The notes under the pieces: model-generated
The model's database searches: none
Told to the model about the DNA's origin: nothing
The model's input: only the letters and a program-made list of their open reading frames with translations
From: an uncultured SAR86 cluster bacterium
GTDB lineage: Bacteria; Pseudomonadota; Gammaproteobacteria; Magnimaribacterales; AG-339-G14
Direction of reading: 5' to 3'
Assembly: GCA_902614235.1 (NCBI GenBank)
Contig: CACMKG010000001.1
Location: 404,916 to 468,915 of the forward strand
Length of the DNA: 64,000 nucleotides
Made by a program: the position numbers and the translations under genes
Shown: piece by piece, positions 1 through 64,000 of the stretch
Position numbering within the stretch: the first letter of the stretch is position 1
Layout: each line of letters opens with the position of its first letter

Positions 1-357
1 AATAAAGTCATATTTTGTGACCGATATATAGATTCAACACTTGCTTATCAAGGAAGTGGCAGAAACCTAGACAAAAAAGCTATTAAAGAATTATTTAATA
101 TATTTAACTTCCCAGTTCCAGACTTAACAATTTTATTGGATGTACCGGTCCAAGTAGGATTAGAAAGAGCTAGGAAAAGAAATGAGCTGGATAGATTTGA
201 GAAAGAAGATTTAAATTTCCATGAAAATATTCGAAAAGCCTATTTAGACTTAGCAAAAAATAATAGTGAAAGAATAGTTTTATTTGATTCTTTGATTTCA
301 GAAGATGAATTATTTGAAATGGCTATCAATTTAATAGAGAGCAGAATTAGTGAGTAA
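1..357 (+). CDS. tmk: Thymidylate kinase, C-terminal part (5' truncated by window edge)
   Basis: Frame open from base 1: NKVIFCDRYIDSTLAYQGSGRNLDKK...PDLTILLDVPVQVGLERARKRNELDRFE; DRY(I/T)DST.AYQG and LLDVP motifs of dTMP kinase; followed directly by holB. Confidence 0.93.
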   Translation, partial: NKVIFCDRYIDSTLAYQGSGRNLDKKAIKELFNIFNFPVPDLTILLDVPVQVGLERARKRNELDRFEKEDLNFHENIRKAYLDLAKNNSERIVLFDSLISEDELFEMAINLIESRISE

Positions 358-1327
358 CATTAAATACCCTTGGCTTAAAAAATATTTGTATTATTTTGAT
401 GCTAAAAAATTAGCGCACGCTCAATTATTTTCTGGTAATTCGGGTATTGGAAAATCTCATTTTTCTTATGAATTATCAAAGTCTCTTCTATGCCCTAATT
501 CAACAAAGCTTTTTGATTATTGTGGAAAATGCATATCGTGCAATTCTTTTAATTCAGGGACACACCCTGATTTTAAATCAATCCAATTAGAAGGCGAAAA
601 CAAGGTTATTAAAATCTCTCAATTAAGAGGAACAAAAAAAGATAATGGCACTGAAGGTATACTCAATTTTTCACATGAGACGCCATTACTGAGTAAATCA
701 AAAATAATTCATATTAGTTCTGCTGAAAATATGAATACAGAATCCCAAAACTTTTTATTAAAAACTTTAGAAGAGCCTTCAAATAATACATATATCTTTT
801 TGACTTCTTCTAAGCCTTATCTATTGAAACCAACACTTTTGAGCAGGCTTAACCATGTTTCAATTTCTTTTCCAAAGAGGGAAGAAACATTAGATTGGTT
901 AAAATCTATTAATGTCGAAATAAATTATCAGGAATTAAATTTTTTAGAGGATGTAAATCTTATTGATTTAAGTTCTGAATTAATTAACCAAATAAAACAA
1001 GAAATAGATGACTTTGCATCAGACTTAGCAAAATGCAATTCATCAAAAAAAATAGAAAAAATAGCATCTAAGTGGGATGACTCAAACTTGTTAAAAAAGT
1101 TAAATTGGCTCTCAAAAATAATTCGTAACTCAATTTTTTTAAAAATAAACCAAGGCGATTTAAAAAGTCCATTATTTATAGAAAGTATTTCTTATCTTGC
1201 TAACTCCAAAAGCCTTATTGATCTTTTTGAGTTATCAAACGAGCTTAATAATTTAATTGATGGGCTTGCTAAGGGTGTAAATTTGAACAATAAGCTTCAA
1301 ATAAAAGCACTTTTATCTTCTTATTGA
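350..1327 (+). CDS. holB: DNA polymerase III delta' subunit
   Basis: LAHAQLFSGNSGIGKS Walker A, CGKCISCNSFNSGTHPDF zinc-module-like cysteines, ENMNTESQNFLLKTLEEPSNNTYIFLTSS; tmk-holB order. Confidence 0.92.
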   Translation: MSNIKYPWLKKYLYYFDAKKLAHAQLFSGNSGIGKSHFSYELSKSLLCPNSTKLFDYCGKCISCNSFNSGTHPDFKSIQLEGENKVIKISQLRGTKKDNGTEGILNFSHETPLLSKSKIIHISSAENMNTESQNFLLKTLEEPSNNTYIFLTSSKPYLLKPTLLSRLNHVSISFPKREETLDWLKSINVEINYQELNFLEDVNLIDLSSELINQIKQEIDDFASDLAKCNSSKKIEKIASKWDDSNLLKKLNWLSKIIRNSIFLKINQGDLKSPLFIESISYLANSKSLIDLFELSNELNNLIDGLAKGVNLNNKLQIKALLSSY

Positions 1328-1373
1328 GTTAAAAAATTTATACGTTTTATAAATTTTAAATTAAAATGATTTT

Positions 1374-2477
1374 ATGAATTTTTTAAAAATATTTCTTATT
1401 TCAATTTTTACTTATTCATTAAATATATTTGGTGAAAAAAATTATGATTTAGAAGTTCTTGTAGATGGATTAGATCATCCTTGGAGTTTGGTCGAGCTTT
1501 CTAGTGGAGAATTTCTTCTAACAGAACTGCCTGGAAACTTAAAATTAATTTCAAAGAATGGTTCTAAGATCACTGAAATTTTAAATGTGCCAAAAGTTTT
1601 ATTTAGAGGGCAGGGGGGCCTTTCTGATATTGTCTTACATCCAGAATATAACAATAACGGTTGGATTTATTTTTCTTATTCAGCATATATAGATGAAAAA
1701 AAGAAACTTAATACTTTATTTGTGGATAGAGCTAAAATTAAAAATTTTAAATTAACTTCAATAGAAAATATTTTCCAAGCAAAAGCTGAAAGGAACGCTC
1801 CTGCACACTTTGGAGCAAAACTCTTTTTTCTAGATGATGGGACTTTGATGATAACCAGCGGTGACGGATTTGACTTTAGGGAATCTGCACAGTTTTTAGA
1901 TAATCACTTTGGAAAAGTACTAAGGATTAATGATGATGGATCTATACCTGAGGATAATCCATTCGTAAATGTGTCAGGTGCACTTCCTGAAATCTGGAGT
2001 TACGGAATTAGAAATCCTCAAGGTATTTTCCAAGATAAAGATGGTCTAGTTTATGAAAATGAACATGGTCCAAGAGGAGGAGATGAATTAAATATTCTCA
2101 AACCTGGCCTTAATTATGGATGGCCTGCAATAACACATGGTATCGATTATTCAGGTGCTTTAATTTCACCCTTTAAAGAAAAAGAAGGAATGGAACAACC
2201 TATTTACTATTGGACACCTTCAATTGCACCATCTGGTATGACAATTTATGAAAAGGATCTTTTTCCAGAATGGAAAGATAAAATTTTTATATCTAACCTA
2301 GTTTATCAAGATGTGAGGCTATTAGAGTTAAATGAAAATAAAGAAGTAATAAACGAAGAAATTTTATTCAAAGAAATAGGTAAAAGGATAAGAAATATCA
2401 TTACTTTATCCAATGGAGAACTAATGATAATCACTGACAAAAAAGATGGTCAGCTAATAAAAGTAAAAAAAATATAA
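1374..2477 (+). CDS. PQQ-dependent sugar dehydrogenase family protein (soluble aldose dehydrogenase-like)
   Basis: Signal peptide-like N-terminus; LDHPWSLVELSSGEFLLTELPGNL, NEHGPRGGDELNILKPGLNYGWPAITHG and IAPSGMTIY motifs of the family. Confidence 0.9.
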   Translation: MNFLKIFLISIFTYSLNIFGEKNYDLEVLVDGLDHPWSLVELSSGEFLLTELPGNLKLISKNGSKITEILNVPKVLFRGQGGLSDIVLHPEYNNNGWIYFSYSAYIDEKKKLNTLFVDRAKIKNFKLTSIENIFQAKAERNAPAHFGAKLFFLDDGTLMITSGDGFDFRESAQFLDNHFGKVLRINDDGSIPEDNPFVNVSGALPEIWSYGIRNPQGIFQDKDGLVYENEHGPRGGDELNILKPGLNYGWPAITHGIDYSGALISPFKEKEGMEQPIYYWTPSIAPSGMTIYEKDLFPEWKDKIFISNLVYQDVRLLELNENKEVINEEILFKEIGKRIRNIITLSNGELMIITDKKDGQLIKVKKI

Positions 2478-2478
2478 T

Positions 2479-2925
2479 ATGAGATTTTTAAGAGTTACTT
2501 CCTTATTATTATTTGCTGCAATAATTACTTCTTTTTTAAGTGTGCCTATAACAACTGCAAGTTATACAATTTGGTTAAGTAGTATTGATATGCCTACGAC
2601 CCTAAATTTATTCATAGCAAGCCTTATTCATGATTGGTTTAATTTAGGAGTAACGCTCTTTTTATTATTTTTAGTGGGTTTTTTCATTGCATTTCTTATC
2701 ACATTTGCCATCCGTAAATATTTTGATGTCAAATTAATTTCGGAACCATTTTCATATGCTATCGCTGGATCTACTTGCATAGCTTTGATTTTAATTTTAA
2801 CTGTAGCTCTTCTATTTGAAACACAAATAATCGCAGGGAACAGAACTTCAATAGGGACCCTCCTGCATGTTATGGCAGGTTTTGCTGGGGGGTATTTTTT
2901 TGGTTATTTTTTAAAAAAAATGTAA
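2479..2925 (+). CDS. Hypothetical integral membrane protein
   Basis: 148-aa ORF with several hydrophobic helices, packed between coding neighbours. Confidence 0.7.
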   Translation: MRFLRVTSLLLFAAIITSFLSVPITTASYTIWLSSIDMPTTLNLFIASLIHDWFNLGVTLFLLFLVGFFIAFLITFAIRKYFDVKLISEPFSYAIAGSTCIALILILTVALLFETQIIAGNRTSIGTLLHVMAGFAGGYFFGYFLKKM

Positions 2926-2937
2926 TAAAATAGACTA

Positions 2938-3510
2938 ATGTCAAAAGTTGCAAAATTCAGAGAAATGACTAAAGGTACTGCTGAAGATTATATTCCTATA
3001 GCTGAAGCTGCGATGGAACATGCGGTAAATCTTCCAGAAAGAATCATTCAGCACTTAGATATGCTTAAGGGTGATCATGGCGGATTTGCGGTTGATAGAT
3101 ATACTCATTGTCTTCAAACTGCCACAAGAGCTTATAGAGATGGGCGTGATGAAGAATATGTTGTTTGTGCTCTTTTACATGATATTGGAGATATTTTAGC
3201 TCCAGCCAATCATGCAGACTTTGCTGCTACTTTATTAGAACCTTATATTTCCGAAAAAAATTTCTGGATATTAAAACATCATGGAATTTTTCAAGGATAT
3301 TATTTCTTTCATTTTCTAGGACTTGATAGGCATATGAGAGATAAATATAAGGACAGTGAACATTGGAAAGATTGTGTAGAGTTTTGTGCTCGGTATGATC
3401 AAAATTCTTTTGATCCAGAATATGATACTTTGCCGATAGAAACTTTCATGCCAATGTTAAAGAATGTTTTGTCACAGACAAAAAAATCTATCTACAAATC
3501 AGAAGCCTAA
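2938..3510 (+). CDS. HD-domain protein, PhnZ/HD-oxygenase-like
   Basis: THCLQTA, LLHDIGD, NHADFAATLL, ILKHHGIFQGYYF and ARYDQNSFD: ordered His/HD/His/His/Asp ligand pattern. Confidence 0.8.
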   Translation: MSKVAKFREMTKGTAEDYIPIAEAAMEHAVNLPERIIQHLDMLKGDHGGFAVDRYTHCLQTATRAYRDGRDEEYVVCALLHDIGDILAPANHADFAATLLEPYISEKNFWILKHHGIFQGYYFFHFLGLDRHMRDKYKDSEHWKDCVEFCARYDQNSFDPEYDTLPIETFMPMLKNVLSQTKKSIYKSEA

Positions 3511-4409
3511 CTAGGTTCTCCCTTTTTCTCTACTTGTTCGTCATGCATCTTTTTTGCAGCTATTAGATCTGGCATAACCATATTGAGCTTGTCTAAATCC
3601 CAAACATCTTCACTTTTAAAAGACTTAATTACTGCTGGTTGCTGCATAATTCCAACATTTCCTTGGGATATATGAAAAATTTGATTGGTAATCTCATTCG
3701 CTTCTTCTGAACTAAGCCAAGCTATAACTGGGGCAATTTGTTGGGGACCTTGTTTCCAATCATTTTCATCAACTTCTCTGCCAGCTGCTTTCATTAAATC
3801 TATAGTCAGTCTAGTTGCAGCTCCAGGTGAAATTGTATTAACAGAACATTTATATTTTGCCATTTCCATCGAAAGCGATCTTGAAAATCCAGCAATACCT
3901 GCTTTGGCTGCTCCATAATTAGTTTGACCAAAATTTCCTATTAATCCTGAAACTGATGACATATTTATAATTTTGCAGTTCAGTCTATTTGTTTCTCTAA
4001 TATAACGTACAAAAGGTTGTGTGCAATTGAAGTGACCCTTTAAATGAACAGCCATTATTGCGTCCCAATCAGACTCGTCCATGTTAAACAATGTTTTATC
4101 TCTTAAAATTCCTGCATTATTAACAAGAATATCTACAGCTCCAAATTCGTTTAAAGCTGATTCAAAGATATTTTTGCCCCCTTCGTAGGAGTCTACACTT
4201 TCGTAATTAGCTAAAGCTTCTCCCCCAAGAGAGGTTATTTCTTCAACAACTTCGTCCGCTATTTTATCTTCACCACTTCCATCTGGATTTGCACCTAGAT
4301 CATTTACTAAAACTTTTGCACCTTCTTTAGCTAGAAAAAGAGCAGATTCTTTTCCTATACCTCTTCCAGCACCCGTGATTATTGCAACTTTATCCTTTAA
4401 ACTAGACAT
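3507..4409 (-). CDS. SDR family oxidoreductase (hydroxyacyl-CoA dehydrogenase-like)
   Basis: VAIITGAGRGIGKE, NNAG, SSVSG...YGAAKAG; extended C-terminus resembling MFE-2-type SDRs. Confidence 0.9.
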   Translation of the reverse strand: MSSLKDKVAIITGAGRGIGKESALFLAKEGAKVLVNDLGANPDGSGEDKIADEVVEEITSLGGEALANYESVDSYEGGKNIFESALNEFGAVDILVNNAGILRDKTLFNMDESDWDAIMAVHLKGHFNCTQPFVRYIRETNRLNCKIINMSSVSGLIGNFGQTNYGAAKAGIAGFSRSLSMEMAKYKCSVNTISPGAATRLTIDLMKAAGREVDENDWKQGPQQIAPVIAWLSSEEANEITNQIFHISQGNVGIMQQPAVIKSFKSEDVWDLDKLNMVMPDLIAAKKMHDEQVEKKGEPS

Positions 4410-4448
4410 GTCAGCTCCCCCGTAAAATATTTAATTTATATTAGCTTA

Positions 4449-5903
4449 ATGAAAGATTCAATTGAAAAAGGTGTAAGCAATTTAAACTTAATACTTTATG
4501 CTTTTGGTTCAGGAACAGTAGGAATAAATTCTGTAATTTTTGGTGGCTGGATTTTATTTTATTACAATCAAGTTTTAGGTCTTAGTGCTGTGCTCGCTTC
4601 TACAGCATTAGGAATATCCTTAGTTTTCGATGCTATTTCTGACCCTTTGGTTGGAGCTTGGTCAGATAGATTTAAATCAAAATGGGGAAGAAGACATCCT
4701 TTTGTTTACTTGAGCATCATTCCTTTGGCATTAGGATTTTATTTTTTATTCTCTATTCCTTCATCAACAGAACAAAATTTTCTTTTTTGGAAATTATTAC
4801 TTTTAGTAATTTTAATAAGAGTTTCTTTAACTTTTTATGAAACACCTAGAGCGGCATTAGGACCAGAATTAACAAAAGGATATGACAGGAGAACATTTGT
4901 TACAGGTTGGTCATATGTAATGGGAGTAATGGGAGCAATAATTCTTAGTTACTTAATGTATGAATTTTTTCTTGTAGAAACAGAGGAATTTCAAAAAGAT
5001 ATGGCTTTTTTGAATCCAGTTTCGTATACGTATTTAGGGCTTTCATCAGCAATAATGATAATCTTTTTTGGTCTTACCTCATGCATCAGTACTCATAAAT
5101 ATATTCCAGAGTTACACAAGCCAGAATCTACTAAAAATTTTTCATTCAATAAACTTTTTCAAGAACTACTTGAATGCTTTTCAAATAAATCTTGGTTGGC
5201 AATGTTAATTTCAGGAAGTTTTTTGGGTTTACAAATTGGTATAAGTACAGGCGTCGGAGTTTATATAAACAAATTCTTTTGGGAATGGACGCCAGAAGTT
5301 TTGGCCCTTTTTCCAGTTGTTTCAGGGATAGGTGCAATATTAGGAGCTATTTTGGCTGCTTCCATTGCAAATGGACAAGAAAAAAGGAATGTATGTATAA
5401 CAGTTTTTGTTATAACAATTCTAACTTCTCCTATTCCTTTGGCTCTTAGGTTATTAGATCCTTACACTTCAATTACTCTTTTTCCTGAAAACAATACAGA
5501 TTTAATTTGGTGGATATTAATTCTTCACACAGGAATTGAAGATTTACTAAGAGCCATGGGTTTTACACTAGTTATTTCTATGATTTACGATATTGTTGAG
5601 AATAGTCAAATAAATACTGGTAGAAGGGACGAAGGAATTTTTATGACTGGACCTGGTTTGATACAAAAAATTCTCTCTGGTTTAGGAATATTTATTTTAG
5701 GGCTTGTTTTGCAATACTTAAATTTTGATCCAAATATTGCGACTAATTCTGAATCAAAACCACCTATCAATGAACTAGTATTTTTCCAAATAACAGTCGG
5801 ACCCTTTTTAACCTTAATTGGAACGTCATTTTTATTCCTTTATAACATTTCCAGAGATTCACACTATGAAGCTATTGGTTCGTTGGGATACGAAGAAAAG
5901 TAA
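4449..5903 (+). CDS. MFS transporter, GPH (glycoside-pentoside-hexuronide):cation symporter-like
   Basis: DAISDPLVGAWSDRFKSKWGRRHPF motif; about 12 hydrophobic segments. Confidence 0.9.
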   Translation: MKDSIEKGVSNLNLILYAFGSGTVGINSVIFGGWILFYYNQVLGLSAVLASTALGISLVFDAISDPLVGAWSDRFKSKWGRRHPFVYLSIIPLALGFYFLFSIPSSTEQNFLFWKLLLLVILIRVSLTFYETPRAALGPELTKGYDRRTFVTGWSYVMGVMGAIILSYLMYEFFLVETEEFQKDMAFLNPVSYTYLGLSSAIMIIFFGLTSCISTHKYIPELHKPESTKNFSFNKLFQELLECFSNKSWLAMLISGSFLGLQIGISTGVGVYINKFFWEWTPEVLALFPVVSGIGAILGAILAASIANGQEKRNVCITVFVITILTSPIPLALRLLDPYTSITLFPENNTDLIWWILILHTGIEDLLRAMGFTLVISMIYDIVENSQINTGRRDEGIFMTGPGLIQKILSGLGIFILGLVLQYLNFDPNIATNSESKPPINELVFFQITVGPFLTLIGTSFLFLYNISRDSHYEAIGSLGYEEK

Positions 5904-6694
5904 TGTTCTTTCCAATTTCTGACGATAATCCTAGTAATACATCTCCAATTATTACCTATTCTTTGATTGGACTTTGTTTATTTGTCTTTTTTTTACAGAT
6001 TCTTTCGGAAATGAATCCGTCTATTTATTATAGTTTTGGATTTATACCTTCAAGTTTTTTTAATTCAACCTCATTATTAGAAGCATTTTTTCCAGTGATA
6101 ACGTCTATGTTTGTTCATGGAGGTTTCGCTCATATTATTGGAAATTTACTTTACCTCTGGATATTTGGCGATAACGTTGAAGATTCCATGGGTAAATTGA
6201 GATTTATTATTTTTTATATCCTTTGTGGAACCTCAGGAGCTATTCTTCAAGGAATTGTTGATCCAACCTCAAACATACCTATGGTGGGTGCAAGTGGCGC
6301 TATTGCGGGAGTATTAGGAGCTTATTTATTATTATTTCCCAGAGCAAATGTTAGGTGTTTAATTTTCATTATTATTTTTATTCAAATGATTAGGGTGCCA
6401 GCATTTATAGTTTTAGGTATATGGATTTTAGGCCAATTCTTCAGTCTTCCAGGTTCGCTTGATTCATCTGGTGGAACTGCTTATTTAGCTCACATTGGAG
6501 GATTTATAACGGGAATGATTTTGATACCATTTTTTAAAAAAACCAATGTAAGATTACTACAAGAAAAAAATAGTATTGCTTGGGTTGCTGAATCTGGTTT
6601 CAATTTTAGACAAGATGAAAACAAGATTAAAAATGATGATTTATTAGGTAAATTTATTGAAGAATCAGAAGAAGAGGTGAGGAAGAGAAAATGA
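5903..6694 (+). CDS. Rhomboid family intramembrane serine protease
   Basis: MFVHGGFAHIIGNLLYLWIFGDNVEDSMG, GASGAIAGVLGAYL (GxSG Ser) and AHIGGFITG (His). Confidence 0.92.
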   Translation: MFFPISDDNPSNTSPIITYSLIGLCLFVFFLQILSEMNPSIYYSFGFIPSSFFNSTSLLEAFFPVITSMFVHGGFAHIIGNLLYLWIFGDNVEDSMGKLRFIIFYILCGTSGAILQGIVDPTSNIPMVGASGAIAGVLGAYLLLFPRANVRCLIFIIIFIQMIRVPAFIVLGIWILGQFFSLPGSLDSSGGTAYLAHIGGFITGMILIPFFKKTNVRLLQEKNSIAWVAESGFNFRQDENKIKNDDLLGKFIEESEEEVRKRK

Positions 6695-8934
6695 GGATAT
6701 TTTTAAAATCTATTTTTTGGTTAGTAAGTTTCTTCTTAATAATCTTAATTTTAATTTCTGCATACTATTTTGCTTTTTTCTATAATTTTTTCGGAACTCT
6801 TGAAACAGCTGGTAAAAATTTAAATAAACCTTACCCAGATTATCTTCTTCAATCAAAAATTCAGTCTCAGTTAAAACACACTAATACAGAAAAACAGATT
6901 GTGTTTGGAGATACTCATGTTCACTCAACTTACTCAACAGATGCATTTTTATGGAGTCTCAAAAATTTTAATGGAGAGGGGCCTCATTTAATGGCTGAAG
7001 CTTGTGATTATGCAAGATTTTGTTCCGCAATAGATTTTTGGGTTAATACTGATCATGCCGAAGCAAGTACACCAAGAAAGTGGGCTGAAACTATAAGAGC
7101 TGTACAAAACTGTGAAGCAGTTAATAAAGGTGATAGAGCAAAAGATTTAATAAGTTTTGTTGGTTATGAATGGACCCAGATAAATCCGGATAATAAAGAC
7201 GACCATTATGGCCATAAAAACGTACTTTTCTTGGAAACAGATGATGAACTGCTTCCAAAAGTTCCTTTTGGAGCCGCAGGATATACCTCAGCAGGATTTA
7301 GAGATCGTGAAGGACTAGTCAGCGCAAAGATAAATATGCTTTCCGCTTCTGTAGTTGATTTTTCAAATAGAAATAGATATGCAGATTTCATAGCTTTTTA
7401 TGAAGAAGTAGTCGCCAATCCAGATTGCGATCCTAATGATATGAATTATTCAGACTGTTATAAATCTGTCTTTACTCCTAAAGATTTATTTTCAATTTTA
7501 AAAACAGTTGAATCTGACTCAATAGTAATTCCACATGGAAATACTTGGGGTTATTACACCCCCACAGAATCAAGCTGGGATAAACAACTGCTAAATGAAA
7601 TGCATGATCCTTCAATGCAAATTTCAATAGAGGTTTTTTCAGGACACGGGAATTCTGAAGAGTTTAGAAATTGGACAGGTACTATTTCTCAAAATGGAAT
7701 AAAAACTTGCCCTTTGCCAACAGAAGATTATTTACCTTCATGTTGGAGGGCAGGAGAGATAATTCAAGAGAGGTGTTTAAATAATGGATCCAGTGAAGAA
7801 ATTTGTTTAGCTAGGGCAGAATTAGCAAGACAGACTTACATTGAAGGTGGCCAATACGGCCATTGGTCGGTAATGGGAGCTGAGCCGGCAGATTGGCTTG
7901 ATTCTGGTCAATGTAAAGATTGTTTTGTGCCTGCTTTTAATATGAGACCGAACGCTTCCGTACAATATGCATTAGCATTGAGAAAATTTGAAGGAGATAA
8001 AATTAATTCTTTTGATTTTGGTTTTATTGCATCAAGTGATAACCATAGAGCTAGACCTGGAACAGGTTATAAGGCTATTGATAGACTTGTTACAACTGAA
8101 GCAAACGGCCCATCAAATGAATTTTTTTATAGCAATATTTATCCCAAAGAAGAAAAAACAGATATACCATGGGAAGTTATTCCAAGTGAAATTAATACTG
8201 CTTCCGAATTAACTATGTTTGAAGCTGAAAGACAATCTTCCTTTTTTACTACTGGAGGATTAGCAGCAGTACATGTATCGAAAAGAGATAGAGAGGGTAT
8301 TTGGGAAGGCTTTAAAAATAAAGAAACTTATGCAACAAGTGGTCCAAGAATACTATTATGGTTTGACGTTATAAATTCAAAAAATGGTAGAAAGCCCATG
8401 GGATCAAAAATAGACATGGCAGAAAATCCAGTTTTTGAGGTCAAAGCAGTTGGTTCATTTAAACAAAAACCTGGATGTCCTGATTTAGGTTTGTCAAAAG
8501 CTGAAAACGAAAAAATCATGAAACTTTGTAAAAACGAATGTTTCAACCCATCTGATGAAAGAAGAGAAATAACAAGAATTGAAGTGATAAAAATCACTCC
8601 TCAAAATTATAACGATGAGCCAGTAGAAAATTTAATAAAAGATGTTTGGAAAGTTCATAAATGTAAGTCTAATTCACAAGGAGAATGTAGATTTAGATTT
8701 TCAGATCCAGATTATTCTAAAAACGGAAGAGATAGCCTTTATTATGTTAGGGCGATTGAAGAGCCCTCTTTAAGAATTAACGGTGGTAATCTAAGATGTG
8801 ATTATGACGAAAATGGAAACTGTAAAAAAGTAAATATTTGTCACGGCGGGTATCAGACTGATAGAGATGATAATTGTACAATGTTATCTGAAGAGAGAGC
8901 TTGGTCTTCACCGATATATATAAACAAAATTTAG
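6691..8934 (+). CDS. DUF3604 domain-containing protein (PHP-like predicted metal-dependent hydrolase)
   Basis: GDTHVHSTYSTDAF, FWVNTDHAE, YEWTQINPDNKDDHYGHKNVLF, ASSDNHRARPGTGYK; 747 aa with N-terminal membrane anchor. Confidence 0.88.
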   Translation: MRIFLKSIFWLVSFFLIILILISAYYFAFFYNFFGTLETAGKNLNKPYPDYLLQSKIQSQLKHTNTEKQIVFGDTHVHSTYSTDAFLWSLKNFNGEGPHLMAEACDYARFCSAIDFWVNTDHAEASTPRKWAETIRAVQNCEAVNKGDRAKDLISFVGYEWTQINPDNKDDHYGHKNVLFLETDDELLPKVPFGAAGYTSAGFRDREGLVSAKINMLSASVVDFSNRNRYADFIAFYEEVVANPDCDPNDMNYSDCYKSVFTPKDLFSILKTVESDSIVIPHGNTWGYYTPTESSWDKQLLNEMHDPSMQISIEVFSGHGNSEEFRNWTGTISQNGIKTCPLPTEDYLPSCWRAGEIIQERCLNNGSSEEICLARAELARQTYIEGGQYGHWSVMGAEPADWLDSGQCKDCFVPAFNMRPNASVQYALALRKFEGDKINSFDFGFIASSDNHRARPGTGYKAIDRLVTTEANGPSNEFFYSNIYPKEEKTDIPWEVIPSEINTASELTMFEAERQSSFFTTGGLAAVHVSKRDREGIWEGFKNKETYATSGPRILLWFDVINSKNGRKPMGSKIDMAENPVFEVKAVGSFKQKPGCPDLGLSKAENEKIMKLCKNECFNPSDERREITRIEVIKITPQNYNDEPVENLIKDVWKVHKCKSNSQGECRFRFSDPDYSKNGRDSLYYVRAIEEPSLRINGGNLRCDYDENGNCKKVNICHGGYQTDRDDNCTMLSEERAWSSPIYINKI

Positions 8935-8940
8935 CATTAA

Positions 8941-10365
8941 ATGACTACAAAAAAATTACCTTTTCTAACCAAATTTTTATATGGATTTGGATCGATGTCT
9001 TATGGAATTAAAGATAATGCTTTTGCGTATTTTTTGTTGTTTGTTTACGTACAAATATTTGGCCTAGCTCCAGATTTAGCTGGGTTAGCGATTTTGCTAA
9101 TGCTAGTTTTTGATGCTTTCTCCGATCCTCTAGTTGGATATTTTTCAGATAGACACAGATCTTCTTGGGGAAGAAGACATCCTTTTATGTATTTCTCAGC
9201 TATCCCGGTAAGTTTATCTTTTTTTCTTTTATGGGACCCACCTGAAGCGTTGACTCAAACACAACTTTTTTTCTACTTATTGGGTATCGGAGTTTTTATT
9301 AGGACTGCAATTACTTTTTATGAAATTCCAAGTACAGCTTTGGGTCCCGAACTATCTAAAGATTATGTAGAAAGAAGTTCGTTGCTTTCTTACAGATATT
9401 GGTTTGGTTGGTGGGGAGGGCTTTTAGTTTGGAATTCTCTTTGGATATTCGTTGTCTATAGCAGCTATACAGGAACAACTGATGCTAGATATTTACCTGA
9501 AACATGGAAAATTTATGGATTAGTTTGTAGCTTAGTTATGTTTATAGCAATCATGGTCACAGCTTTAGGTACACATAAACATATTAAAGATTTGCATTCT
9601 CCTGAAATAAGAAAAATTTCATTAAAACGAACATTGAGCGAACTCTGGGAAACAATCACAATTAGCAGAGATTATTTGGTTTTATTTTTAGCTATGATTA
9701 TTACCAGTATTGCTTCAGGAATAGCAACAAATCTAACTTTATTTTTTTATAGTTATTTTTGGGAATTTACTCCTTTAAATATTCTTACCATTGGTTTAAC
9801 TCTATTTTTAACTCCTTTAGTAGGGTTGAAAGTTTCACCTTATCTTGCAGCAAAATTTGGAAAGAGAACCACCATATTATATTTATTTATGTTTGCATTT
9901 GTTGCCGAAAATCTGATTATTCTGTTACGAATTTTAGACCTTCTTCCAAGTAATGATTCAAACTTAATTTTACCTTTGGTTTTAATTTTTCATTGGATTG
10001 CAGTTAGCGCTCAAATAATTTCTTATACAACTCTTGCTTCTATGGTTTTTGATACAGTTGAAGAAGTAGAAAAGAAAACAGGAAGAAGAATGGAGGGGAC
10101 TTTACTTGCTGCAAGGTCTTTTGCAGCCAAATGTATGAGTGGTGCAGGCGCTTTTTTTGCTGGCCTTATTCTCTCTTATTCTTATTGGCCGAAAGGAGCA
10201 GTTGCAGGAGAAGTAGAATCTAGCATACTAAACAACGTCGGTTTGTTAGCTATATCAATCTCTGCCGCTCTTTGGATATCAGCAATTTTTGTTTTTTCTA
10301 AAGTAAGAATGACAAGATCGACTCACGAAGAAAATTTGGGAGAATTAAATTACTCTAATGATTAA
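8941..10365 (+). CDS. MFS transporter, GPH family (paralogue of 4449..5903)
   Basis: DAFSDPLVGYFSDRHRSSWGRRHPF and TFYEIPSTALGPELSKDY, closely parallel to the first MFS. Confidence 0.9.
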   Translation: MTTKKLPFLTKFLYGFGSMSYGIKDNAFAYFLLFVYVQIFGLAPDLAGLAILLMLVFDAFSDPLVGYFSDRHRSSWGRRHPFMYFSAIPVSLSFFLLWDPPEALTQTQLFFYLLGIGVFIRTAITFYEIPSTALGPELSKDYVERSSLLSYRYWFGWWGGLLVWNSLWIFVVYSSYTGTTDARYLPETWKIYGLVCSLVMFIAIMVTALGTHKHIKDLHSPEIRKISLKRTLSELWETITISRDYLVLFLAMIITSIASGIATNLTLFFYSYFWEFTPLNILTIGLTLFLTPLVGLKVSPYLAAKFGKRTTILYLFMFAFVAENLIILLRILDLLPSNDSNLILPLVLIFHWIAVSAQIISYTTLASMVFDTVEEVEKKTGRRMEGTLLAARSFAAKCMSGAGAFFAGLILSYSYWPKGAVAGEVESSILNNVGLLAISISAALWISAIFVFSKVRMTRSTHEENLGELNYSND

Positions 10366-10666
10366 AGACGAAATTGAAAATAAGTTAAATGATGATTTAA
10401 ATCCTTGGTTTCTTGACGTAATTAATGAGTCACCAAATCATAATGTACCTGATGGAGCAGAATCACACTTTAAAATAGTCATTGTTTCAGAAAAGTTTCT
10501 TGATTTTAGGGCTGTAAAAAGACATCAATTAATTTATTCAATTTTAAATGAAGAAATGAAGAAGATTCATGCAATAGCAATACATCCTTTCACTCCAGAG
10601 GAATGGAAAGAAAAAACTGGAGAAAATTTAGATTCTCCCAAATGTCTTGGCGGAGGAAATGATTGA
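10358..10666 (+). CDS. bolA: BolA family protein
   Basis: ESHFKIVIVSEKFLDFRAVKRHQLIYSILNEEMKKIHAIAIHPFTPEEW. Confidence 0.9.
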   Translation: MIKDEIENKLNDDLNPWFLDVINESPNHNVPDGAESHFKIVIVSEKFLDFRAVKRHQLIYSILNEEMKKIHAIAIHPFTPEEWKEKTGENLDSPKCLGGGND

Positions 10667-11555
10667 TAAAAAAAGATCTCAAGGATTTCATACATATACA
10701 TTTTATAGCTGTATAAAAATAAAAAATCCTTCTTTTTTAAAACAAAGAATAAGAAAGCAAGCAAATAATTTAAAAATTGTTGGAACAATAATTCTTACCC
10801 AAGAAGGAATAAACTCTACCATTTCATCAAAATCAAAAAATAATCTAAATATGATGATTTCTTTATTAGAAAATAAATTTGGGTCATTTAAATTTCGTGA
10901 ATCCTTTTCAAAGAAGCAACCTTTTAAAAGATTAAAAGTTAAAGTTAGAAAAGAGGTAGTTCCTTCTGGAACTGATGTTTTAATTAATACGGGTTTTAGT
11001 AATTACATAAAGCCAGAAAATTGGAATGATTTTATTAAAGATGATTCTGTTTTACTTATAGATGTAAGAAATAATTATGAAGTAGAAGTTGGGACTTTTG
11101 TTAAATCTATCTCACCAAAAACAAAGACTTTTAAAGAATTTAATAATTTTATTGAAGAGTCAAAAAAAGATTTTAAAAATAAGAAATTAGGAATTTTCTG
11201 TACCGGTGGAATTAGATGTGAAAAAGCTTCTGCTCTCTTTAAAGAGAAAGGAATCAATGATGTATATCAACTTGACGGCGGTATATTAAATTATTTTAAA
11301 AATAATAAAAATAAAGATAATTTTAAAGGAGAATGCTTTGTATTCGATGATAGGGTAACAGTAGATAAAAATCTTAATCCTGGCGGTTTCTTTCAATGTT
11401 TTGCTTGTAGAAGGCCTTTGTCTAAGGATGATTTATCAAGGCTCGAATACGCAGAAGGTATTTCTTGCCATAATTGTATAAATGAAAAAACAGATAAAGA
11501 CAGAGAAAGGTTCGCTGATCGACATAAACAGAACCTATTAAAAAGTAAATTATGA
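10647..11555 (+). CDS. trhO: tRNA uridine(34) hydroxylase / rhodanese-like protein (YceA family); start may be ATG 10659
   Basis: LLIDVRNNYEVEVGTF, GIFCTGGIRCEKASALFKEKG, C-terminal cysteine-rich segment CFACRRPLSKDD...CHNC. Confidence 0.9.
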   Translation: MAEEMIDKKRSQGFHTYTFYSCIKIKNPSFLKQRIRKQANNLKIVGTIILTQEGINSTISSKSKNNLNMMISLLENKFGSFKFRESFSKKQPFKRLKVKVRKEVVPSGTDVLINTGFSNYIKPENWNDFIKDDSVLLIDVRNNYEVEVGTFVKSISPKTKTFKEFNNFIEESKKDFKNKKLGIFCTGGIRCEKASALFKEKGINDVYQLDGGILNYFKNNKNKDNFKGECFVFDDRVTVDKNLNPGGFFQCFACRRPLSKDDLSRLEYAEGISCHNCINEKTDKDRERFADRHKQNLLKSKL

Positions 11556-13999
11556 CCTTGATAAGCTTAATCTCTTCCAATCCAAAAAAAAATTTATTTT
11601 TATTATTTTTTTTAGCCTTTCTTGTGGGAACAGGTATTTCAAATTTTAAACTAGACGCTTCTTCAGACACTCTTCTTTTGGAAAATGATCCTGATCTAAA
11701 ACTCTTTAGGGAAAATTCAGAAAAGTATGGTTCAAATGATTTTTTAATTGTCACTTTTACTCCAAATGATGAGCTTTTATCTGAGTCTTCCGTATTACTT
11801 ATAAAAAAAATCGTAAATGAAATTGCATCCTTCAACAGAGTTGAGAATGTTTTATCCTTGTTAGACGTACCTTTATTAGAAAATAATCCAAATATATCTC
11901 TTAGTGATGTTGCCGAAAATGTAGAGACACTTAATTCCGAAAGCCCTAACTTAGAACTAGCAAAGAGAGTATTTTCTTCAAATGATGTTTATCAAAACCT
12001 TTTAATAAGTGAAGATCTCAATACGACTGCTTTTCAGGTTACGTTAAAAAGAAACATAAATTATGAAAATTTAATAAATCAAAGATATGCAATTTATGAC
12101 CTAGCAACCCCAGACAAAGAGCAGAGGCTTATTAGTATCAATGAACTTATCGAGCAAGAAAAAAATATGGTTTCGATAGAAGATGAAAAATTGGTGTCTT
12201 CAATGAGAAATCTTCTTGAGTCTTATCAAAATTTTGGTGAATTTTTCTTAGGAGGTGGCGCAATGATTACTGTAGATACCATAAGATTCATTTCTCAAGA
12301 TTTGACCGTCTTCGGAATATCAGTACTTCTAATTTTTACATTTGTTCTATCATTTATATTTAGAAATTTGATATGGGTATTTATGCCTCTTTTCACAGCA
12401 TTAGTTACTTCAGCTATCTGTATGGGATTAGTAGGATGGTTTGGGTGGAAAGTTACAGTCGTCTCAGCAAACTTCATATCAATTCTTATGATTATCAGTA
12501 TTTCATTAATGGTTCACTTAATAGTTAGATACCAAGAATTAGGAATTTTAGATAAAGAAAGTGACCAAAAAAACATAATTAACACAACTTTAAGTCAAAT
12601 GTTTTTACCTTGTCTTTACACGGCTCTGACTACAGTCGCTGCCTTCGCGTCTTTGGTTGTAAGCGATATCAAGCCAATAATTGATTTTGGATTAATAATG
12701 GTCTTAGGAATTTTCATTACTTTTATTTTTGCATTTATTTTATTTGGCTCGTTCATGCCTTTGATAAAAAGAGAATCCTTAAATTTGGGTATTGATAAGT
12801 CAAAAGGAATAACTCTTTATATACATGGTTTTGTTGAAAAAAATCCAACTTCTATAATTTTTTTATCTTGCGTGATTTTCGTTATTTCAATTTTTGGAAT
12901 TTCTAAATTAACTGTAGAAAATAAGTTTATCGATTATTTCAAACCTACCACAGAAATTTATAAAGGTTTATCGTTAATTGATCAAAAACTTGGCGGTACT
13001 GCCACACTTGACGTTATCATTGATGCACCTGAACTGTTAAAAGAAGATTTATCAGATGGATTCGACGATGAATTTGATGATGATTTTGGTGAATTCTTAA
13101 ATGATGAAGTTGATGAACAAGGTTATTGGTTTAATTCTGATAATCTGGCTTACTTGGAAACTATTCACGATTATTTGGAAAACAGACCAGAAATAGGAAA
13201 AGTTCTTTCCGTATCAAGTGGAATTAAATTAGCTGAAATTGCAAATAATGGTGACAGGTTAACCGATCTTGAGTTGGCATTGCTGAGAAAACTGCTTCCA
13301 GAAGATATTGAATCTCAACTGTTATCTGCTTACATCACAAACGGGGATAATCAAGTTCGTCTTTCAGCAAGAGTTATTGAGTCTTATGAGGGACTCAATA
13401 GAAAAGATTTAATCAATTCAGTTAAAAATGATTTAGAGACAAAATTTAATATATCTAGTGATAAATACAAATTGACAGGTATTTCAGTTATTTACAATAA
13501 TTTATTACAAAGTTTATTCGGCTCACTTATTGGTAGTATTGGCATCATTTTTACATCAATTTTTATAATGTTTCTGTTTCTTTTTAAATCAATAAAATTA
13601 GCCTGCATCGGTATGTTGCCAAATTTCTTAGCTGCTGGGGCAGTGATCGGAACCATAGGCTTAACAGGCATTCCTCTAGATGTAATGACTGTAACAGTAG
13701 CAGCAGTAAGTATTGGAATGGGTGTGGATAATACGATCCATTATATTTTTAGATTTAAAAAAGAATTCCTAAAAAGTAAAGATTATGTTTTAAGTACAAA
13801 AAAAACACACTCAACTATAGGTCGTGCTCTTTTTTATACTTCAATTACAATCATCTTAGGATTTTTGGTGCTAGCAACTTCAAATTTTAGCCCAACAATA
13901 TTCTTTGGAATCTTCACTTCTTTGTCTATGATAATGGCTATTGTAGGATCTCTTTTTTTATTACCGGTCCTACTTACAAAATTAAGAGCTATGAATTGA
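11552..13999 (+). CDS. RND/MMPL-family transporter
   Basis: 815 aa; two sets of transmembrane clusters; repeated GMGVDNTIHYIFRFKKE and SLMVHLIVRYQEL type motifs. Confidence 0.9.
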   Translation: MTLISLISSNPKKNLFLLFFLAFLVGTGISNFKLDASSDTLLLENDPDLKLFRENSEKYGSNDFLIVTFTPNDELLSESSVLLIKKIVNEIASFNRVENVLSLLDVPLLENNPNISLSDVAENVETLNSESPNLELAKRVFSSNDVYQNLLISEDLNTTAFQVTLKRNINYENLINQRYAIYDLATPDKEQRLISINELIEQEKNMVSIEDEKLVSSMRNLLESYQNFGEFFLGGGAMITVDTIRFISQDLTVFGISVLLIFTFVLSFIFRNLIWVFMPLFTALVTSAICMGLVGWFGWKVTVVSANFISILMIISISLMVHLIVRYQELGILDKESDQKNIINTTLSQMFLPCLYTALTTVAAFASLVVSDIKPIIDFGLIMVLGIFITFIFAFILFGSFMPLIKRESLNLGIDKSKGITLYIHGFVEKNPTSIIFLSCVIFVISIFGISKLTVENKFIDYFKPTTEIYKGLSLIDQKLGGTATLDVIIDAPELLKEDLSDGFDDEFDDDFGEFLNDEVDEQGYWFNSDNLAYLETIHDYLENRPEIGKVLSVSSGIKLAEIANNGDRLTDLELALLRKLLPEDIESQLLSAYITNGDNQVRLSARVIESYEGLNRKDLINSVKNDLETKFNISSDKYKLTGISVIYNNLLQSLFGSLIGSIGIIFTSIFIMFLFLFKSIKLACIGMLPNFLAAGAVIGTIGLTGIPLDVMTVTVAAVSIGMGVDNTIHYIFRFKKEFLKSKDYVLSTKKTHSTIGRALFYTSITIILGFLVLATSNFSPTIFFGIFTSLSMIMAIVGSLFLLPVLLTKLRAMN

Positions 14000-14000
14000 T

Positions 14001-15134
14001 ATGGGTCCTCTAAAAGGAATAAAAATTATAGAATTTTCTGCTTTGGGACCTGGACCTTTCTGTGGAATGGTTTTAGCTGATTTAGGTGCTGAGGTTATCG
14101 TTATCGATAGATTAGAATCTGCCGGACAAAAATCTAAAACTGATATCGCAAGTAGAGGAAAAAAATCTATAGCAATTGATTTAAAAAAGAAAGAGTCAAT
14201 AAATCTCATCAAGGATATCGTGAAAGACGCTGATGTTGTCATAGAAGGGCTAAGACCTGGAAAAATGGAAAAACTAGAAATGGGACCTTCTGATTTTTTT
14301 AAAGTTAATCCAAAGCTAATTTACGGAAGAATGACTGGGTGGGGCCAATTTGGTCTTCATGCAACTGACCCTGGACACGATATAAATTACATTGCTTTAA
14401 CTGGAGCGCTTTCTTCAATAGGAATTAAAAATAGCCCTCCAACCCCTCCTTTAAACTTAGTTGGAGATTTTGGCGGCGGAGGAATGCTCTTGGCAATGGG
14501 AATCTGCGCTGCATTGGTAGAAGTTGCCAAATCCGGAAAAGGTCAAGTAATTGATTCAGCAATGACCGACGGCTCTGCGCTGCTAATGTCTATGATGTAT
14601 GGATTTTATTCGGCAGGAATATGGACAGATCATAGGGAGTCAAATCTACTTGATGGAGCTGCTCATTTTTATGGTTGCTATGAATGTAAAGACGGAAAAT
14701 ATGTATCTGTCGGTTCAATTGAGCCACAATTTTATGAAGAGTTAGTAAAAAGATTAGAACTTGATCGAGAAAAATTCAAAGATCAAATGGATAGATCTAG
14801 ATGGAGTGAACTTAAGAAAATAATGGAAAAAAAGTTCATGGAAAGAACACGCGATGAATGGTGCGAGGTTATGAAAGGGGGTGATATTTGTTTTGCACCT
14901 GTCCTTTCTTTAGAAGAATCAATAAACTATAAACACAACAAAGAAAGAGAAACTTTCATTGATATTGATGGCGTTATTCAACCTGCTCCTGCGCCTAGAT
15001 TCTCTAATACCCCTGGAAAAATTCAACATTCACCGGTTGAAAAAGGCAAACATACAAGAGAAATTATAAAAAGTATTGGAAAAGAAAACTTAATTGAAGA
15101 ACTTTTAAAATCAAAAATTATTGCTGAAGGTTAA
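14001..15134 (+). CDS. CaiB/BaiF CoA-transferase family (alpha-methylacyl-CoA racemase-like)
   Basis: GPLKGIKIIEFSALGPGPFCGMVLADLGAEVIVIDR; GRMTGWGQ; GHDINYIALTGALSSIG. Confidence 0.93.
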   Translation: MGPLKGIKIIEFSALGPGPFCGMVLADLGAEVIVIDRLESAGQKSKTDIASRGKKSIAIDLKKKESINLIKDIVKDADVVIEGLRPGKMEKLEMGPSDFFKVNPKLIYGRMTGWGQFGLHATDPGHDINYIALTGALSSIGIKNSPPTPPLNLVGDFGGGGMLLAMGICAALVEVAKSGKGQVIDSAMTDGSALLMSMMYGFYSAGIWTDHRESNLLDGAAHFYGCYECKDGKYVSVGSIEPQFYEELVKRLELDREKFKDQMDRSRWSELKKIMEKKFMERTRDEWCEVMKGGDICFAPVLSLEESINYKHNKERETFIDIDGVIQPAPAPRFSNTPGKIQHSPVEKGKHTREIIKSIGKENLIEELLKSKIIAEG

Positions 15135-15915
15135 AAAAAGACAAACTATTTTTTAAAAGCATTTTTGTAATTTTTTTTTCTGACTCTTTTCTTTCACTCA
15201 TAATTTTTTTTAAAATCTCATCTAAGAAGGCTGGTTCATTTCTTCTGCCTTTAACTTTTAGATTTTTTGGTAAAAGATAAGGGCTATCCGTTTCAATAAG
15301 AAGTCTATTCAAAGGAATTAAAGGAATTAATTCTTCTAAATGAGACCCTCTTTTTGGATCACATATCCATCCAGTTAGCCCAATATAAAAGTCTCTATCC
15401 AAATAGTTAAATAATTCTTTTTTTTCACCTGTAAAACAATGAACTACACACTTTGTTCTTGGAGTCTCTTTATTAAGACAATCTATAAAATCTTCATGAG
15501 CATCTCTTTGATGTAAAAACATCGGTAAATTAAGCGAATTAGCTAGTTTAATATGCGCAAGAAAAGATTTAGTCTGATTTTTTTTATCTGAATAATTTCT
15601 ATTAAAATCAAGCCCAGTCTCTCCAATTGCTTTTACCAAAGAATTATTACAGATGTCCTGAATTTCTTTTTCAGATTTTTCATTAAAAGAATCAGCATAA
15701 TGCGGATGAATGCCACAAGTTGATATAAGATTTTTAGGAAACTTTTTAGCTAGACTTAAAGCTCTTCGACTATCTGTTAAATCACACCCAGTGATACATA
15801 TATTGCTTACTCCACTCAACAAAGATCTTTTTATGACTTCTTCAAAATCATTTTCAAACGACTTGTGAGTTAAATTTGCTCCGATATCAAATAATTTAAA
15901 TGGCATAATGGACAA
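15118..15915 (-). CDS. TatD family DNase/hydrolase
   Basis: FDIGANLTHKSF, GETGLDFNRN, HCFTGEKKE, LIETDSPYLLP. Confidence 0.92.
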   Translation of the reverse strand: MSIMPFKLFDIGANLTHKSFENDFEEVIKRSLLSGVSNICITGCDLTDSRRALSLAKKFPKNLISTCGIHPHYADSFNEKSEKEIQDICNNSLVKAIGETGLDFNRNYSDKKNQTKSFLAHIKLANSLNLPMFLHQRDAHEDFIDCLNKETPRTKCVVHCFTGEKKELFNYLDRDFYIGLTGWICDPKRGSHLEELIPLIPLNRLLIETDSPYLLPKNLKVKGRRNEPAFLDEILKKIMSERKESEKKITKMLLKNSLSFFNLQQ

Positions 15916-15937
15916 TATAAACTAGCTTATACATTTA

Positions 15938-16747
15938 ATGAAAACCTCATTTGAAAACTTTGTAGACGACATTTCATCAAACGAAGAAGATAAAAACCTT
16001 TGGAAAGGAAATTTATCTGATAGGTGGAGTATTGGAAATACACCTAACGGTGGGTATTCAATGGCTTTTGCTGCTAAAGCAATTTCAAACTCACTAGCGC
16101 ACAAAGATCCTTTATCGATTTCTGCAAATTACTTAGAACGATTAGATTTTGGAGAGTCTTTAGTAAAAGTTTATCTAGTGAATGAAAGTAAAAGTATGAG
16201 CACTGCTAGAGCAGAACTGATCCAAGACAAAAAAATTAAAGTAATATTTACAGGAACATTTACAAATTTTTCTAAATCGAATGGATTAGATTTATCCATG
16301 CGAGAAGAACCAAAATTTGATTCATATGATGATTGTATACTTCAACCCTTCAAAGAGGGATTTAATCCAAAACTAGAAAAAAACTTAGAAAAAAAATATT
16401 GCAAAGATTCTATATGGTGGGAAAACAGTAAAAAAGAAAATGATGCAGTTTTAAATCTTTATATGGCATGGCCAGAAAAAGAGACGGTAGATTTATTCAC
16501 TTTGATTTTATTTCTAGACGCAACAACTCCGCCAATTTTTAATAAATTAGGCTCAGTTGGTTGGGTTCCAACTATAACCTTAACATCTCATATTAGAGGG
16601 TTTCCTTCGTCGGGACCTTTGAAAGTATCTGCAAAAACAGAATTTGTCACAAAAGGATTTATGGAAGAGGATAGAGAAATTTGGGATTCTAATGGAAAAT
16701 TAGTAGGTCAATCAAAGCAAATGGCAAAGTTAAGAATGAAGAAATAA
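15938..16747 (+). CDS. Acyl-CoA thioesterase-like (TesB-type hotdog) protein
   Basis: LSDRWSIGNTPNGGYSMAFAAKAI...HKDPLSISANYLERLDFGE; C-terminal HIRGFPSSGPL...WDSNGKLVGQSKQMAKLR. Confidence 0.8.
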   Translation: MKTSFENFVDDISSNEEDKNLWKGNLSDRWSIGNTPNGGYSMAFAAKAISNSLAHKDPLSISANYLERLDFGESLVKVYLVNESKSMSTARAELIQDKKIKVIFTGTFTNFSKSNGLDLSMREEPKFDSYDDCILQPFKEGFNPKLEKNLEKKYCKDSIWWENSKKENDAVLNLYMAWPEKETVDLFTLILFLDATTPPIFNKLGSVGWVPTITLTSHIRGFPSSGPLKVSAKTEFVTKGFMEEDREIWDSNGKLVGQSKQMAKLRMKK

Positions 16748-16797
16748 ACGTTTTCTTTTGTTAATATATGCTGCAAATTATTTAACTGAGGATCAAG

Positions 16798-17646
16798 ATG
16801 AAATTTAAAGGAACTAAATCATATATTTCTACAGAGGACTTAAGTCTTTCTGTAAACGCAGCGGTAGAACTTGAAAAGCCACTTTTAATAAAAGGTGAAC
16901 CAGGAACAGGCAAGACAATGTTGGCTCAAGAAATAGCTGATTCATATAAAGTTCCTTTAATTGAATGGAATATTAAGTCTACAACCAAAGCGCAACAAGG
17001 ACTTTATGAATATGATGCAGTAACTAGATTACGAGACTCTCAATTAGGTGATGAAAGAGTAAAAGAAATTTCAAATTACATACAAAAAGGAAAACTATGG
17101 GAAGCTTTTGAAGCAGAAGAAAGAGTGGTCCTACTGATTGATGAAATAGATAAGGCTGATATTGAATTTCCAAATGATTTATTACAAGAAATTGATAGGA
17201 TGGAGTTTTATGTTTATGAAACTAAACAAACTATAAAAGCAAAAAAAAGACCTATTGTGATTATTACCAGTAATAATGAAAAAGAACTTCCAGATGCCTT
17301 TCTGCGAAGATGTTTTTTTCACTATATTGCTTTTCCTGACAGAGACACAATGAAAAAAATTATTAAAGTCCATCACCCAAAGGTTAAAGAAAAATTAGTC
17401 AAAGAAGCCTTAGAAATATTTTTTGATGTTAGAAAAGTGCCTGGTTTAAAGAAGAAGCCATCCACTTCAGAGTTAGTAGATTGGCTTAAACTTTTAATGG
17501 CAGACGATCTTCCAGATGAAATATTAAAAAACAGGGATCCTTCTAAAGCGATTCCACCTCTCTACGGTGCTCTTGTTAAAAACGAACAAGACGTTCAACT
17601 TCTTGAAAGACTTGCATTTATGACAAGAAGAGAAGGAAATTCTTAA
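16798..17646 (+). CDS. MoxR-type AAA+ ATPase
   Basis: LLIKGEPGTGKTMLAQEIA Walker A, LLIDEIDKADIEFPNDLLQEIDRMEF Walker B. Confidence 0.92.
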   Translation: MKFKGTKSYISTEDLSLSVNAAVELEKPLLIKGEPGTGKTMLAQEIADSYKVPLIEWNIKSTTKAQQGLYEYDAVTRLRDSQLGDERVKEISNYIQKGKLWEAFEAEERVVLLIDEIDKADIEFPNDLLQEIDRMEFYVYETKQTIKAKKRPIVIITSNNEKELPDAFLRRCFFHYIAFPDRDTMKKIIKVHHPKVKEKLVKEALEIFFDVRKVPGLKKKPSTSELVDWLKLLMADDLPDEILKNRDPSKAIPPLYGALVKNEQDVQLLERLAFMTRREGNS

Positions 17647-18822
17647 ATGCTTATTAATCTTTTTAAGACCTTAAAAGAAACTGGAGTTCCTTGTACTTTA
17701 AGAGAATTACTAGACTTAATTAAAGGTTTAGAACATCAAATTGCTTTTGCAAACATTAATGATTTTTATTATTTATCCAGATCGATTCTAGTTAAAGATG
17801 AGAAACATTACGATAAGTTTGATAGAGCTTTTGATATTTATTTCAAAGGTCTAGAAACTCTAGATGATGTCATTCAGGCTATGATTCCCGACGAATGGCT
17901 AAGAAAAGAATTTGAAAAGTTTTTAACCGAAGAAGAATTAAAAAATATTAAATCCATGGGCGGTTTAGAGAAACTTTTGGATGAATTTAAAAAAAGACTT
18001 GAAGAACAAAAGGGCAAACACGAAGGTGGCAATAAATGGGTAGGTACAGCTGGAACATCTCCTTACGGCAATGACGGTGTCAATCCAGAAGGAGTAAGAG
18101 TCGGAGGCGAAGGAAAGCAAAACAAAGCGGTAAAAGTTTGGCAACAAAGGGATTATCGTAATTTAGACGATTCAATCGAATTAGGAACTAGAAATATCAA
18201 AATTGCTCTAAGAAGACTTAGAAAGTTTGTAAGAGAATCCAGAGAAGATGAGTTTGATTTAGATGGAACAATTAAGTCTACTGCAAAAAATGCTGGGCTT
18301 TTAGATATTAAAATGATTCCTGAAAAAACTAATGCAGTAAAAGTATTAGTATTATTTGATGTTGGCGGTTCAATGGACCCACACGTAAAGATTTGCGAAG
18401 AACTTTTTTCGGCTTGCAAAACAGAATTTAAAAATCTTGAATACTTTTATTTTCATAATTTTATTTATGAGACTGTTTGGAAAGATAATAGAAGAAGACA
18501 TAACGAAAGGATGGAGACCACAGATATTCTTCATAAATACTCCTCAGATTATAAAATAATTTTTGTCGGTGACGCTACTATGGCTCCATATGAAATTACT
18601 AATGCTGGAGGTAGTATAGAACATTGGAACGAAGAACCAGGTTCTTTGTGGATGAAGAAGTTCTTCAATAATTACGAACGTCTTATTTGGCTTAATCCTG
18701 TTCCAGAAGATCACTGGGATTACTCAGCATCTATAGACTTATCAAGATCACTCATTGAAGATCAGATGTTCCCTCTTACCCTGAAAGGGCTTGAAGATGG
18801 AATGTCTTTTTTAACAAAATAA
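17647..18822 (+). CDS. VWA/CoxE-like protein
   Basis: VLVLFDVGGSMDPHVKICEELFSA (MIDAS-like DxGxS), partner of adjacent MoxR ATPase. Confidence 0.9.
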   Translation: MLINLFKTLKETGVPCTLRELLDLIKGLEHQIAFANINDFYYLSRSILVKDEKHYDKFDRAFDIYFKGLETLDDVIQAMIPDEWLRKEFEKFLTEEELKNIKSMGGLEKLLDEFKKRLEEQKGKHEGGNKWVGTAGTSPYGNDGVNPEGVRVGGEGKQNKAVKVWQQRDYRNLDDSIELGTRNIKIALRRLRKFVRESREDEFDLDGTIKSTAKNAGLLDIKMIPEKTNAVKVLVLFDVGGSMDPHVKICEELFSACKTEFKNLEYFYFHNFIYETVWKDNRRRHNERMETTDILHKYSSDYKIIFVGDATMAPYEITNAGGSIEHWNEEPGSLWMKKFFNNYERLIWLNPVPEDHWDYSASIDLSRSLIEDQMFPLTLKGLEDGMSFLTK

Positions 18823-18823
18823 C

Positions 18824-19741
18824 TTGTCTAATATAGCTTTAAACATAGAAGGGCTTTCTAAGACTTATCCCGGTCAGATAGAAGCACTGAAAAATATATC
18901 ATTAAAAGTTGAATCAGGTGATTTTTATGCCCTATTGGGACCGAATGGAGCTGGAAAATCTACTGCAATAGGAATTATTAGTTCTCTCGTCACAAAAACT
19001 TCAGGATTAGTTGAAATTTTAGGAATAGACATTGATGAAAACCACTCCCTTGCTAAAAAAAAGCTAGGTGTTGTAGGGCAAGAAGTAAATTTCAATCAAT
19101 TTGAAACGGTATATCAGGTTTTATCCCATCAAGCGGGATATTATGGGTTATCTTCAAAAGAAGTTACAGAAAATACGCATTATTATTTAAAAGCTCTTGG
19201 CCTTTGGGATAAACGAAATGATCAAGGAAGGAATTTATCTGGAGGCATGAAAAGAAGATTAATGGTTGCGAAGGCTTTGGTTAATAATCCTGATCTTTTA
19301 ATTTTAGACGAACCTTCTGCAGGAGTAGATATTGAATTGAGAAGATCTCTTTGGGACTTTTTGAAAGAAATTAATGGAAAAGGAACTACTATAATACTAA
19401 CAACGCACTATCTAGAAGAAGCAGAAAAACTTTGCAAAAATATTTCAATTATTGATGAAGGTTCGATCATAAAAACTTCTTCTATGACATCTTTGCTTAA
19501 TGAACTAGAAACTCAAAATTACTTATTTGAATTGAAACATCCAATATCGTCTAACCTAGATTATTCGAATTTTAATTTAAATTTTATTGGTGAAAATCAG
19601 TTTTCAGTCAATGTTAATGGAGATAATACTTTGAATCAGATTATTAAATTTCTTTCAGAAAATAACATCGAAGTTGTTAATATGACAAATGAAACAAATA
19701 GACTTGAAGAACTATTTTTAAAACTAACGAATAAAAAATGA
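18824..19741 (+). CDS. ABC transporter ATP-binding protein (TTG start)
   Basis: LLGPNGAGKSTAIG, LSGGMKRRLMVAKAL, LLILDEPSAGVD. Confidence 0.93.
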   Translation: MSNIALNIEGLSKTYPGQIEALKNISLKVESGDFYALLGPNGAGKSTAIGIISSLVTKTSGLVEILGIDIDENHSLAKKKLGVVGQEVNFNQFETVYQVLSHQAGYYGLSSKEVTENTHYYLKALGLWDKRNDQGRNLSGGMKRRLMVAKALVNNPDLLILDEPSAGVDIELRRSLWDFLKEINGKGTTIILTTHYLEEAEKLCKNISIIDEGSIIKTSSMTSLLNELETQNYLFELKHPISSNLDYSNFNLNFIGENQFSVNVNGDNTLNQIIKFLSENNIEVVNMTNETNRLEELFLKLTNKK

Positions 19742-20511
19742 ATCCTATCGAACAATTTAGATCTCTGAAAACTCTTACTCATAGAGAAATTATACGTTTT
19801 TTTAGAATTTGGCAGCAGGCATTGATTCCGTCTGTTATTACTACGATGTTGTATTTTGTAATTTTTGGAACTTTCATTGGAAGTAGAATTGGCCTTATGG
19901 GGGGCTTTGAATACATGCAATTTATGGCACCAGGCTTAATTATGCTTGCTGTGATTACAAATTCTTACTCAAACGTTGTCTCTTCTTTTTATGGCAATAA
20001 ATTTTCAAGAAGTTTAGAAGAATTATTAGTCTCTCCAATGCCCACTTACTTGATTTTAATTGGATTCGTTGCAGGCGGTGTTGCAAGAGGAATTATTGTA
20101 GGAATGCTTGTTTTGATAACGTCGTTATTTTTTACAGAAATTGTTGTTCAAAACATTTTTTTAACTTTGTTAGTAATAGTTTTGACAGCGATATTATTTT
20201 CTTTAGCCGGACTTTTAAATGCGGTTTTTGCAGATAGTTTTGATGATATAAATATTGTACCGACATTTATATTGACTCCTCTAATCTATTTGGGAGGAGT
20301 GTTTTATTCAATCACACTTTTAAATGAAACGTGGCAATTTATTTCTAAATTAAATCCGGTTTTGTATATGGTTAATGCTTTTAGATACGGCATGTTGGGC
20401 GTTTCAGACATTAATGTTAATTTCGCCATATTAATGATTTCTTTTTTTATTATAATTTTCTACACAGTTAGTTTATATATTTTAAAAAAAGGTATAGGTA
20501 TTAGAGACTAA
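19738..20511 (+). CDS. ABC-2 type transporter permease
   Basis: Six hydrophobic segments, LGGVFYSITLLNETWQFISKLNPVLYMVNAFRYGMLG; overlaps ATPase gene by ATGA. Confidence 0.92.
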   Translation: MNPIEQFRSLKTLTHREIIRFFRIWQQALIPSVITTMLYFVIFGTFIGSRIGLMGGFEYMQFMAPGLIMLAVITNSYSNVVSSFYGNKFSRSLEELLVSPMPTYLILIGFVAGGVARGIIVGMLVLITSLFFTEIVVQNIFLTLLVIVLTAILFSLAGLLNAVFADSFDDINIVPTFILTPLIYLGGVFYSITLLNETWQFISKLNPVLYMVNAFRYGMLGVSDINVNFAILMISFFIIIFYTVSLYILKKGIGIRD

Positions 20512-20527
20512 TATGTTTGTCATAATT

Positions 20528-20617
20528 GGAGAGATGGCAGAGTGGTCGAATGCGCTCGCTTGGAAAGCGGGTAAGGGGGAAACTCCTTCAAGGGTTCGAA
20601 TCCCTTTCTCTCCGCCA
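20528..20617 (+). tRNA. tRNA-Ser (anticodon GGA), CCA encoded
   Basis: GGAGAGA/TCTCTCC acceptor stem, anticodon loop TTGGAAA, long variable arm, GGTTCGAATCC T-arm, G-CCA end. Confidence 0.97.
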
Positions 20618-20625
20618 GTAAAAAT

Positions 20626-21489
20626 ATGGATTATATAGATTCAAAATATTTTAGTTACGCCGATCCAGAAGATCCAATACTAAAAAAAATATTAATAAGA
20701 TCAATTGAATTTCTAACTGGTCAGCCAAAGCTTTTTAAGCTTTATCGAAGTTATCAAGAAAACCCTAACCATTGGAAAAGCTTTTGGGACGGCTGTATCG
20801 ATTTACTCAAATTAAAAATAAGTATTAGTAATTTTGATTTAGAAAAAATTCCTTCAACAGGACCAGCTATTGTTGTTGCTAATCATCCATTTGGCGTATT
20901 AGATGGATTAGTTTTAAGTTGGCTTGTTAGTCAAAAACGCAATGATTTTAAACTATTGGTGCACTCTTTACTTTTAAGGGCTCCAGAAACCAAAGGAAAT
21001 TTATTACCAATTGACTTTACAGGAGATAAAAAAGCACTACTAACAAACTTAGAAACTAGAAAGAAAGCAAGAAAGCATATATCAGAAGGGGGCTGCATAA
21101 TAATTTTTCCTTCCGGAACAGTATCTACGACACTAAAATTTTATCAAAAAAAAGCTAAAGCTTTTGATTGTAAATGGAAAAAATTCACTTCAAGACTCAT
21201 AAAACAAACAGACCCAAAAATAATCCCAATAAATTTTCCAGGTACTAATTCTTTAGCATTTCAAATATTTAGTCACATTAGCTTAGTGCTTAGGTCCTCT
21301 TTACTATTCTTCGAAATTAAGAGAAGAATAAATAGTGAGGTTGAAGTATTTGTTGGCGATAGTTTTAAATACTCTGAAATAGGCGAAGACCTCTCTAATG
21401 ATGAACTTGCAGACATGTTGCGTACAAAAACCTACCTACTTGATAAAGAATATTCTTCTCCACCCCCATATGGTTTAGATCCTGATTAA
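20626..21489 (+). CDS. Lysophospholipid acyltransferase family protein
   Basis: AIVVANHPFGVLDGLVL (NHPxGxxD) and GGCIIIFPSGTVST. Confidence 0.88.
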   Translation: MDYIDSKYFSYADPEDPILKKILIRSIEFLTGQPKLFKLYRSYQENPNHWKSFWDGCIDLLKLKISISNFDLEKIPSTGPAIVVANHPFGVLDGLVLSWLVSQKRNDFKLLVHSLLLRAPETKGNLLPIDFTGDKKALLTNLETRKKARKHISEGGCIIIFPSGTVSTTLKFYQKKAKAFDCKWKKFTSRLIKQTDPKIIPINFPGTNSLAFQIFSHISLVLRSSLLFFEIKRRINSEVEVFVGDSFKYSEIGEDLSNDELADMLRTKTYLLDKEYSSPPPYGLDPD

Positions 21490-21560
21490 TAGATAATATA
21501 GAATAAGAAATTGTACTTCTTGTCGTATAGTTGATAAGTTATCCATGGGGGAGAGAGAAT

Positions 21561-21719
21561 TTGTTAGTTTTAAGTAGAAAACAACATCAGTCACTAGTTA
21601 TTGGAGATGATATCAAAATAACTGTTCTTGAATTGAAGGGTAACCAAGTTAGATTAGGAATTGATGCGCCGGATTCAATCGTCGTGCATAGAGAAGAAAT
21701 TCATAAAAAAATAACTTAG
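21561..21719 (+). CDS. csrA: Carbon storage regulator CsrA (probable TTG start, not ATG at 21531)
   Basis: From TTG: (M)LVLSRKQHQSLVIGDDIKITVLELKGNQVRLGIDAPDSIVVHREEIHKKI; GGGGGAGAG Shine-Dalgarno just upstream of TTG. Confidence 0.93.
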   Translation: MLVLSRKQHQSLVIGDDIKITVLELKGNQVRLGIDAPDSIVVHREEIHKKIT

Positions 21720-21740
21720 ATTCTGTAGAATAGTTCGCGA

Positions 21741-21817
21741 GCGCCCGTAGCTCAGTTGGATAGAGCACGTGGCTACGAACTACGGTGTCGGAGGTTCGAA
21801 TCCTTCCGGGCGCGCCA
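21741..21817 (+). tRNA. tRNA-Arg (anticodon ACG), CCA encoded
   Basis: GCGCCCG/CGGGCGC acceptor stem, CGTGG-CTACGAA-CTACG anticodon arm, GGTTCGAATCC T-loop, G-CCA. Confidence 0.97.
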
Positions 21818-21819
21818 TT

Positions 21820-22626
21820 TTAAAACTTATAATTTCCATTCATTAAGATTTGATTTTTGTCGTTTGAAACTATCACTTCACCTTCATCTGCATAAATATT
21901 TATAGATTCATTTACAAAAGCAGGTGATACATTTTTGAATTTAAATTCTTTTAAATGATGTTTTAAATTATTTGATTGAATTAGATTCATGGCCAGAGAG
22001 GCTATTAAAGGACCTTGAACAACTAAATTTGGATAACTTTCTTTTTCTGTAGCATAGTCCTTATCGTAGTGAATTCTATGGGAATTAAAAGTTATGGCAG
22101 AAAACCTAAATAACATTCTATTATCAGGAACAACCTTTTTAATTAATTTTCTATCATCAAGGGTATTTAAAGGACCATTATATTTATTGGAAGAAAAATT
22201 TTTATAGACAAGAGATTGATTTTCTTTAATTAATAAAGCCTCTTTTTCGTAATACTCATGCTGAATTTCTAAAAAGTATAGTTCACCTGATTTCTGACTA
22301 TGTTTTGTCTCTATCTTTTTTATCTCTGAAACTCTTTTAATTTCATTTAAGGATGAAAGATTTTTATAAAAGTTAATAGAGCTTGATGCCCACATTCTTT
22401 GTTCTAAAGGAATTGGTGGCATAAAATTACCTTTTTTTATATGTCCGTCTTCACTTAAATTAAAATTAGATTCTATAGGTTGAGCTAGGCACCAATGAAG
22501 ACCTAATAAATTTGATAAGTCCACGTCTGCCGATAAACAGGCTTCGAATTTTTGAATCAAGGAATCCGTTATTAACTCTCTAGAAGACTCTTTTTTATTT
22601 AACCATTTTTCTAAATCGTTACTCAT
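21820..22626 (-). CDS. MaoC/FAS1-like dehydratase-domain protein
   Basis: RMLFRFSAITFNSHRIHYDKDYATEKESYPNLVVQGPL: MaoC-type hotdog hydratase motif; N-terminal FAS1-like dehydratase half. Confidence 0.85.
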   Translation of the reverse strand: MSNDLEKWLNKKESSRELITDSLIQKFEACLSADVDLSNLLGLHWCLAQPIESNFNLSEDGHIKKGNFMPPIPLEQRMWASSSINFYKNLSSLNEIKRVSEIKKIETKHSQKSGELYFLEIQHEYYEKEALLIKENQSLVYKNFSSNKYNGPLNTLDDRKLIKKVVPDNRMLFRFSAITFNSHRIHYDKDYATEKESYPNLVVQGPLIASLAMNLIQSNNLKHHLKEFKFKNVSPAFVNESINIYADEGEVIVSNDKNQILMNGNYKF

Positions 22627-23906
22627 ATTTTTTCTAAATTACATTCCGAAATAAAATCATTAACTGCTGAAGCACAACCTTTAGGATTCTCAATTACATT
22701 GAAATGTGCTGAATCGGGTATTAAAGCAAAAAAACTCATTCTCGCGGTAGGCAAAAGAGTAACTTTTTTATAATCATTCTTGGAATCAATAAACTGATTT
22801 TGAATTTTATTGGGAACTTGATATTCACAGTTAGGATAAATATCTTCGATTTCATTTTTGAATAAGTTATATTTACCAAAGTAAGGTTGATCTGAAATTA
22901 ACTTATTTTTAGAATTTAACTTAAATTCGTCTTCTCCTTGAAATTGCATAATTTTTATATTGTCAGGTAATCTTTTTCTATTATTTATCTCTAAAAACGA
23001 ATCCGTTTGATACATGGTTTGCTTGAATTTTAATAAAAAATTCTTAGACAGCATATTAGTTCTGAAGGTTAAGTGCGTAAATCTATTAAAAAGCTCTGAC
23101 CCTTTTTTTGCATCTTTACATTTATTTAAAAAACCTTCAGATCTTATTGCAAATGGAAATTCAAAAAATGTTATCAAATTAAACAAAAGTTTTAATTGCC
23201 ATGGCTTTGTCATAAATCTATGAGGTGGTCCCACGCAAATGGAAGGTGCCAATTCAGACCATTCATCTTCGTAGTAATCCCAAACTTGAGCACCTCTCGA
23301 AAGGCTCAGAAATAGGTCTTTATTTCTAATCATTAAATGTTCAAATACAATTACGCCCCTGTCATGACCTATAAAGTGAGCTTGAAAAATCTCAAGTTTT
23401 TTTAAAATCTTCTCAACTACCTTGGATTGATTGTAGTGACTAAATTTTGGATCAACTTTAACATTTTCATTTGAACTCTCTCTATTGAATGGAAGGTTTA
23501 AAGTATTGAATTTCGCAGTATCATCCTTTAGTTCAATCTTTGAATAATTCTCATAAAAAGGTAAGTGTAAAATTAAAATTTTAAATGAAGAGTTCATCTT
23601 AATTATTTCTGCTGCCATCCAAAACATTGATTCACTAGGATCAGAAGGAATACCTCCCATCATAATCAATGTTTCATTACTCTTAGCGTTTAAACTTCCA
23701 CATAAGGTATATTGATGTTCGTAACCTTCAATAAGGACAGTCTTTTTTTTAAACTTTATCCCATCAATATCTATGGATTTTAAATCTTTTATAATATGTT
23801 TCTCTCTTAAATATACTGTTAAAGAAATGATCAGACCCGCTATAAATGAATATAAAAATGCAAAAAACTTAAAAATATTTTCAAGGGACAATTTAAAAAG
23901 TATCAT
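22623..23906 (-). CDS. Membrane-anchored alpha/beta-hydrolase with Asp nucleophile motif (GHDRG)
   Basis: AHFIGHDRGVIVFEHL nucleophile elbow, terminal PDSAHFNVIENP histidine region; hydrophobic N-terminus. Confidence 0.78.
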   Translation of the reverse strand: MILFKLSLENIFKFFAFLYSFIAGLIISLTVYLREKHIIKDLKSIDIDGIKFKKKTVLIEGYEHQYTLCGSLNAKSNETLIMMGGIPSDPSESMFWMAAEIIKMNSSFKILILHLPFYENYSKIELKDDTAKFNTLNLPFNRESSNENVKVDPKFSHYNQSKVVEKILKKLEIFQAHFIGHDRGVIVFEHLMIRNKDLFLSLSRGAQVWDYYEDEWSELAPSICVGPPHRFMTKPWQLKLLFNLITFFEFPFAIRSEGFLNKCKDAKKGSELFNRFTHLTFRTNMLSKNFLLKFKQTMYQTDSFLEINNRKRLPDNIKIMQFQGEDEFKLNSKNKLISDQPYFGKYNLFKNEIEDIYPNCEYQVPNKIQNQFIDSKNDYKKVTLLPTARMSFFALIPDSAHFNVIENPKGCASAVNDFISECNLEKI

Positions 23907-23964
23907 TTTTATTGAAATTTGATAGGCTAATTGTAAATTAATTTATTACTTAAAGAGGCCCATA

Positions 23965-24408
23965 ATGAAAAAATTCTTATTAATAATCTTTTGTATTTCA
24001 CCTTATGTGTTTAGTGATTTTGAAATTTGGAACTCTAGAGGCGATGAATCAATAAAGTTTTACCTTGATTTGAAGGTTATAACCAATGAACCTCTAAAAG
24101 TAGAAAAATTAATAGAAGAAATGGTGGTTTTTATTAAAAAAACAGAACCAGGGACGAAGTTTTATGAATATTATATTTCTGAAGATAAAAAGAAAATCTC
24201 TCTTACTGAATATTATAAAAACAGCGATGCTGCTGAAAAACATGTAGTAGACTTTTTAAAGGGACCATATCAAGAGACTTTTTTCAAATTAATGGAAATA
24301 GAATCTTTTCAAGTAATGGGACCGGCATCAAAAAATTTAATAAAGTCGCTAGATGGAATAACGGATGATTTTAGAATTGAGGTCGATGGTTTTAAAAGAA
24401 ATTTTTAG
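23965..24408 (+). CDS. Secreted putative quinol monooxygenase/ABM-domain-like protein
   Basis: Signal peptide; LKVITNEPLKVEKLIEEMVVFIKKTEPGTKFYEYYISEDKKKISLTEYYKNSDAAEKHV resembles ABM fold. Confidence 0.65.
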   Translation: MKKFLLIIFCISPYVFSDFEIWNSRGDESIKFYLDLKVITNEPLKVEKLIEEMVVFIKKTEPGTKFYEYYISEDKKKISLTEYYKNSDAAEKHVVDFLKGPYQETFFKLMEIESFQVMGPASKNLIKSLDGITDDFRIEVDGFKRNF

Positions 24409-24849
24409 TTAACTAAAATCTTTTAACATTTTTCTTAATTCAAGTTGATGTTGCTCTTCTTCACCAATTAAAGTCCTTGTATATTCTTCTAAATATATAG
24501 AAGCATCAGCAACGATCTTCAATAATTTTTTATACAAGCTCAAAGCGAGCAGCTCATGCTCTAAACTTTCTTCTAAAATATCTTTGATAGTGTGATTGTT
24601 TGTCTCAACTATCTTTGCAATTTTTTGAGTAGGGTGACCATCAAGTCCAGTTAAAAAATCTCCAGCTTTTTGAGCATGCAGAAGAGACTCATTCGCTTGT
24701 TCTTGAAGAAATTCAACTATAGGAATTCTGTGTGGTCCAGTTACCATTAGTGAAGAATGAGTATATCGAACTACACCTGCTAATTCGCATTCCATAATTT
24801 CGTTCAAAACATCACAAACTTTTTTTTCGTCTAATTTTTTTAATTCCAT
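24409..24849 (-). CDS. Bacterioferritin-like ferritin-family protein (track extends to TTG 24867; ATG at 24849 also possible)
   Basis: LNEIMECELAGVVRYTHSSLMV, LQEQANESLLHAQKAGDFLTGLDGHPT, LEHELLALSLYKKLL, IGEEEQHQLELRKML. Confidence 0.88.
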   Translation of the reverse strand: MELKKLDEKKVCDVLNEIMECELAGVVRYTHSSLMVTGPHRIPIVEFLQEQANESLLHAQKAGDFLTGLDGHPTQKIAKIVETNNHTIKDILEESLEHELLALSLYKKLLKIVADASIYLEEYTRTLIGEEEQHQLELRKMLKDFS

Positions 24850-24887
24850 AACTGGATTATATGTCAATTTTTTTTAAAAACTTTCGA

Positions 24888-24920
24888 TGAGAATTAAGAT
24901 AACAATGAGAATCGTTTTCA
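24888..24920. promoter_or_regulatory. Candidate Fur-binding region (two imperfect Fur-like sites)
   Basis: TGAGAATCGTTTTCA (24906-24920) matches 12/14 defined positions of TGATAATNATTATCA; TGAGAATTAAGATAA (24888-24902) 18 bp away; between ferritin-like and MAPEG genes. Confidence 0.5.
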
Positions 24921-24978
24921 TAAAATACCGACAGAAAACTTTCTTTTATGTAAAATATTTTTATAAAAGGAGAGATTT

Positions 24979-25407
24979 ATGAGTACAGATATTTTTATAC
25001 CTATTTTTTACATGTTAGGTTTAACTTCATTAGTTTTTTTATTTTATACGGTGATTCGTATAATGGATGTTGCTATCTATAAGCAACATAAAGCTGAAGA
25101 TTTGATGAAAATCCCTACACCAGGGTCCGCAAGTAATTTGATAAGACAATCCGAAAGAAATTTAGCTAATTTATTTGAATTTCCCATTTTCTTTTATATA
25201 GCTTGCGTGGTTATTTATATAACTGGAAAAGTAGATGATTATTTTATTTTGTTAGCTTATTGGTTTGTTGGTTTTAGAGTGATTCATTCTATTTACCATA
25301 TTTTTTTAAATAACTTTATTTCTGTACTTCCTTTAAGAGCAATTTTTTTCGTACCTAGTTGGATCATCTTAGTATGGATTTGGGTTAGACTTGTAACATC
25401 CTTTTGA
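24979..25407 (+). CDS. MAPEG family membrane protein
   Basis: RQSERNLANLFEFPIFFYIACVVIYITGKVDDYFILLAYWFVGFRVIHSIYHI. Confidence 0.88.
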   Translation: MSTDIFIPIFYMLGLTSLVFLFYTVIRIMDVAIYKQHKAEDLMKIPTPGSASNLIRQSERNLANLFEFPIFFYIACVVIYITGKVDDYFILLAYWFVGFRVIHSIYHIFLNNFISVLPLRAIFFVPSWIILVWIWVRLVTSF

Positions 25408-25408
25408 T

Positions 25409-25837
25409 ATGGGGGAAATTATGAATACAGATATTTTGTTACCAATCTTTTATTTAGCTATTTTTACTTTTTCAGTCTTAATAGTTCAATCAGTCGTTAG
25501 AAGTCGTGCTGTGAGTAATAATGAACATACACCAGAAGAAATGTTTGGTATTCCTTTACCAAGCAATGCGAGTGATTTTATTAAACGATTAGATAGAAAC
25601 CATACTAATTTATTTGAATACACCGTACTTTTTTATGCCGCATGTATATCCATTTATATCACAGGGAAAGTTGATGGGTATTTTATTCTGTTAGCAAATT
25701 CTTATGTGGTTTTAAGAGTAATTCACTCTCTCTATCACATTTTATCGAATTCAAATTTTGGATTAAGAGCACTTGTTTGGCTTGCTAGTAATATTGTTAT
25801 GCTATGGATGTGGACAAGATTGGTTATGATGTTTTAG
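25409..25837 (+). CDS. MAPEG family membrane protein (tandem paralogue)
   Basis: KRLDRNHTNLFEYTVLFYAACISIYITGKVDGYFILLANSYVVLRVIHSLYHI; parallels previous ORF. Confidence 0.88.
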   Translation: MGEIMNTDILLPIFYLAIFTFSVLIVQSVVRSRAVSNNEHTPEEMFGIPLPSNASDFIKRLDRNHTNLFEYTVLFYAACISIYITGKVDGYFILLANSYVVLRVIHSLYHILSNSNFGLRALVWLASNIVMLWMWTRLVMMF

Positions 25838-26510
25838 AACTTTTATAGACAAAAAGCAAAGGATAACTAATCAAAACTAATTGAACGTAAGATAAAAAGG
25901 CATTTGCAATGCTATTAGTAAAAAATAAATTTGTATTAGGTTCTGAACTTATTGCAAAAGCAGAAATGATAGAAAGTGTAAAAAAAGTCACAAATATTAA
26001 CGCTGCCCAATAATAAATTAAATATAAAATATAATTTCTTTGATTGGTTTTAGTAGTTTGCCAAGATAAATCCAAAGATTCTAAAACACCTTTTCCCTCT
26101 AATATTAGAAAATAAGGGCTTAAAAGAAGGCGAGAAGCCAAATAAATTCCTGGAACGATAAAAAGCAACAACCCTCCAATGATTACTAAACCGTTAATTA
26201 AAGTTAGTAATAAAACCCTTAAGACAAGTTGAAAAGAGACAATGTAGTAACCAATTGATTCTTTCAAGCGATTTTTTCGAAGATCATTTACTATCAATAT
26301 ACAAAATGAAGTCACAAAAGGCGTTAAAAAAAGATTAGTAAAAATAAAAAGTAAAATTCCCCAAGTAAAGAATGTTTCGCTGTTTAAATATATATCTCCA
26401 GAAGAGGCTAGCAATCCAAGCAAAATAAACAAAGGTAAAGTAGAAATCGTGAATTTACTAAAAGTCTCAAAGTAAGACTTGAATCCTTCTAAAAGTGGAG
26501 CTATGGTCAT
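25824..26510 (-). CDS. Integral membrane protein, YciC-like
   Basis: LLLFIVPGIYLASRLLLSPYFLILEGKGVLESLDLSWQTTK motif of YciC/GDPD-membrane-domain proteins. Confidence 0.7.
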   Translation of the reverse strand: MTIAPLLEGFKSYFETFSKFTISTLPLFILLGLLASSGDIYLNSETFFTWGILLFIFTNLFLTPFVTSFCILIVNDLRKNRLKESIGYYIVSFQLVLRVLLLTLINGLVIIGGLLLFIVPGIYLASRLLLSPYFLILEGKGVLESLDLSWQTTKTNQRNYILYLIYYWAALIFVTFFTLSIISAFAISSEPNTNLFFTNSIANAFLSYVQLVLISYPLLFVYKSSKTS

Positions 26511-26543
26511 ATCTAATATTATATTTAATTAAAGGAGCAAACA

Positions 26544-26771
26544 ATGATAGAAATCTGGTCAAAACCCAATTGTCCGTTTTGTGATAAAGCTGAAAATCTA
26601 TGCGTACAAAAAAATTTAGATTTCAAGAAATATATGCTGGACGTAGACTTTACGAGAGAAGAATTATTCGAAAAATTTCCTTCAGCACGAACGTTTCCTC
26701 AAATTACTATGGATGGAACCTTGATAGGCGGTTATACAGAGTTTTCTGCAAAGATTCTTGAAGAAAGTTAA
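26544..26771 (+). CDS. Glutaredoxin
   Basis: IEIWSKPNCPFCDKAENLC; ARTFPQITMDGTLIGGYTEF (TxPQI...GG). Confidence 0.93.
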   Translation: MIEIWSKPNCPFCDKAENLCVQKNLDFKKYMLDVDFTREELFEKFPSARTFPQITMDGTLIGGYTEFSAKILEES

Positions 26772-26774
26772 CAA

Positions 26775-28409
26775 GTGGATCAACTTAATAAATATATTTT
26801 ATTTATAGATAGTTATTTTGGCAGCGCGCCATGGTTTCCACTCACTTTATTAGCTACAGGAATTTTTTTCACATTTTATTTAGGATTTCCTCAGATAAGA
26901 AATTTTAAAAATGGATGGAGCATAATTTCCAAAGGAGGTTTTTCAGGATCTGACGGTTACACAAGTCCTTTTCAAGCATTAAGTACAGCTCTTTCCGGTA
27001 CTGTAGGTACTGGAAATATAGGTGGAGTTGCAATGGCTATTTTTATAGGTGGACCAGCAGCATTGTTTTGGATGTGGGTTACAGCTTTTTTAGGAATGAC
27101 TACCAAGTTTGTAGAAGTGACCTTGTCGCATAAATATAGAAAACTTGATAATTCTGGTTCGGTATCAGGTGGACCAATGATCTACATGGAAAATGGCCTC
27201 AATATGAAGTGGCTTGGCGTAGTTTTTTCTTTTTGTCTTTTGGTTTCTACTTTTGGTTCAGGCAATATGCCCCAAATAGACAACATATCTAGTACATTAA
27301 ATTCAAGTTTTGGTTTGAATCCAATAATATCCTCTTTTGTAATTACAATTTTGGTAGGGCTAGTTATCATTGGAGGTATAAATAGAATTGCAAGTTTCGC
27401 CGGATCTATTGTCCCAACAATGGCTTTAATATATGTTATTGGATCTTTGAGTGTCCTTATTTTTAATTACTCAAATATATTGCCTTCGTTTTACATAATA
27501 ATTCACGATGTATTTAATGGTAGTGCAATTGCAGGCGGATTTTTAGGCGCTTCATTTTCCACTGCATTTACTTATGGAGTTGCAAGAGGATTATATTCTA
27601 ATGAAGCTGGCCAGGGCTCTTCGCCAATTGCTCACGCAACATCTAATACAAAACATTCTGTAGAAGAGGGCTTTGTATCAATTTTAGAACCGTTTATTGA
27701 TACGCTCATAATATGTACATTAACTGGGCTTGTAATTCTCGCCTCTGGAGTATGGACTGAAAAATATGAAAATGACTTTGAGAGAACTTCGCTATATTTT
27801 TTAGGGCAGTCTGAATCGCAACAAGATATATCGAACCAAATTAATTCTTACATAGAGTGCAGAGACAATGGAGGTGATTGTTTTTCAGGAGAAATTTTAA
27901 TCGAAAATGGCATTCTAAATGAGTCAAACACAGTTTTTCACAATAGATCCATTGCAGAAAATGTCTCTTTCTTCAAAGATGATAAATTATTCTCAGGGAT
28001 TATAAAAATTGAGAATGGACTTTTGATTACACAAGGAATTAATGTGAAAGGGGAGTCCTTGGTAAAATCTGCAGTCTTAACAAGCAAAGCTTTTAATAAG
28101 GGATTTTTTGGTAATTACGGTGAATTTATTGTTTCAATTGGGTTGCTGCTATTTGCTTTCTCCACAATGATTACATGGTCTTATTACGGAGATAGATGTA
28201 CTTTGTACTTGTTTGGTGAACAAGCGCTTATTTTTTATAGAATTTTATATTTACTTGCAATGTTTATAGCTGGAAGCGGATTGATAGACACTGAGGTTAT
28301 TTGGAACTTTGCATTGATAACGGTCGCAGCTTCTACATTACCGAATTTATTAGGAATGTTTCTTTTAAGGAAAGAGATGAAATTTCTTTTAAAAGACTAT
28401 TTAAAGTAA
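26775..28409 (+). CDS. Alanine/glycine:sodium symporter (AGCS family) with ~100-aa insertion; GTG start
   Basis: ALSGTVGTGNIGGVAMAIFIGGPAALFWMW, GLYSNEAGQGSSPIAHATS, LLFAFSTMITWSYYGDRC. Confidence 0.93.
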   Translation: MDQLNKYILFIDSYFGSAPWFPLTLLATGIFFTFYLGFPQIRNFKNGWSIISKGGFSGSDGYTSPFQALSTALSGTVGTGNIGGVAMAIFIGGPAALFWMWVTAFLGMTTKFVEVTLSHKYRKLDNSGSVSGGPMIYMENGLNMKWLGVVFSFCLLVSTFGSGNMPQIDNISSTLNSSFGLNPIISSFVITILVGLVIIGGINRIASFAGSIVPTMALIYVIGSLSVLIFNYSNILPSFYIIIHDVFNGSAIAGGFLGASFSTAFTYGVARGLYSNEAGQGSSPIAHATSNTKHSVEEGFVSILEPFIDTLIICTLTGLVILASGVWTEKYENDFERTSLYFLGQSESQQDISNQINSYIECRDNGGDCFSGEILIENGILNESNTVFHNRSIAENVSFFKDDKLFSGIIKIENGLLITQGINVKGESLVKSAVLTSKAFNKGFFGNYGEFIVSIGLLLFAFSTMITWSYYGDRCTLYLFGEQALIFYRILYLLAMFIAGSGLIDTEVIWNFALITVAASTLPNLLGMFLLRKEMKFLLKDYLK

Positions 28410-28421
28410 ATTTTTTTAAAA

Positions 28422-30461
28422 TTACTTCTCTAATAAATTCAGTAAAAAAGCGTCATCTAAAGAGCTTTCTTCCAGAGAGTTCAATCTTCCGCTTTTACCC
28501 GAATGTCCGCCAATTAAATTCATTTTCAAAAGAATAGGATTATCAGAAGTGCTATTTTCTCTTAATTTAGGAACATATTTGGCTGGTTCAAAATACTGAA
28601 CCTGGGAATCATGCAGACTAGAAGTTACCAAAACAGAAGGGTATTTAGAGGGCTTTAAATTATCATAGGGTGAATACTGTTTGATGTAATCGTATTCTTT
28701 CTTAATATTTGGATTACCCCACTCTTTATATTCGAATGTTGTTAAAGGAATTGATTCATCCAACATAGTTGTAAGAACATCAACAAAAGGAACTGCTGAA
28801 ATAATGCCCTTATATAATTCTGGCTCCAAATTAATAATTGCGCCCATTAAAAGTCCTCCTGCACTTCCTCCTTTTGCAAATACTTTTTCTTTGTTTCCAA
28901 AGCCTAAATCTAAGAGGCCTTTAGTGACATCAATAAAGTCATAGAAAGTATTCATTTTTTTTAGCATTTTGCCGTCTTCATACCATTGGCGACCCATTTC
29001 AGAACCCCCTCTAATATGAGCTATTGCAAAAATAAATCCCCTGTCCAGTAAAGGAAGAACAGAGGATTTAAAAGATGCATCTATGATTGCTCCGTACGAT
29101 CCATATCCATACATTAAAAGAGGGGAGTCTTTTAGTTTGATACCTTTTTTATATACAAATGAGACAGGCACTTCTTTATTGTCTCTAACTTTTATTTTGC
29201 GTCTTTCAGATACATATAAAGAAGAATCAAAATTTTTTAAATCTTGTGTCCAAACTTTTTCACGTTTTCCATTTTTATGATTTTCTTTAAAAACAGTACT
29301 TTGACAGTTTGGACTTGAGTAACCGTAAAAAACTTCTTTAGAAGAATACTCTCCTATGCTTGCTAGATAAGAGCTATATGCAGGATCATCAAATTTGATG
29401 TATTCAACCGAAAAGTCATCCTTCTTAATCTTTTTTATTTTTGGCAAGCCATCTTCTCTTACTTCTAAATAAAAATATTCTTTAAATGTGTCTAATCCTT
29501 CAATATAAGATTCTTCTGAATGCTCAATGACGGTCTCCCAATTAGATAAATCAGAAACAAGATTCAAGTCAGTTTTTATTAGTTTAAAATTTTTACAATT
29601 ATCTATATTGGTAATTACGTAAAAACAATCATGATTTTCTGTGATTCCATATAAATGATTTTTCTGTCTTTTCAAGAAACACATTGGTTTTGAATTTTTT
29701 TTTGCCAAGTCTAAAATCCAGGTTTCAGATGATTCTGTTTTACTAATATTTATAAAAAGATATTTCTTCAGTCTAGATTTAGAAATACCAACATTGAACT
29801 CAGGATCTTTTTCTTCATAAATCAATAAATCGTTTTCCTGTTTATCTCCTAATTTATGTTTGAAGACTTTATTGGTTATAAGAGTCTTAGGATCTTTTTT
29901 AGTATAGAAAATGAATTTGCTGGAGTTATCCCAAACTACACTCCCTGAACTATTAAATACGTTTTCATCTATTATTTTATTTGAAGATAGGTCTTTTATT
30001 TTTAGATTAAATTCTCTTCTACCTGATAAATCCTCTCCATATGCAATCAAAGTATGATCAGGGGAGGGCGAAATTCCGGATATAGAAAAATATTCTTTAT
30101 TTTTTGACAAGGCATTAAGATCTAATAAAAGTTCTTTTTTGTCATTCTTTTGTTCTCTGTAGTATCGACTATATTGGTCATTTGAAAATATTTCAGAAAA
30201 ATAATAATAATCATCTTTTTTAACTTTTAATGAAATTTCTTTATCGGGAATTTTATTAACCATCTCATTAAAAATTTCAGTTTTATAATCTTTTCGTTTG
30301 GAAAACCAATCTTCTGTATATTTATTTTCTTTTTCAAGATAAGAAATGACCTCTTTATCAACTCGTGAATCATCTCTTAACCAATAATAGTTATCGATTC
30401 TGATATCACCATGAAACACTAATTCTTTTGGTATTTTTTTTGGAGTTGGAGCTTTATTCAT
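28422..30461 (-). CDS. ptrB: Prolyl oligopeptidase family serine peptidase (oligopeptidase B-like)
   Basis: YYWLRDDSR N-terminus, YGYGSYG, FAIAHIRGGSEMGRQWYEDG, GGSAGGLLMG Ser motif, GGHSG His motif. Confidence 0.92.
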   Translation of the reverse strand: MNKAPTPKKIPKELVFHGDIRIDNYYWLRDDSRVDKEVISYLEKENKYTEDWFSKRKDYKTEIFNEMVNKIPDKEISLKVKKDDYYYFSEIFSNDQYSRYYREQKNDKKELLLDLNALSKNKEYFSISGISPSPDHTLIAYGEDLSGRREFNLKIKDLSSNKIIDENVFNSSGSVVWDNSSKFIFYTKKDPKTLITNKVFKHKLGDKQENDLLIYEEKDPEFNVGISKSRLKKYLFINISKTESSETWILDLAKKNSKPMCFLKRQKNHLYGITENHDCFYVITNIDNCKNFKLIKTDLNLVSDLSNWETVIEHSEESYIEGLDTFKEYFYLEVREDGLPKIKKIKKDDFSVEYIKFDDPAYSSYLASIGEYSSKEVFYGYSSPNCQSTVFKENHKNGKREKVWTQDLKNFDSSLYVSERRKIKVRDNKEVPVSFVYKKGIKLKDSPLLMYGYGSYGAIIDASFKSSVLPLLDRGFIFAIAHIRGGSEMGRQWYEDGKMLKKMNTFYDFIDVTKGLLDLGFGNKEKVFAKGGSAGGLLMGAIINLEPELYKGIISAVPFVDVLTTMLDESIPLTTFEYKEWGNPNIKKEYDYIKQYSPYDNLKPSKYPSVLVTSSLHDSQVQYFEPAKYVPKLRENSTSDNPILLKMNLIGGHSGKSGRLNSLEESSLDDAFLLNLLEK

Positions 30462-30658
30462 GAATTAAATATATATAAAAAAAAGGCTGATGATGATAAA
30501 GATAATACTGAAGTAAGAATTAAAGCAATAAATCCAAATGCCATGTATAGGTTTTCATCCTTAATTGAATTTAAGTACACATTCTTTAGAGAGATAAAAA
30601 ATTTATAACTAAATACAAAAGTTAAAAAAAATATGACTGCTGAAAGAATATAAATCAT
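30458..30658 (-). CDS. Small membrane protein, unknown function
   Basis: 66 aa with two hydrophobic segments; overlaps start of ptrB-like gene (ATGA-type). Confidence 0.5.
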   Translation of the reverse strand: MIYILSAVIFFLTFVFSYKFFISLKNVYLNSIKDENLYMAFGFIALILTSVLSLSSSAFFLYIFNS

Positions 30659-30763
30659 AATTAAATAATATATTAATAGGGGGAAATATATTTAAGCTTT
30701 GTCTTTAAAGAATAATCATATTATTAAAATTTAAATTAAATACATTTAGAAATTATTCTTTTC

Positions 30764-31759
30764 TTGAACCTTACTTTTAACAATATGCTAAAAAACTACG
30801 CGCTTACAATTGCTGTTTCATCGGTTTTAGCCTTTTTTCTTCTCTATTTCTTATTTGCTTATTCAGGCATCATGCTATCAGTTGAAGAGGGCTATAAAAT
30901 TGGTGAAAGTTCTAGATGGTGTGAAAGAATTAGTTCAGGGTATTTTAGAGAACCATCAAATGCTTTAAGCAATATTGGTTTTATTCTTTGTGGAATTTTT
31001 ATGGTTTGGATTCTTTCTAGAGAAGAGGTTACAGGCCAAAACTTTTTTATTGGGCTTACTTCTATTTCTACTCTATATGCCTCTGCTTCCATCTTTTTAG
31101 GTCCTGGTTCTTTGATGATGCATGGTACTCACACGGTTTGGGGGGCTTGGATTGATAATGTCAGTATGGTGGCATACATTATTATTCCTTGGCTTTTAAA
31201 TTTTAAAATTTTAAATGGATGGTCAGAGAATCAATTTTTAAAAGCTTATTTTATAATTTTATTTTTGTTTTCTTTTTTTAGTTGGTTTTATGGTTCAGAA
31301 CTGGGAATCGGATTCAGCTTATTTGGAGTTTCAATTGGTTTATGGGTAATTTCTGAGTTTTTATATAATTTTTATTCAAACTCAATGAGGTTTTTTTCTG
31401 GTTTTGTTGGGTATCTTGTTTTATGGATATTTGGTACTTCACCTTATGATGTAGCCTTAAATATTCAAGAGTTTTGGTGGACTCTTTTCTTTTGGCTTCC
31501 TGGATTAATAGCTACTCAGAGACCTGAGAGCAAAAGAAAATATAATCCTTGGTTCTTTGCGGGTTGTTTTTTCTATATTTTAGCTTTCACAATATGGCTT
31601 CAAGGAAATATGATGATTAACCCTGATTCTGAATGGTGTTATCCAGACTCAATTATTCAACCCCATGCTCTTTGGCACATTATTTGTGCTTTAGCGACAT
31701 TGTCCTTTTTCTTTTTTTATAGAACTGAAAAAAGACTTCAGACTAGTCAAAGCATATGA
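30764..31759 (+). CDS. CREST-superfamily (ceramidase-like) membrane hydrolase; start uncertain (ATG 30785 alternative)
   Basis: SRWCERISSGYFREPSNALSNIGF, GPGSLMMHGTHTVWGAWIDNVSM and PHALWHIICAL (HxxxH); 7+ TM segments. Confidence 0.8.
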   Translation: MNLTFNNMLKNYALTIAVSSVLAFFLLYFLFAYSGIMLSVEEGYKIGESSRWCERISSGYFREPSNALSNIGFILCGIFMVWILSREEVTGQNFFIGLTSISTLYASASIFLGPGSLMMHGTHTVWGAWIDNVSMVAYIIIPWLLNFKILNGWSENQFLKAYFIILFLFSFFSWFYGSELGIGFSLFGVSIGLWVISEFLYNFYSNSMRFFSGFVGYLVLWIFGTSPYDVALNIQEFWWTLFFWLPGLIATQRPESKRKYNPWFFAGCFFYILAFTIWLQGNMMINPDSEWCYPDSIIQPHALWHIICALATLSFFFFYRTEKRLQTSQSI

Positions 31760-32001
31760 AAAAAATTATTTTTGTATTTTTTTTGTTTTTCTTTTCGCTT
31801 TTCTCTTCATCTGAGGAGAATAAAATTATTATTACTTTTAAAGAAATGTCTGATTTTCAGGCTTGCTATGCCTTCATGATTGGGTCATACAGCGAAGAAG
31901 AAAAGTCTATGCTGCATGATTGGATAAATATTAAAGATTTCAATTGTGACCAGTATGCTGAGGTTATATATAGGGCAAAAATTTTAGGATCTATTCAATA
32001 A
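31756..32001 (+). CDS. Small secreted protein, unknown function
   Basis: 81 aa with signal peptide; overlaps upstream gene by ATGA. Confidence 0.6.
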   Translation: MKKIIFVFFLFFFSLFSSSEENKIIITFKEMSDFQACYAFMIGSYSEEEKSMLHDWINIKDFNCDQYAEVIYRAKILGSIQ

Positions 32002-32006
32002 TTAAA

Positions 32007-34355
32007 TTGTCTATCATGATTAGATTAATTAATTTTTACTATTTCTTAATTTTCATATTCTTTAATTCCTTTATATTTTCGATGACTATCGATGGGAATC
32101 TTTCAGAGAGTGAATGGAGGAACGCTAAAGAACTTGATAATTTTTTAACTGTTTTCCCAAACGATAAATCAAACCCAATATTTAATACAAAAATTAAATA
32201 TTTTTCTAATCAGGATGGTCTATTCTTCGGAATTATCAATGAACAACCTATAAGTACTCAGGTTTCTCAAAAACATCCGAGAGATGCATCAAATGTAGAT
32301 TCAGATCGTATCTTTTTGATTATAGATTTCGATGCAAATGCAAATATTGGATACGAATTTACTGTTAGTTTAGGAGATTCTTTAAGAGATGCTATTTGGG
32401 TCAATGAAAATGACATTTCTGAGAATTGGGATGCTATTTGGGAAGCGAAGACATCTCAATCAGATAATTATTGGTACGCAGAGTATTTCATTCCTTGGGG
32501 AGTTGCGCCAATGTCCGAGGTAAAAGAAGATTATAGAAAAATAAAGATATCAGTAGGCAGACAACTTCAAAAGGAGTCTAAATATTTCAATATGCCTGGT
32601 CTTTGGGCTGAACTTTCACCTTTTTTGTCGAGAATGCAGGAAATATCAATTGCTAATTTTAAATACGATAATCAATCAAAAGAAAATATAGACTTTTTTC
32701 CATATATCAGCGGCACAAACAATTTCATTCAAAATAATAGAAGTTTCAATTTTGGCGGTGAAATATTCTGGGATATAGATTCAGAGTCAAAATTAGATGT
32801 TTCTTTAAATCCTGATTTTGGCCAAGTTGAGAGTGACGATGTAATAATAAATTTCTCGGCAAATGAAACTTTTTATCCCGATAAAAGGCCTTTTTTTACT
32901 GAAAACCAAAGTCTTTTCGATATCACAGGTTGGGATTTAAGATTTATCAATACTAGAAGAATTGGTGGAGCGCCTGACAAGTGTTCTGATTCCAATGAAG
33001 CTCGTTTGGGGCAATGCGATAGTTCAATTAGCGATACATCAGATATAAATTATGCTCTTAGGTACACAAAAGAAGGGCAGGTTAATAAATACGGCTTTTT
33101 TATGGCCAATGAAGACGATTCATTGTTCTCCGAAGGAAGAGATTATTTTGCTTTTAGATATAGGGCAAATTTATCTAAAAATAATGGAAAAGTTGGATAT
33201 CTAGTTACTTCTGCAGATAGACCATCAATCGACAGAAGAGCAACGGCTAATGTAATGGATTTTGATTTCAAACCGTCTTTTGCTTCTAGACTTTATGGTT
33301 GGGCAGGAGAAATAGATATTAAGGAAAAAGGCATACAAAAAAAGGGTTATGGATTTAAAACGAATTATACAGTGAGAGTAAATCCAGAGCTTTTCATTTT
33401 ATATTTTTTAAATTACAACGATGAAAATTTTGACATTAATGATATGGGATATGTCAAACAGTTCGATAACCTTTCAATTGGAACATATCTTCAATACTTA
33501 AAGCCCAATAAAGATAAAGATTCTTCAATATCTCAAAGAGAATTTAGTTTTAGATTATTGCATCAGCAATCCGTTGATGGTGGTTATGGAAATGGAATAG
33601 GCATGTATTTTGATTACAAATTTCGATATAGAGATAGCTCTTCTCTTGGTTTTAAATGTTATTGTAATTTTATTAGAGGAAAAGATTATGAAGAAACCAG
33701 AAAGTTTCCAGATGCTCCATTTATAGAAAAACTATCTGGAGCTAAATTGATGGTTGAATATTCAAGTCCCAAAACTAAGAAAATCCAATCAATATACAAG
33801 GTCTCTTATGGAAGCTTTGGTTATCAAACACAAGAACAAAATTTAGATTTAAGGAATGAGAGTCATTCTTTTGGATATTCAAATGTTTTTAAACCTTCTG
33901 GATTATTTCAGTTAAATATAGATTGGTTTGAATATCAAAAAAAATCAAATTGGAGTATTTGGAGAAAAGAAAATTTATTTGGTTATTATGATAAAGAGCA
34001 AATATCTTCTAGTTTGAGTATTGATTATTTTATTGGCTCAAATCAAGAATTTAGAATCAAAGGAAAGATATATGGAATCAAAGCACAAGATCCCCGTTCA
34101 TACAGAGTAACTTCAAGCGGGTACATGAATGCTGCTTCAGATGATATGAACGCATTTCAACTATCTGAAACAGCTTTTCAAATAAGGTATAAGTATGAAT
34201 TCTCTCCTTTGTCTAACTTATATGTAGTTTATTCAAGAGGAGGAAAGCTCACAAAAGCTTTTAATCACCAAGATGATTTTCAAGATATATATTCAGATGC
34301 CTGGACAAATGAAACACTTGATAAATTCATAATTAAATTAAGATTAAAATTTTAA
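32007..34355 (+). CDS. DUF5916-like secreted/outer-membrane protein with N-terminal CBM9-like domain
   Basis: DGNLSESEWRNA..., SLNPDFGQVESDDVIINFSANETFYPDKRPFFTENQSLF; C-terminal alternating beta pattern ending in F. Confidence 0.8.
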   Translation: MSIMIRLINFYYFLIFIFFNSFIFSMTIDGNLSESEWRNAKELDNFLTVFPNDKSNPIFNTKIKYFSNQDGLFFGIINEQPISTQVSQKHPRDASNVDSDRIFLIIDFDANANIGYEFTVSLGDSLRDAIWVNENDISENWDAIWEAKTSQSDNYWYAEYFIPWGVAPMSEVKEDYRKIKISVGRQLQKESKYFNMPGLWAELSPFLSRMQEISIANFKYDNQSKENIDFFPYISGTNNFIQNNRSFNFGGEIFWDIDSESKLDVSLNPDFGQVESDDVIINFSANETFYPDKRPFFTENQSLFDITGWDLRFINTRRIGGAPDKCSDSNEARLGQCDSSISDTSDINYALRYTKEGQVNKYGFFMANEDDSLFSEGRDYFAFRYRANLSKNNGKVGYLVTSADRPSIDRRATANVMDFDFKPSFASRLYGWAGEIDIKEKGIQKKGYGFKTNYTVRVNPELFILYFLNYNDENFDINDMGYVKQFDNLSIGTYLQYLKPNKDKDSSISQREFSFRLLHQQSVDGGYGNGIGMYFDYKFRYRDSSSLGFKCYCNFIRGKDYEETRKFPDAPFIEKLSGAKLMVEYSSPKTKKIQSIYKVSYGSFGYQTQEQNLDLRNESHSFGYSNVFKPSGLFQLNIDWFEYQKKSNWSIWRKENLFGYYDKEQISSSLSIDYFIGSNQEFRIKGKIYGIKAQDPRSYRVTSSGYMNAASDDMNAFQLSETAFQIRYKYEFSPLSNLYVVYSRGGKLTKAFNHQDDFQDIYSDAWTNETLDKFIIKLRLKF

Positions 34356-34457
34356 TTATTTTCATTACCTATCAGGCCTGTAGCAATCGGTATTCCTAAT
34401 TAATTTATTTAATTTAACATAATATATATTATACGAATATATAGTTAAATAAAATCC

Positions 34458-34892
34458 TTATTTAATACCTTCTTCTGGTAAAGAAGAGTTAACATAGGTA
34501 GAAATACCCCACTTATCATCAATTTTCGACAAAATCATAAAACCTATACCTTTGTTATAAATTTTTCCTTCTTTATTATGTCTGGCGTAAGTAATTTTTA
34601 CTATTGCTTCATGTTCAGACTCAAAGATTTTATTTGTATTCAAAATTGAAGAATATACCCATTGAGTAGTTTTTAGTTCTTCAAAATTAAACCAAAAGTT
34701 GCTTTCAATAAGTTCTGTTTTTCCATTTAAAATTCTAATAAAAGGATTATGAAATTTATCATGGAAAGCCGATATATCTGCTTTATTAAATGAATCAAAA
34801 TATGAAACGATGAAATTGTCTACTTCATTAGAGTAAACATTTATTGAAGTTGTTATAAAGTAAATAAATAAAAGTTTTTTAATAATTTTCAT
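34458..34892 (-). CDS. Secreted SnoaL/NTF2-like protein
   Basis: Signal peptide; FIVSYFDSFNKADISAFHDKFHNPFIRILNGKTELIES typical of NTF2-like fold. Confidence 0.6.
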   Translation of the reverse strand: MKIIKKLLFIYFITTSINVYSNEVDNFIVSYFDSFNKADISAFHDKFHNPFIRILNGKTELIESNFWFNFEELKTTQWVYSSILNTNKIFESEHEAIVKITYARHNKEGKIYNKGIGFMILSKIDDKWGISTYVNSSLPEEGIK

Positions 34893-36003
34893 TAGTATTT
34901 ATTAAATCTGATACAGGGTTCCCTTTTATAAATTCACTTATAATTTTTGCTAATTCTGGCCCAACTTCTTCTTGAACAAAATGTCCTGCGCCTCCTAAAG
35001 TTATGACGGTTGGATTAGGAATTCTATTTACAAAATCATCTTTCATTCTAAGTGTAATTCTTTCATTTTCACCAAAAGCTACTAAAAAGGGTTTATCCCA
35101 TTTCTCATAGACCTCTTTCCATAATTTTTCATTTTCAGGCAACTGTGTAGGAATTAAATAAGGCCAAACATGTGCACCAGCCTTAAATAAACCTGTTGGA
35201 TAAGGAGCTTCATATGCATATTCTTCGCCTTCTGTAAGATCTACTCCGCCGAACTTTTCTATGATACCTATGATGTTCATATTTTCTGCATAATAAGAAT
35301 AAGCCATCCATTTTCTGAACATTGAAATACCCGTTGAAGCCGATGGCTCTCCTGCAGACAATGCTTCGTCTGCGGCAGCTGATAACTCTTCAAAAGTTAC
35401 TGGACCATTCCACCAAACTACAAGTTTCGTTATGGACTCTAAAAACCAAGCACCTATACCTTCAGCTGCTGCAAAACCAGTATTTGATACAACTATATTT
35501 CCGAACCTATCAGGAATCTCTGCAACAACTCTCAATCCAACAAGACCTCCCCAATCTTGACCAAAAAATGTAGCATTCTGTAAATCCAATCTTTGTATAA
35601 GTTCTTTCATCACATCAACATGATGTTTATAACTATAATCATACTTTGAAATATATTTATCTGACTTTCCAAATCCAACACAATCTGGGACTATTACTCT
35701 GTGACCCTCTTCTACAAGAACAGGAATCATTTTTCTGAATAAATAACTCCAAGTTGGCTCACCATGTAAAAGAAAGATTGGATCAGCATCTTTAGGGCCT
35801 TCGTCAAGATAATGAATTCTTAAACCATCAATCATCATATAATTAGCTACGTAAGGATAATTTTCAAGATCAACAAACCTTTCGTCTGGAGTTCTTAATA
35901 TACCTGGAGAGATTTCATTTTCTAAAAGACCTTCTCTTTTTACTTCCTTTGAACATGAAAATATAACAAGCGGTAAAAAAAATAAATAAACTAACAATTT
36001 CAT
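34879..36003 (-). CDS. Haloalkane dehalogenase-like alpha/beta-hydrolase, predicted lipoprotein (start 36003 rather than 36312)
   Basis: MKLLVYLFFLPLVIFSCSKE lipobox; HYLDEGPKDADPIFLLHGEPTWSYLFRKMIPVL; FFGQDWGGLVGLRV; GAGHFVQEEVG. Confidence 0.88.
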   Translation of the reverse strand: MKLLVYLFFLPLVIFSCSKEVKREGLLENEISPGILRTPDERFVDLENYPYVANYMMIDGLRIHYLDEGPKDADPIFLLHGEPTWSYLFRKMIPVLVEEGHRVIVPDCVGFGKSDKYISKYDYSYKHHVDVMKELIQRLDLQNATFFGQDWGGLVGLRVVAEIPDRFGNIVVSNTGFAAAEGIGAWFLESITKLVVWWNGPVTFEELSAAADEALSAGEPSASTGISMFRKWMAYSYYAENMNIIGIIEKFGGVDLTEGEEYAYEAPYPTGLFKAGAHVWPYLIPTQLPENEKLWKEVYEKWDKPFLVAFGENERITLRMKDDFVNRIPNPTVITLGGAGHFVQEEVGPELAKIISEFIKGNPVSDLINTNENY

Positions 36004-36059
36004 AAATAATTTAAGATGGTGTTTAATTTTATAATATAGAAGATTATAAAGGAGGAAGT

Positions 36060-36923
36060 ATGAGCACAGAAAAAAAATATATAGAAATTTTAGAAAAAAG
36101 AATGGCTTATATAGATCATGGTGAGGGAGACCCAATAGTTTTTTTACATGGTAACCCCGCCTCTTCTTTCTTGTGGAGAAACATAACACCTCATCTTGAA
36201 AGCATGGGAAGAATAATAGTTCCTGACTTAATTGGAATGGGAGATTCAGAAAAATTAGATGGGATAGATAATGCTGACTATAAATATCATGGGCAATACA
36301 AATATTTATCAACTTTATTGGATTCTTTGGATTTAGGAAATAAAATTAATTTAGTAATTCATGATTGGGGATCGGCAATGGGTTTTCAGTATGCAAGAGA
36401 AAATTCCGATCGCATAAAATCCATAAGCTTCATGGAAGCAATAGTGATGCCATTAACATGGGAGCAATGGCCAGAAAATGCCAGGAATATATTTCAACTT
36501 ATGAGATCTGAAGCTGGCGAAGAAATTGTTCTGGAAAAAAATATTTTTGTTGAGCGAATTTTACTAAATGATTCAGCCAACGGTTTTTCGGAGGAAGAAA
36601 AAGCAGAATACATAAGGCCTTTTAAAAATCCTGGTGAAGATAGACGCCCTACCCTTACATGGCCAAGACAAATACCTATCGAAGGTGAACCAAGTGAAGT
36701 TGTTGAAGAGGTAAGTAAAAATGCTGAATTTCATCAAGATTCAGATATCCCAAAACTGTTTATCAATGCGGAACCAGGATCTATCTTGATAGGTGATCAA
36801 AGAGAATTTGTAAGAAGTTGGAATAATTTGAAGGAAGTATCCGTTAAGGGAAATCATTTTATTCAAGAACACGCTCCTAATGAAATAGGTTCACACATTA
36901 AAGAATTTCTAAATTCTATTTAA
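36060..36923 (+). CDS. Haloalkane dehalogenase-like (DhaA/LinB-type) alpha/beta-hydrolase
   Basis: DPIVFLHGNPASSFLWRNITPHL; NLVIHDWGSAMGF; ISFMEAIVMP; GNHFIQEHAP; GGAGG Shine-Dalgarno. Confidence 0.9.
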   Translation: MSTEKKYIEILEKRMAYIDHGEGDPIVFLHGNPASSFLWRNITPHLESMGRIIVPDLIGMGDSEKLDGIDNADYKYHGQYKYLSTLLDSLDLGNKINLVIHDWGSAMGFQYARENSDRIKSISFMEAIVMPLTWEQWPENARNIFQLMRSEAGEEIVLEKNIFVERILLNDSANGFSEEEKAEYIRPFKNPGEDRRPTLTWPRQIPIEGEPSEVVEEVSKNAEFHQDSDIPKLFINAEPGSILIGDQREFVRSWNNLKEVSVKGNHFIQEHAPNEIGSHIKEFLNSI

Positions 36924-37266
36924 TTCCAAATTTTTGAATATTATCGAAAGCCTTCAAAGTAAATTTGTTAAATTTTTTTAAAGCTTTATTCAAGCTTGCA
37001 TAGTCGTAAAACTCATTTACAGCATATCCGTCCCAATAAGTAACTCTGTATTGATTATCGATGGATTGAATGGATATCTCAATTGGATCAGGGTTATCTG
37101 AATTTATCTTTATAGAAATTTCATCTGAATTCTTTGAAATCGAAGTATTTTGAAGTTTATTACTTAGAGTTTCATAGATTAAATTGATTCTATCTTCTTT
37201 TGCTAATAAGCTTTCCTTGTCTATCACATTTATGCCTATTGATTTGGTTGCTTCTTTTTGCGACAT
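36916..37266 (-). CDS. Hypothetical protein
   Basis: 116-aa ORF between dehalogenase and DUF2805-like gene; overlaps upstream ORF by 77 nt. Confidence 0.5.
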   Translation of the reverse strand: MSQKEATKSIGINVIDKESLLAKEDRINLIYETLSNKLQNTSISKNSDEISIKINSDNPDPIEISIQSIDNQYRVTYWDGYAVNEFYDYASLNKALKKFNKFTLKAFDNIQKFGIK

Positions 37267-37447
37267 GTTTTGTTTTTCTACCTGAAACTCTTTTTCTCCA
37301 AAGTTTAAAACTACTAGGTTTTAGGTTATTTCTCATCAAACGCTCTAATTCGTTTTGCGTAATGTCGAATTCTTTATATATGACATCGAAAGGCGTTCTA
37401 TCCTCCCATGCCATTTCAATAATTCTGTTTAAATTATCTTGGTCCAT
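37190..37447 (-). CDS. TIGR03643/DUF2805 family protein
   Basis: IIEMAWEDRTPFDVIYKEFDITQNELERLMRNNLKPSSFKLWRKRVSGRKTKH. Confidence 0.85.
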   Translation of the reverse strand: MDQDNLNRIIEMAWEDRTPFDVIYKEFDITQNELERLMRNNLKPSSFKLWRKRVSGRKTKHVAKRSNQINRHKCDRQGKLISKRR

Positions 37448-37461
37448 AGTGCGTAATTTAA

Positions 37462-37482
37462 GACCTTCTTAAAAAGAAGGTC
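37462..37482. terminator. Hairpin, possible terminator (perfect 9-3-9 inverted repeat)
   Basis: GACCTTCTT-AAA-AAGAAGGTC just downstream of the stop of 37489..40389 (- strand). Confidence 0.5.
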
Positions 37483-37488
37483 AATAAA

Positions 37489-40389
37489 TTACTGACTTGG
37501 TACTGCTACAGTCTCGCCGTGGATGACTGAGGCCTTGCCACTATTAAGAATTCCAGTCGTTGGCTTACTACCAATAGCAGTACTAACTGTAACTAAATCA
37601 CTAGATGATGGTAAGTCAGATAAAGCTTTTGTATAAACTCTGCCACTAGGTAGAGTGCTTAATTTTTTCAAGTATTCGTCACCTCTTAAAGCTCTCACCT
37701 TTATGTTATCACTGCCCGTTTTATCAGTTAAGATTGCGCCATCTGGCAAAGTGAATTCTGGGATGAAGCGATAACATTGATTCCAGGAATCAACATATCT
37801 TCCAACTACAGCTCCAGTACAAGTATTAAAGACTTTGCCTGGAAAATTATGAAGCTCTCCAAATCCTTCAAATTTGATGGTGTATTTTTTTCCGGCTAGA
37901 TTTGTATTAGCGAAATTATAAGTTATGCCACTTGTAGGAACCTCATATTCATAGCTCTTCGGAGCAGAAATAGAAGTAATTTGCGCATCAGTTACGTTGT
38001 AAACTCTGTAATCCGGCCTTTTGGTTAATTCAAAAGTATAAGAAGTAACACTGCCGTCTCTAATTTTATGAGCACAATAATAAGAGTTACCCGTTACAAG
38101 CAAAGCGTCGTCGTCAGCAACCGCACGCCATCGATTGGTGTAACCTCTTGAATTGCCACTATCAAGATCACATTTGATATCAGTTTTATTGGTATTTTCC
38201 ACAGCATTCATACGGAAAGAATGACCATAACGGTTAGTCCAATTATCAACACTGTAAGACGGATTTTTTGTTTTATAGCTATATTTTCTTATGCCATCTC
38301 TATATGACGCAGAATCTAATTTTGTTGCATTTGCTGATGTCCAAGCGATATTACCTCCATCGGCATTTGCTCCAACAAGCACTCCGTTGGTAACGGTATA
38401 ACTAGATAAGTCAGCCTCTACCACTCCACCAATATTGTTATACCTTCCTGCTCCCTCACTAGCTTCTCCACCATCTTGATCGCCGTTACCATTGCCATCG
38501 TAATAACTGGCAACTTTAAAATAAGGACCTTTATTGACATAAGGAGTTTTATCTAAAGTGGTTGCATCTGCTTCGGCATCAACTTTTGTGAAAGCTTCTG
38601 CGATAGCATTATTTAAATTAGTTGCCCCCAAACATCGTTCGACACATACAAAAGTTTTTCCTTCCAATGAAGTGATATCAACTTTAGCTTCGCTAGTAAT
38701 TTTCACTAATGCATTGCCAACGTTTTGAAATGCAGAATAAGGAATTTGATATTGTTCTCTGGAATCTGGATTATAAAAACCCATATTTTCATTCCAACCA
38801 GAACCATTGGTCATATATTCAACCCAAGCAGCAGAAGTAAAAGTCAAAGCAGTATTCAACTCAAAGGGTTTTATCCCAGCATTCCAGTCCATGCCATGGG
38901 TAGCAGTAAAAGTAACGGTACTCCCGCTAACGGAAATTGTTCCAGAATATTCAGGGCAATTACCTTGAGCTGCATTACAATTTCCACTAGTTGGCCAATT
39001 CAAACCACTACTTCCAATCTGATCCTTCCAGGTAGGATGTGTTTTCAAATGTCCCATATACCACTGAAAATTGACACCAGCTAATTGGTTTAGAGCTTTT
39101 GAAGAAGTTGTTTTTTGAAAAACCTGATAATAATTTTTTCTTAAATTATATGTATCTGTATCAGATGAATTTCTCTGATTTTTAAATACTGTTGAATCGG
39201 TAACATTGGATTTATCAGAGTCATTCACGTGCGTACCATAATAACTAGCGTGTGCATGAATGGACTTAGTTAATTCAGAATTATCAGTTGAGTTTGCTTC
39301 TAAAGTTAAAGAGGTATTTGTTAAATCGTATTTAGCCCCTGTTGAATTTAAATAAGTTCCATACTCATATACTTGCCTAGTTGCGTTTGCTACGTCTGTA
39401 CTCCAACAGTGTTCTCCAGTTATGGTCCCTTGTGTCCCTCCTTCCGTATTTACCGCTGCACTTGGAGGATTAGTGAATGCAGCCGCAATTTCAGAATCAA
39501 ATGCTGTCGAATTTGCATAAGTAGTGTTCGATGCAACTAACCCTTGCTGACTTTGATTGTATTTCACCGCATTGTCAAAGAGTTGACAGTAAACTTTATT
39601 TGTATTGTCCTGATATATTTTATATCTCGCTTGGTAATAATCAGTTGTACTAAAATTATTGCCAGAAAACTTCTGAATATTTGAAAGCAAATATCCATCA
39701 CGCTTGTTATTAGCGACGTCAGCCACAATGGATCTAGGCGTGAAAAAAGGCCCATCTTCATAATATTTTATCGTGGTTCCATTTATGTCTAAGTAACCTT
39801 GCAAAATCGTTGTTCCAGCTGCCAGAGTTTGTCCGCCACCCATATTAACAGCTGCATTAGTTTTAATTTCATAAGTCATTGTGAAATTTCCATAGGGTCG
39901 TCCAGCTGCTTCATTTTTGTCAGCAGTCAGGACGGTCTGCGTATAAGCTGTAGATGCAGCCTCAATGCCAGGACCCATTTCAATCACAATATCAAACCAA
40001 CCATTACCAGTAAGCGCCCCGTTGGCATCAGAAGTAACATTTAAAATGCCAGGACTATAGGTAACCTCTTCAACTGTTGCTGCAGCTGTATCCGTAGAAG
40101 TAGCAGCACTTCCTCCAGTAGCAGCTTGTTGTTCTGCAGCTGCATCACTTCCATCTGCTGTTGCACAGGAAGCTTCATCAATCAAAGCTTTATACGGACC
40201 AGCATTGGCAAAAGTTCCAAAATTAGTATTTGATATAAAACACAGAAGGAAATTAACCTGAGACATAGCATCGTTTGCTAAAATACCAGGTACATAAAAA
40301 TCTACTTTTGCAGCATCGTCATCATAATCTGCTGCGAATAAATTTACATTGAAAATTAAAATGAAAGCTAAAAAAATTCTTTTCTTCAT
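37489..40389 (-). CDS. Large (966 aa) secreted protein of unknown function
   Basis: Signal peptide MKKRIFLAFILIFNVNLFAA; Thr/Ser/Asn/Gly-rich extracellular composition; one EF-hand-like loop; no recognised family. Confidence 0.8.
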   Translation of the reverse strand: MKKRIFLAFILIFNVNLFAADYDDDAAKVDFYVPGILANDAMSQVNFLLCFISNTNFGTFANAGPYKALIDEASCATADGSDAAAEQQAATGGSAATSTDTAAATVEEVTYSPGILNVTSDANGALTGNGWFDIVIEMGPGIEAASTAYTQTVLTADKNEAAGRPYGNFTMTYEIKTNAAVNMGGGQTLAAGTTILQGYLDINGTTIKYYEDGPFFTPRSIVADVANNKRDGYLLSNIQKFSGNNFSTTDYYQARYKIYQDNTNKVYCQLFDNAVKYNQSQQGLVASNTTYANSTAFDSEIAAAFTNPPSAAVNTEGGTQGTITGEHCWSTDVANATRQVYEYGTYLNSTGAKYDLTNTSLTLEANSTDNSELTKSIHAHASYYGTHVNDSDKSNVTDSTVFKNQRNSSDTDTYNLRKNYYQVFQKTTSSKALNQLAGVNFQWYMGHLKTHPTWKDQIGSSGLNWPTSGNCNAAQGNCPEYSGTISVSGSTVTFTATHGMDWNAGIKPFELNTALTFTSAAWVEYMTNGSGWNENMGFYNPDSREQYQIPYSAFQNVGNALVKITSEAKVDITSLEGKTFVCVERCLGATNLNNAIAEAFTKVDAEADATTLDKTPYVNKGPYFKVASYYDGNGNGDQDGGEASEGAGRYNNIGGVVEADLSSYTVTNGVLVGANADGGNIAWTSANATKLDSASYRDGIRKYSYKTKNPSYSVDNWTNRYGHSFRMNAVENTNKTDIKCDLDSGNSRGYTNRWRAVADDDALLVTGNSYYCAHKIRDGSVTSYTFELTKRPDYRVYNVTDAQITSISAPKSYEYEVPTSGITYNFANTNLAGKKYTIKFEGFGELHNFPGKVFNTCTGAVVGRYVDSWNQCYRFIPEFTLPDGAILTDKTGSDNIKVRALRGDEYLKKLSTLPSGRVYTKALSDLPSSSDLVTVSTAIGSKPTTGILNSGKASVIHGETVAVPSQ

Positions 40390-40407
40390 GTCTGCTCCTT
40401 AAATATA

Positions 40408-40956
40408 TTAGTTAGTTTCCGTGAATTCGACTTGATCAGATTGATTGCCAATAACAATATTAATTGTTCCTCCCATACCAGAATGACTGTGGCAATGGTA
40501 ATAAAGTGTTGAGGGAGTGGAAGCATTAATTACAATGGTAGTTTTTCCGTCTGTTCCAGGAGTACCACTTGTAGTAACACCAGTTGTATACTCAGAACCG
40601 CCACCATGACTACCATCGTTAGTTGTAGATATTCTCAATGGATGGGATGCATTAGTTGACCCTGATTGATCGAACACATAAGTTCCAGCATTTAGTGTTA
40701 ATGTTTTATTTGCAACTCCAGCAGAAGAACTATTCTGCACAACGTAATCACGACTTACATTACCACCATATGCGCCGCCCCCGGTTTCACGAACTGTAAT
40801 ACACAAGTTAGTTGTACTAGGCGAACAAGCAGCTGATGAAGCTGCTGGAGAAGACTCAGTTGTAGTGCTTCCACCACCGCCACCGCCACCGCCACAAGCA
40901 GCTAAAATGAATAGTGATATAAAAAATAAACCTAAGCTTTTCAGTGTCATAATCAT
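40408..40956 (-). CDS. Lipoprotein with cupredoxin-like (type-1 copper) domain
   Basis: LFILAACGGGGGGGGS lipobox + polyGly; ASHPLRI...YYHCHSHSGMGG gives H...C-x2-H-x2-M. Confidence 0.78.
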   Translation of the reverse strand: MIMTLKSLGLFFISLFILAACGGGGGGGGSTTTESSPAASSAACSPSTTNLCITVRETGGGAYGGNVSRDYVVQNSSSAGVANKTLTLNAGTYVFDQSGSTNASHPLRISTTNDGSHGGGSEYTTGVTTSGTPGTDGKTTIVINASTPSTLYYHCHSHSGMGGTINIVIGNQSDQVEFTETN

Positions 40957-41031
40957 CTCCCAAAAGAATCGAACTCAAAAATAACACTAAGAAGACTTCT
41001 TGTCTTCTAATTTATTGTTATATAAATGTTC

Positions 41032-41799
41032 TTACTTAGGCTGCATTCTTATAGCACCATCCAGCCTAATTGTTTCACCATTTAAGAATGGATTTTCAAT
41101 GATTTGAGCTACTAATTTTGCAAATTCATCTGGGTAACCAAGCCTTTTTGGAAATTGTGTCATCTCAATTAAAGGCTTTCTAACTTCTTCAGATGCCATA
41201 GCCATAAGTGGCGTATCAAAAATTCCTGGTGCAATAGTGTTATTTCTGATGCCCATACGCGCTAAATCTCTAGCAATAGGCAAAGTCATACCTACCACTC
41301 CTCCTTTGCTGGCACTGTATGCCGCTTGACCTATTTGCCCGTCAAAAGCTGCTACCGAAGCAGTATTAATAATTACTCCACATTCGTCATCAGCTTCAGG
41401 TTCATTTTTACCCATTGCGTCGGCAGCTAGTCTAATTGCATTGAAAGTACCTGTGAGATTTATATCCAGGACCAACTTAAAATAATCAAGAGGATGTGGA
41501 CCATCTCTACCTACAGTCTTACTGGCACTACCAATACCTGCACAATTAACTAATATATTTACAGCACCAAATTTTTCAACTGTTTTATCAATAGCAGCTT
41601 TTACGCTTTCTTCTTCAATTACATTTGTAATAGAGTAATCTGAGACATCTCCAAGTTCTTCTACTGCCGCCTTTGCATTATCTTCATTTAAATCCAGAAG
41701 CATTAATTTTGCCCCTTTTTCCTTTAGTAATTTGGCAGTGGCTAATCCAAGACCAGAAGCACCACCAGTAATTACTGCTACTTTGTTATTTATATCCAT
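41032..41799 (-). CDS. SDR family oxidoreductase (3-hydroxyacyl-CoA dehydrogenase type 2-like); start at ATG 41799
   Basis: MDINNKVAVITGGASGLGLATAK; NCAGIG; YSASKGGVVGMTLPIARDLA; AGGAGAA Shine-Dalgarno. Confidence 0.92.
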   Translation of the reverse strand: MDINNKVAVITGGASGLGLATAKLLKEKGAKLMLLDLNEDNAKAAVEELGDVSDYSITNVIEEESVKAAIDKTVEKFGAVNILVNCAGIGSASKTVGRDGPHPLDYFKLVLDINLTGTFNAIRLAADAMGKNEPEADDECGVIINTASVAAFDGQIGQAAYSASKGGVVGMTLPIARDLARMGIRNNTIAPGIFDTPLMAMASEEVRKPLIEMTQFPKRLGYPDEFAKLVAQIIENPFLNGETIRLDGAIRMQPK

Positions 41800-41927
41800 T
41801 TCTTCTCCTAAAAATATATCGTTTGGCATTATTACAGTTTCTAAAAAAAAATAAAGTCATGGGCTCTCTATAGACTCGGTCGGTAACCTTTATTAATATA
41901 AACATCCAATTTTTAAAGGGAGAGAAC

Positions 41928-42719
41928 ATGAGAACTGATTTTGAATTTTTAACTACTGAAATAGATGGTCACATTTTAACTGTCACTATTAATCGTCCAG
42001 AAGTAATGAACGCTTTGCATCCGCCAGCTCATGCTGAATTTGACGAGGTGTGGAATGAATTTGATAAAGATGAAGATTTATGGGTAGGAATAGTTACCGG
42101 AGCTGGAGACAGAGCATTTTCTGCAGGAAATGATCTTAAATTTCAAGCTCAAGCTGGAGGAAAGATGGATATAAATATTGCTAGCTCAGGTTTTGCTGGT
42201 TTAACTTCTAGATTCAATTTAACTAAACCCTTAATAGCTGCTGTCAATGGCGTCTCAATGGGTGGAGGATTTGAAATAGCCTTGGCCTGTGACTTAATCG
42301 TTGCTTCTACCAATGCAAAATTTGCCCTACCTGAACCTAAAGTAGGATTAGCTGCTCTGGCAGGAGGAATGCAAAGACTACCAAGACAAATAGGTATGAA
42401 AAATGCTCTGGGGATGATGCTTACTGGTAGACATGTTTCAGCTGAGGAAGGAATGAAATTAGGTTTTGTTAATGAAGTTGTTGAACCTGATAATTTAATC
42501 GAGGCGGCAAAAAATTGGGCGAAGCAAATTGAACAATGTTCGCCTATGTCGATAAGAGCAACGAAACAAGTCGCTTACGAAAATTTTAATGAACCAGATT
42601 TAGAAAAATCAATGAAAGCTAAATATTCGGCAGTTGGCGAATTGTTTGGAAGTGAAGACTTCATTGAAGGCCCTGTTGCATTTGCTGAGAAGAGACTGCC
42701 TAATTGGAAGGGAAAATAA
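41928..42719 (+). CDS. Enoyl-CoA hydratase/isomerase family protein
   Basis: RPEVMNALHPPAH, GAGDRAFSAGNDLK, VNGVSMGGGFEIALACDLIVAS, FALPEPKVGL. Confidence 0.94.
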   Translation: MRTDFEFLTTEIDGHILTVTINRPEVMNALHPPAHAEFDEVWNEFDKDEDLWVGIVTGAGDRAFSAGNDLKFQAQAGGKMDINIASSGFAGLTSRFNLTKPLIAAVNGVSMGGGFEIALACDLIVASTNAKFALPEPKVGLAALAGGMQRLPRQIGMKNALGMMLTGRHVSAEEGMKLGFVNEVVEPDNLIEAAKNWAKQIEQCSPMSIRATKQVAYENFNEPDLEKSMKAKYSAVGELFGSEDFIEGPVAFAEKRLPNWKGK

Positions 42720-42730
42720 GGAGTAATAAA

Positions 42731-43495
42731 ATGTTTGATTTAACAGGCAAAAACGCAATCATTACCGGTTCCTCTAAAGGTATTGGTAAATCCATTGCAA
42801 TGGCAATGGCAAAACAAGGTGCTAATGTTGTAATTTCTAGTAGAAAGGTAGATGTTTGTGAAGCAACAGCTGAAGAAATAAATTCTCTAGAAGATGAAGG
42901 TGCTGGAAAGGCAATTGTTATCCCATGCAATATTTCTGATAAAACAGCTCTTGAAATGCTTGTCGAAGAGACAAGATCTCAATTGGGGCAAATCGATATT
43001 CTGGTTTGCAATGCTGCTACCAATCCTTATTTTGGGTCCATCAAAGATATTACCGACGACGCTTTTGAAAAAATAATGAATAACAATATTAAAAGTAATC
43101 ATAATCTTTGTCAGATGGTTATTCCCGAGATGATGGAGCGTAAAGATGGAAGCATTATCATTGTTTCCTCTATTGGAGGACTTAATGCTAGTCCAGTTAT
43201 AGGTGCTTATAATATTTCTAAAGCCGCTGACATCATGCTGGTAAAAAACTATGCCTTGGAATTTGGACAATACAACATAAGAACTAATGCCATTGCTCCC
43301 GGTTTATTTAAAACAGACTTTGCAAAAGCTCTTTGGGAAAATCCAGAAATACTCAAGCAATCTACTGCTACTTGCCCTATGAAGAGAATAGGAGAACCTG
43401 ATGAAATTGGCGGGGCTGCTGTCTTTTTAGCTTCTCAAGCTGGTAGTTTTGTAAATGGTCACACTTTGGTTATTGACGGCGGAACTGTAGTTTAA
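42731..43495 (+). CDS. SDR family oxidoreductase (start ATG 42731)
   Basis: MFDLTGKNAIITGSSKGIGKSIA; CNAATNP; SSIGG...YNISKAAD; AGGAG upstream of ATG. Confidence 0.93.
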   Translation: MFDLTGKNAIITGSSKGIGKSIAMAMAKQGANVVISSRKVDVCEATAEEINSLEDEGAGKAIVIPCNISDKTALEMLVEETRSQLGQIDILVCNAATNPYFGSIKDITDDAFEKIMNNNIKSNHNLCQMVIPEMMERKDGSIIIVSSIGGLNASPVIGAYNISKAADIMLVKNYALEFGQYNIRTNAIAPGLFKTDFAKALWENPEILKQSTATCPMKRIGEPDEIGGAAVFLASQAGSFVNGHTLVIDGGTVV

Positions 43496-43497
43496 TA

Positions 43498-45216
43498 ATG
43501 CCAACAAGCAAATTATTTAATACTCAAGGTAGATTGGAACTACTTGAGCAGGTCACCAACGAAGGCTTGTTAAGCCTAGAAAAAGCAAATATAAGAGGAA
43601 ATGAATACTTTGTTTTTAAGGAAGCACCAAGCAACTTAAGAGAATATTATCAGTTAGGTCTTTTGCATGGTGATTGGACTCATATTGTTTATCAGGACGA
43701 AAGATATCAGTTCAACGATACTTTAAGAATTACATCTCAATTAGCTAATACTCTTCAAACAAAATTTAATATACAAAAAGGAGATAGAGTAGCTTTTTCT
43801 ATGAGGAATTATCCCGAATGGATGTTTTGTTACATGGCAATTACTTCCATTGGCGGTGTTGTTGTGCCATTAAACTCTTGGTGGAAAGGTGATGAAATAG
43901 AATATGGATTAAGCAATAGTGAAGCAAAATTATTTATTGGTGACGAAGAAAGATTAGATAGATTAAAAGGAAGACTTAGTGATCTTCCAAAAATTGCAGT
44001 TCGTTCTTCAAAACCTGAATATCAAGATATAGATTTTTATCAAATTATTAAAGATCAATCAGAGACATTTGATAATCCTATTGAAATAGAACCTGAGGAT
44101 GATGCATCTATTATGTATACTTCAGGTAGTACTGGATATCCCAAAGGCGTTGTTCTCACTCACAGAGGAATCATTTTTGCACCTTTTTATTGGATTCTTC
44201 TTACAACCATGGTTAAAGAAGACTCCGATGAGGAAACATTAGCTTTAGAGAAAGCAAATGAAGAGGAACAGGCAGCATCATTAGTCGGTGTGCCATTATT
44301 TCATGTCACCGGTTCTCACGCCCTGTTCTTGCTTTCAATTCCAGTTGGTAGAAAAACTGTTCTCATGTACAAATGGGATCCAGATATTGCATTAGATTTA
44401 GTTGAACAAGAAAAAATTACTGCTTTTACTGGTGTGCCTACTATGTCAGCTGAAATGGTTGAGGCGCAAATTAAAAATCCTAGAGATATTTCAACTTTAA
44501 AAGATCTTTATGGTGGAGGTGCTCCAAGGCCGCCTGAACAAGTAAAAAAACAAAAAGAACATATGCCAGAAACCAATCCTGGTATCGGCTATGGTTTAAC
44601 GGAGACCAATGCTTTAGGTGCTAATAATGCCGGGGATACTTATATCTCAAAACCAATGAGCACCGGTTTTCCTGTTCCCAAAATAATAGAACTTAAAATT
44701 ATTGATGATGAAGGAAACACTTTAGAAACTAATGAAAATGGAGAAGTCTGTATAAAATCGGCTGCTACTTTTAGATGTTATTGGAAAAATCCTGAAGCAA
44801 CAGAAGATTGTCTAGACTCACAAGGCTGGTTTAAAACGGGAGATATTGGTTATTTGGATGAAGACGGATTCCTTTTTATTAATGATAGAAAAAAGGATAT
44901 GGTTATAAGAGGTGGAGAGAATATTGCTTGTCCAGAAGTTGAAGCGGCTATTGCGGAACATCCTGATGTCCTTGAAGCTTCAGTATTTGGTGTGCCTGAC
45001 GAAAGACTGGGTGAAATTTTAGCTACTAATGTTTGCATAAGAGATGAAAGTGAATTAAATGAGACGGATCTTAATAGTTTTTTAGCTACCAAGTTAGCTA
45101 ATTTTAAAATTCCGGCTCACGTCTGGATTCAGAAAGATAAGTTGCCTAGGATCGCATCAGGCAAAATTGCTAAAAAGGACCTTAGAGCTTCGGCTATAAA
45201 ATTATTAGGTAAATAA
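43498..45216 (+). CDS. AMP-dependent acyl-CoA synthetase
   Basis: IMYTSGSTGYPKGVVLTH, GYGLTETNALGANNAGD, GWFKTGDIGYLDEDGFLFINDRKKDMVIRGGENI. Confidence 0.94.
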   Translation: MPTSKLFNTQGRLELLEQVTNEGLLSLEKANIRGNEYFVFKEAPSNLREYYQLGLLHGDWTHIVYQDERYQFNDTLRITSQLANTLQTKFNIQKGDRVAFSMRNYPEWMFCYMAITSIGGVVVPLNSWWKGDEIEYGLSNSEAKLFIGDEERLDRLKGRLSDLPKIAVRSSKPEYQDIDFYQIIKDQSETFDNPIEIEPEDDASIMYTSGSTGYPKGVVLTHRGIIFAPFYWILLTTMVKEDSDEETLALEKANEEEQAASLVGVPLFHVTGSHALFLLSIPVGRKTVLMYKWDPDIALDLVEQEKITAFTGVPTMSAEMVEAQIKNPRDISTLKDLYGGGAPRPPEQVKKQKEHMPETNPGIGYGLTETNALGANNAGDTYISKPMSTGFPVPKIIELKIIDDEGNTLETNENGEVCIKSAATFRCYWKNPEATEDCLDSQGWFKTGDIGYLDEDGFLFINDRKKDMVIRGGENIACPEVEAAIAEHPDVLEASVFGVPDERLGEILATNVCIRDESELNETDLNSFLATKLANFKIPAHVWIQKDKLPRIASGKIAKKDLRASAIKLLGK

Positions 45217-46005
45217 ATGGATATATTGGATTCAAGAGTAGTTGTAACCGGCGGTGCTAATGGAATAGGAAAAGCTTTAGCTAAAGCTTTTATAAAAGAA
45301 AAATCCTCATACGTCTTAATAGTTGATGTAGATGAAGAAAAGTTAGATGAAACAAAGAAAGAACTTAACTGTGACGCTTTAAAAATTGATGTCAGCAAGG
45401 AAGAAGAAATTAAATCTTTGATTAATTATATGAATGAAAAAACTGGAGGGATAGATATTTTTTGTTCTAATGCTGGAATCGGCGGCGTTCCTGGATTTTT
45501 TGATGTCACAACTGAAGATTGGCAAAATATTTGGGAAATCAATGTAATTGGTCATATACATGCTGCTAAACATGTTGTACCACAAATGCTAGAAAGAGGT
45601 AGTGGTTATTTAATGAATACAGCATCTGCCGCAGGTTTGTTAACTCAAATTGGATCAGCGCCCTATTCAGTTACCAAAGCTGCAGCATTGAGTTTAGCTG
45701 AATGGTTAAAAATTACTTATGGCGAAAAAGGCATTGGAGTATCGTGCCTATGTCCTCAAGCAGTAGAAACTGCAATGACGGCTCAAGGTGCGGGCACAGC
45801 TGGAGTAGACGGTATGATATCAGCTGATGAATGTGCATTAGATGTAATAGATGCAATTAAAAAAGAACGTTTTTTGGTTACTCCTCATAAAGAAGTGCTT
45901 GAATATATCCAAAGAAAATCTTCGGACTATGACCGTTGGATATCAGGAATGCAAAGGCTTCAAAAAAAGTTTGAAGATTTTTATAATAAGTTTAATCTGA
46001 GCTAA
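45217..46005 (+). CDS. SDR family oxidoreductase
   Basis: RVVVTGGANGIGKALAK; SNAGIGG; YSVTKAAALSLAEWL. Confidence 0.93.
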   Translation: MDILDSRVVVTGGANGIGKALAKAFIKEKSSYVLIVDVDEEKLDETKKELNCDALKIDVSKEEEIKSLINYMNEKTGGIDIFCSNAGIGGVPGFFDVTTEDWQNIWEINVIGHIHAAKHVVPQMLERGSGYLMNTASAAGLLTQIGSAPYSVTKAAALSLAEWLKITYGEKGIGVSCLCPQAVETAMTAQGAGTAGVDGMISADECALDVIDAIKKERFLVTPHKEVLEYIQRKSSDYDRWISGMQRLQKKFEDFYNKFNLS

Positions 46006-46333
46006 TACAATTTCTAGCCAACAAATAAGTAGCCTTATTTAATTTTCCACTTAAGCCCCAGATTCTACATATTGGGTATCCATCAGTTCTAGAAATCAGA
46101 TCAAAACCATTCACAGTAATCCTATCAATATAAGAGTTATCCTGAAGATTATAAATCTCAAGCACACCTCCGACGTATGCAGATTTAACTCCTACATCTA
46201 CAAAATAATATGCATTTTCACCATTAAAATAATCTAACTCATCTTGCCATTCAATTTTATTTCTACTAACTTCATTACTACACGAAGTTAGGACTATTAA
46301 AATAAATACGAAGGTCAAATTGAAATTTTTCAT
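45992..46333 (-). CDS. Small predicted lipoprotein, unknown function
   Basis: MKNFNLTFVFILIVLTSCSNE lipobox. Confidence 0.6.
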   Translation of the reverse strand: MKNFNLTFVFILIVLTSCSNEVSRNKIEWQDELDYFNGENAYYFVDVGVKSAYVGGVLEIYNLQDNSYIDRITVNGFDLISRTDGYPICRIWGLSGKLNKATYLLARNCISSD

Positions 46334-46347
46334 ATAAAATTAATTAT

Positions 46348-47073
46348 ATGTTTGAAGCAGAAGAATTTAAAATTTTCGGGTTTGAACATTTATTTACCAT
46401 TGCATTGATAATCGGGATTTCCATTTTAATCCCTATTGTTTTAAAAACATCTAAAGAATCAACCAAAAATAAGATATCGATAGTTATTGCTTTCATAATT
46501 TTAATCAATGAATTAACAAAGCCGTTCTATTATCCTGCTTTATACCCAGAGAGATTTTTCTTTATCTCAACTCTTCCATTACATTTATGCAATCTCGCTT
46601 CTATATTTGTTGCGATTTTCTTAATATTTAAAACAAGGTTTTTCTTTAGTATTTCTTTTTTTTGGGGTATTTCAGGAGTTCTAATGGCTTTAACTCAACC
46701 TGATTTTCCTTTCGACTTTCCTCATTTACATTTTATTTTATTTAATTTTAGTCATGGTCTTTTACTATTTGCCATTTGTTTTGCCTCTATTACTTTAGGC
46801 AATAAACCTGATTTCAAATCTTTTCAGGATACAATTTTCTATAGCATTCCGATCGTTTTAGTTATTTATGTAGTCAATTTAACAATTAATTACTTCTCCA
46901 CTGATACTGTTGCAAACTACATGTATTTAATTGAATTTCCTTTAGGAGAAAACCTCACTAGATTTATGCCTGATCCCCCTTTTCACTTATTTATCTTTCT
47001 ACCTATTGCTATATTACTTTTCTTCATAACTTATTTACCTTTTTATTTGAAAGAGAGGTTTTTTAGTCATTAA
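46348..47073 (+). CDS. YwaF/TIGR02206-like integral membrane protein
   Basis: FGFEHLFTIALI, STLPLHLCNLASI, FFWGISGVLMALTQPD motifs. Confidence 0.8.
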   Translation: MFEAEEFKIFGFEHLFTIALIIGISILIPIVLKTSKESTKNKISIVIAFIILINELTKPFYYPALYPERFFFISTLPLHLCNLASIFVAIFLIFKTRFFFSISFFWGISGVLMALTQPDFPFDFPHLHFILFNFSHGLLLFAICFASITLGNKPDFKSFQDTIFYSIPIVLVIYVVNLTINYFSTDTVANYMYLIEFPLGENLTRFMPDPPFHLFIFLPIAILLFFITYLPFYLKERFFSH

Positions 47074-47098
47074 TTGAATAAATCTATAAAATTAATCC

Positions 47099-49120
47099 AT
47101 GAATAATCCGCTATTGAAAGAATTTAAAAATGAATATGGAATTCCTCCATTTGAATTAATTAAAGAAGAACATTACATACCTGCTTTTGATAAAGCTATA
47201 GAAGAGCACGCTAAAGAAATTAAATTAATTATCGATAACAAGGAAACTCCTACTTTTGAAAATACAATCAATGCACTTGAAAATTCTGGTGAACTCTTAA
47301 GTAAAGTCAGCAGAGTTTTTTATAATCTTCTCTCTGCTCATTCAAATGACAACTTAAATAAAATCGCTTCTGAAATAAGCCCAAAACTGTCCAGACACAA
47401 TGACAGTATTTCTTTGAATCAAGATTTATTTATCAAAATAAAAAAAGTACATGAAGATAAAGACCCTTTAAATGATGAACAGCAAAGATTGGTACAAATA
47501 ATTTTTGACAATTTTAAGTTAAGAGGTTCTTTATTAGATGACGGCAATAGAGAAGTCTTAAAATCAATGAATGAGAAGTTGTCTTCTCTTTCTTTGAAGT
47601 TTAATCAAAACACTCTTAAAGAGACCAATAATTTTCAATTGATTATTTCTGATCCTAATGAGTTAGACGGCTTGCCTGAGGATTTGATTGAATTAGGAAA
47701 AAAACAAGCAGAAGCAGAACAGATCAAGAATTGCTGGCTTTTCAAAGCTAGTAGAGAAAATTTATATCCTTTTTTAACTTTCTCCAATAACAGATCCCTA
47801 AGAGAAAAAATTTATAAAGGCTATATATCAAGAGGTAAGAACAAAAATTCTGAAAATAATGAATCTCTGATTAAAGAGATGCATTCTCTTAGAAAACAAA
47901 AGGCAAACCTTCTTGGGTTTGATTGTCACGCTGATTTAGCGCTTCAAAATAGTATGGCTGAAACAACAGGCAATGTTTCAGATTTATTGAATCAAGTTTG
48001 GAAACCGGCAAAAAAGAGAGCCGATGAAGAAATTATCGAAATGCAAAAACTAATCCAAAAAGAAGGAAATAATTTTCAGTTAGAAGCATGGGATTGGTGG
48101 TTTTATTCAGAAAAAGTTAGAAAAGATAAATACGATTTCTCTGAAGAAGATATGAAGCCTTTTTTGTCTCTAGAGAATATTAAAACTGCAGCCTTTACAA
48201 CTGCCGAACGATTATTTGATATTAAGTTTATTAAATTAAGTGAATATCCCAAATATCATGAGAAAGTGGAAGCTTATAAAGTTATAGATAGTGATAAAAA
48301 TATTGTCGGAATTTTTCTTACTGATTACTTTGCTCGTCCCTCTAAGCAAGGCGGTGCTTGGATGACTAGTTATAGAGATCAAAGCAAGAACAATGGCGTC
48401 AAATATCCGATAATTATAAATGTTTGTAATTTTCCTATTCCCACTAAAAATAAACCCTCTTTGTTAAATTTTGAACATGCTATTACTTTGTTCCATGAAT
48501 TTGGGCATGCTCTTCATGGTTTGCTATCCGATGTAACTTACCCATCTCTATCCGGTACAAGTGTTCCAAGAGATTATGTTGAGTTCCCATCTCAAATGAT
48601 GGAAAACTGGATAAGAAATCCTGAAGTCTTAAATGAATTTGCACAACATTTTGAAACAGGTGAAAAAATCCCTGAAGATTTAATGAATAAATATTTAAAT
48701 TGTCAAAAATTTAATCAGGGTTTCGCTACTACAGAATATTTAGCAGCTTCTTTTTTGGATTTAGCTTGGCACACTTCAGACAAAGACATTACAGATATTG
48801 ATGGCTTTGAGGAAGAACTTTTTAATAGCATTAATAAACCTAAAGAAATAGATAGTAGGTACGGTAGTACTTATTTCAATCATATTTTTTCTGGTGGCTA
48901 CTCATCTAGTTACTACAGTTATATGTGGTCAGAAGTCTTGGATTCTTCTGCTTTTGAAGTTTTTGAAAAAAACGGTATATACGACAAATCCTCAGGACAG
49001 AAATTAAAAGAGTTTGTTTACTCTTCAGGAAACTCCAAAGATCTTATGGAGCAATTTATAAGGTTCAATGGAAAAGAGCCTGATCCGAAAAGATTGTTAG
49101 AAAAAAGAGGATTGGCTTAA
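47099..49120 (+). CDS. dcp: M3 family metallopeptidase (Dcp-like peptidyl-dipeptidase)
   Basis: TLFHEFGHALHGLLSDVTYPSLSGTSVPRDYVEFPSQMMENW zinc motif. Confidence 0.92.
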   Translation: MNNPLLKEFKNEYGIPPFELIKEEHYIPAFDKAIEEHAKEIKLIIDNKETPTFENTINALENSGELLSKVSRVFYNLLSAHSNDNLNKIASEISPKLSRHNDSISLNQDLFIKIKKVHEDKDPLNDEQQRLVQIIFDNFKLRGSLLDDGNREVLKSMNEKLSSLSLKFNQNTLKETNNFQLIISDPNELDGLPEDLIELGKKQAEAEQIKNCWLFKASRENLYPFLTFSNNRSLREKIYKGYISRGKNKNSENNESLIKEMHSLRKQKANLLGFDCHADLALQNSMAETTGNVSDLLNQVWKPAKKRADEEIIEMQKLIQKEGNNFQLEAWDWWFYSEKVRKDKYDFSEEDMKPFLSLENIKTAAFTTAERLFDIKFIKLSEYPKYHEKVEAYKVIDSDKNIVGIFLTDYFARPSKQGGAWMTSYRDQSKNNGVKYPIIINVCNFPIPTKNKPSLLNFEHAITLFHEFGHALHGLLSDVTYPSLSGTSVPRDYVEFPSQMMENWIRNPEVLNEFAQHFETGEKIPEDLMNKYLNCQKFNQGFATTEYLAASFLDLAWHTSDKDITDIDGFEEELFNSINKPKEIDSRYGSTYFNHIFSGGYSSSYYSYMWSEVLDSSAFEVFEKNGIYDKSSGQKLKEFVYSSGNSKDLMEQFIRFNGKEPDPKRLLEKRGLA

Positions 49121-49131
49121 ATCTTTCTTAA

Positions 49132-50145
49132 ATGTATAAATTATTTGGGCTAGAAATATCCCCTTATACTCTTAAGATTAAGTCCTACTTAAACTATAAA
49201 AGAATTAAATACAGATGGATTAAAAACCCAAAATCTAAAGAGCTTCATAAATTAGCGCAACTACCCTTCATTCCTTTACTTTTAACTGATAACAATGAAG
49301 TGCTGCAAGACTCTACTAATATAATTGAAAAAATTGAACCCAACTATTCAAACAATTCCATTTACCCGGAAGATTCAAGATTAATTTTTATTTCGTCCTT
49401 GCTGGAAGAATATGCTGATGAGTGGATGGTTAAACACTTATTTAATTATCGATGGACCTACGAAGCTGACCAAAATTTAGCATCTAAACGCATAGCAGCA
49501 TCTTCGATTCCTTTTTATATAAGATACCTTCCTATAATTTCTGAGTTAGCTCTTGAAAAAACATCTCAAGATATAAAAAATAAATATTCGAATATGGCTT
49601 CAACTACTTATGGAATCAATGATGAAAACAAAGAACTAGTGGAAAGATCTTTCAAAAGATTAATAGATTTATTAGAAAATCATTTCAGTAAATTTTCTTA
49701 TCTATTTGGCGGACGTCCATCGATGGCAGATTTTGGTTTTTGGGGACATCTTTATGGATCTTGGATGGATATTACTGCTAGGAATTTCATTAATCAAAGA
49801 CCCAATTTAGTAAAATGGTTAAAAAGAATGGAAAATCCAAGAATTGAAGGAGATTTTCTAGGATGGAGCGACATGCACCTGACAATTGAACCCATTTTAG
49901 AAAAAGAGATTGCTAGTTTATTTTTACCATGGTCCGACGCTAATTACGTTGCTCTTAATGAGAAAAAAAATACTTTTTCTGTTTTTCTAGAGGGAAAATC
50001 TTTTAATCAAACTACACAAAAATCTCATGCTAAATCTTTAAAAGAACTTAGATTGAAATATAATGAATATGATTTAAAAGAGTCAATAAAACCTATCCTG
50101 AATAATTCGGGATGTTTAAAATTTTTAGATGTGGGGGAAAAATGA
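49132..50145 (+). CDS. Glutathione S-transferase family protein
   Basis: YKLFGLEISPYTLKIKSYLNYKRIKYRWI N-terminal GST fold; GGRPSMADFGFWGHLYG C-terminal domain. Confidence 0.83.
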   Translation: MYKLFGLEISPYTLKIKSYLNYKRIKYRWIKNPKSKELHKLAQLPFIPLLLTDNNEVLQDSTNIIEKIEPNYSNNSIYPEDSRLIFISSLLEEYADEWMVKHLFNYRWTYEADQNLASKRIAASSIPFYIRYLPIISELALEKTSQDIKNKYSNMASTTYGINDENKELVERSFKRLIDLLENHFSKFSYLFGGRPSMADFGFWGHLYGSWMDITARNFINQRPNLVKWLKRMENPRIEGDFLGWSDMHLTIEPILEKEIASLFLPWSDANYVALNEKKNTFSVFLEGKSFNQTTQKSHAKSLKELRLKYNEYDLKESIKPILNNSGCLKFLDVGEK

Positions 50146-51905
50146 GTTTAAAGTGGGCTGTAAACGGACTATTAGATGATATTTATTTTTATGCACAAGG
50201 TATTCCAAGATTACTTGTTACTTGGAAGCCAGAAAATGAATTATCTATTTTAAAATTCTTCGAAAACAATGTTAAAAAGTACCCTAACGAAACAGCATTT
50301 ATCTTCAAAGATCAAGAAATAACCTGGTTAGAAGCGGACATAAAAGTTTCTGAATATGGAGCTTATTTGCAAAGTGAAGGAATCGAAAAAGGTGACTGTT
50401 TTGCTTTGTTAATGGATAACTGTCCTGATTTTTTGATGCTTCTTTTAGCAGCACACAGAATCGGAGCAATTGCAGCATTAATTAACACAACAGTAACAGG
50501 AGAAGGATTGAAGCATGTTGTCACTATTGTCGATGCAAAAGCCGTAGTATTGGGAGCTTCTCATATAGACAAATTCAATTCTTCGATGCCAGAGTCAGAA
50601 TTGCAAGCGTTAAATATTTATGCAATTGAAGATTCGCAAAAAATTCCTAATGAATACGTTGATATTAATGAACAGTCCAAAGGTTTTAAAGACGTAAAAA
50701 GTCATAATTTAAAAATTAAAGATGTTGGAATGTATATTTATACATCTGGTACAACAGGTCTTCCAAAAGCAGCACTCATCACGAACGGAAGAGCAGTTAA
50801 AACAAGTTATGCTGGTCAATTCTTTGGATTTAGAGCAAAACAAAAAGATATTCTTTATTTAACCCTGCCCCTTTATCACGCTACGGGTCTTTTGTGGTCC
50901 TGGGCAGGTTGCTTGCGAGGAGGCGCAACGACAGTAATTAAAGAAAAGTTTTCTGCTTCTGAATTTTGGCCAGACGTACGAAAACATAAAGTAACTATGT
51001 TTGGATATGTTGGAGAACTTTGTCGATATCTTATGAATGTTGAGCCAAATAAAGATGATAAAAGTCATAATTTAAGGGTTATTTCTGGTAATGGCTTGCG
51101 ACCAGATATTTGGGAAAAATTTCAATCTAGATTTGGTATTCCAAGTATAAGAGAGTTATATGGTGCCACTGAAGGAGTTGGTGCTTTAGTTAATACACAC
51201 GGAAGACCAGGGATGGTAGGACGTTATATGCGTGGTTCATTAGTGATCAAGTGTGATCAAGAGACTGGAGAGCCTATTAGAAATGATCAAGGATATTGTG
51301 AATCGGTTGGTGTAGGAGAAACTGGTCTATTCATTTCAGCATTATCAAAGATAGCTACTTTTGAAGGGTATTTGGATAAACAAGCTTCCAACAAAAAAAT
51401 TATGAGTGATGTCTTTGAAAAAGGTGATCTTTGGTTTAATTCTGGAGATCTTTTGATCAGACATGAAAATAATTGGCTCTCTTTTGCTGACAGGGTTGGA
51501 GATACTTATAGATGGAAAAGTGAAAATGTTTCGACAATGGAAGTAGCTGCAATTGTTAATAAATATGATCAAGTATTAGACTCAAATGTTTATGGTGTTG
51601 AAATTAAATCAGCGGAAGGAAGAGCTGGAATGGCTTTATTGAGCGTAACAGATGAGTTTAATTTCAACGAATTTTCTGAGCATATAGAGAAAAACTTAAA
51701 TGCTTTTCAACTTCCATATTTTTTAAGAATTACTGAAACAATGAAAACAACTGGTACTTTTAAACATCAAAAAGAAGATTTAAAAAAACAAGGATTTGAT
51801 CCTGAATTAATTGAAGACAAACTATATTTCTATCAAAAAGGGAATTATATAGAGATGAATAATGAGCTATATAATCGTATTCAATCAGGTGAGGAACGAT
51901 TTTAA
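50142..51905 (+). CDS. Long-chain acyl-CoA synthetase, FATP-like
   Basis: MYIYTSGTTGLPKAALITNGRAV, RELYGATEGVGALVN, DLWFNSGDLLIRHENNWLSFADRVGDTYRWKSENVST. Confidence 0.9.
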   Translation: MSLKWAVNGLLDDIYFYAQGIPRLLVTWKPENELSILKFFENNVKKYPNETAFIFKDQEITWLEADIKVSEYGAYLQSEGIEKGDCFALLMDNCPDFLMLLLAAHRIGAIAALINTTVTGEGLKHVVTIVDAKAVVLGASHIDKFNSSMPESELQALNIYAIEDSQKIPNEYVDINEQSKGFKDVKSHNLKIKDVGMYIYTSGTTGLPKAALITNGRAVKTSYAGQFFGFRAKQKDILYLTLPLYHATGLLWSWAGCLRGGATTVIKEKFSASEFWPDVRKHKVTMFGYVGELCRYLMNVEPNKDDKSHNLRVISGNGLRPDIWEKFQSRFGIPSIRELYGATEGVGALVNTHGRPGMVGRYMRGSLVIKCDQETGEPIRNDQGYCESVGVGETGLFISALSKIATFEGYLDKQASNKKIMSDVFEKGDLWFNSGDLLIRHENNWLSFADRVGDTYRWKSENVSTMEVAAIVNKYDQVLDSNVYGVEIKSAEGRAGMALLSVTDEFNFNEFSEHIEKNLNAFQLPYFLRITETMKTTGTFKHQKEDLKKQGFDPELIEDKLYFYQKGNYIEMNNELYNRIQSGEERF

Positions 51906-53248
51906 TGATCCAATTTATCAGAAATATTTTAGCTAGAAGGACTTTTGCTTACAAAGCAAGAAATAAAGCAATGAATATGTTTTCTAGTTATGAAAATTTT
52001 AAAGCTATTCGAGAAAACCAAGAAAATAAGAGACAAAAAGAAAATAGACCTCATGAAGTTTTGTATTTTCATAAAGTTGATGACCCCTACTCTCATTTAA
52101 CAATTCAATACATTGATAAACTTATCAACGGCTACGATATTGATTTGAAACCAATATTAGTGGGAGAAGAAAATCCTGTTACAGTACATGAACCAGATTT
52201 ATATGATGCTTACTGTTTGCAAGACGTTAAAAGAATAGCCCCATTCTATGATGTAGATTTCGAAGCATTATCTTATCCTTCAAAAAATTTGATATCTCTT
52301 GCTAATTCAATTTTATGCAATCTTGAAGCTGAAAAGTTTACTTCAATCGCAAAAGAAGTTAGTTCTGCTCTCTGGCTAGGTCAAGAAGAAAAATTAAAAG
52401 AATTGAATAAGATCTACAACGCTACAGATAGTGAAGTAAGTATTAAGCTAAATAATGGAAACGAAATTAGAAATAATTGCGATTACTATTTCGGCTCCGC
52501 ATTTTATTATGAAAAAGAGCTATATTGGGGCGTTGATCGCCTGAATCACTTAGAAACAAGATTAGCTGAGTTAGGAGCAAAAAAAACCACTGATAATGAA
52601 TTTATATGTAATCTCAATACGACAGCTCCTAATGAGATTTCTTCAGACGATAAACTAAATTTAACTTTTTATCCTTCACTTAATAGTCCCTATACATTTG
52701 TAAGTGCCAAAAAAGTCAAAGATCTCATAAAAGATTATCCAGTAGACCTAATCACTAAACCAGTGCTACCCATGCTAATGAGAATGATGGTGATTCCAAC
52801 TTTTAAAGCAAAATACATAATTTCAGATGCTGCTAGAGAGGGAAGAAAATATGGATATGAGATGAAATCAATTTATTCTCCCATTGGAAAACCCGCAAGG
52901 CTTGCTTATTCTCTTTTTCCAATAATAGATAATCTAGGCAAAGGATTTGAATACATTGATGGCCTTCTAAAGGCTTCTTTTCAAGATGGAATAAATATTG
53001 GAGATGAAAGCTTTTTAAAAAATTTGATTAATGAACTAGGTCTTGATTGGGATAAGATAAAAAGAGACTTAAATACGAAAAAATGGAAAAAGATCTTAAA
53101 TGACAATTGCGATGATATGTACTCAGGAAATTGCTGGGGTGTACCAAGTTTTAAAATAACTAATTCAGATGGTAGCGATCCTTATTATGTTTGGGGCCAA
53201 GATAGAATGTGGCTTTTAAAAGAAGAAATACACAGACGATTAAGTTGA
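51905..53248 (+). CDS. Two-domain DsbA/2-hydroxychromene-2-carboxylate isomerase-like protein
   Basis: Two thioredoxin-like starts (VLYFHKVDDPYSHLTIQYIDKL and LTFYPSLNSPYTFVSAKKVKDL); C-terminal NCWGVPSF...YYVWGQDRMWLL. Confidence 0.8.
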   Translation: MIQFIRNILARRTFAYKARNKAMNMFSSYENFKAIRENQENKRQKENRPHEVLYFHKVDDPYSHLTIQYIDKLINGYDIDLKPILVGEENPVTVHEPDLYDAYCLQDVKRIAPFYDVDFEALSYPSKNLISLANSILCNLEAEKFTSIAKEVSSALWLGQEEKLKELNKIYNATDSEVSIKLNNGNEIRNNCDYYFGSAFYYEKELYWGVDRLNHLETRLAELGAKKTTDNEFICNLNTTAPNEISSDDKLNLTFYPSLNSPYTFVSAKKVKDLIKDYPVDLITKPVLPMLMRMMVIPTFKAKYIISDAAREGRKYGYEMKSIYSPIGKPARLAYSLFPIIDNLGKGFEYIDGLLKASFQDGINIGDESFLKNLINELGLDWDKIKRDLNTKKWKKILNDNCDDMYSGNCWGVPSFKITNSDGSDPYYVWGQDRMWLLKEEIHRRLS

Positions 53249-53282
53249 AGAACTTACTCTCTATAATTCTATCTAAAAGCAA

Positions 53283-53414
53283 ATGAAAAAAATCAAAAAA
53301 AGAAAGGCTTCTAATCTTGTTGCTAAAAATGCTTCGAAATTTAACAAAGCAAAAGTTTTTGCCGATAAGACAAAGTATAATCGTAAAAAAAATAAATCAT
53401 CCGAAGATCAATGA
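53283..53414 (+). CDS. Small basic protein (43 aa), unknown function
   Basis: MKKIKKRKASNLVAKNASKFNKAKVFADKTKYNRKKNKSSEDQ*; stop overlaps next start as ATGA (53411-53414). Confidence 0.6.
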   Translation: MKKIKKRKASNLVAKNASKFNKAKVFADKTKYNRKKNKSSEDQ

Positions 53415-54382
53415 AATCTAAGTTTAACAATGTTCTTGAAATGGTGGGCAATACACCTGTTTTAAAAATCAATAATATTGATACTGGTAAATGCGATTTA
53501 TACGTCAAAATGGAAAGCTTGAATCCTTTTGGATCTATAAAAGATAGAGTTGGTTTAAAAATGATTCAAGATGCTGAGAACCAAGGTCTAATTAAGGAAG
53601 GCTCTACGATAATTGAATCTACTGCTGGAAATACTGGTCTAGGTCTTGCGCTGGCAGCAAAGCTAAAAGGATATAAATTAATTTTAGTCATCCCTGACAA
53701 AATGAGCGAAGAAAAAATAAGACATCTAGAAGCTATGGGAGTAGAAATTATTATGACGAGATCTGATGTTGAAAATGGACATCCGGAGCATTACCAATCA
53801 ATTGCAGAAAAATTACTAAAATCTACTCCTAATTCTTTTTTTGCAAATCAATTTGAAAATAAATCAAATCCCCAAGTACACTTTGAAACTACAGGTCCAG
53901 AAATTTGGGAACAAATGGAGGGTAATATTGATGCTTTTGTTGCCGGAGTTGGAACAGGCGGAACAATAAGTGGAGTTGGAGGATTTTTAAAATCTAAAAA
54001 TCCAAATATAAAAGTTATTATTGCTGATCCTATTGGCTCAGTTGTAGCTGATGCAGTAAATACTGGTGAGTACAAATATGAAGGAGGCTCTTGGAGTGTA
54101 GAAGGAATCGGAGAAGATTACATTCCAGCTAATTTAAATCTTGATATCATAGATGAAGGTATTTATGTTTCAGACAAAGAAGCATTCAATATGATTGACC
54201 AACTTCTACAAAAAGAAGGTATTTTAGCTGGCTCATCTTGTGGTACCTTAGTTGATGCTGCTATCAAGTGGTGTAAGACTCAAGAAGAACCAAAAACAGT
54301 GGTTACTTTGATCTGCGATACTGGGAATAAGTATTTATCCAAAGCATTTAATAAAGATTGGGTTAAGGAAAATATTAATTAA
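53411..54382 (+). CDS. PLP-dependent cysteine synthase / cystathionine beta-synthase family
   Basis: EMVGNTPVLKINNID, MESLNPFGSIKDRVGLKMI, ESTAGNTGLGLALAAKLKGY, GVGTGGTISGVGGFLK. Confidence 0.92.
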   Translation: MKSKFNNVLEMVGNTPVLKINNIDTGKCDLYVKMESLNPFGSIKDRVGLKMIQDAENQGLIKEGSTIIESTAGNTGLGLALAAKLKGYKLILVIPDKMSEEKIRHLEAMGVEIIMTRSDVENGHPEHYQSIAEKLLKSTPNSFFANQFENKSNPQVHFETTGPEIWEQMEGNIDAFVAGVGTGGTISGVGGFLKSKNPNIKVIIADPIGSVVADAVNTGEYKYEGGSWSVEGIGEDYIPANLNLDIIDEGIYVSDKEAFNMIDQLLQKEGILAGSSCGTLVDAAIKWCKTQEEPKTVVTLICDTGNKYLSKAFNKDWVKENIN

Positions 54383-54384
54383 TT

Positions 54385-55548
54385 ATGGCAAAAAATAAAA
54401 AACAAGGATTTGAAACAAGAGCCATTCACGCTGGTCAGGAAGCCGACCCAGCGACTGGCGCTGTTATGATGCCGATTTATACCTCATCGACCTTTAAACA
54501 AGAATCTCCTGGAGTCCATAAGGGATACGATTATTCAAGATCAGGAAATCCAACTAGAAAAGCATTTGAAGAATGTATGGCAAGTTTGGAAGACGGAATC
54601 AAAGGATATGGCTTTTCTTCAGGTGTTGCTGCTATTTCTGCTTGTGTTGAGCTATTAGAACCAGGAGATCACGTTATCGCAATGGATGATTTGTATGGAG
54701 GAACTGTAAGGCTGTTCAATGAAATAAAGACTAAATCTCAAGGCATTACTGTTACTTACGTTGATATGACAGATTTTGATAATGTCGAGAAAGCTTTCAC
54801 CGATAAAACAAAAATGATTTTTGTTGAGACACCGACTAATCCACTATTAAAAATTGCTGATTTAGAGAAAATTGCAAATTTTGCTAAAGAGAAAAAAATT
54901 CTATCCGTTTGTGATAACACTTTTGCATCAACGTATATTCAGAAACCATTGAACTTTGGAATTGATATTGTTCTTCATTCTGCAACCAAATATCTTGGCG
55001 GCCATTCCGATCTTATCGCTGGAGTTTTAGTGATTGGTAAGGATGATAAAAGATTACTGGAGAAAATGGCAAATATTCAGAATTCATTAGGACCCATTAC
55101 CAGTACCTTCGATAGTTATCTGATACTTAGAAGTCTCAAGACATTGTCTTTAAGGATGGAAAGGCATAGCAACAATGCTCTACTCCTTGCCGATGAATTG
55201 ATTAATCATAAAAAAATTCAGAATGTTATCTATCCTGGTCTTGAATCGCATCCACAACATCAACTAGCAAAGAAACAGATGAATGGGTTCGGAGGAATTA
55301 TTTCGATTGAATTAAGTGGCGGCTTGGAAGTTTCTAAAAGTTTTCTTGAAAAAACTAAAATTTTCTCTCTCGCGGAAAGCCTAGGTGGAGTTGAAAGCCT
55401 AATAGAACACCCTGCTCTAATGACTCACGCTTCTGTTCCCGCGGAAATAAGAGATAAAATTGGTATTACTGATGGTCTGATTAGACTCTCAGTTGGAATC
55501 GAATCTGTAGAAGATTTAATCGACGATATTGATCAAGCCTTAAATTAG
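54385..55548 (+). CDS. Trans-sulfuration family PLP enzyme (cystathionine gamma-lyase/synthase)
   Basis: ETRAIHAGQEADPATGAVMMPIYTSSTF, YDYSRSGNPTR, LHSATKYLGGHSD, RLSVGIESVEDLIDDI. Confidence 0.94.
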   Translation: MAKNKKQGFETRAIHAGQEADPATGAVMMPIYTSSTFKQESPGVHKGYDYSRSGNPTRKAFEECMASLEDGIKGYGFSSGVAAISACVELLEPGDHVIAMDDLYGGTVRLFNEIKTKSQGITVTYVDMTDFDNVEKAFTDKTKMIFVETPTNPLLKIADLEKIANFAKEKKILSVCDNTFASTYIQKPLNFGIDIVLHSATKYLGGHSDLIAGVLVIGKDDKRLLEKMANIQNSLGPITSTFDSYLILRSLKTLSLRMERHSNNALLLADELINHKKIQNVIYPGLESHPQHQLAKKQMNGFGGIISIELSGGLEVSKSFLEKTKIFSLAESLGGVESLIEHPALMTHASVPAEIRDKIGITDGLIRLSVGIESVEDLIDDIDQALN

Positions 55549-55928
55549 CCCATATTAAAAAAGCATAGTTTATTGCCATCTAAATCGTAAACATAAGCTC
55601 CATAAAATTGTCCTGCTCTCATACCTGGTGCTCCATCATCCTTGGCGCCAAGTTCGATAGCTTTGTCATACATACTTATTACTTCATCATGAGAACCTAG
55701 CGCGATAGCTTTCATTGTTCCATTACCATGATGAGCTGTATTTCCGTCATAAGGGATTGCTATAGCTAAAATGACAGATCCATCTTCTTTTGATAACCAC
55801 ATTGTTATCCTGTCGTTTGCAAGAAGTTTTTTTGGCTCAAGTTGTGCAAGCAATGCATCGTAAAAGGTTTCGGCAGCTTCCTTATTATTGGTTCCTATTG
55901 TTGAATAGCCTTTAAAGTTAACACTCAT
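55545..55928 (-). CDS. VOC family (glyoxalase/bleomycin resistance-like) protein
   Basis: YSTIGTNNKEAAETFYDALLAQL; GQFYGAYVYDLDGNKLCFF. Confidence 0.9.
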   Translation of the reverse strand: MSVNFKGYSTIGTNNKEAAETFYDALLAQLEPKKLLANDRITMWLSKEDGSVILAIAIPYDGNTAHHGNGTMKAIALGSHDEVISMYDKAIELGAKDDGAPGMRAGQFYGAYVYDLDGNKLCFFNMG

Positions 55929-55938
55929 TATTTTCTCC

Positions 55939-56799
55939 TCAATTAAAAATTACTGTTTTATTACCATTTAAAAATATACGTTGTTCTATGTGATATTTTA
56001 CAGCTTTCGCAAGAGTAATAGACTCTATATCTCTTCCAATTACTTCCATTTCTTTAGGAGTCATGCTGTGATTTATCCTATCCACGGTTTGTTCTATGAT
56101 GGGTCCTTCATCTAAATCAGAAGACACGTAATGGGCTGTTGCGCCTAAAATCTTAACGCCTTTGGTATATGCTTGTTGGTATGGCTTAGCGCCTTTGAAA
56201 CTTGGAAGAAACGAATGATGAATATTAATAATATTTCCATAATGTTTATTTACAAAAGATTTAGACAAGATTTGCATATATCTTGCCAAAATATTCAACT
56301 CAACTTGTTCTTTGGATAATATTTTATTTATTTTTGCCTCTGCACTAGTTTTTGAAATTTTTTGCATATTTATAAAGTGGTATGGTATTTCATAACTTTT
56401 TGCAATTTTTCTAAGATCTGGATGATTTGAAATGACACATTTAATATCTATTGGCAATGAGCCTACACTTTCTCTATAAAGTAAATCCTGCAAGCAATGA
56501 CTGTATTTCGAAACAAAAATGGCGGTTCTGGGCCTACAATTGGCATCAGTTAATGTCCATTCTATATTCAATTCCTTGGCTATTACGGAAAACTTTTTTT
56601 CAAAAGAATTAAATTTAAAATTTTTATTTGGAGATATTACCTTCACTCTCATAAAAAATTTATTTGTTTCAGGGTCACCAAAATGAGCAGATTCCAAAAT
56701 AAATAATTCAGATTCATTTAAGCAAGTAGAGACTTTAGCCACTACTCCAAAGCGATCTGGGCAAGTCACACGCAAAATATATTCTTTTGGGTTAGTCAT
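55939..56799 (-). CDS. purU: Formyltetrahydrofolate deformylase (start ATG 56799)
   Basis: ACT-like N-terminus LRVTCPDRFGVVAKVSTCL; NIHHSFLPSFKGAKPYQQAYTKGVKILGATAHYVSSDLDEGPIIEQ. Confidence 0.94.
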   Translation of the reverse strand: MTNPKEYILRVTCPDRFGVVAKVSTCLNESELFILESAHFGDPETNKFFMRVKVISPNKNFKFNSFEKKFSVIAKELNIEWTLTDANCRPRTAIFVSKYSHCLQDLLYRESVGSLPIDIKCVISNHPDLRKIAKSYEIPYHFINMQKISKTSAEAKINKILSKEQVELNILARYMQILSKSFVNKHYGNIINIHHSFLPSFKGAKPYQQAYTKGVKILGATAHYVSSDLDEGPIIEQTVDRINHSMTPKEMEVIGRDIESITLAKAVKYHIEQRIFLNGNKTVIFN

Positions 56800-57337
56800 T
56801 TTTTCTATAAATAAATTTAATATTTCCAAAAGATGAGCCTTGAAACTCAATTTCTCTTATCAATTCCCCGCCATCTAAATATAAATCTTGTTTAAAGTCT
56901 ATATTTTTTGCGTTTATCTTCATTTCTAATAAATCTTGATCATAAACGGCAGTAATATCTTGGTCTTCAATATTTGATTTAATTTTTTCATTTCCAAGAA
57001 GAGGAATTGCGTATTGATGCCATTGTCTAAAATAATTATAACTAAGTGACATTTCTTCCTCGCAAGTATCTATTATCAAGAGTTGGCTGTTGGATAAAAA
57101 TAAAGGCATGAAGAAATTTATTAAAAATGTGTAATTTTCTAAGCCTGTTCTAGTCAAATAAGGTTTGAATCCTGAGAAATTATCAATTCTATTTAAATCC
57201 CAAATGCCTGATAAATCAGATTCAATTGAGACACTATCGCAAGCAACTGCCCTTATTGGTGCAGACGAAAAGGTAATAACTCTAAAAGAAATGATTAAAG
57301 TTAAAGCAAGAAAGAAAAGAAAAAACCATCTTGTCAT
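56792..57337 (-). CDS. Hypothetical protein with N-terminal membrane segment
   Basis: 181-aa ORF in a tight - strand run; overlaps purU start. Confidence 0.65.
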   Translation of the reverse strand: MTRWFFLFFLALTLIISFRVITFSSAPIRAVACDSVSIESDLSGIWDLNRIDNFSGFKPYLTRTGLENYTFLINFFMPLFLSNSQLLIIDTCEEEMSLSYNYFRQWHQYAIPLLGNEKIKSNIEDQDITAVYDQDLLEMKINAKNIDFKQDLYLDGGELIREIEFQGSSFGNIKFIYRKND

Positions 57338-57342
57338 TAAAT

Positions 57343-58434
57343 TTATTCTGTTGGAGATGATTCGATATAAACAGACCTTGAAGGAAAAGCAAAATCAGAA
57401 CCATGATTAAGAACTATTTGTTGTATTTCAAGCAAGAGTTTTTGTTTTACCTCAGAAAAGCCTGTGTAATCATTAATATCTGTGTAACACAAAACTTCTA
57501 AATCTATGGAGCTAGCTCCAAACTCAACTGCTTTCGCGAAAGATTCTTGACCAGGATTAATTGCAAACCCAAGTTTCTCGTTATTGATAACTTGTTCAAT
57601 ATCATCACATATTTTTACAATTGATTCTGAGGGCGTTGCGTAGACAAGGTTAATGACCCATCTAATTCTCCTAAATTTAAGTTGTTTATGATTTATAACG
57701 CTTACATCAGATAAATCTTTATTAGGAATAATCATTGGCGATGTATTGAATAACCTCACAGTCGTTGATCTAAAACCAATCGTTTCAACAATGCCATGAA
57801 ATTGTCCAACTACTTCAATACGATCGCCGGGCTGAAATCTATTCTCGCCAATAATCAACATGCCTGCTATTAAATTTTTGAAAAGATCTTGGGCACCTAA
57901 TGCGATTGCAACTGAAAAAAGTCCCAATCCAGCAATTAAAGGGCCAATTTGTATTCCAAATATATCCAGAATTACTGCAAAACCTATAATCCAAATTAGT
58001 ACCTTCAAAGATTTTTCTAACCAAGATGACATAGCCGAAGTTAGCCAAGAATTTCCAGCAAGAAATTTAAACAATGGCTCTACTGCATTGGCTAGTACGC
58101 TAAAAATCGTAAAAACAACAAATGCTTTAATTATGTTTGTTGCAATTAGATCTATTAAGCCTGCTAGAGGTAAATAAATAGTAATTAAATAAAGTCCTAT
58201 AGTTATTGGGACATAACCTAAGGGTTTTCTCAATGAGTCTAAAATAATGTCATCAACTTTTGAGTTAGTTTTGGCAGTTAAATTTTCCAACCATTTAATA
58301 ACAATGTTTGAGATTACTCCTCTTAAAACAAAAGCCACTGTCAAAATAATTAAAGAAATGATAATTTGGGAAATACTCACTCCAAGCAAGCCTTGGTTCC
58401 AAACACCCAACAAAAGATCAACAAAATTTTGCAT
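57343..58434 (-). CDS. MscS family mechanosensitive ion channel
   Basis: LIAGLGLFSVAIALGAQDLFKNLIAGMLIIGENRFQPGDRIEVVGQFHGIVETIGFRSTTVR. Confidence 0.93.
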   Translation of the reverse strand: MQNFVDLLLGVWNQGLLGVSISQIIISLIILTVAFVLRGVISNIVIKWLENLTAKTNSKVDDIILDSLRKPLGYVPITIGLYLITIYLPLAGLIDLIATNIIKAFVVFTIFSVLANAVEPLFKFLAGNSWLTSAMSSWLEKSLKVLIWIIGFAVILDIFGIQIGPLIAGLGLFSVAIALGAQDLFKNLIAGMLIIGENRFQPGDRIEVVGQFHGIVETIGFRSTTVRLFNTSPMIIPNKDLSDVSVINHKQLKFRRIRWVINLVYATPSESIVKICDDIEQVINNEKLGFAINPGQESFAKAVEFGASSIDLEVLCYTDINDYTGFSEVKQKLLLEIQQIVLNHGSDFAFPSRSVYIESSPTE

Positions 58435-58436
58435 AG

Positions 58437-59804
58437 TTATTCTGGCTTAAAAGCAACCGGCATTTCAGAAATAGAATGGGTGAAATTATTAGGCACTACT
58501 TTCCATTCGTCGCTTTGATGCATATCAGGAAATCTTTCTAGGATTTGTTTATACACTTCCGATAGTTGCATGTTGGCCATGTGTTTCCCAAGACATAAGT
58601 GACGACCATAGCCAAATGCCAAATGTTTTTTTGCATTGTCTCTATCTATGTCAAACTTATCTGGATTTATAAAAATATCAGGATCTCTGTTCGCTGCGCC
58701 ATAATACAAAACAACCTTCTCTTGCGGACCAATTTTTTGCTCACCAACTTGTGTTTCCTCGGTAGTTGTTCTTCGCATATAAATAACAGGCGAAATCAGC
58801 CTTATTGCTTCGTTAACCATGTTTGGTAGAAGTTCCATATTATTAATTAACTTCTCTTTTTGGTCTGGATTTTCAGTCAATAATTTAATTGTTCCGCTTA
58901 TAGAATTTCTGGTTGTCTCATTTCCTGCAATAATAATTAATAACCAAGAACCGTCTAAATATTCTTCTGGAAGTTTCTCACCGTCTATTTCTATGTTTGC
59001 AATAACTGAAAGTAAGTCGTCTTTTGGATCTTTCCTTCTTTTAAGAAGAATATCTCTTCCATACTGAAACATTTCATTCACAATACTTGTAAACATTGCA
59101 ATCATCGCTGGATCTGGAGCTGAAGCTTGTTGATCATCATCAAGTTTAATATTATTTTTTTCAGCAGCTTGAGTAGCGCCAACAACTTGTGCCATTTCTA
59201 AAAAAGTCATCCATTCCTTAATTTTTGGTCTGTCTTCTTCTGGAACTCCTAGGATTTCACTTAAAGAAAATATTGGAAGTTCAGAAGAAACTGTATCTAC
59301 TAAATTACATTGACCCATGGGAGCGATCTTGTCTAAAAGCTCTGTCACTTTTATAGAAACTTTTTTCCTTAATTCTTCAACGTATTTTGGTGTAAAAAAT
59401 TTCATATGAGGATTTCTCATGGAAAGATGTAACTTGTCATCCATTCCCAACATATGATCTAACGCTGACTTAAATAATTGATCAATACTTACTTCTTGTG
59501 AGTATCCAAGCGTAAGTGTAGTTCCACTTGCAAGTTGCGAAGAAAAGATTTTTTGATTTCTAGATACATACTCTATATCAGTATATTTTGTAAGAACCCA
59601 AAACCCTGGTTCACTATCTCCTATACCGGCTTCATGAAAATGTACTGGTGAGTTATTTCTTAGATTTTTAAATTGTTCAAAAGGTTGTCCTTTTTCAAAT
59701 AAAAAAACATCTGTTAAATCAAAGTCTCTTTTAAAATCATTGACTGGTTTAAATGCAGGAGCATTAATTTTAACCTTTGGTTGTAAATCGCTATTCAGTT
59801 TCAT
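58437..59804 (-). CDS. Cytochrome P450
   Basis: LIIIAGNETTRN I-helix, EAIRL K-helix (ExxR), FGYGRHLCLGKHMA heme-binding motif. Confidence 0.95.
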   Translation of the reverse strand: MKLNSDLQPKVKINAPAFKPVNDFKRDFDLTDVFLFEKGQPFEQFKNLRNNSPVHFHEAGIGDSEPGFWVLTKYTDIEYVSRNQKIFSSQLASGTTLTLGYSQEVSIDQLFKSALDHMLGMDDKLHLSMRNPHMKFFTPKYVEELRKKVSIKVTELLDKIAPMGQCNLVDTVSSELPIFSLSEILGVPEEDRPKIKEWMTFLEMAQVVGATQAAEKNNIKLDDDQQASAPDPAMIAMFTSIVNEMFQYGRDILLKRRKDPKDDLLSVIANIEIDGEKLPEEYLDGSWLLIIIAGNETTRNSISGTIKLLTENPDQKEKLINNMELLPNMVNEAIRLISPVIYMRRTTTEETQVGEQKIGPQEKVVLYYGAANRDPDIFINPDKFDIDRDNAKKHLAFGYGRHLCLGKHMANMQLSEVYKQILERFPDMHQSDEWKVVPNNFTHSISEMPVAFKPE

Positions 59805-59807
59805 TTT

Positions 59808-60416
59808 TTAGTAATTTCTATTTTTTAAAATTTCATAAATCTCAATTGCTTTTTCTTTTTTTACTTCAGTTGGAATAATTAACTTAATTAACTCTAAAGC
59901 AATTTCTTTATAATTATAACCTTCATCTACCATAGAAATCCCTCCACATATTTGCCACAAATGAAGTTTGAATTTAGTTTCAAAGTTTTCAAGATATTCT
60001 GAAGTTAATTGGCCACTAGCAACTGCCGATTTAACATCTTCGATTGCATGATGGCGAGTTAAATCAAAATATATCTCTACAAAATAATTTGGTTTTTCTA
60101 GTAGCCATCGCATTGAAGCATTATTACTAACTTGTAGGATTGTTTTATAGATAGCTTCTAAAAAGGCCAATAATCTATCTGGTTCTTTTTTATTTGATTC
60201 CGATATCATCAAAGACCAATCCATAACATTTTTTTTAATTGCTGATTCTAAGACGTCTTCAGTAGAAGAAAAGTATTTATAAAATGTGCCATAACCTAAA
60301 TTGGCAGACCTAGTTAATGAAGTGGCCGTAAAATTATTTAGCCCTTCCCTATTTAAATGAATAATTGCTGCTTCAATAATTTTATCTTTTGAAGAAATTT
60401 TATCTGAATTTGGCAT
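59808..60416 (-). CDS. TetR family transcriptional regulator
   Basis: KIIEAAIIHLNREGLNNFTATSLTRSANLGYGTFYKYFSSTEDVLESAI HTH. Confidence 0.9.
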   Translation of the reverse strand: MPNSDKISSKDKIIEAAIIHLNREGLNNFTATSLTRSANLGYGTFYKYFSSTEDVLESAIKKNVMDWSLMISESNKKEPDRLLAFLEAIYKTILQVSNNASMRWLLEKPNYFVEIYFDLTRHHAIEDVKSAVASGQLTSEYLENFETKFKLHLWQICGGISMVDEGYNYKEIALELIKLIIPTEVKKEKAIEIYEILKNRNY

Positions 60417-60442
60417 TGTTTTATTTTAGCTTAAATAAAAAA

Positions 60443-60461
60443 CGGCACCACAGGGATGCCG
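60443..60461 (-). terminator. Intrinsic terminator downstream of TonB-dependent receptor
   Basis: - strand GCGGCATCCCTGTGGTGCCGTTTTTT: 7-bp stem (one G-U), 5-nt loop, U-tract; follows stop at 60481. Confidence 0.75.
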
Positions 60462-60480
60462 CTTTTTAATATGATATTTA

Positions 60481-62970
60481 TTAAAATTCAGTGGAAAGTT
60501 GAAGACCCAATCTTCTTCCTTCACCTAAACTATATCTATTACCTCCACCTTGATTTCTAGCTCCGGCTAGAGCAACCATCATATAATCGTCATCCGTACA
60601 ATTGTTACAGTAGGCTGAAATATTCCAACCACTTGGCAAATCCAAACCAACATTCAAATTAACTAGAGTTAGATCTTTCACAACTGTTGGATACCATTCA
60701 TCTAAACTAAGTTTGTATTCATCTTTATATGAAATACTTAAAGAAGATGTAAGTTCTCCTATATTTAAATACTGAGTATTTTCGATTGCGACATTAATAT
60801 TGTTGTCGGCAGCAAATGGCATTTTGCTATCTGCTCTATCTATACCTGTAACTGACGCAGCTGTATCCAAAAATCTATCGTATTCTGCATCAATACCAGC
60901 ATAACCTAGAACTAAATTAGTATTATCATTAAGAAAAGTTCTATAGTTTAATTCTATGCCTTGAACAGTAGCATCTGCATTTAAAACAACACCTGCGGGC
61001 TGACCGTTAGCATCGGTTCCAACAAGAATTTGTTGATGGTCGGTGTAGTCATAAGAATAAACAATTGCTTCTAATTGAGAAGAACCCCCGTCTAAAACTG
61101 CTTTATAGCCTATTTCTATCATTTCAAGCTCCTCAGGACTATAAGGCTTGTATGCATTGGTGGCATTCCATTGAGCGAAGCCAGGGCCACCTGATTTGGT
61201 TGCAGTTGAATAAGTTGCCCAAGCTAAAGCATTATCATAAGTCTTCTCTAAAGTTATTTTAGGATCAAACTCTTTTAAAGTCTGTCCATTGCTGACAGAA
61301 AATGGAGCCAATACTAAAGGAACTCCTAAAGCATCGGTGCCGCCAATATAATTAAAAGGTTTATCATGAATAGAATAACGTCCTCCAACAAACAGAGATA
61401 AATCATCACGAAGTGGAATGGTTACATTTCCAAATATCGCAGATGCTTGAGTTTTTATTTCCATTCTTGCGGTATTATTTAAATAACCAGAAACACTTTT
61501 TTGAAAGTTAGCTAGATCAAGAGCATCTATATTAACTCTTAGATTTGCAGGTGCTGGTAAAGCAGATCTTGGAACTGCTGGAGTTCCTGCTGCAGGGTTT
61601 GGGGGCGCTCCAATAGCTGCACAGTTTGCACTAGCCACACAAGCTACTAATGCAGCTTCAATTTGTGCATCAGTATGTGTTCCCGCTGGGTTTAAACCAC
61701 TACCTAAGATTGAAAGATTTCTCACTAAAGTATCAGAAAAGAAACTATCAGGACCAAGTGCAAAGGTATCTTCTCTAAAACCGTGATCACGCATAGCATA
61801 AAATCCAACTGACCAAGGATATTTGGCTGAATCAAAAGAGTCTAGTCTTAGCTCGATAGATGTAGTATCGGTTTTAGCAGTATGTCTTTGGACCACTGCA
61901 TCAAGAGCAATTGAATCAAAGTCCCTTTCCTCTCCAGAATTAACTTGAGAAACTCCAAGAATAGTCGTTAGTTTGTGTTCGTTAATATAAGATTCAGTTC
62001 CAAGAGTAAAAAGAATTGACTCTGCATAATTGTATCCAGGCCTATTTAATTCTTGAGAATATTCGCTTGCTACTGCTTTTTGGTAAACAGGATTAGCAGT
62101 ATTAACAACTCCTGTAGAAAACAAATCTGCAGAATTATTTTGTGTGGTGCAAAAAACTCCGTTTGTTGTTGATCTTGCAACAATCAAAACATCCATTGTA
62201 GGATTTGTCGAATTACAAAGAAATCTTTGTTCTGAAATCACAGCATATTGATTAATCTTAGAGTGGGATAAGGAAGTATTCCAAACTACATCATTATTTT
62301 CTCCAAAAAGTGAAAATCTAGACGCAATAGAATGTACTCCGTCATCTCTTCCAGTAGCCTCATCAAAGGACATACCATCTTCACTGCCTCTTGAAAGCGC
62401 AATTCTAGCTGAAGTAGTTTCATCTATATCGGTATCGATTCGAAGAGAGACATCATTCTGGCCATTGTTACCACCTTTAACAGTGAATTTTCCAGAATCT
62501 CCTCCTTCAGGTCTTTTAGTGACAATATTTATAATTCCACCTAGTGAGTTAACTCCATAGATAGCGCCTTGAGGACCTTTTAAGACTTCGATCCTTTCAA
62601 TATCCATCAAGCCATGAAGATAAGAAGCGACTCTAGGTTGAGCTACGCCATCTATCACTATAGAAGAAGATGGATCTGCACCAACATCAAATTGATAAGT
62701 ACCTATTCCTCTTATTCTAAGATTAACCCTAGATTTTCCTTCCCCAGCAAAAACCATATCAGGTGCTATATGTCTAAGACCTTCGATATTATTGATACCT
62801 TTTTTAAAAAGGTCATTACCAGAAACAGCATTAATTGCGGCTGCTGTATCCATTAAAGTAGATTCTTTTTTTGTTGCTGTTACCGTCAAATCTTCATAAA
62901 CAGCCTGTGCTGAAGCTGCTAACGAAAAAAATAGAGATGTAACAAGCGCGATGCTTTTGAATTTATTCAT
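60481..62970 (-). CDS. TonB-dependent receptor
   Basis: Signal peptide, YEDLTVTATKKESTLMDTAAAINAVSG TonB-box/plug start, IERIEVLKGPQGAIYGVNSLGGIINIVTKRP, C-terminal aromatic. Confidence 0.95.
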   Translation of the reverse strand: MNKFKSIALVTSLFFSLAASAQAVYEDLTVTATKKESTLMDTAAAINAVSGNDLFKKGINNIEGLRHIAPDMVFAGEGKSRVNLRIRGIGTYQFDVGADPSSSIVIDGVAQPRVASYLHGLMDIERIEVLKGPQGAIYGVNSLGGIINIVTKRPEGGDSGKFTVKGGNNGQNDVSLRIDTDIDETTSARIALSRGSEDGMSFDEATGRDDGVHSIASRFSLFGENNDVVWNTSLSHSKINQYAVISEQRFLCNSTNPTMDVLIVARSTTNGVFCTTQNNSADLFSTGVVNTANPVYQKAVASEYSQELNRPGYNYAESILFTLGTESYINEHKLTTILGVSQVNSGEERDFDSIALDAVVQRHTAKTDTTSIELRLDSFDSAKYPWSVGFYAMRDHGFREDTFALGPDSFFSDTLVRNLSILGSGLNPAGTHTDAQIEAALVACVASANCAAIGAPPNPAAGTPAVPRSALPAPANLRVNIDALDLANFQKSVSGYLNNTARMEIKTQASAIFGNVTIPLRDDLSLFVGGRYSIHDKPFNYIGGTDALGVPLVLAPFSVSNGQTLKEFDPKITLEKTYDNALAWATYSTATKSGGPGFAQWNATNAYKPYSPEELEMIEIGYKAVLDGGSSQLEAIVYSYDYTDHQQILVGTDANGQPAGVVLNADATVQGIELNYRTFLNDNTNLVLGYAGIDAEYDRFLDTAASVTGIDRADSKMPFAADNNINVAIENTQYLNIGELTSSLSISYKDEYKLSLDEWYPTVVKDLTLVNLNVGLDLPSGWNISAYCNNCTDDDYMMVALAGARNQGGGNRYSLGEGRRLGLQLSTEF

Positions 62971-63055
62971 ATCCTCCCCCTTGAAAGATAAATAATTTTA
63001 ATTAGTTGTGTCTAAATTTTACACAACTTAAAGACAAAATGGACATTATTAAATA

Positions 63056-63074
63056 ATGTGACAGAATGTCACAT
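63056..63074. promoter_or_regulatory. Candidate operator, perfect 8-3-8 palindrome
   Basis: ATGTGACA-GAA-TGTCACAT in the TonB receptor/SDR divergent intergenic region. Confidence 0.6.
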
Positions 63075-63123
63075 ATTAGGTTACGGAGTTATAGCCTAAA
63101 TGTAAACTAATAATATCGATACA

Positions 63124-63897
63124 ATGGACTTAGGAATATCAGGTAAAAAGGCAATCATATGTGCTTCAAGCAGAGGCTTAGGAAAAGCTTGTGCAGAAAG
63201 TCTTGCCTCAGAAGGAGTAGAAATTTTTATAAATGGTATTCAAAAAGAAAATTTAACAAATACTGAAAAAGAATTTAAAGATAAAGGATTTGAAGTAACT
63301 GCAATATTAGGAGCAATGGAAGATGCTTCAACCAGGGAAGCTCTTTTGAAGGCATGTCCTGAACCGGATATTTTAATTAATAACAGTGGTGGCCCTCCTC
63401 CTGGAAATTTTTTTGATTGGAGTGAAGATGATTTTTTAAGTGCAATAAAATCAAACTTTACGCAATCTGCCCTTCTAATGCAGGCTGTGATTCCTGGAAT
63501 GATAGAAAGGAAATTTGGTCGAATAGTAAACATAACTTCTGCAATGGTTAAAAATCCTCATCTAATAATGGGTTTATCCACTTCCGCACGATCGGCTTTG
63601 CATGGGCTCTCCAAAGCATTATCTAAAGATGTGGCCGAATATGTCACTATTAATAGCCTTTTGCCCGAAAGAATTGATACGGATCGACAAACTAGAATTA
63701 TAAATTTTCAGGCTGAATTAGCAGGCATTACTTACGAGGAAGCAAGAAAAAATGTTGAAGAAGGTTTGGCTGCTAAACGAATGGGAACAGTAGAAGAATT
63801 TTCTGGTATTTGTACTTTTCTTTGCTCAAAACAAGCTGCATTTGTAAATGGTCAAAGCATAACAGTCGATGGTGGAACTGCGCCAGGTTTGCTATGA
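63124..63897 (+). CDS. SDR family oxidoreductase
   Basis: MDLGISGKKAIICASSRGLGKACAESLASEG; NNSGGPPPGNFFDW; ARSALHGLSKALSKDVA. Confidence 0.92.
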   Translation: MDLGISGKKAIICASSRGLGKACAESLASEGVEIFINGIQKENLTNTEKEFKDKGFEVTAILGAMEDASTREALLKACPEPDILINNSGGPPPGNFFDWSEDDFLSAIKSNFTQSALLMQAVIPGMIERKFGRIVNITSAMVKNPHLIMGLSTSARSALHGLSKALSKDVAEYVTINSLLPERIDTDRQTRIINFQAELAGITYEEARKNVEEGLAAKRMGTVEEFSGICTFLCSKQAAFVNGQSITVDGGTAPGLL

Positions 63898-63904
63898 TTT
63901 TTTA

Positions 63905-63923
63905 AAGTGACAAAGTGTCACTT
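63905..63923. promoter_or_regulatory. Candidate operator, perfect 8-3-8 palindrome
   Basis: AAGTGACA-AAG-TGTCACTT between SDR stop and GST start; same core as 63056..63074. Confidence 0.6.
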
Positions 63924-63941
63924 ATGATGTAAATTTAAAAT

Positions 63942-64000
63942 ATGTCTGATTTAACTCTCTACCATAACGGTCCATCCACTTGTTCTCAAAAAGTAAGACT
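63942..64000 (+). CDS. Glutathione S-transferase N-terminal fragment (3' truncated by window edge)
   Basis: MSDLTLYHNGPSTCSQKVR...: GST thioredoxin-fold start with S-x-C-S-x-K-V-R. Confidence 0.75.
   Translation, partial: MSDLTLYHNGPSTCSQKVR

Follow-up and report, generated by a model that had tools for sequence, protein, structure and literature searches.

Two copies of the same palindrome lie at the starts of neighbouring genes in an uncultured SAR86 bacterium, and the question is which regulator, if any, reads them and to what end. Bacteria of the SAR86 cluster are among the most abundant in the ocean and have strongly reduced genomes; to our knowledge, little is known about how their genes are regulated. 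The window, that is, the whole stretch of 64,000 nucleotides that was analysed, comes from a genome of 1.09 Mb that is 90% complete (G000, the home genome). The first-pass annotation of the window had reported two perfect palindromes with the core GTGACA-N3-TGTCAC, and placed them among genes for a TonB-dependent outer-membrane receptor (TBDR), a short-chain dehydrogenase/reductase (SDR), a glutathione S-transferase (GST) and a TetR-family protein. Both the palindromes, O1 (ATGTGACAGAATGTCACAT) and O2 (AAGTGACAAAGTGTCACTT), and the gene context are present exactly as described (Table 1).

Table 1. Features of the home locus (window coordinates) and similar palindromes in other loci (locus:position)
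Feature	Position	Strand	Remarks
Cytochrome P450	58437..59804	-	Directly 3' of TetR; Pfam p450
TetR-family regulator, 202 aa	59808..60416	-	Proposed repressor binding O1 and O2; Pfam TetR_N
Intrinsic-terminator-like hairpin	60438..60467	-	CGGCA...TGCCG and T run; between TBDR stop and TetR start
TonB-dependent outer-membrane receptor (TBDR)	60481..62970	-	Proposed target of O1; Pfam Plug and TonB_dep_Rec_b-barrel
Operator O1 (predicted)	63056..63074	.	ATGTGACA-GAA-TGTCACAT; TBDR/SDR divergent intergenic region
Short-chain dehydrogenase/reductase (SDR)	63124..63897	+	Between both predicted operators; Pfam adh_short
Operator O2 (predicted)	63905..63923	.	AAGTGACA-AAG-TGTCACTT; between SDR stop and GST start
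GST gene start, 266 aa	63942..64000	+	Runs past window end; L004:6858-7658; Pfam GST_N/GST_C
Proteorhodopsin-promoter copies	L138:5602-5614 (G018), L147:5034-5046 (G022), L144:5110-5122 (G023)		Genomes without TetR
Genus g10 AAGTGACAAAATGTCACTT-type sites	L103:7321, L104:8770, L105:14385, L106:8080, L108:8147		

The plus strand of the home locus carries, in order, SDR, GST, a VOC-family dioxygenase-like protein and a sulfatase. In relatives whose loci reach further, the GST operon is extended by a FAD-dependent hydroxylase, a fumarylacetoacetate-hydrolase-family protein (FAH) and a small membrane protein. GST is the first gene of this GST-VOC-sulfatase-FAD hydroxylase-FAH operon 3' of O2, which is seen in the loci L037, L038 and L101 and partly in L099.

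Symmetry alone is not the signal, since the window contains six perfect 8-3-8 palindromes; the signal is the repeated core. A genome-wide scan, proposed in the first-pass annotation as a check against background frequency, finds the exact pattern GTGACANNNTGTCAC twice in the whole of G000, both times at this locus, against about 0.03 (0.033) occurrences expected from composition, and the reversed pattern, taken as a control, has one match across 40 genomes of the family. The one other near match in G000 has one mismatch and falls inside a folD-like coding sequence. With the relaxed pattern and up to one mismatch, the genome yields 21 sites versus 19 for the reversed control, hence only O1 and O2 stand out, and a genome-wide regulon in G000 is rejected. 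A literature search for the motif as written gave no match.

O1 lies 85 bases 5' of the TBDR start and 49 bases 5' of the SDR start, and SDR transcription likely starts from the O1 region; O2 sits within the 44-base gap between SDR and GST. Both palindromes overlap a -35-like GTGACA, at O1 reading toward TBDR with a 16-nt spacer and AATAAT, and at O2 reading toward GST with a 17-nt spacer and TAAATT, the evidence from the promoter consensus being weak in either case. G021 and G019 retain the block ATTAGGTTACGG (window 63074-63088), which adjoins O1 on the SDR side. Close to the start of TBDR there is another inverted repeat, AGTTGTGT...ACACAACT (~63003-63028), but neither G021 nor G019 has an intact copy, and hence it was dropped as an element.

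Eight SAR86 genomes have a close TetR cluster, five from the home genus g1 and three from the distant family f3, and in every one of them the motif is found at the promoter of the TonB receptor, the GST operon or TetR. TBDR adjoins the operator in each of the five g1 loci. The G021 locus has the same pair of sites at the same 849-base spacing as G000. The G019 sites are GTGTGACAAAATGTCGCAG and AAGTGACATAATGTCACGT, and in G017 one finds TAGTGACAATATGTCATAT adjoining the TonB receptor, shifted toward it, and AAGTGATATTATGTCACTA before GST; thus O1 is conserved in G021 and G019, and O2 in these two genomes and G017. The P450 neighbours are 89-97% identical in G021, G019 and G020, and P450 was not found in the G017 locus.

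The fifth genome of the genus, G020, is rearranged. Here the TonB receptor gene directly adjoins GST in divergent orientation, and each of the two starts has a site nearby, the GST-side one about 20 nt before GST. A second TonB receptor, TetR and P450 come next, so that TetR is 3' of both receptors. SDR is located on another contig and has no site. This arrangement indicates that the sites belong to a module of receptor, GST and TetR rather than to SDR, which is a variable passenger. Moreover, no site with zero or one mismatch is present in any of 20 related SAR86 SDR loci without TetR; the SDR contig of G020 is one of these, and most of the others belong to other genera and have the order VOC-SDR. 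Hence, to judge by the arrangement of the sites, the local regulon suggested by the first-pass annotation is best redrawn around two predicted units, the receptor and the GST-VOC-sulfatase-hydroxylase-FAH operon, rather than around SDR.

In the three f3 genomes (G166, G179, G181), TetR shows 31% identity and is divergent from a TonB receptor. Each cluster has three sites: an adjoining pair in the TetR/TBDR divergent promoter and a single one 5' of a FAH-GST-VOC operon. The exact TGACANNNTGTCA occurs six times in total in these genomes, each time at the TetR cluster. As the sites lie within the TetR gene's own promoter, the f3 TetR is probably autoregulated. The adjoining copies (L109:9051-9083 and L110:10013-10045) have their centres 14 bases apart, which suggests two dimers side by side.

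A motif built from genus g1 alone places the f3 sites first within stretches of about 19 kb each, and zero to three sites are equal or better in a 453-kb background from which loci chosen for carrying the motif were excluded; the best f3 site scores 19.6 bits, and none in the background is as good. In a fourth genome outside the training set, G162 (TetR 33% identical), the best site by the g1 motif lies where a FAH-VOC-TetR operon begins, scoring 13.2 bits, the next one 7.5. The G162 site is degenerate, and the G162 TetR has YHYF where the others have YKYF. The GST-TetR cluster is present in three of 19 genomes of the f3 genus. Since TetR and the sites travel as one island, their co-occurrence is not fully independent evidence, and the counts come down to about two independent clades and the one rearrangement. 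With this proviso, the conservation in orthologous promoters that the first-pass annotation had called for is seen in G021, G019 and G017, in rearranged form in G020, and again at the TetR-linked clusters of the distant family.

The TetR protein contains the N-terminal TetR helix-turn-helix (PF00440, above the cut-off), and its structure model (pLDDT 90.7) is all helices, as expected of the TetR fold with its ligand-binding C-terminal domain. All eight aligned TetRs, some of which are just 31% identical, share an unchanged recognition helix, LGYGTFYKYF, and the STED that comes after it. G000 encodes three TetR_N proteins, the helices of the other two being ITEAAIYRHF (SlmA-like) and QKNHSALHYHF. 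All genomes in which TetR orthologs were found have the motif, a search across 369 genomes of the class gave no further close homolog, and TetR was the one regulator recognised within the clusters examined. Thus the nearby TetR, named as a candidate in the first-pass annotation, gains in weight: the sites follow it, they are absent at the 20 SDR loci that lack it, and it is the sole recognised regulator.

The Foldseek matches of the model are TetR-family proteins, the first of them being RolR, the repressor of resorcinol catabolism in Corynebacterium glutamicum (PDB 3aqs/3aqt; PMC3086911). RolR is also the best match in the PDB (E 4e-6, TM about 0.7), with 17% identity in the structure alignment; phmmer aligns TetR with 3aqs over residues 10-60 only (E 7.8e-4). 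The two would be alike in the type of repressor and in that RolR targets aromatic catabolism genes, as the SAR86 neighbourhood suggests for TetR. However, RolR comes from an actinobacterial host, and TetR is not assigned to its subfamily.

We consider it very probable that O1 and O2 are operators of the local TetR, acting as a repressor that holds off TBDR (with SDR) and the GST operon until a ligand, probably aromatic, appears. A TetR dimer would occupy TGACA-N3-TGTCA and cover the -35-like sequences of the TBDR (probably also SDR) and GST-operon promoters, blocking RNA polymerase. Release from the DNA would come about through a small molecule that binds TetR, most likely an aromatic substrate or ring-cleavage intermediate brought in by TBDR, so that uptake and catabolism would be induced together. 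We infer the binding of TetR to the sites, repression rather than activation, and the class of the ligand. The neighbouring FAD hydroxylase, VOC dioxygenase-like, FAH and GST enzymes make an aromatic inducer the best guess, and the sulfatase may hint at a sulfated substrate.

Similar sequences occur at other promoters. In G018, G022 and G023, the relaxed TGACANNNTGTCA (TGACA-N3-TGTCA) stands about 85 bases 5' of a gene read as proteorhodopsin, at a conserved position (Table 1); G000 has a degenerate form of this site, and G019 and G021 have none. Relaxed palindromes also precede a carboxylase/decarboxylase-like gene (L140:5161 in G017, L142:5333 in G023) and a large TonB receptor (L141:5973 in G017, L143:5150 in G023). 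In genus g10, in genomes without TetR, palindromes of the AAGTGACAAAATGTCACTT type are neighbours of surface proteins that are very long and repetitive, and of a conserved outer-membrane-like protein, possibly reflecting an unrelated regulator with a similar site.

The copies before proteorhodopsin in G018, G022 and G023, and at two other promoters in G017 and G023, mean that another protein may read a similar sequence. One form of this idea is that TGACA-N3-TGTCA is read by two regulators within the genus, the island TetR at the aromatic cluster and a different protein at proteorhodopsin and a few promoters in the TetR-less sister genomes. We regard it as unlikely; if true, carriage of the TetR island goes with an absent proteorhodopsin site, as in G000, G019 and G021. 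Another form, which we hold to be distinctly improbable, is that a more global regulator encoded elsewhere binds all these sites, controlling proteorhodopsin and other genes, TetR being a mere neighbour. It would account for TGACANNNTGTCA before proteorhodopsin in genomes mostly lacking TetR, before the decarboxylase-like gene and the TBDR in G017 and G023, and before the giant surface proteins of g10. However, neither the home genome nor the three f3 genomes contain extra intergenic exact sites, G000, G019 and G021 have no intact site at proteorhodopsin, and the sites track the TetR cluster across rearrangements and in a second family.

Given that TetR binds the sites, it could also be an activator or a dual regulator, since some TetR-family proteins do activate, and the conserved block ATTAGGTTACGG beside O1 on the SDR side has no assigned role. 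However, RolR, which matches best in structure, represses its targets, and the overlap of the sites with -35-like hexamers favours occlusion over activation; we consider activation very unlikely. Still less can be said for the inverted repeats acting as RNA hairpins, either a terminator or an mRNA-stabilising stem: an 8-bp stem with a 3-nt loop could form, and O1 scores terminator-like on the minus strand, but a terminator would serve no purpose at O1, which is flanked by divergent genes. Furthermore, among 14 distinct sites TGACA/TGTCA is nearly fixed, and the outer pairs 1-19, 2-18 and 3-17 are unpaired in five, three and seven sites, respectively, so it is the sequence rather than the pairing that is conserved, as for protein binding, and the hairpin is rejected on this pattern of changes. 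Finally, a CRP site (TGTGA-N6-TCACA) is rejected, as the GTGA...TCAC half-sites are common to both but the spacing is N7 at O1 and O2, in agreement with the first-pass annotation, the core TGACA-N3-TGTCA is fixed, and the outer G/C is replaced in the G020 and f3 sites.

A local TetR repressor with palindromic operators is an already known type of system, and the assignment of this locus to it, as a new case in SAR86, is well supported, as far as genome comparison goes. A related combination is known from Sphingobium, where PheR represses an aromatic catabolic operon, and its deletion also raises TonB-dependent receptors (PMC13273656). The tie between an aromatic-operon repressor and such receptors would be shared; however, PheR belongs to a different family, IclR, and its binding motif is GCAACG. 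In SAR86 itself, catechol 2,3-dioxygenases, GSTs and arylsulfatases were reported order-wide, along with abundant TonB-dependent transporters (PMC11582366), and predicted counterparts of these are encoded here. A term search of that paper gave no words starting with "regulat".

The predicted operator, regulator and target set (TonB receptor, SDR, GST, the ring-cleavage-type VOC enzyme, sulfatase, FAD hydroxylase and FAH) make one SAR86 regulon directly testable, and the identity of the TetR ligand would also suggest the import substrate of the receptor. If TetR is indeed a repressor, the proteins for uptake and breakdown are made only when the food molecule, probably aromatic, is present.

As regards expression of TetR itself, the gene has no operator site at its own start in genus g1. 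The terminator-like hairpin between TBDR and TetR is also found in G021, G019, G017 and G020, thus TetR is probably not simply co-transcribed with TBDR. In the region 60417-60470 of the window, a -10-like TAAAAT box, kept in several relatives, is situated a few bases before the TetR ATG. Together with the conserved terminator, it indicates that TetR in genus g1 is probably expressed alone, and it may be transcribed as a leaderless mRNA.
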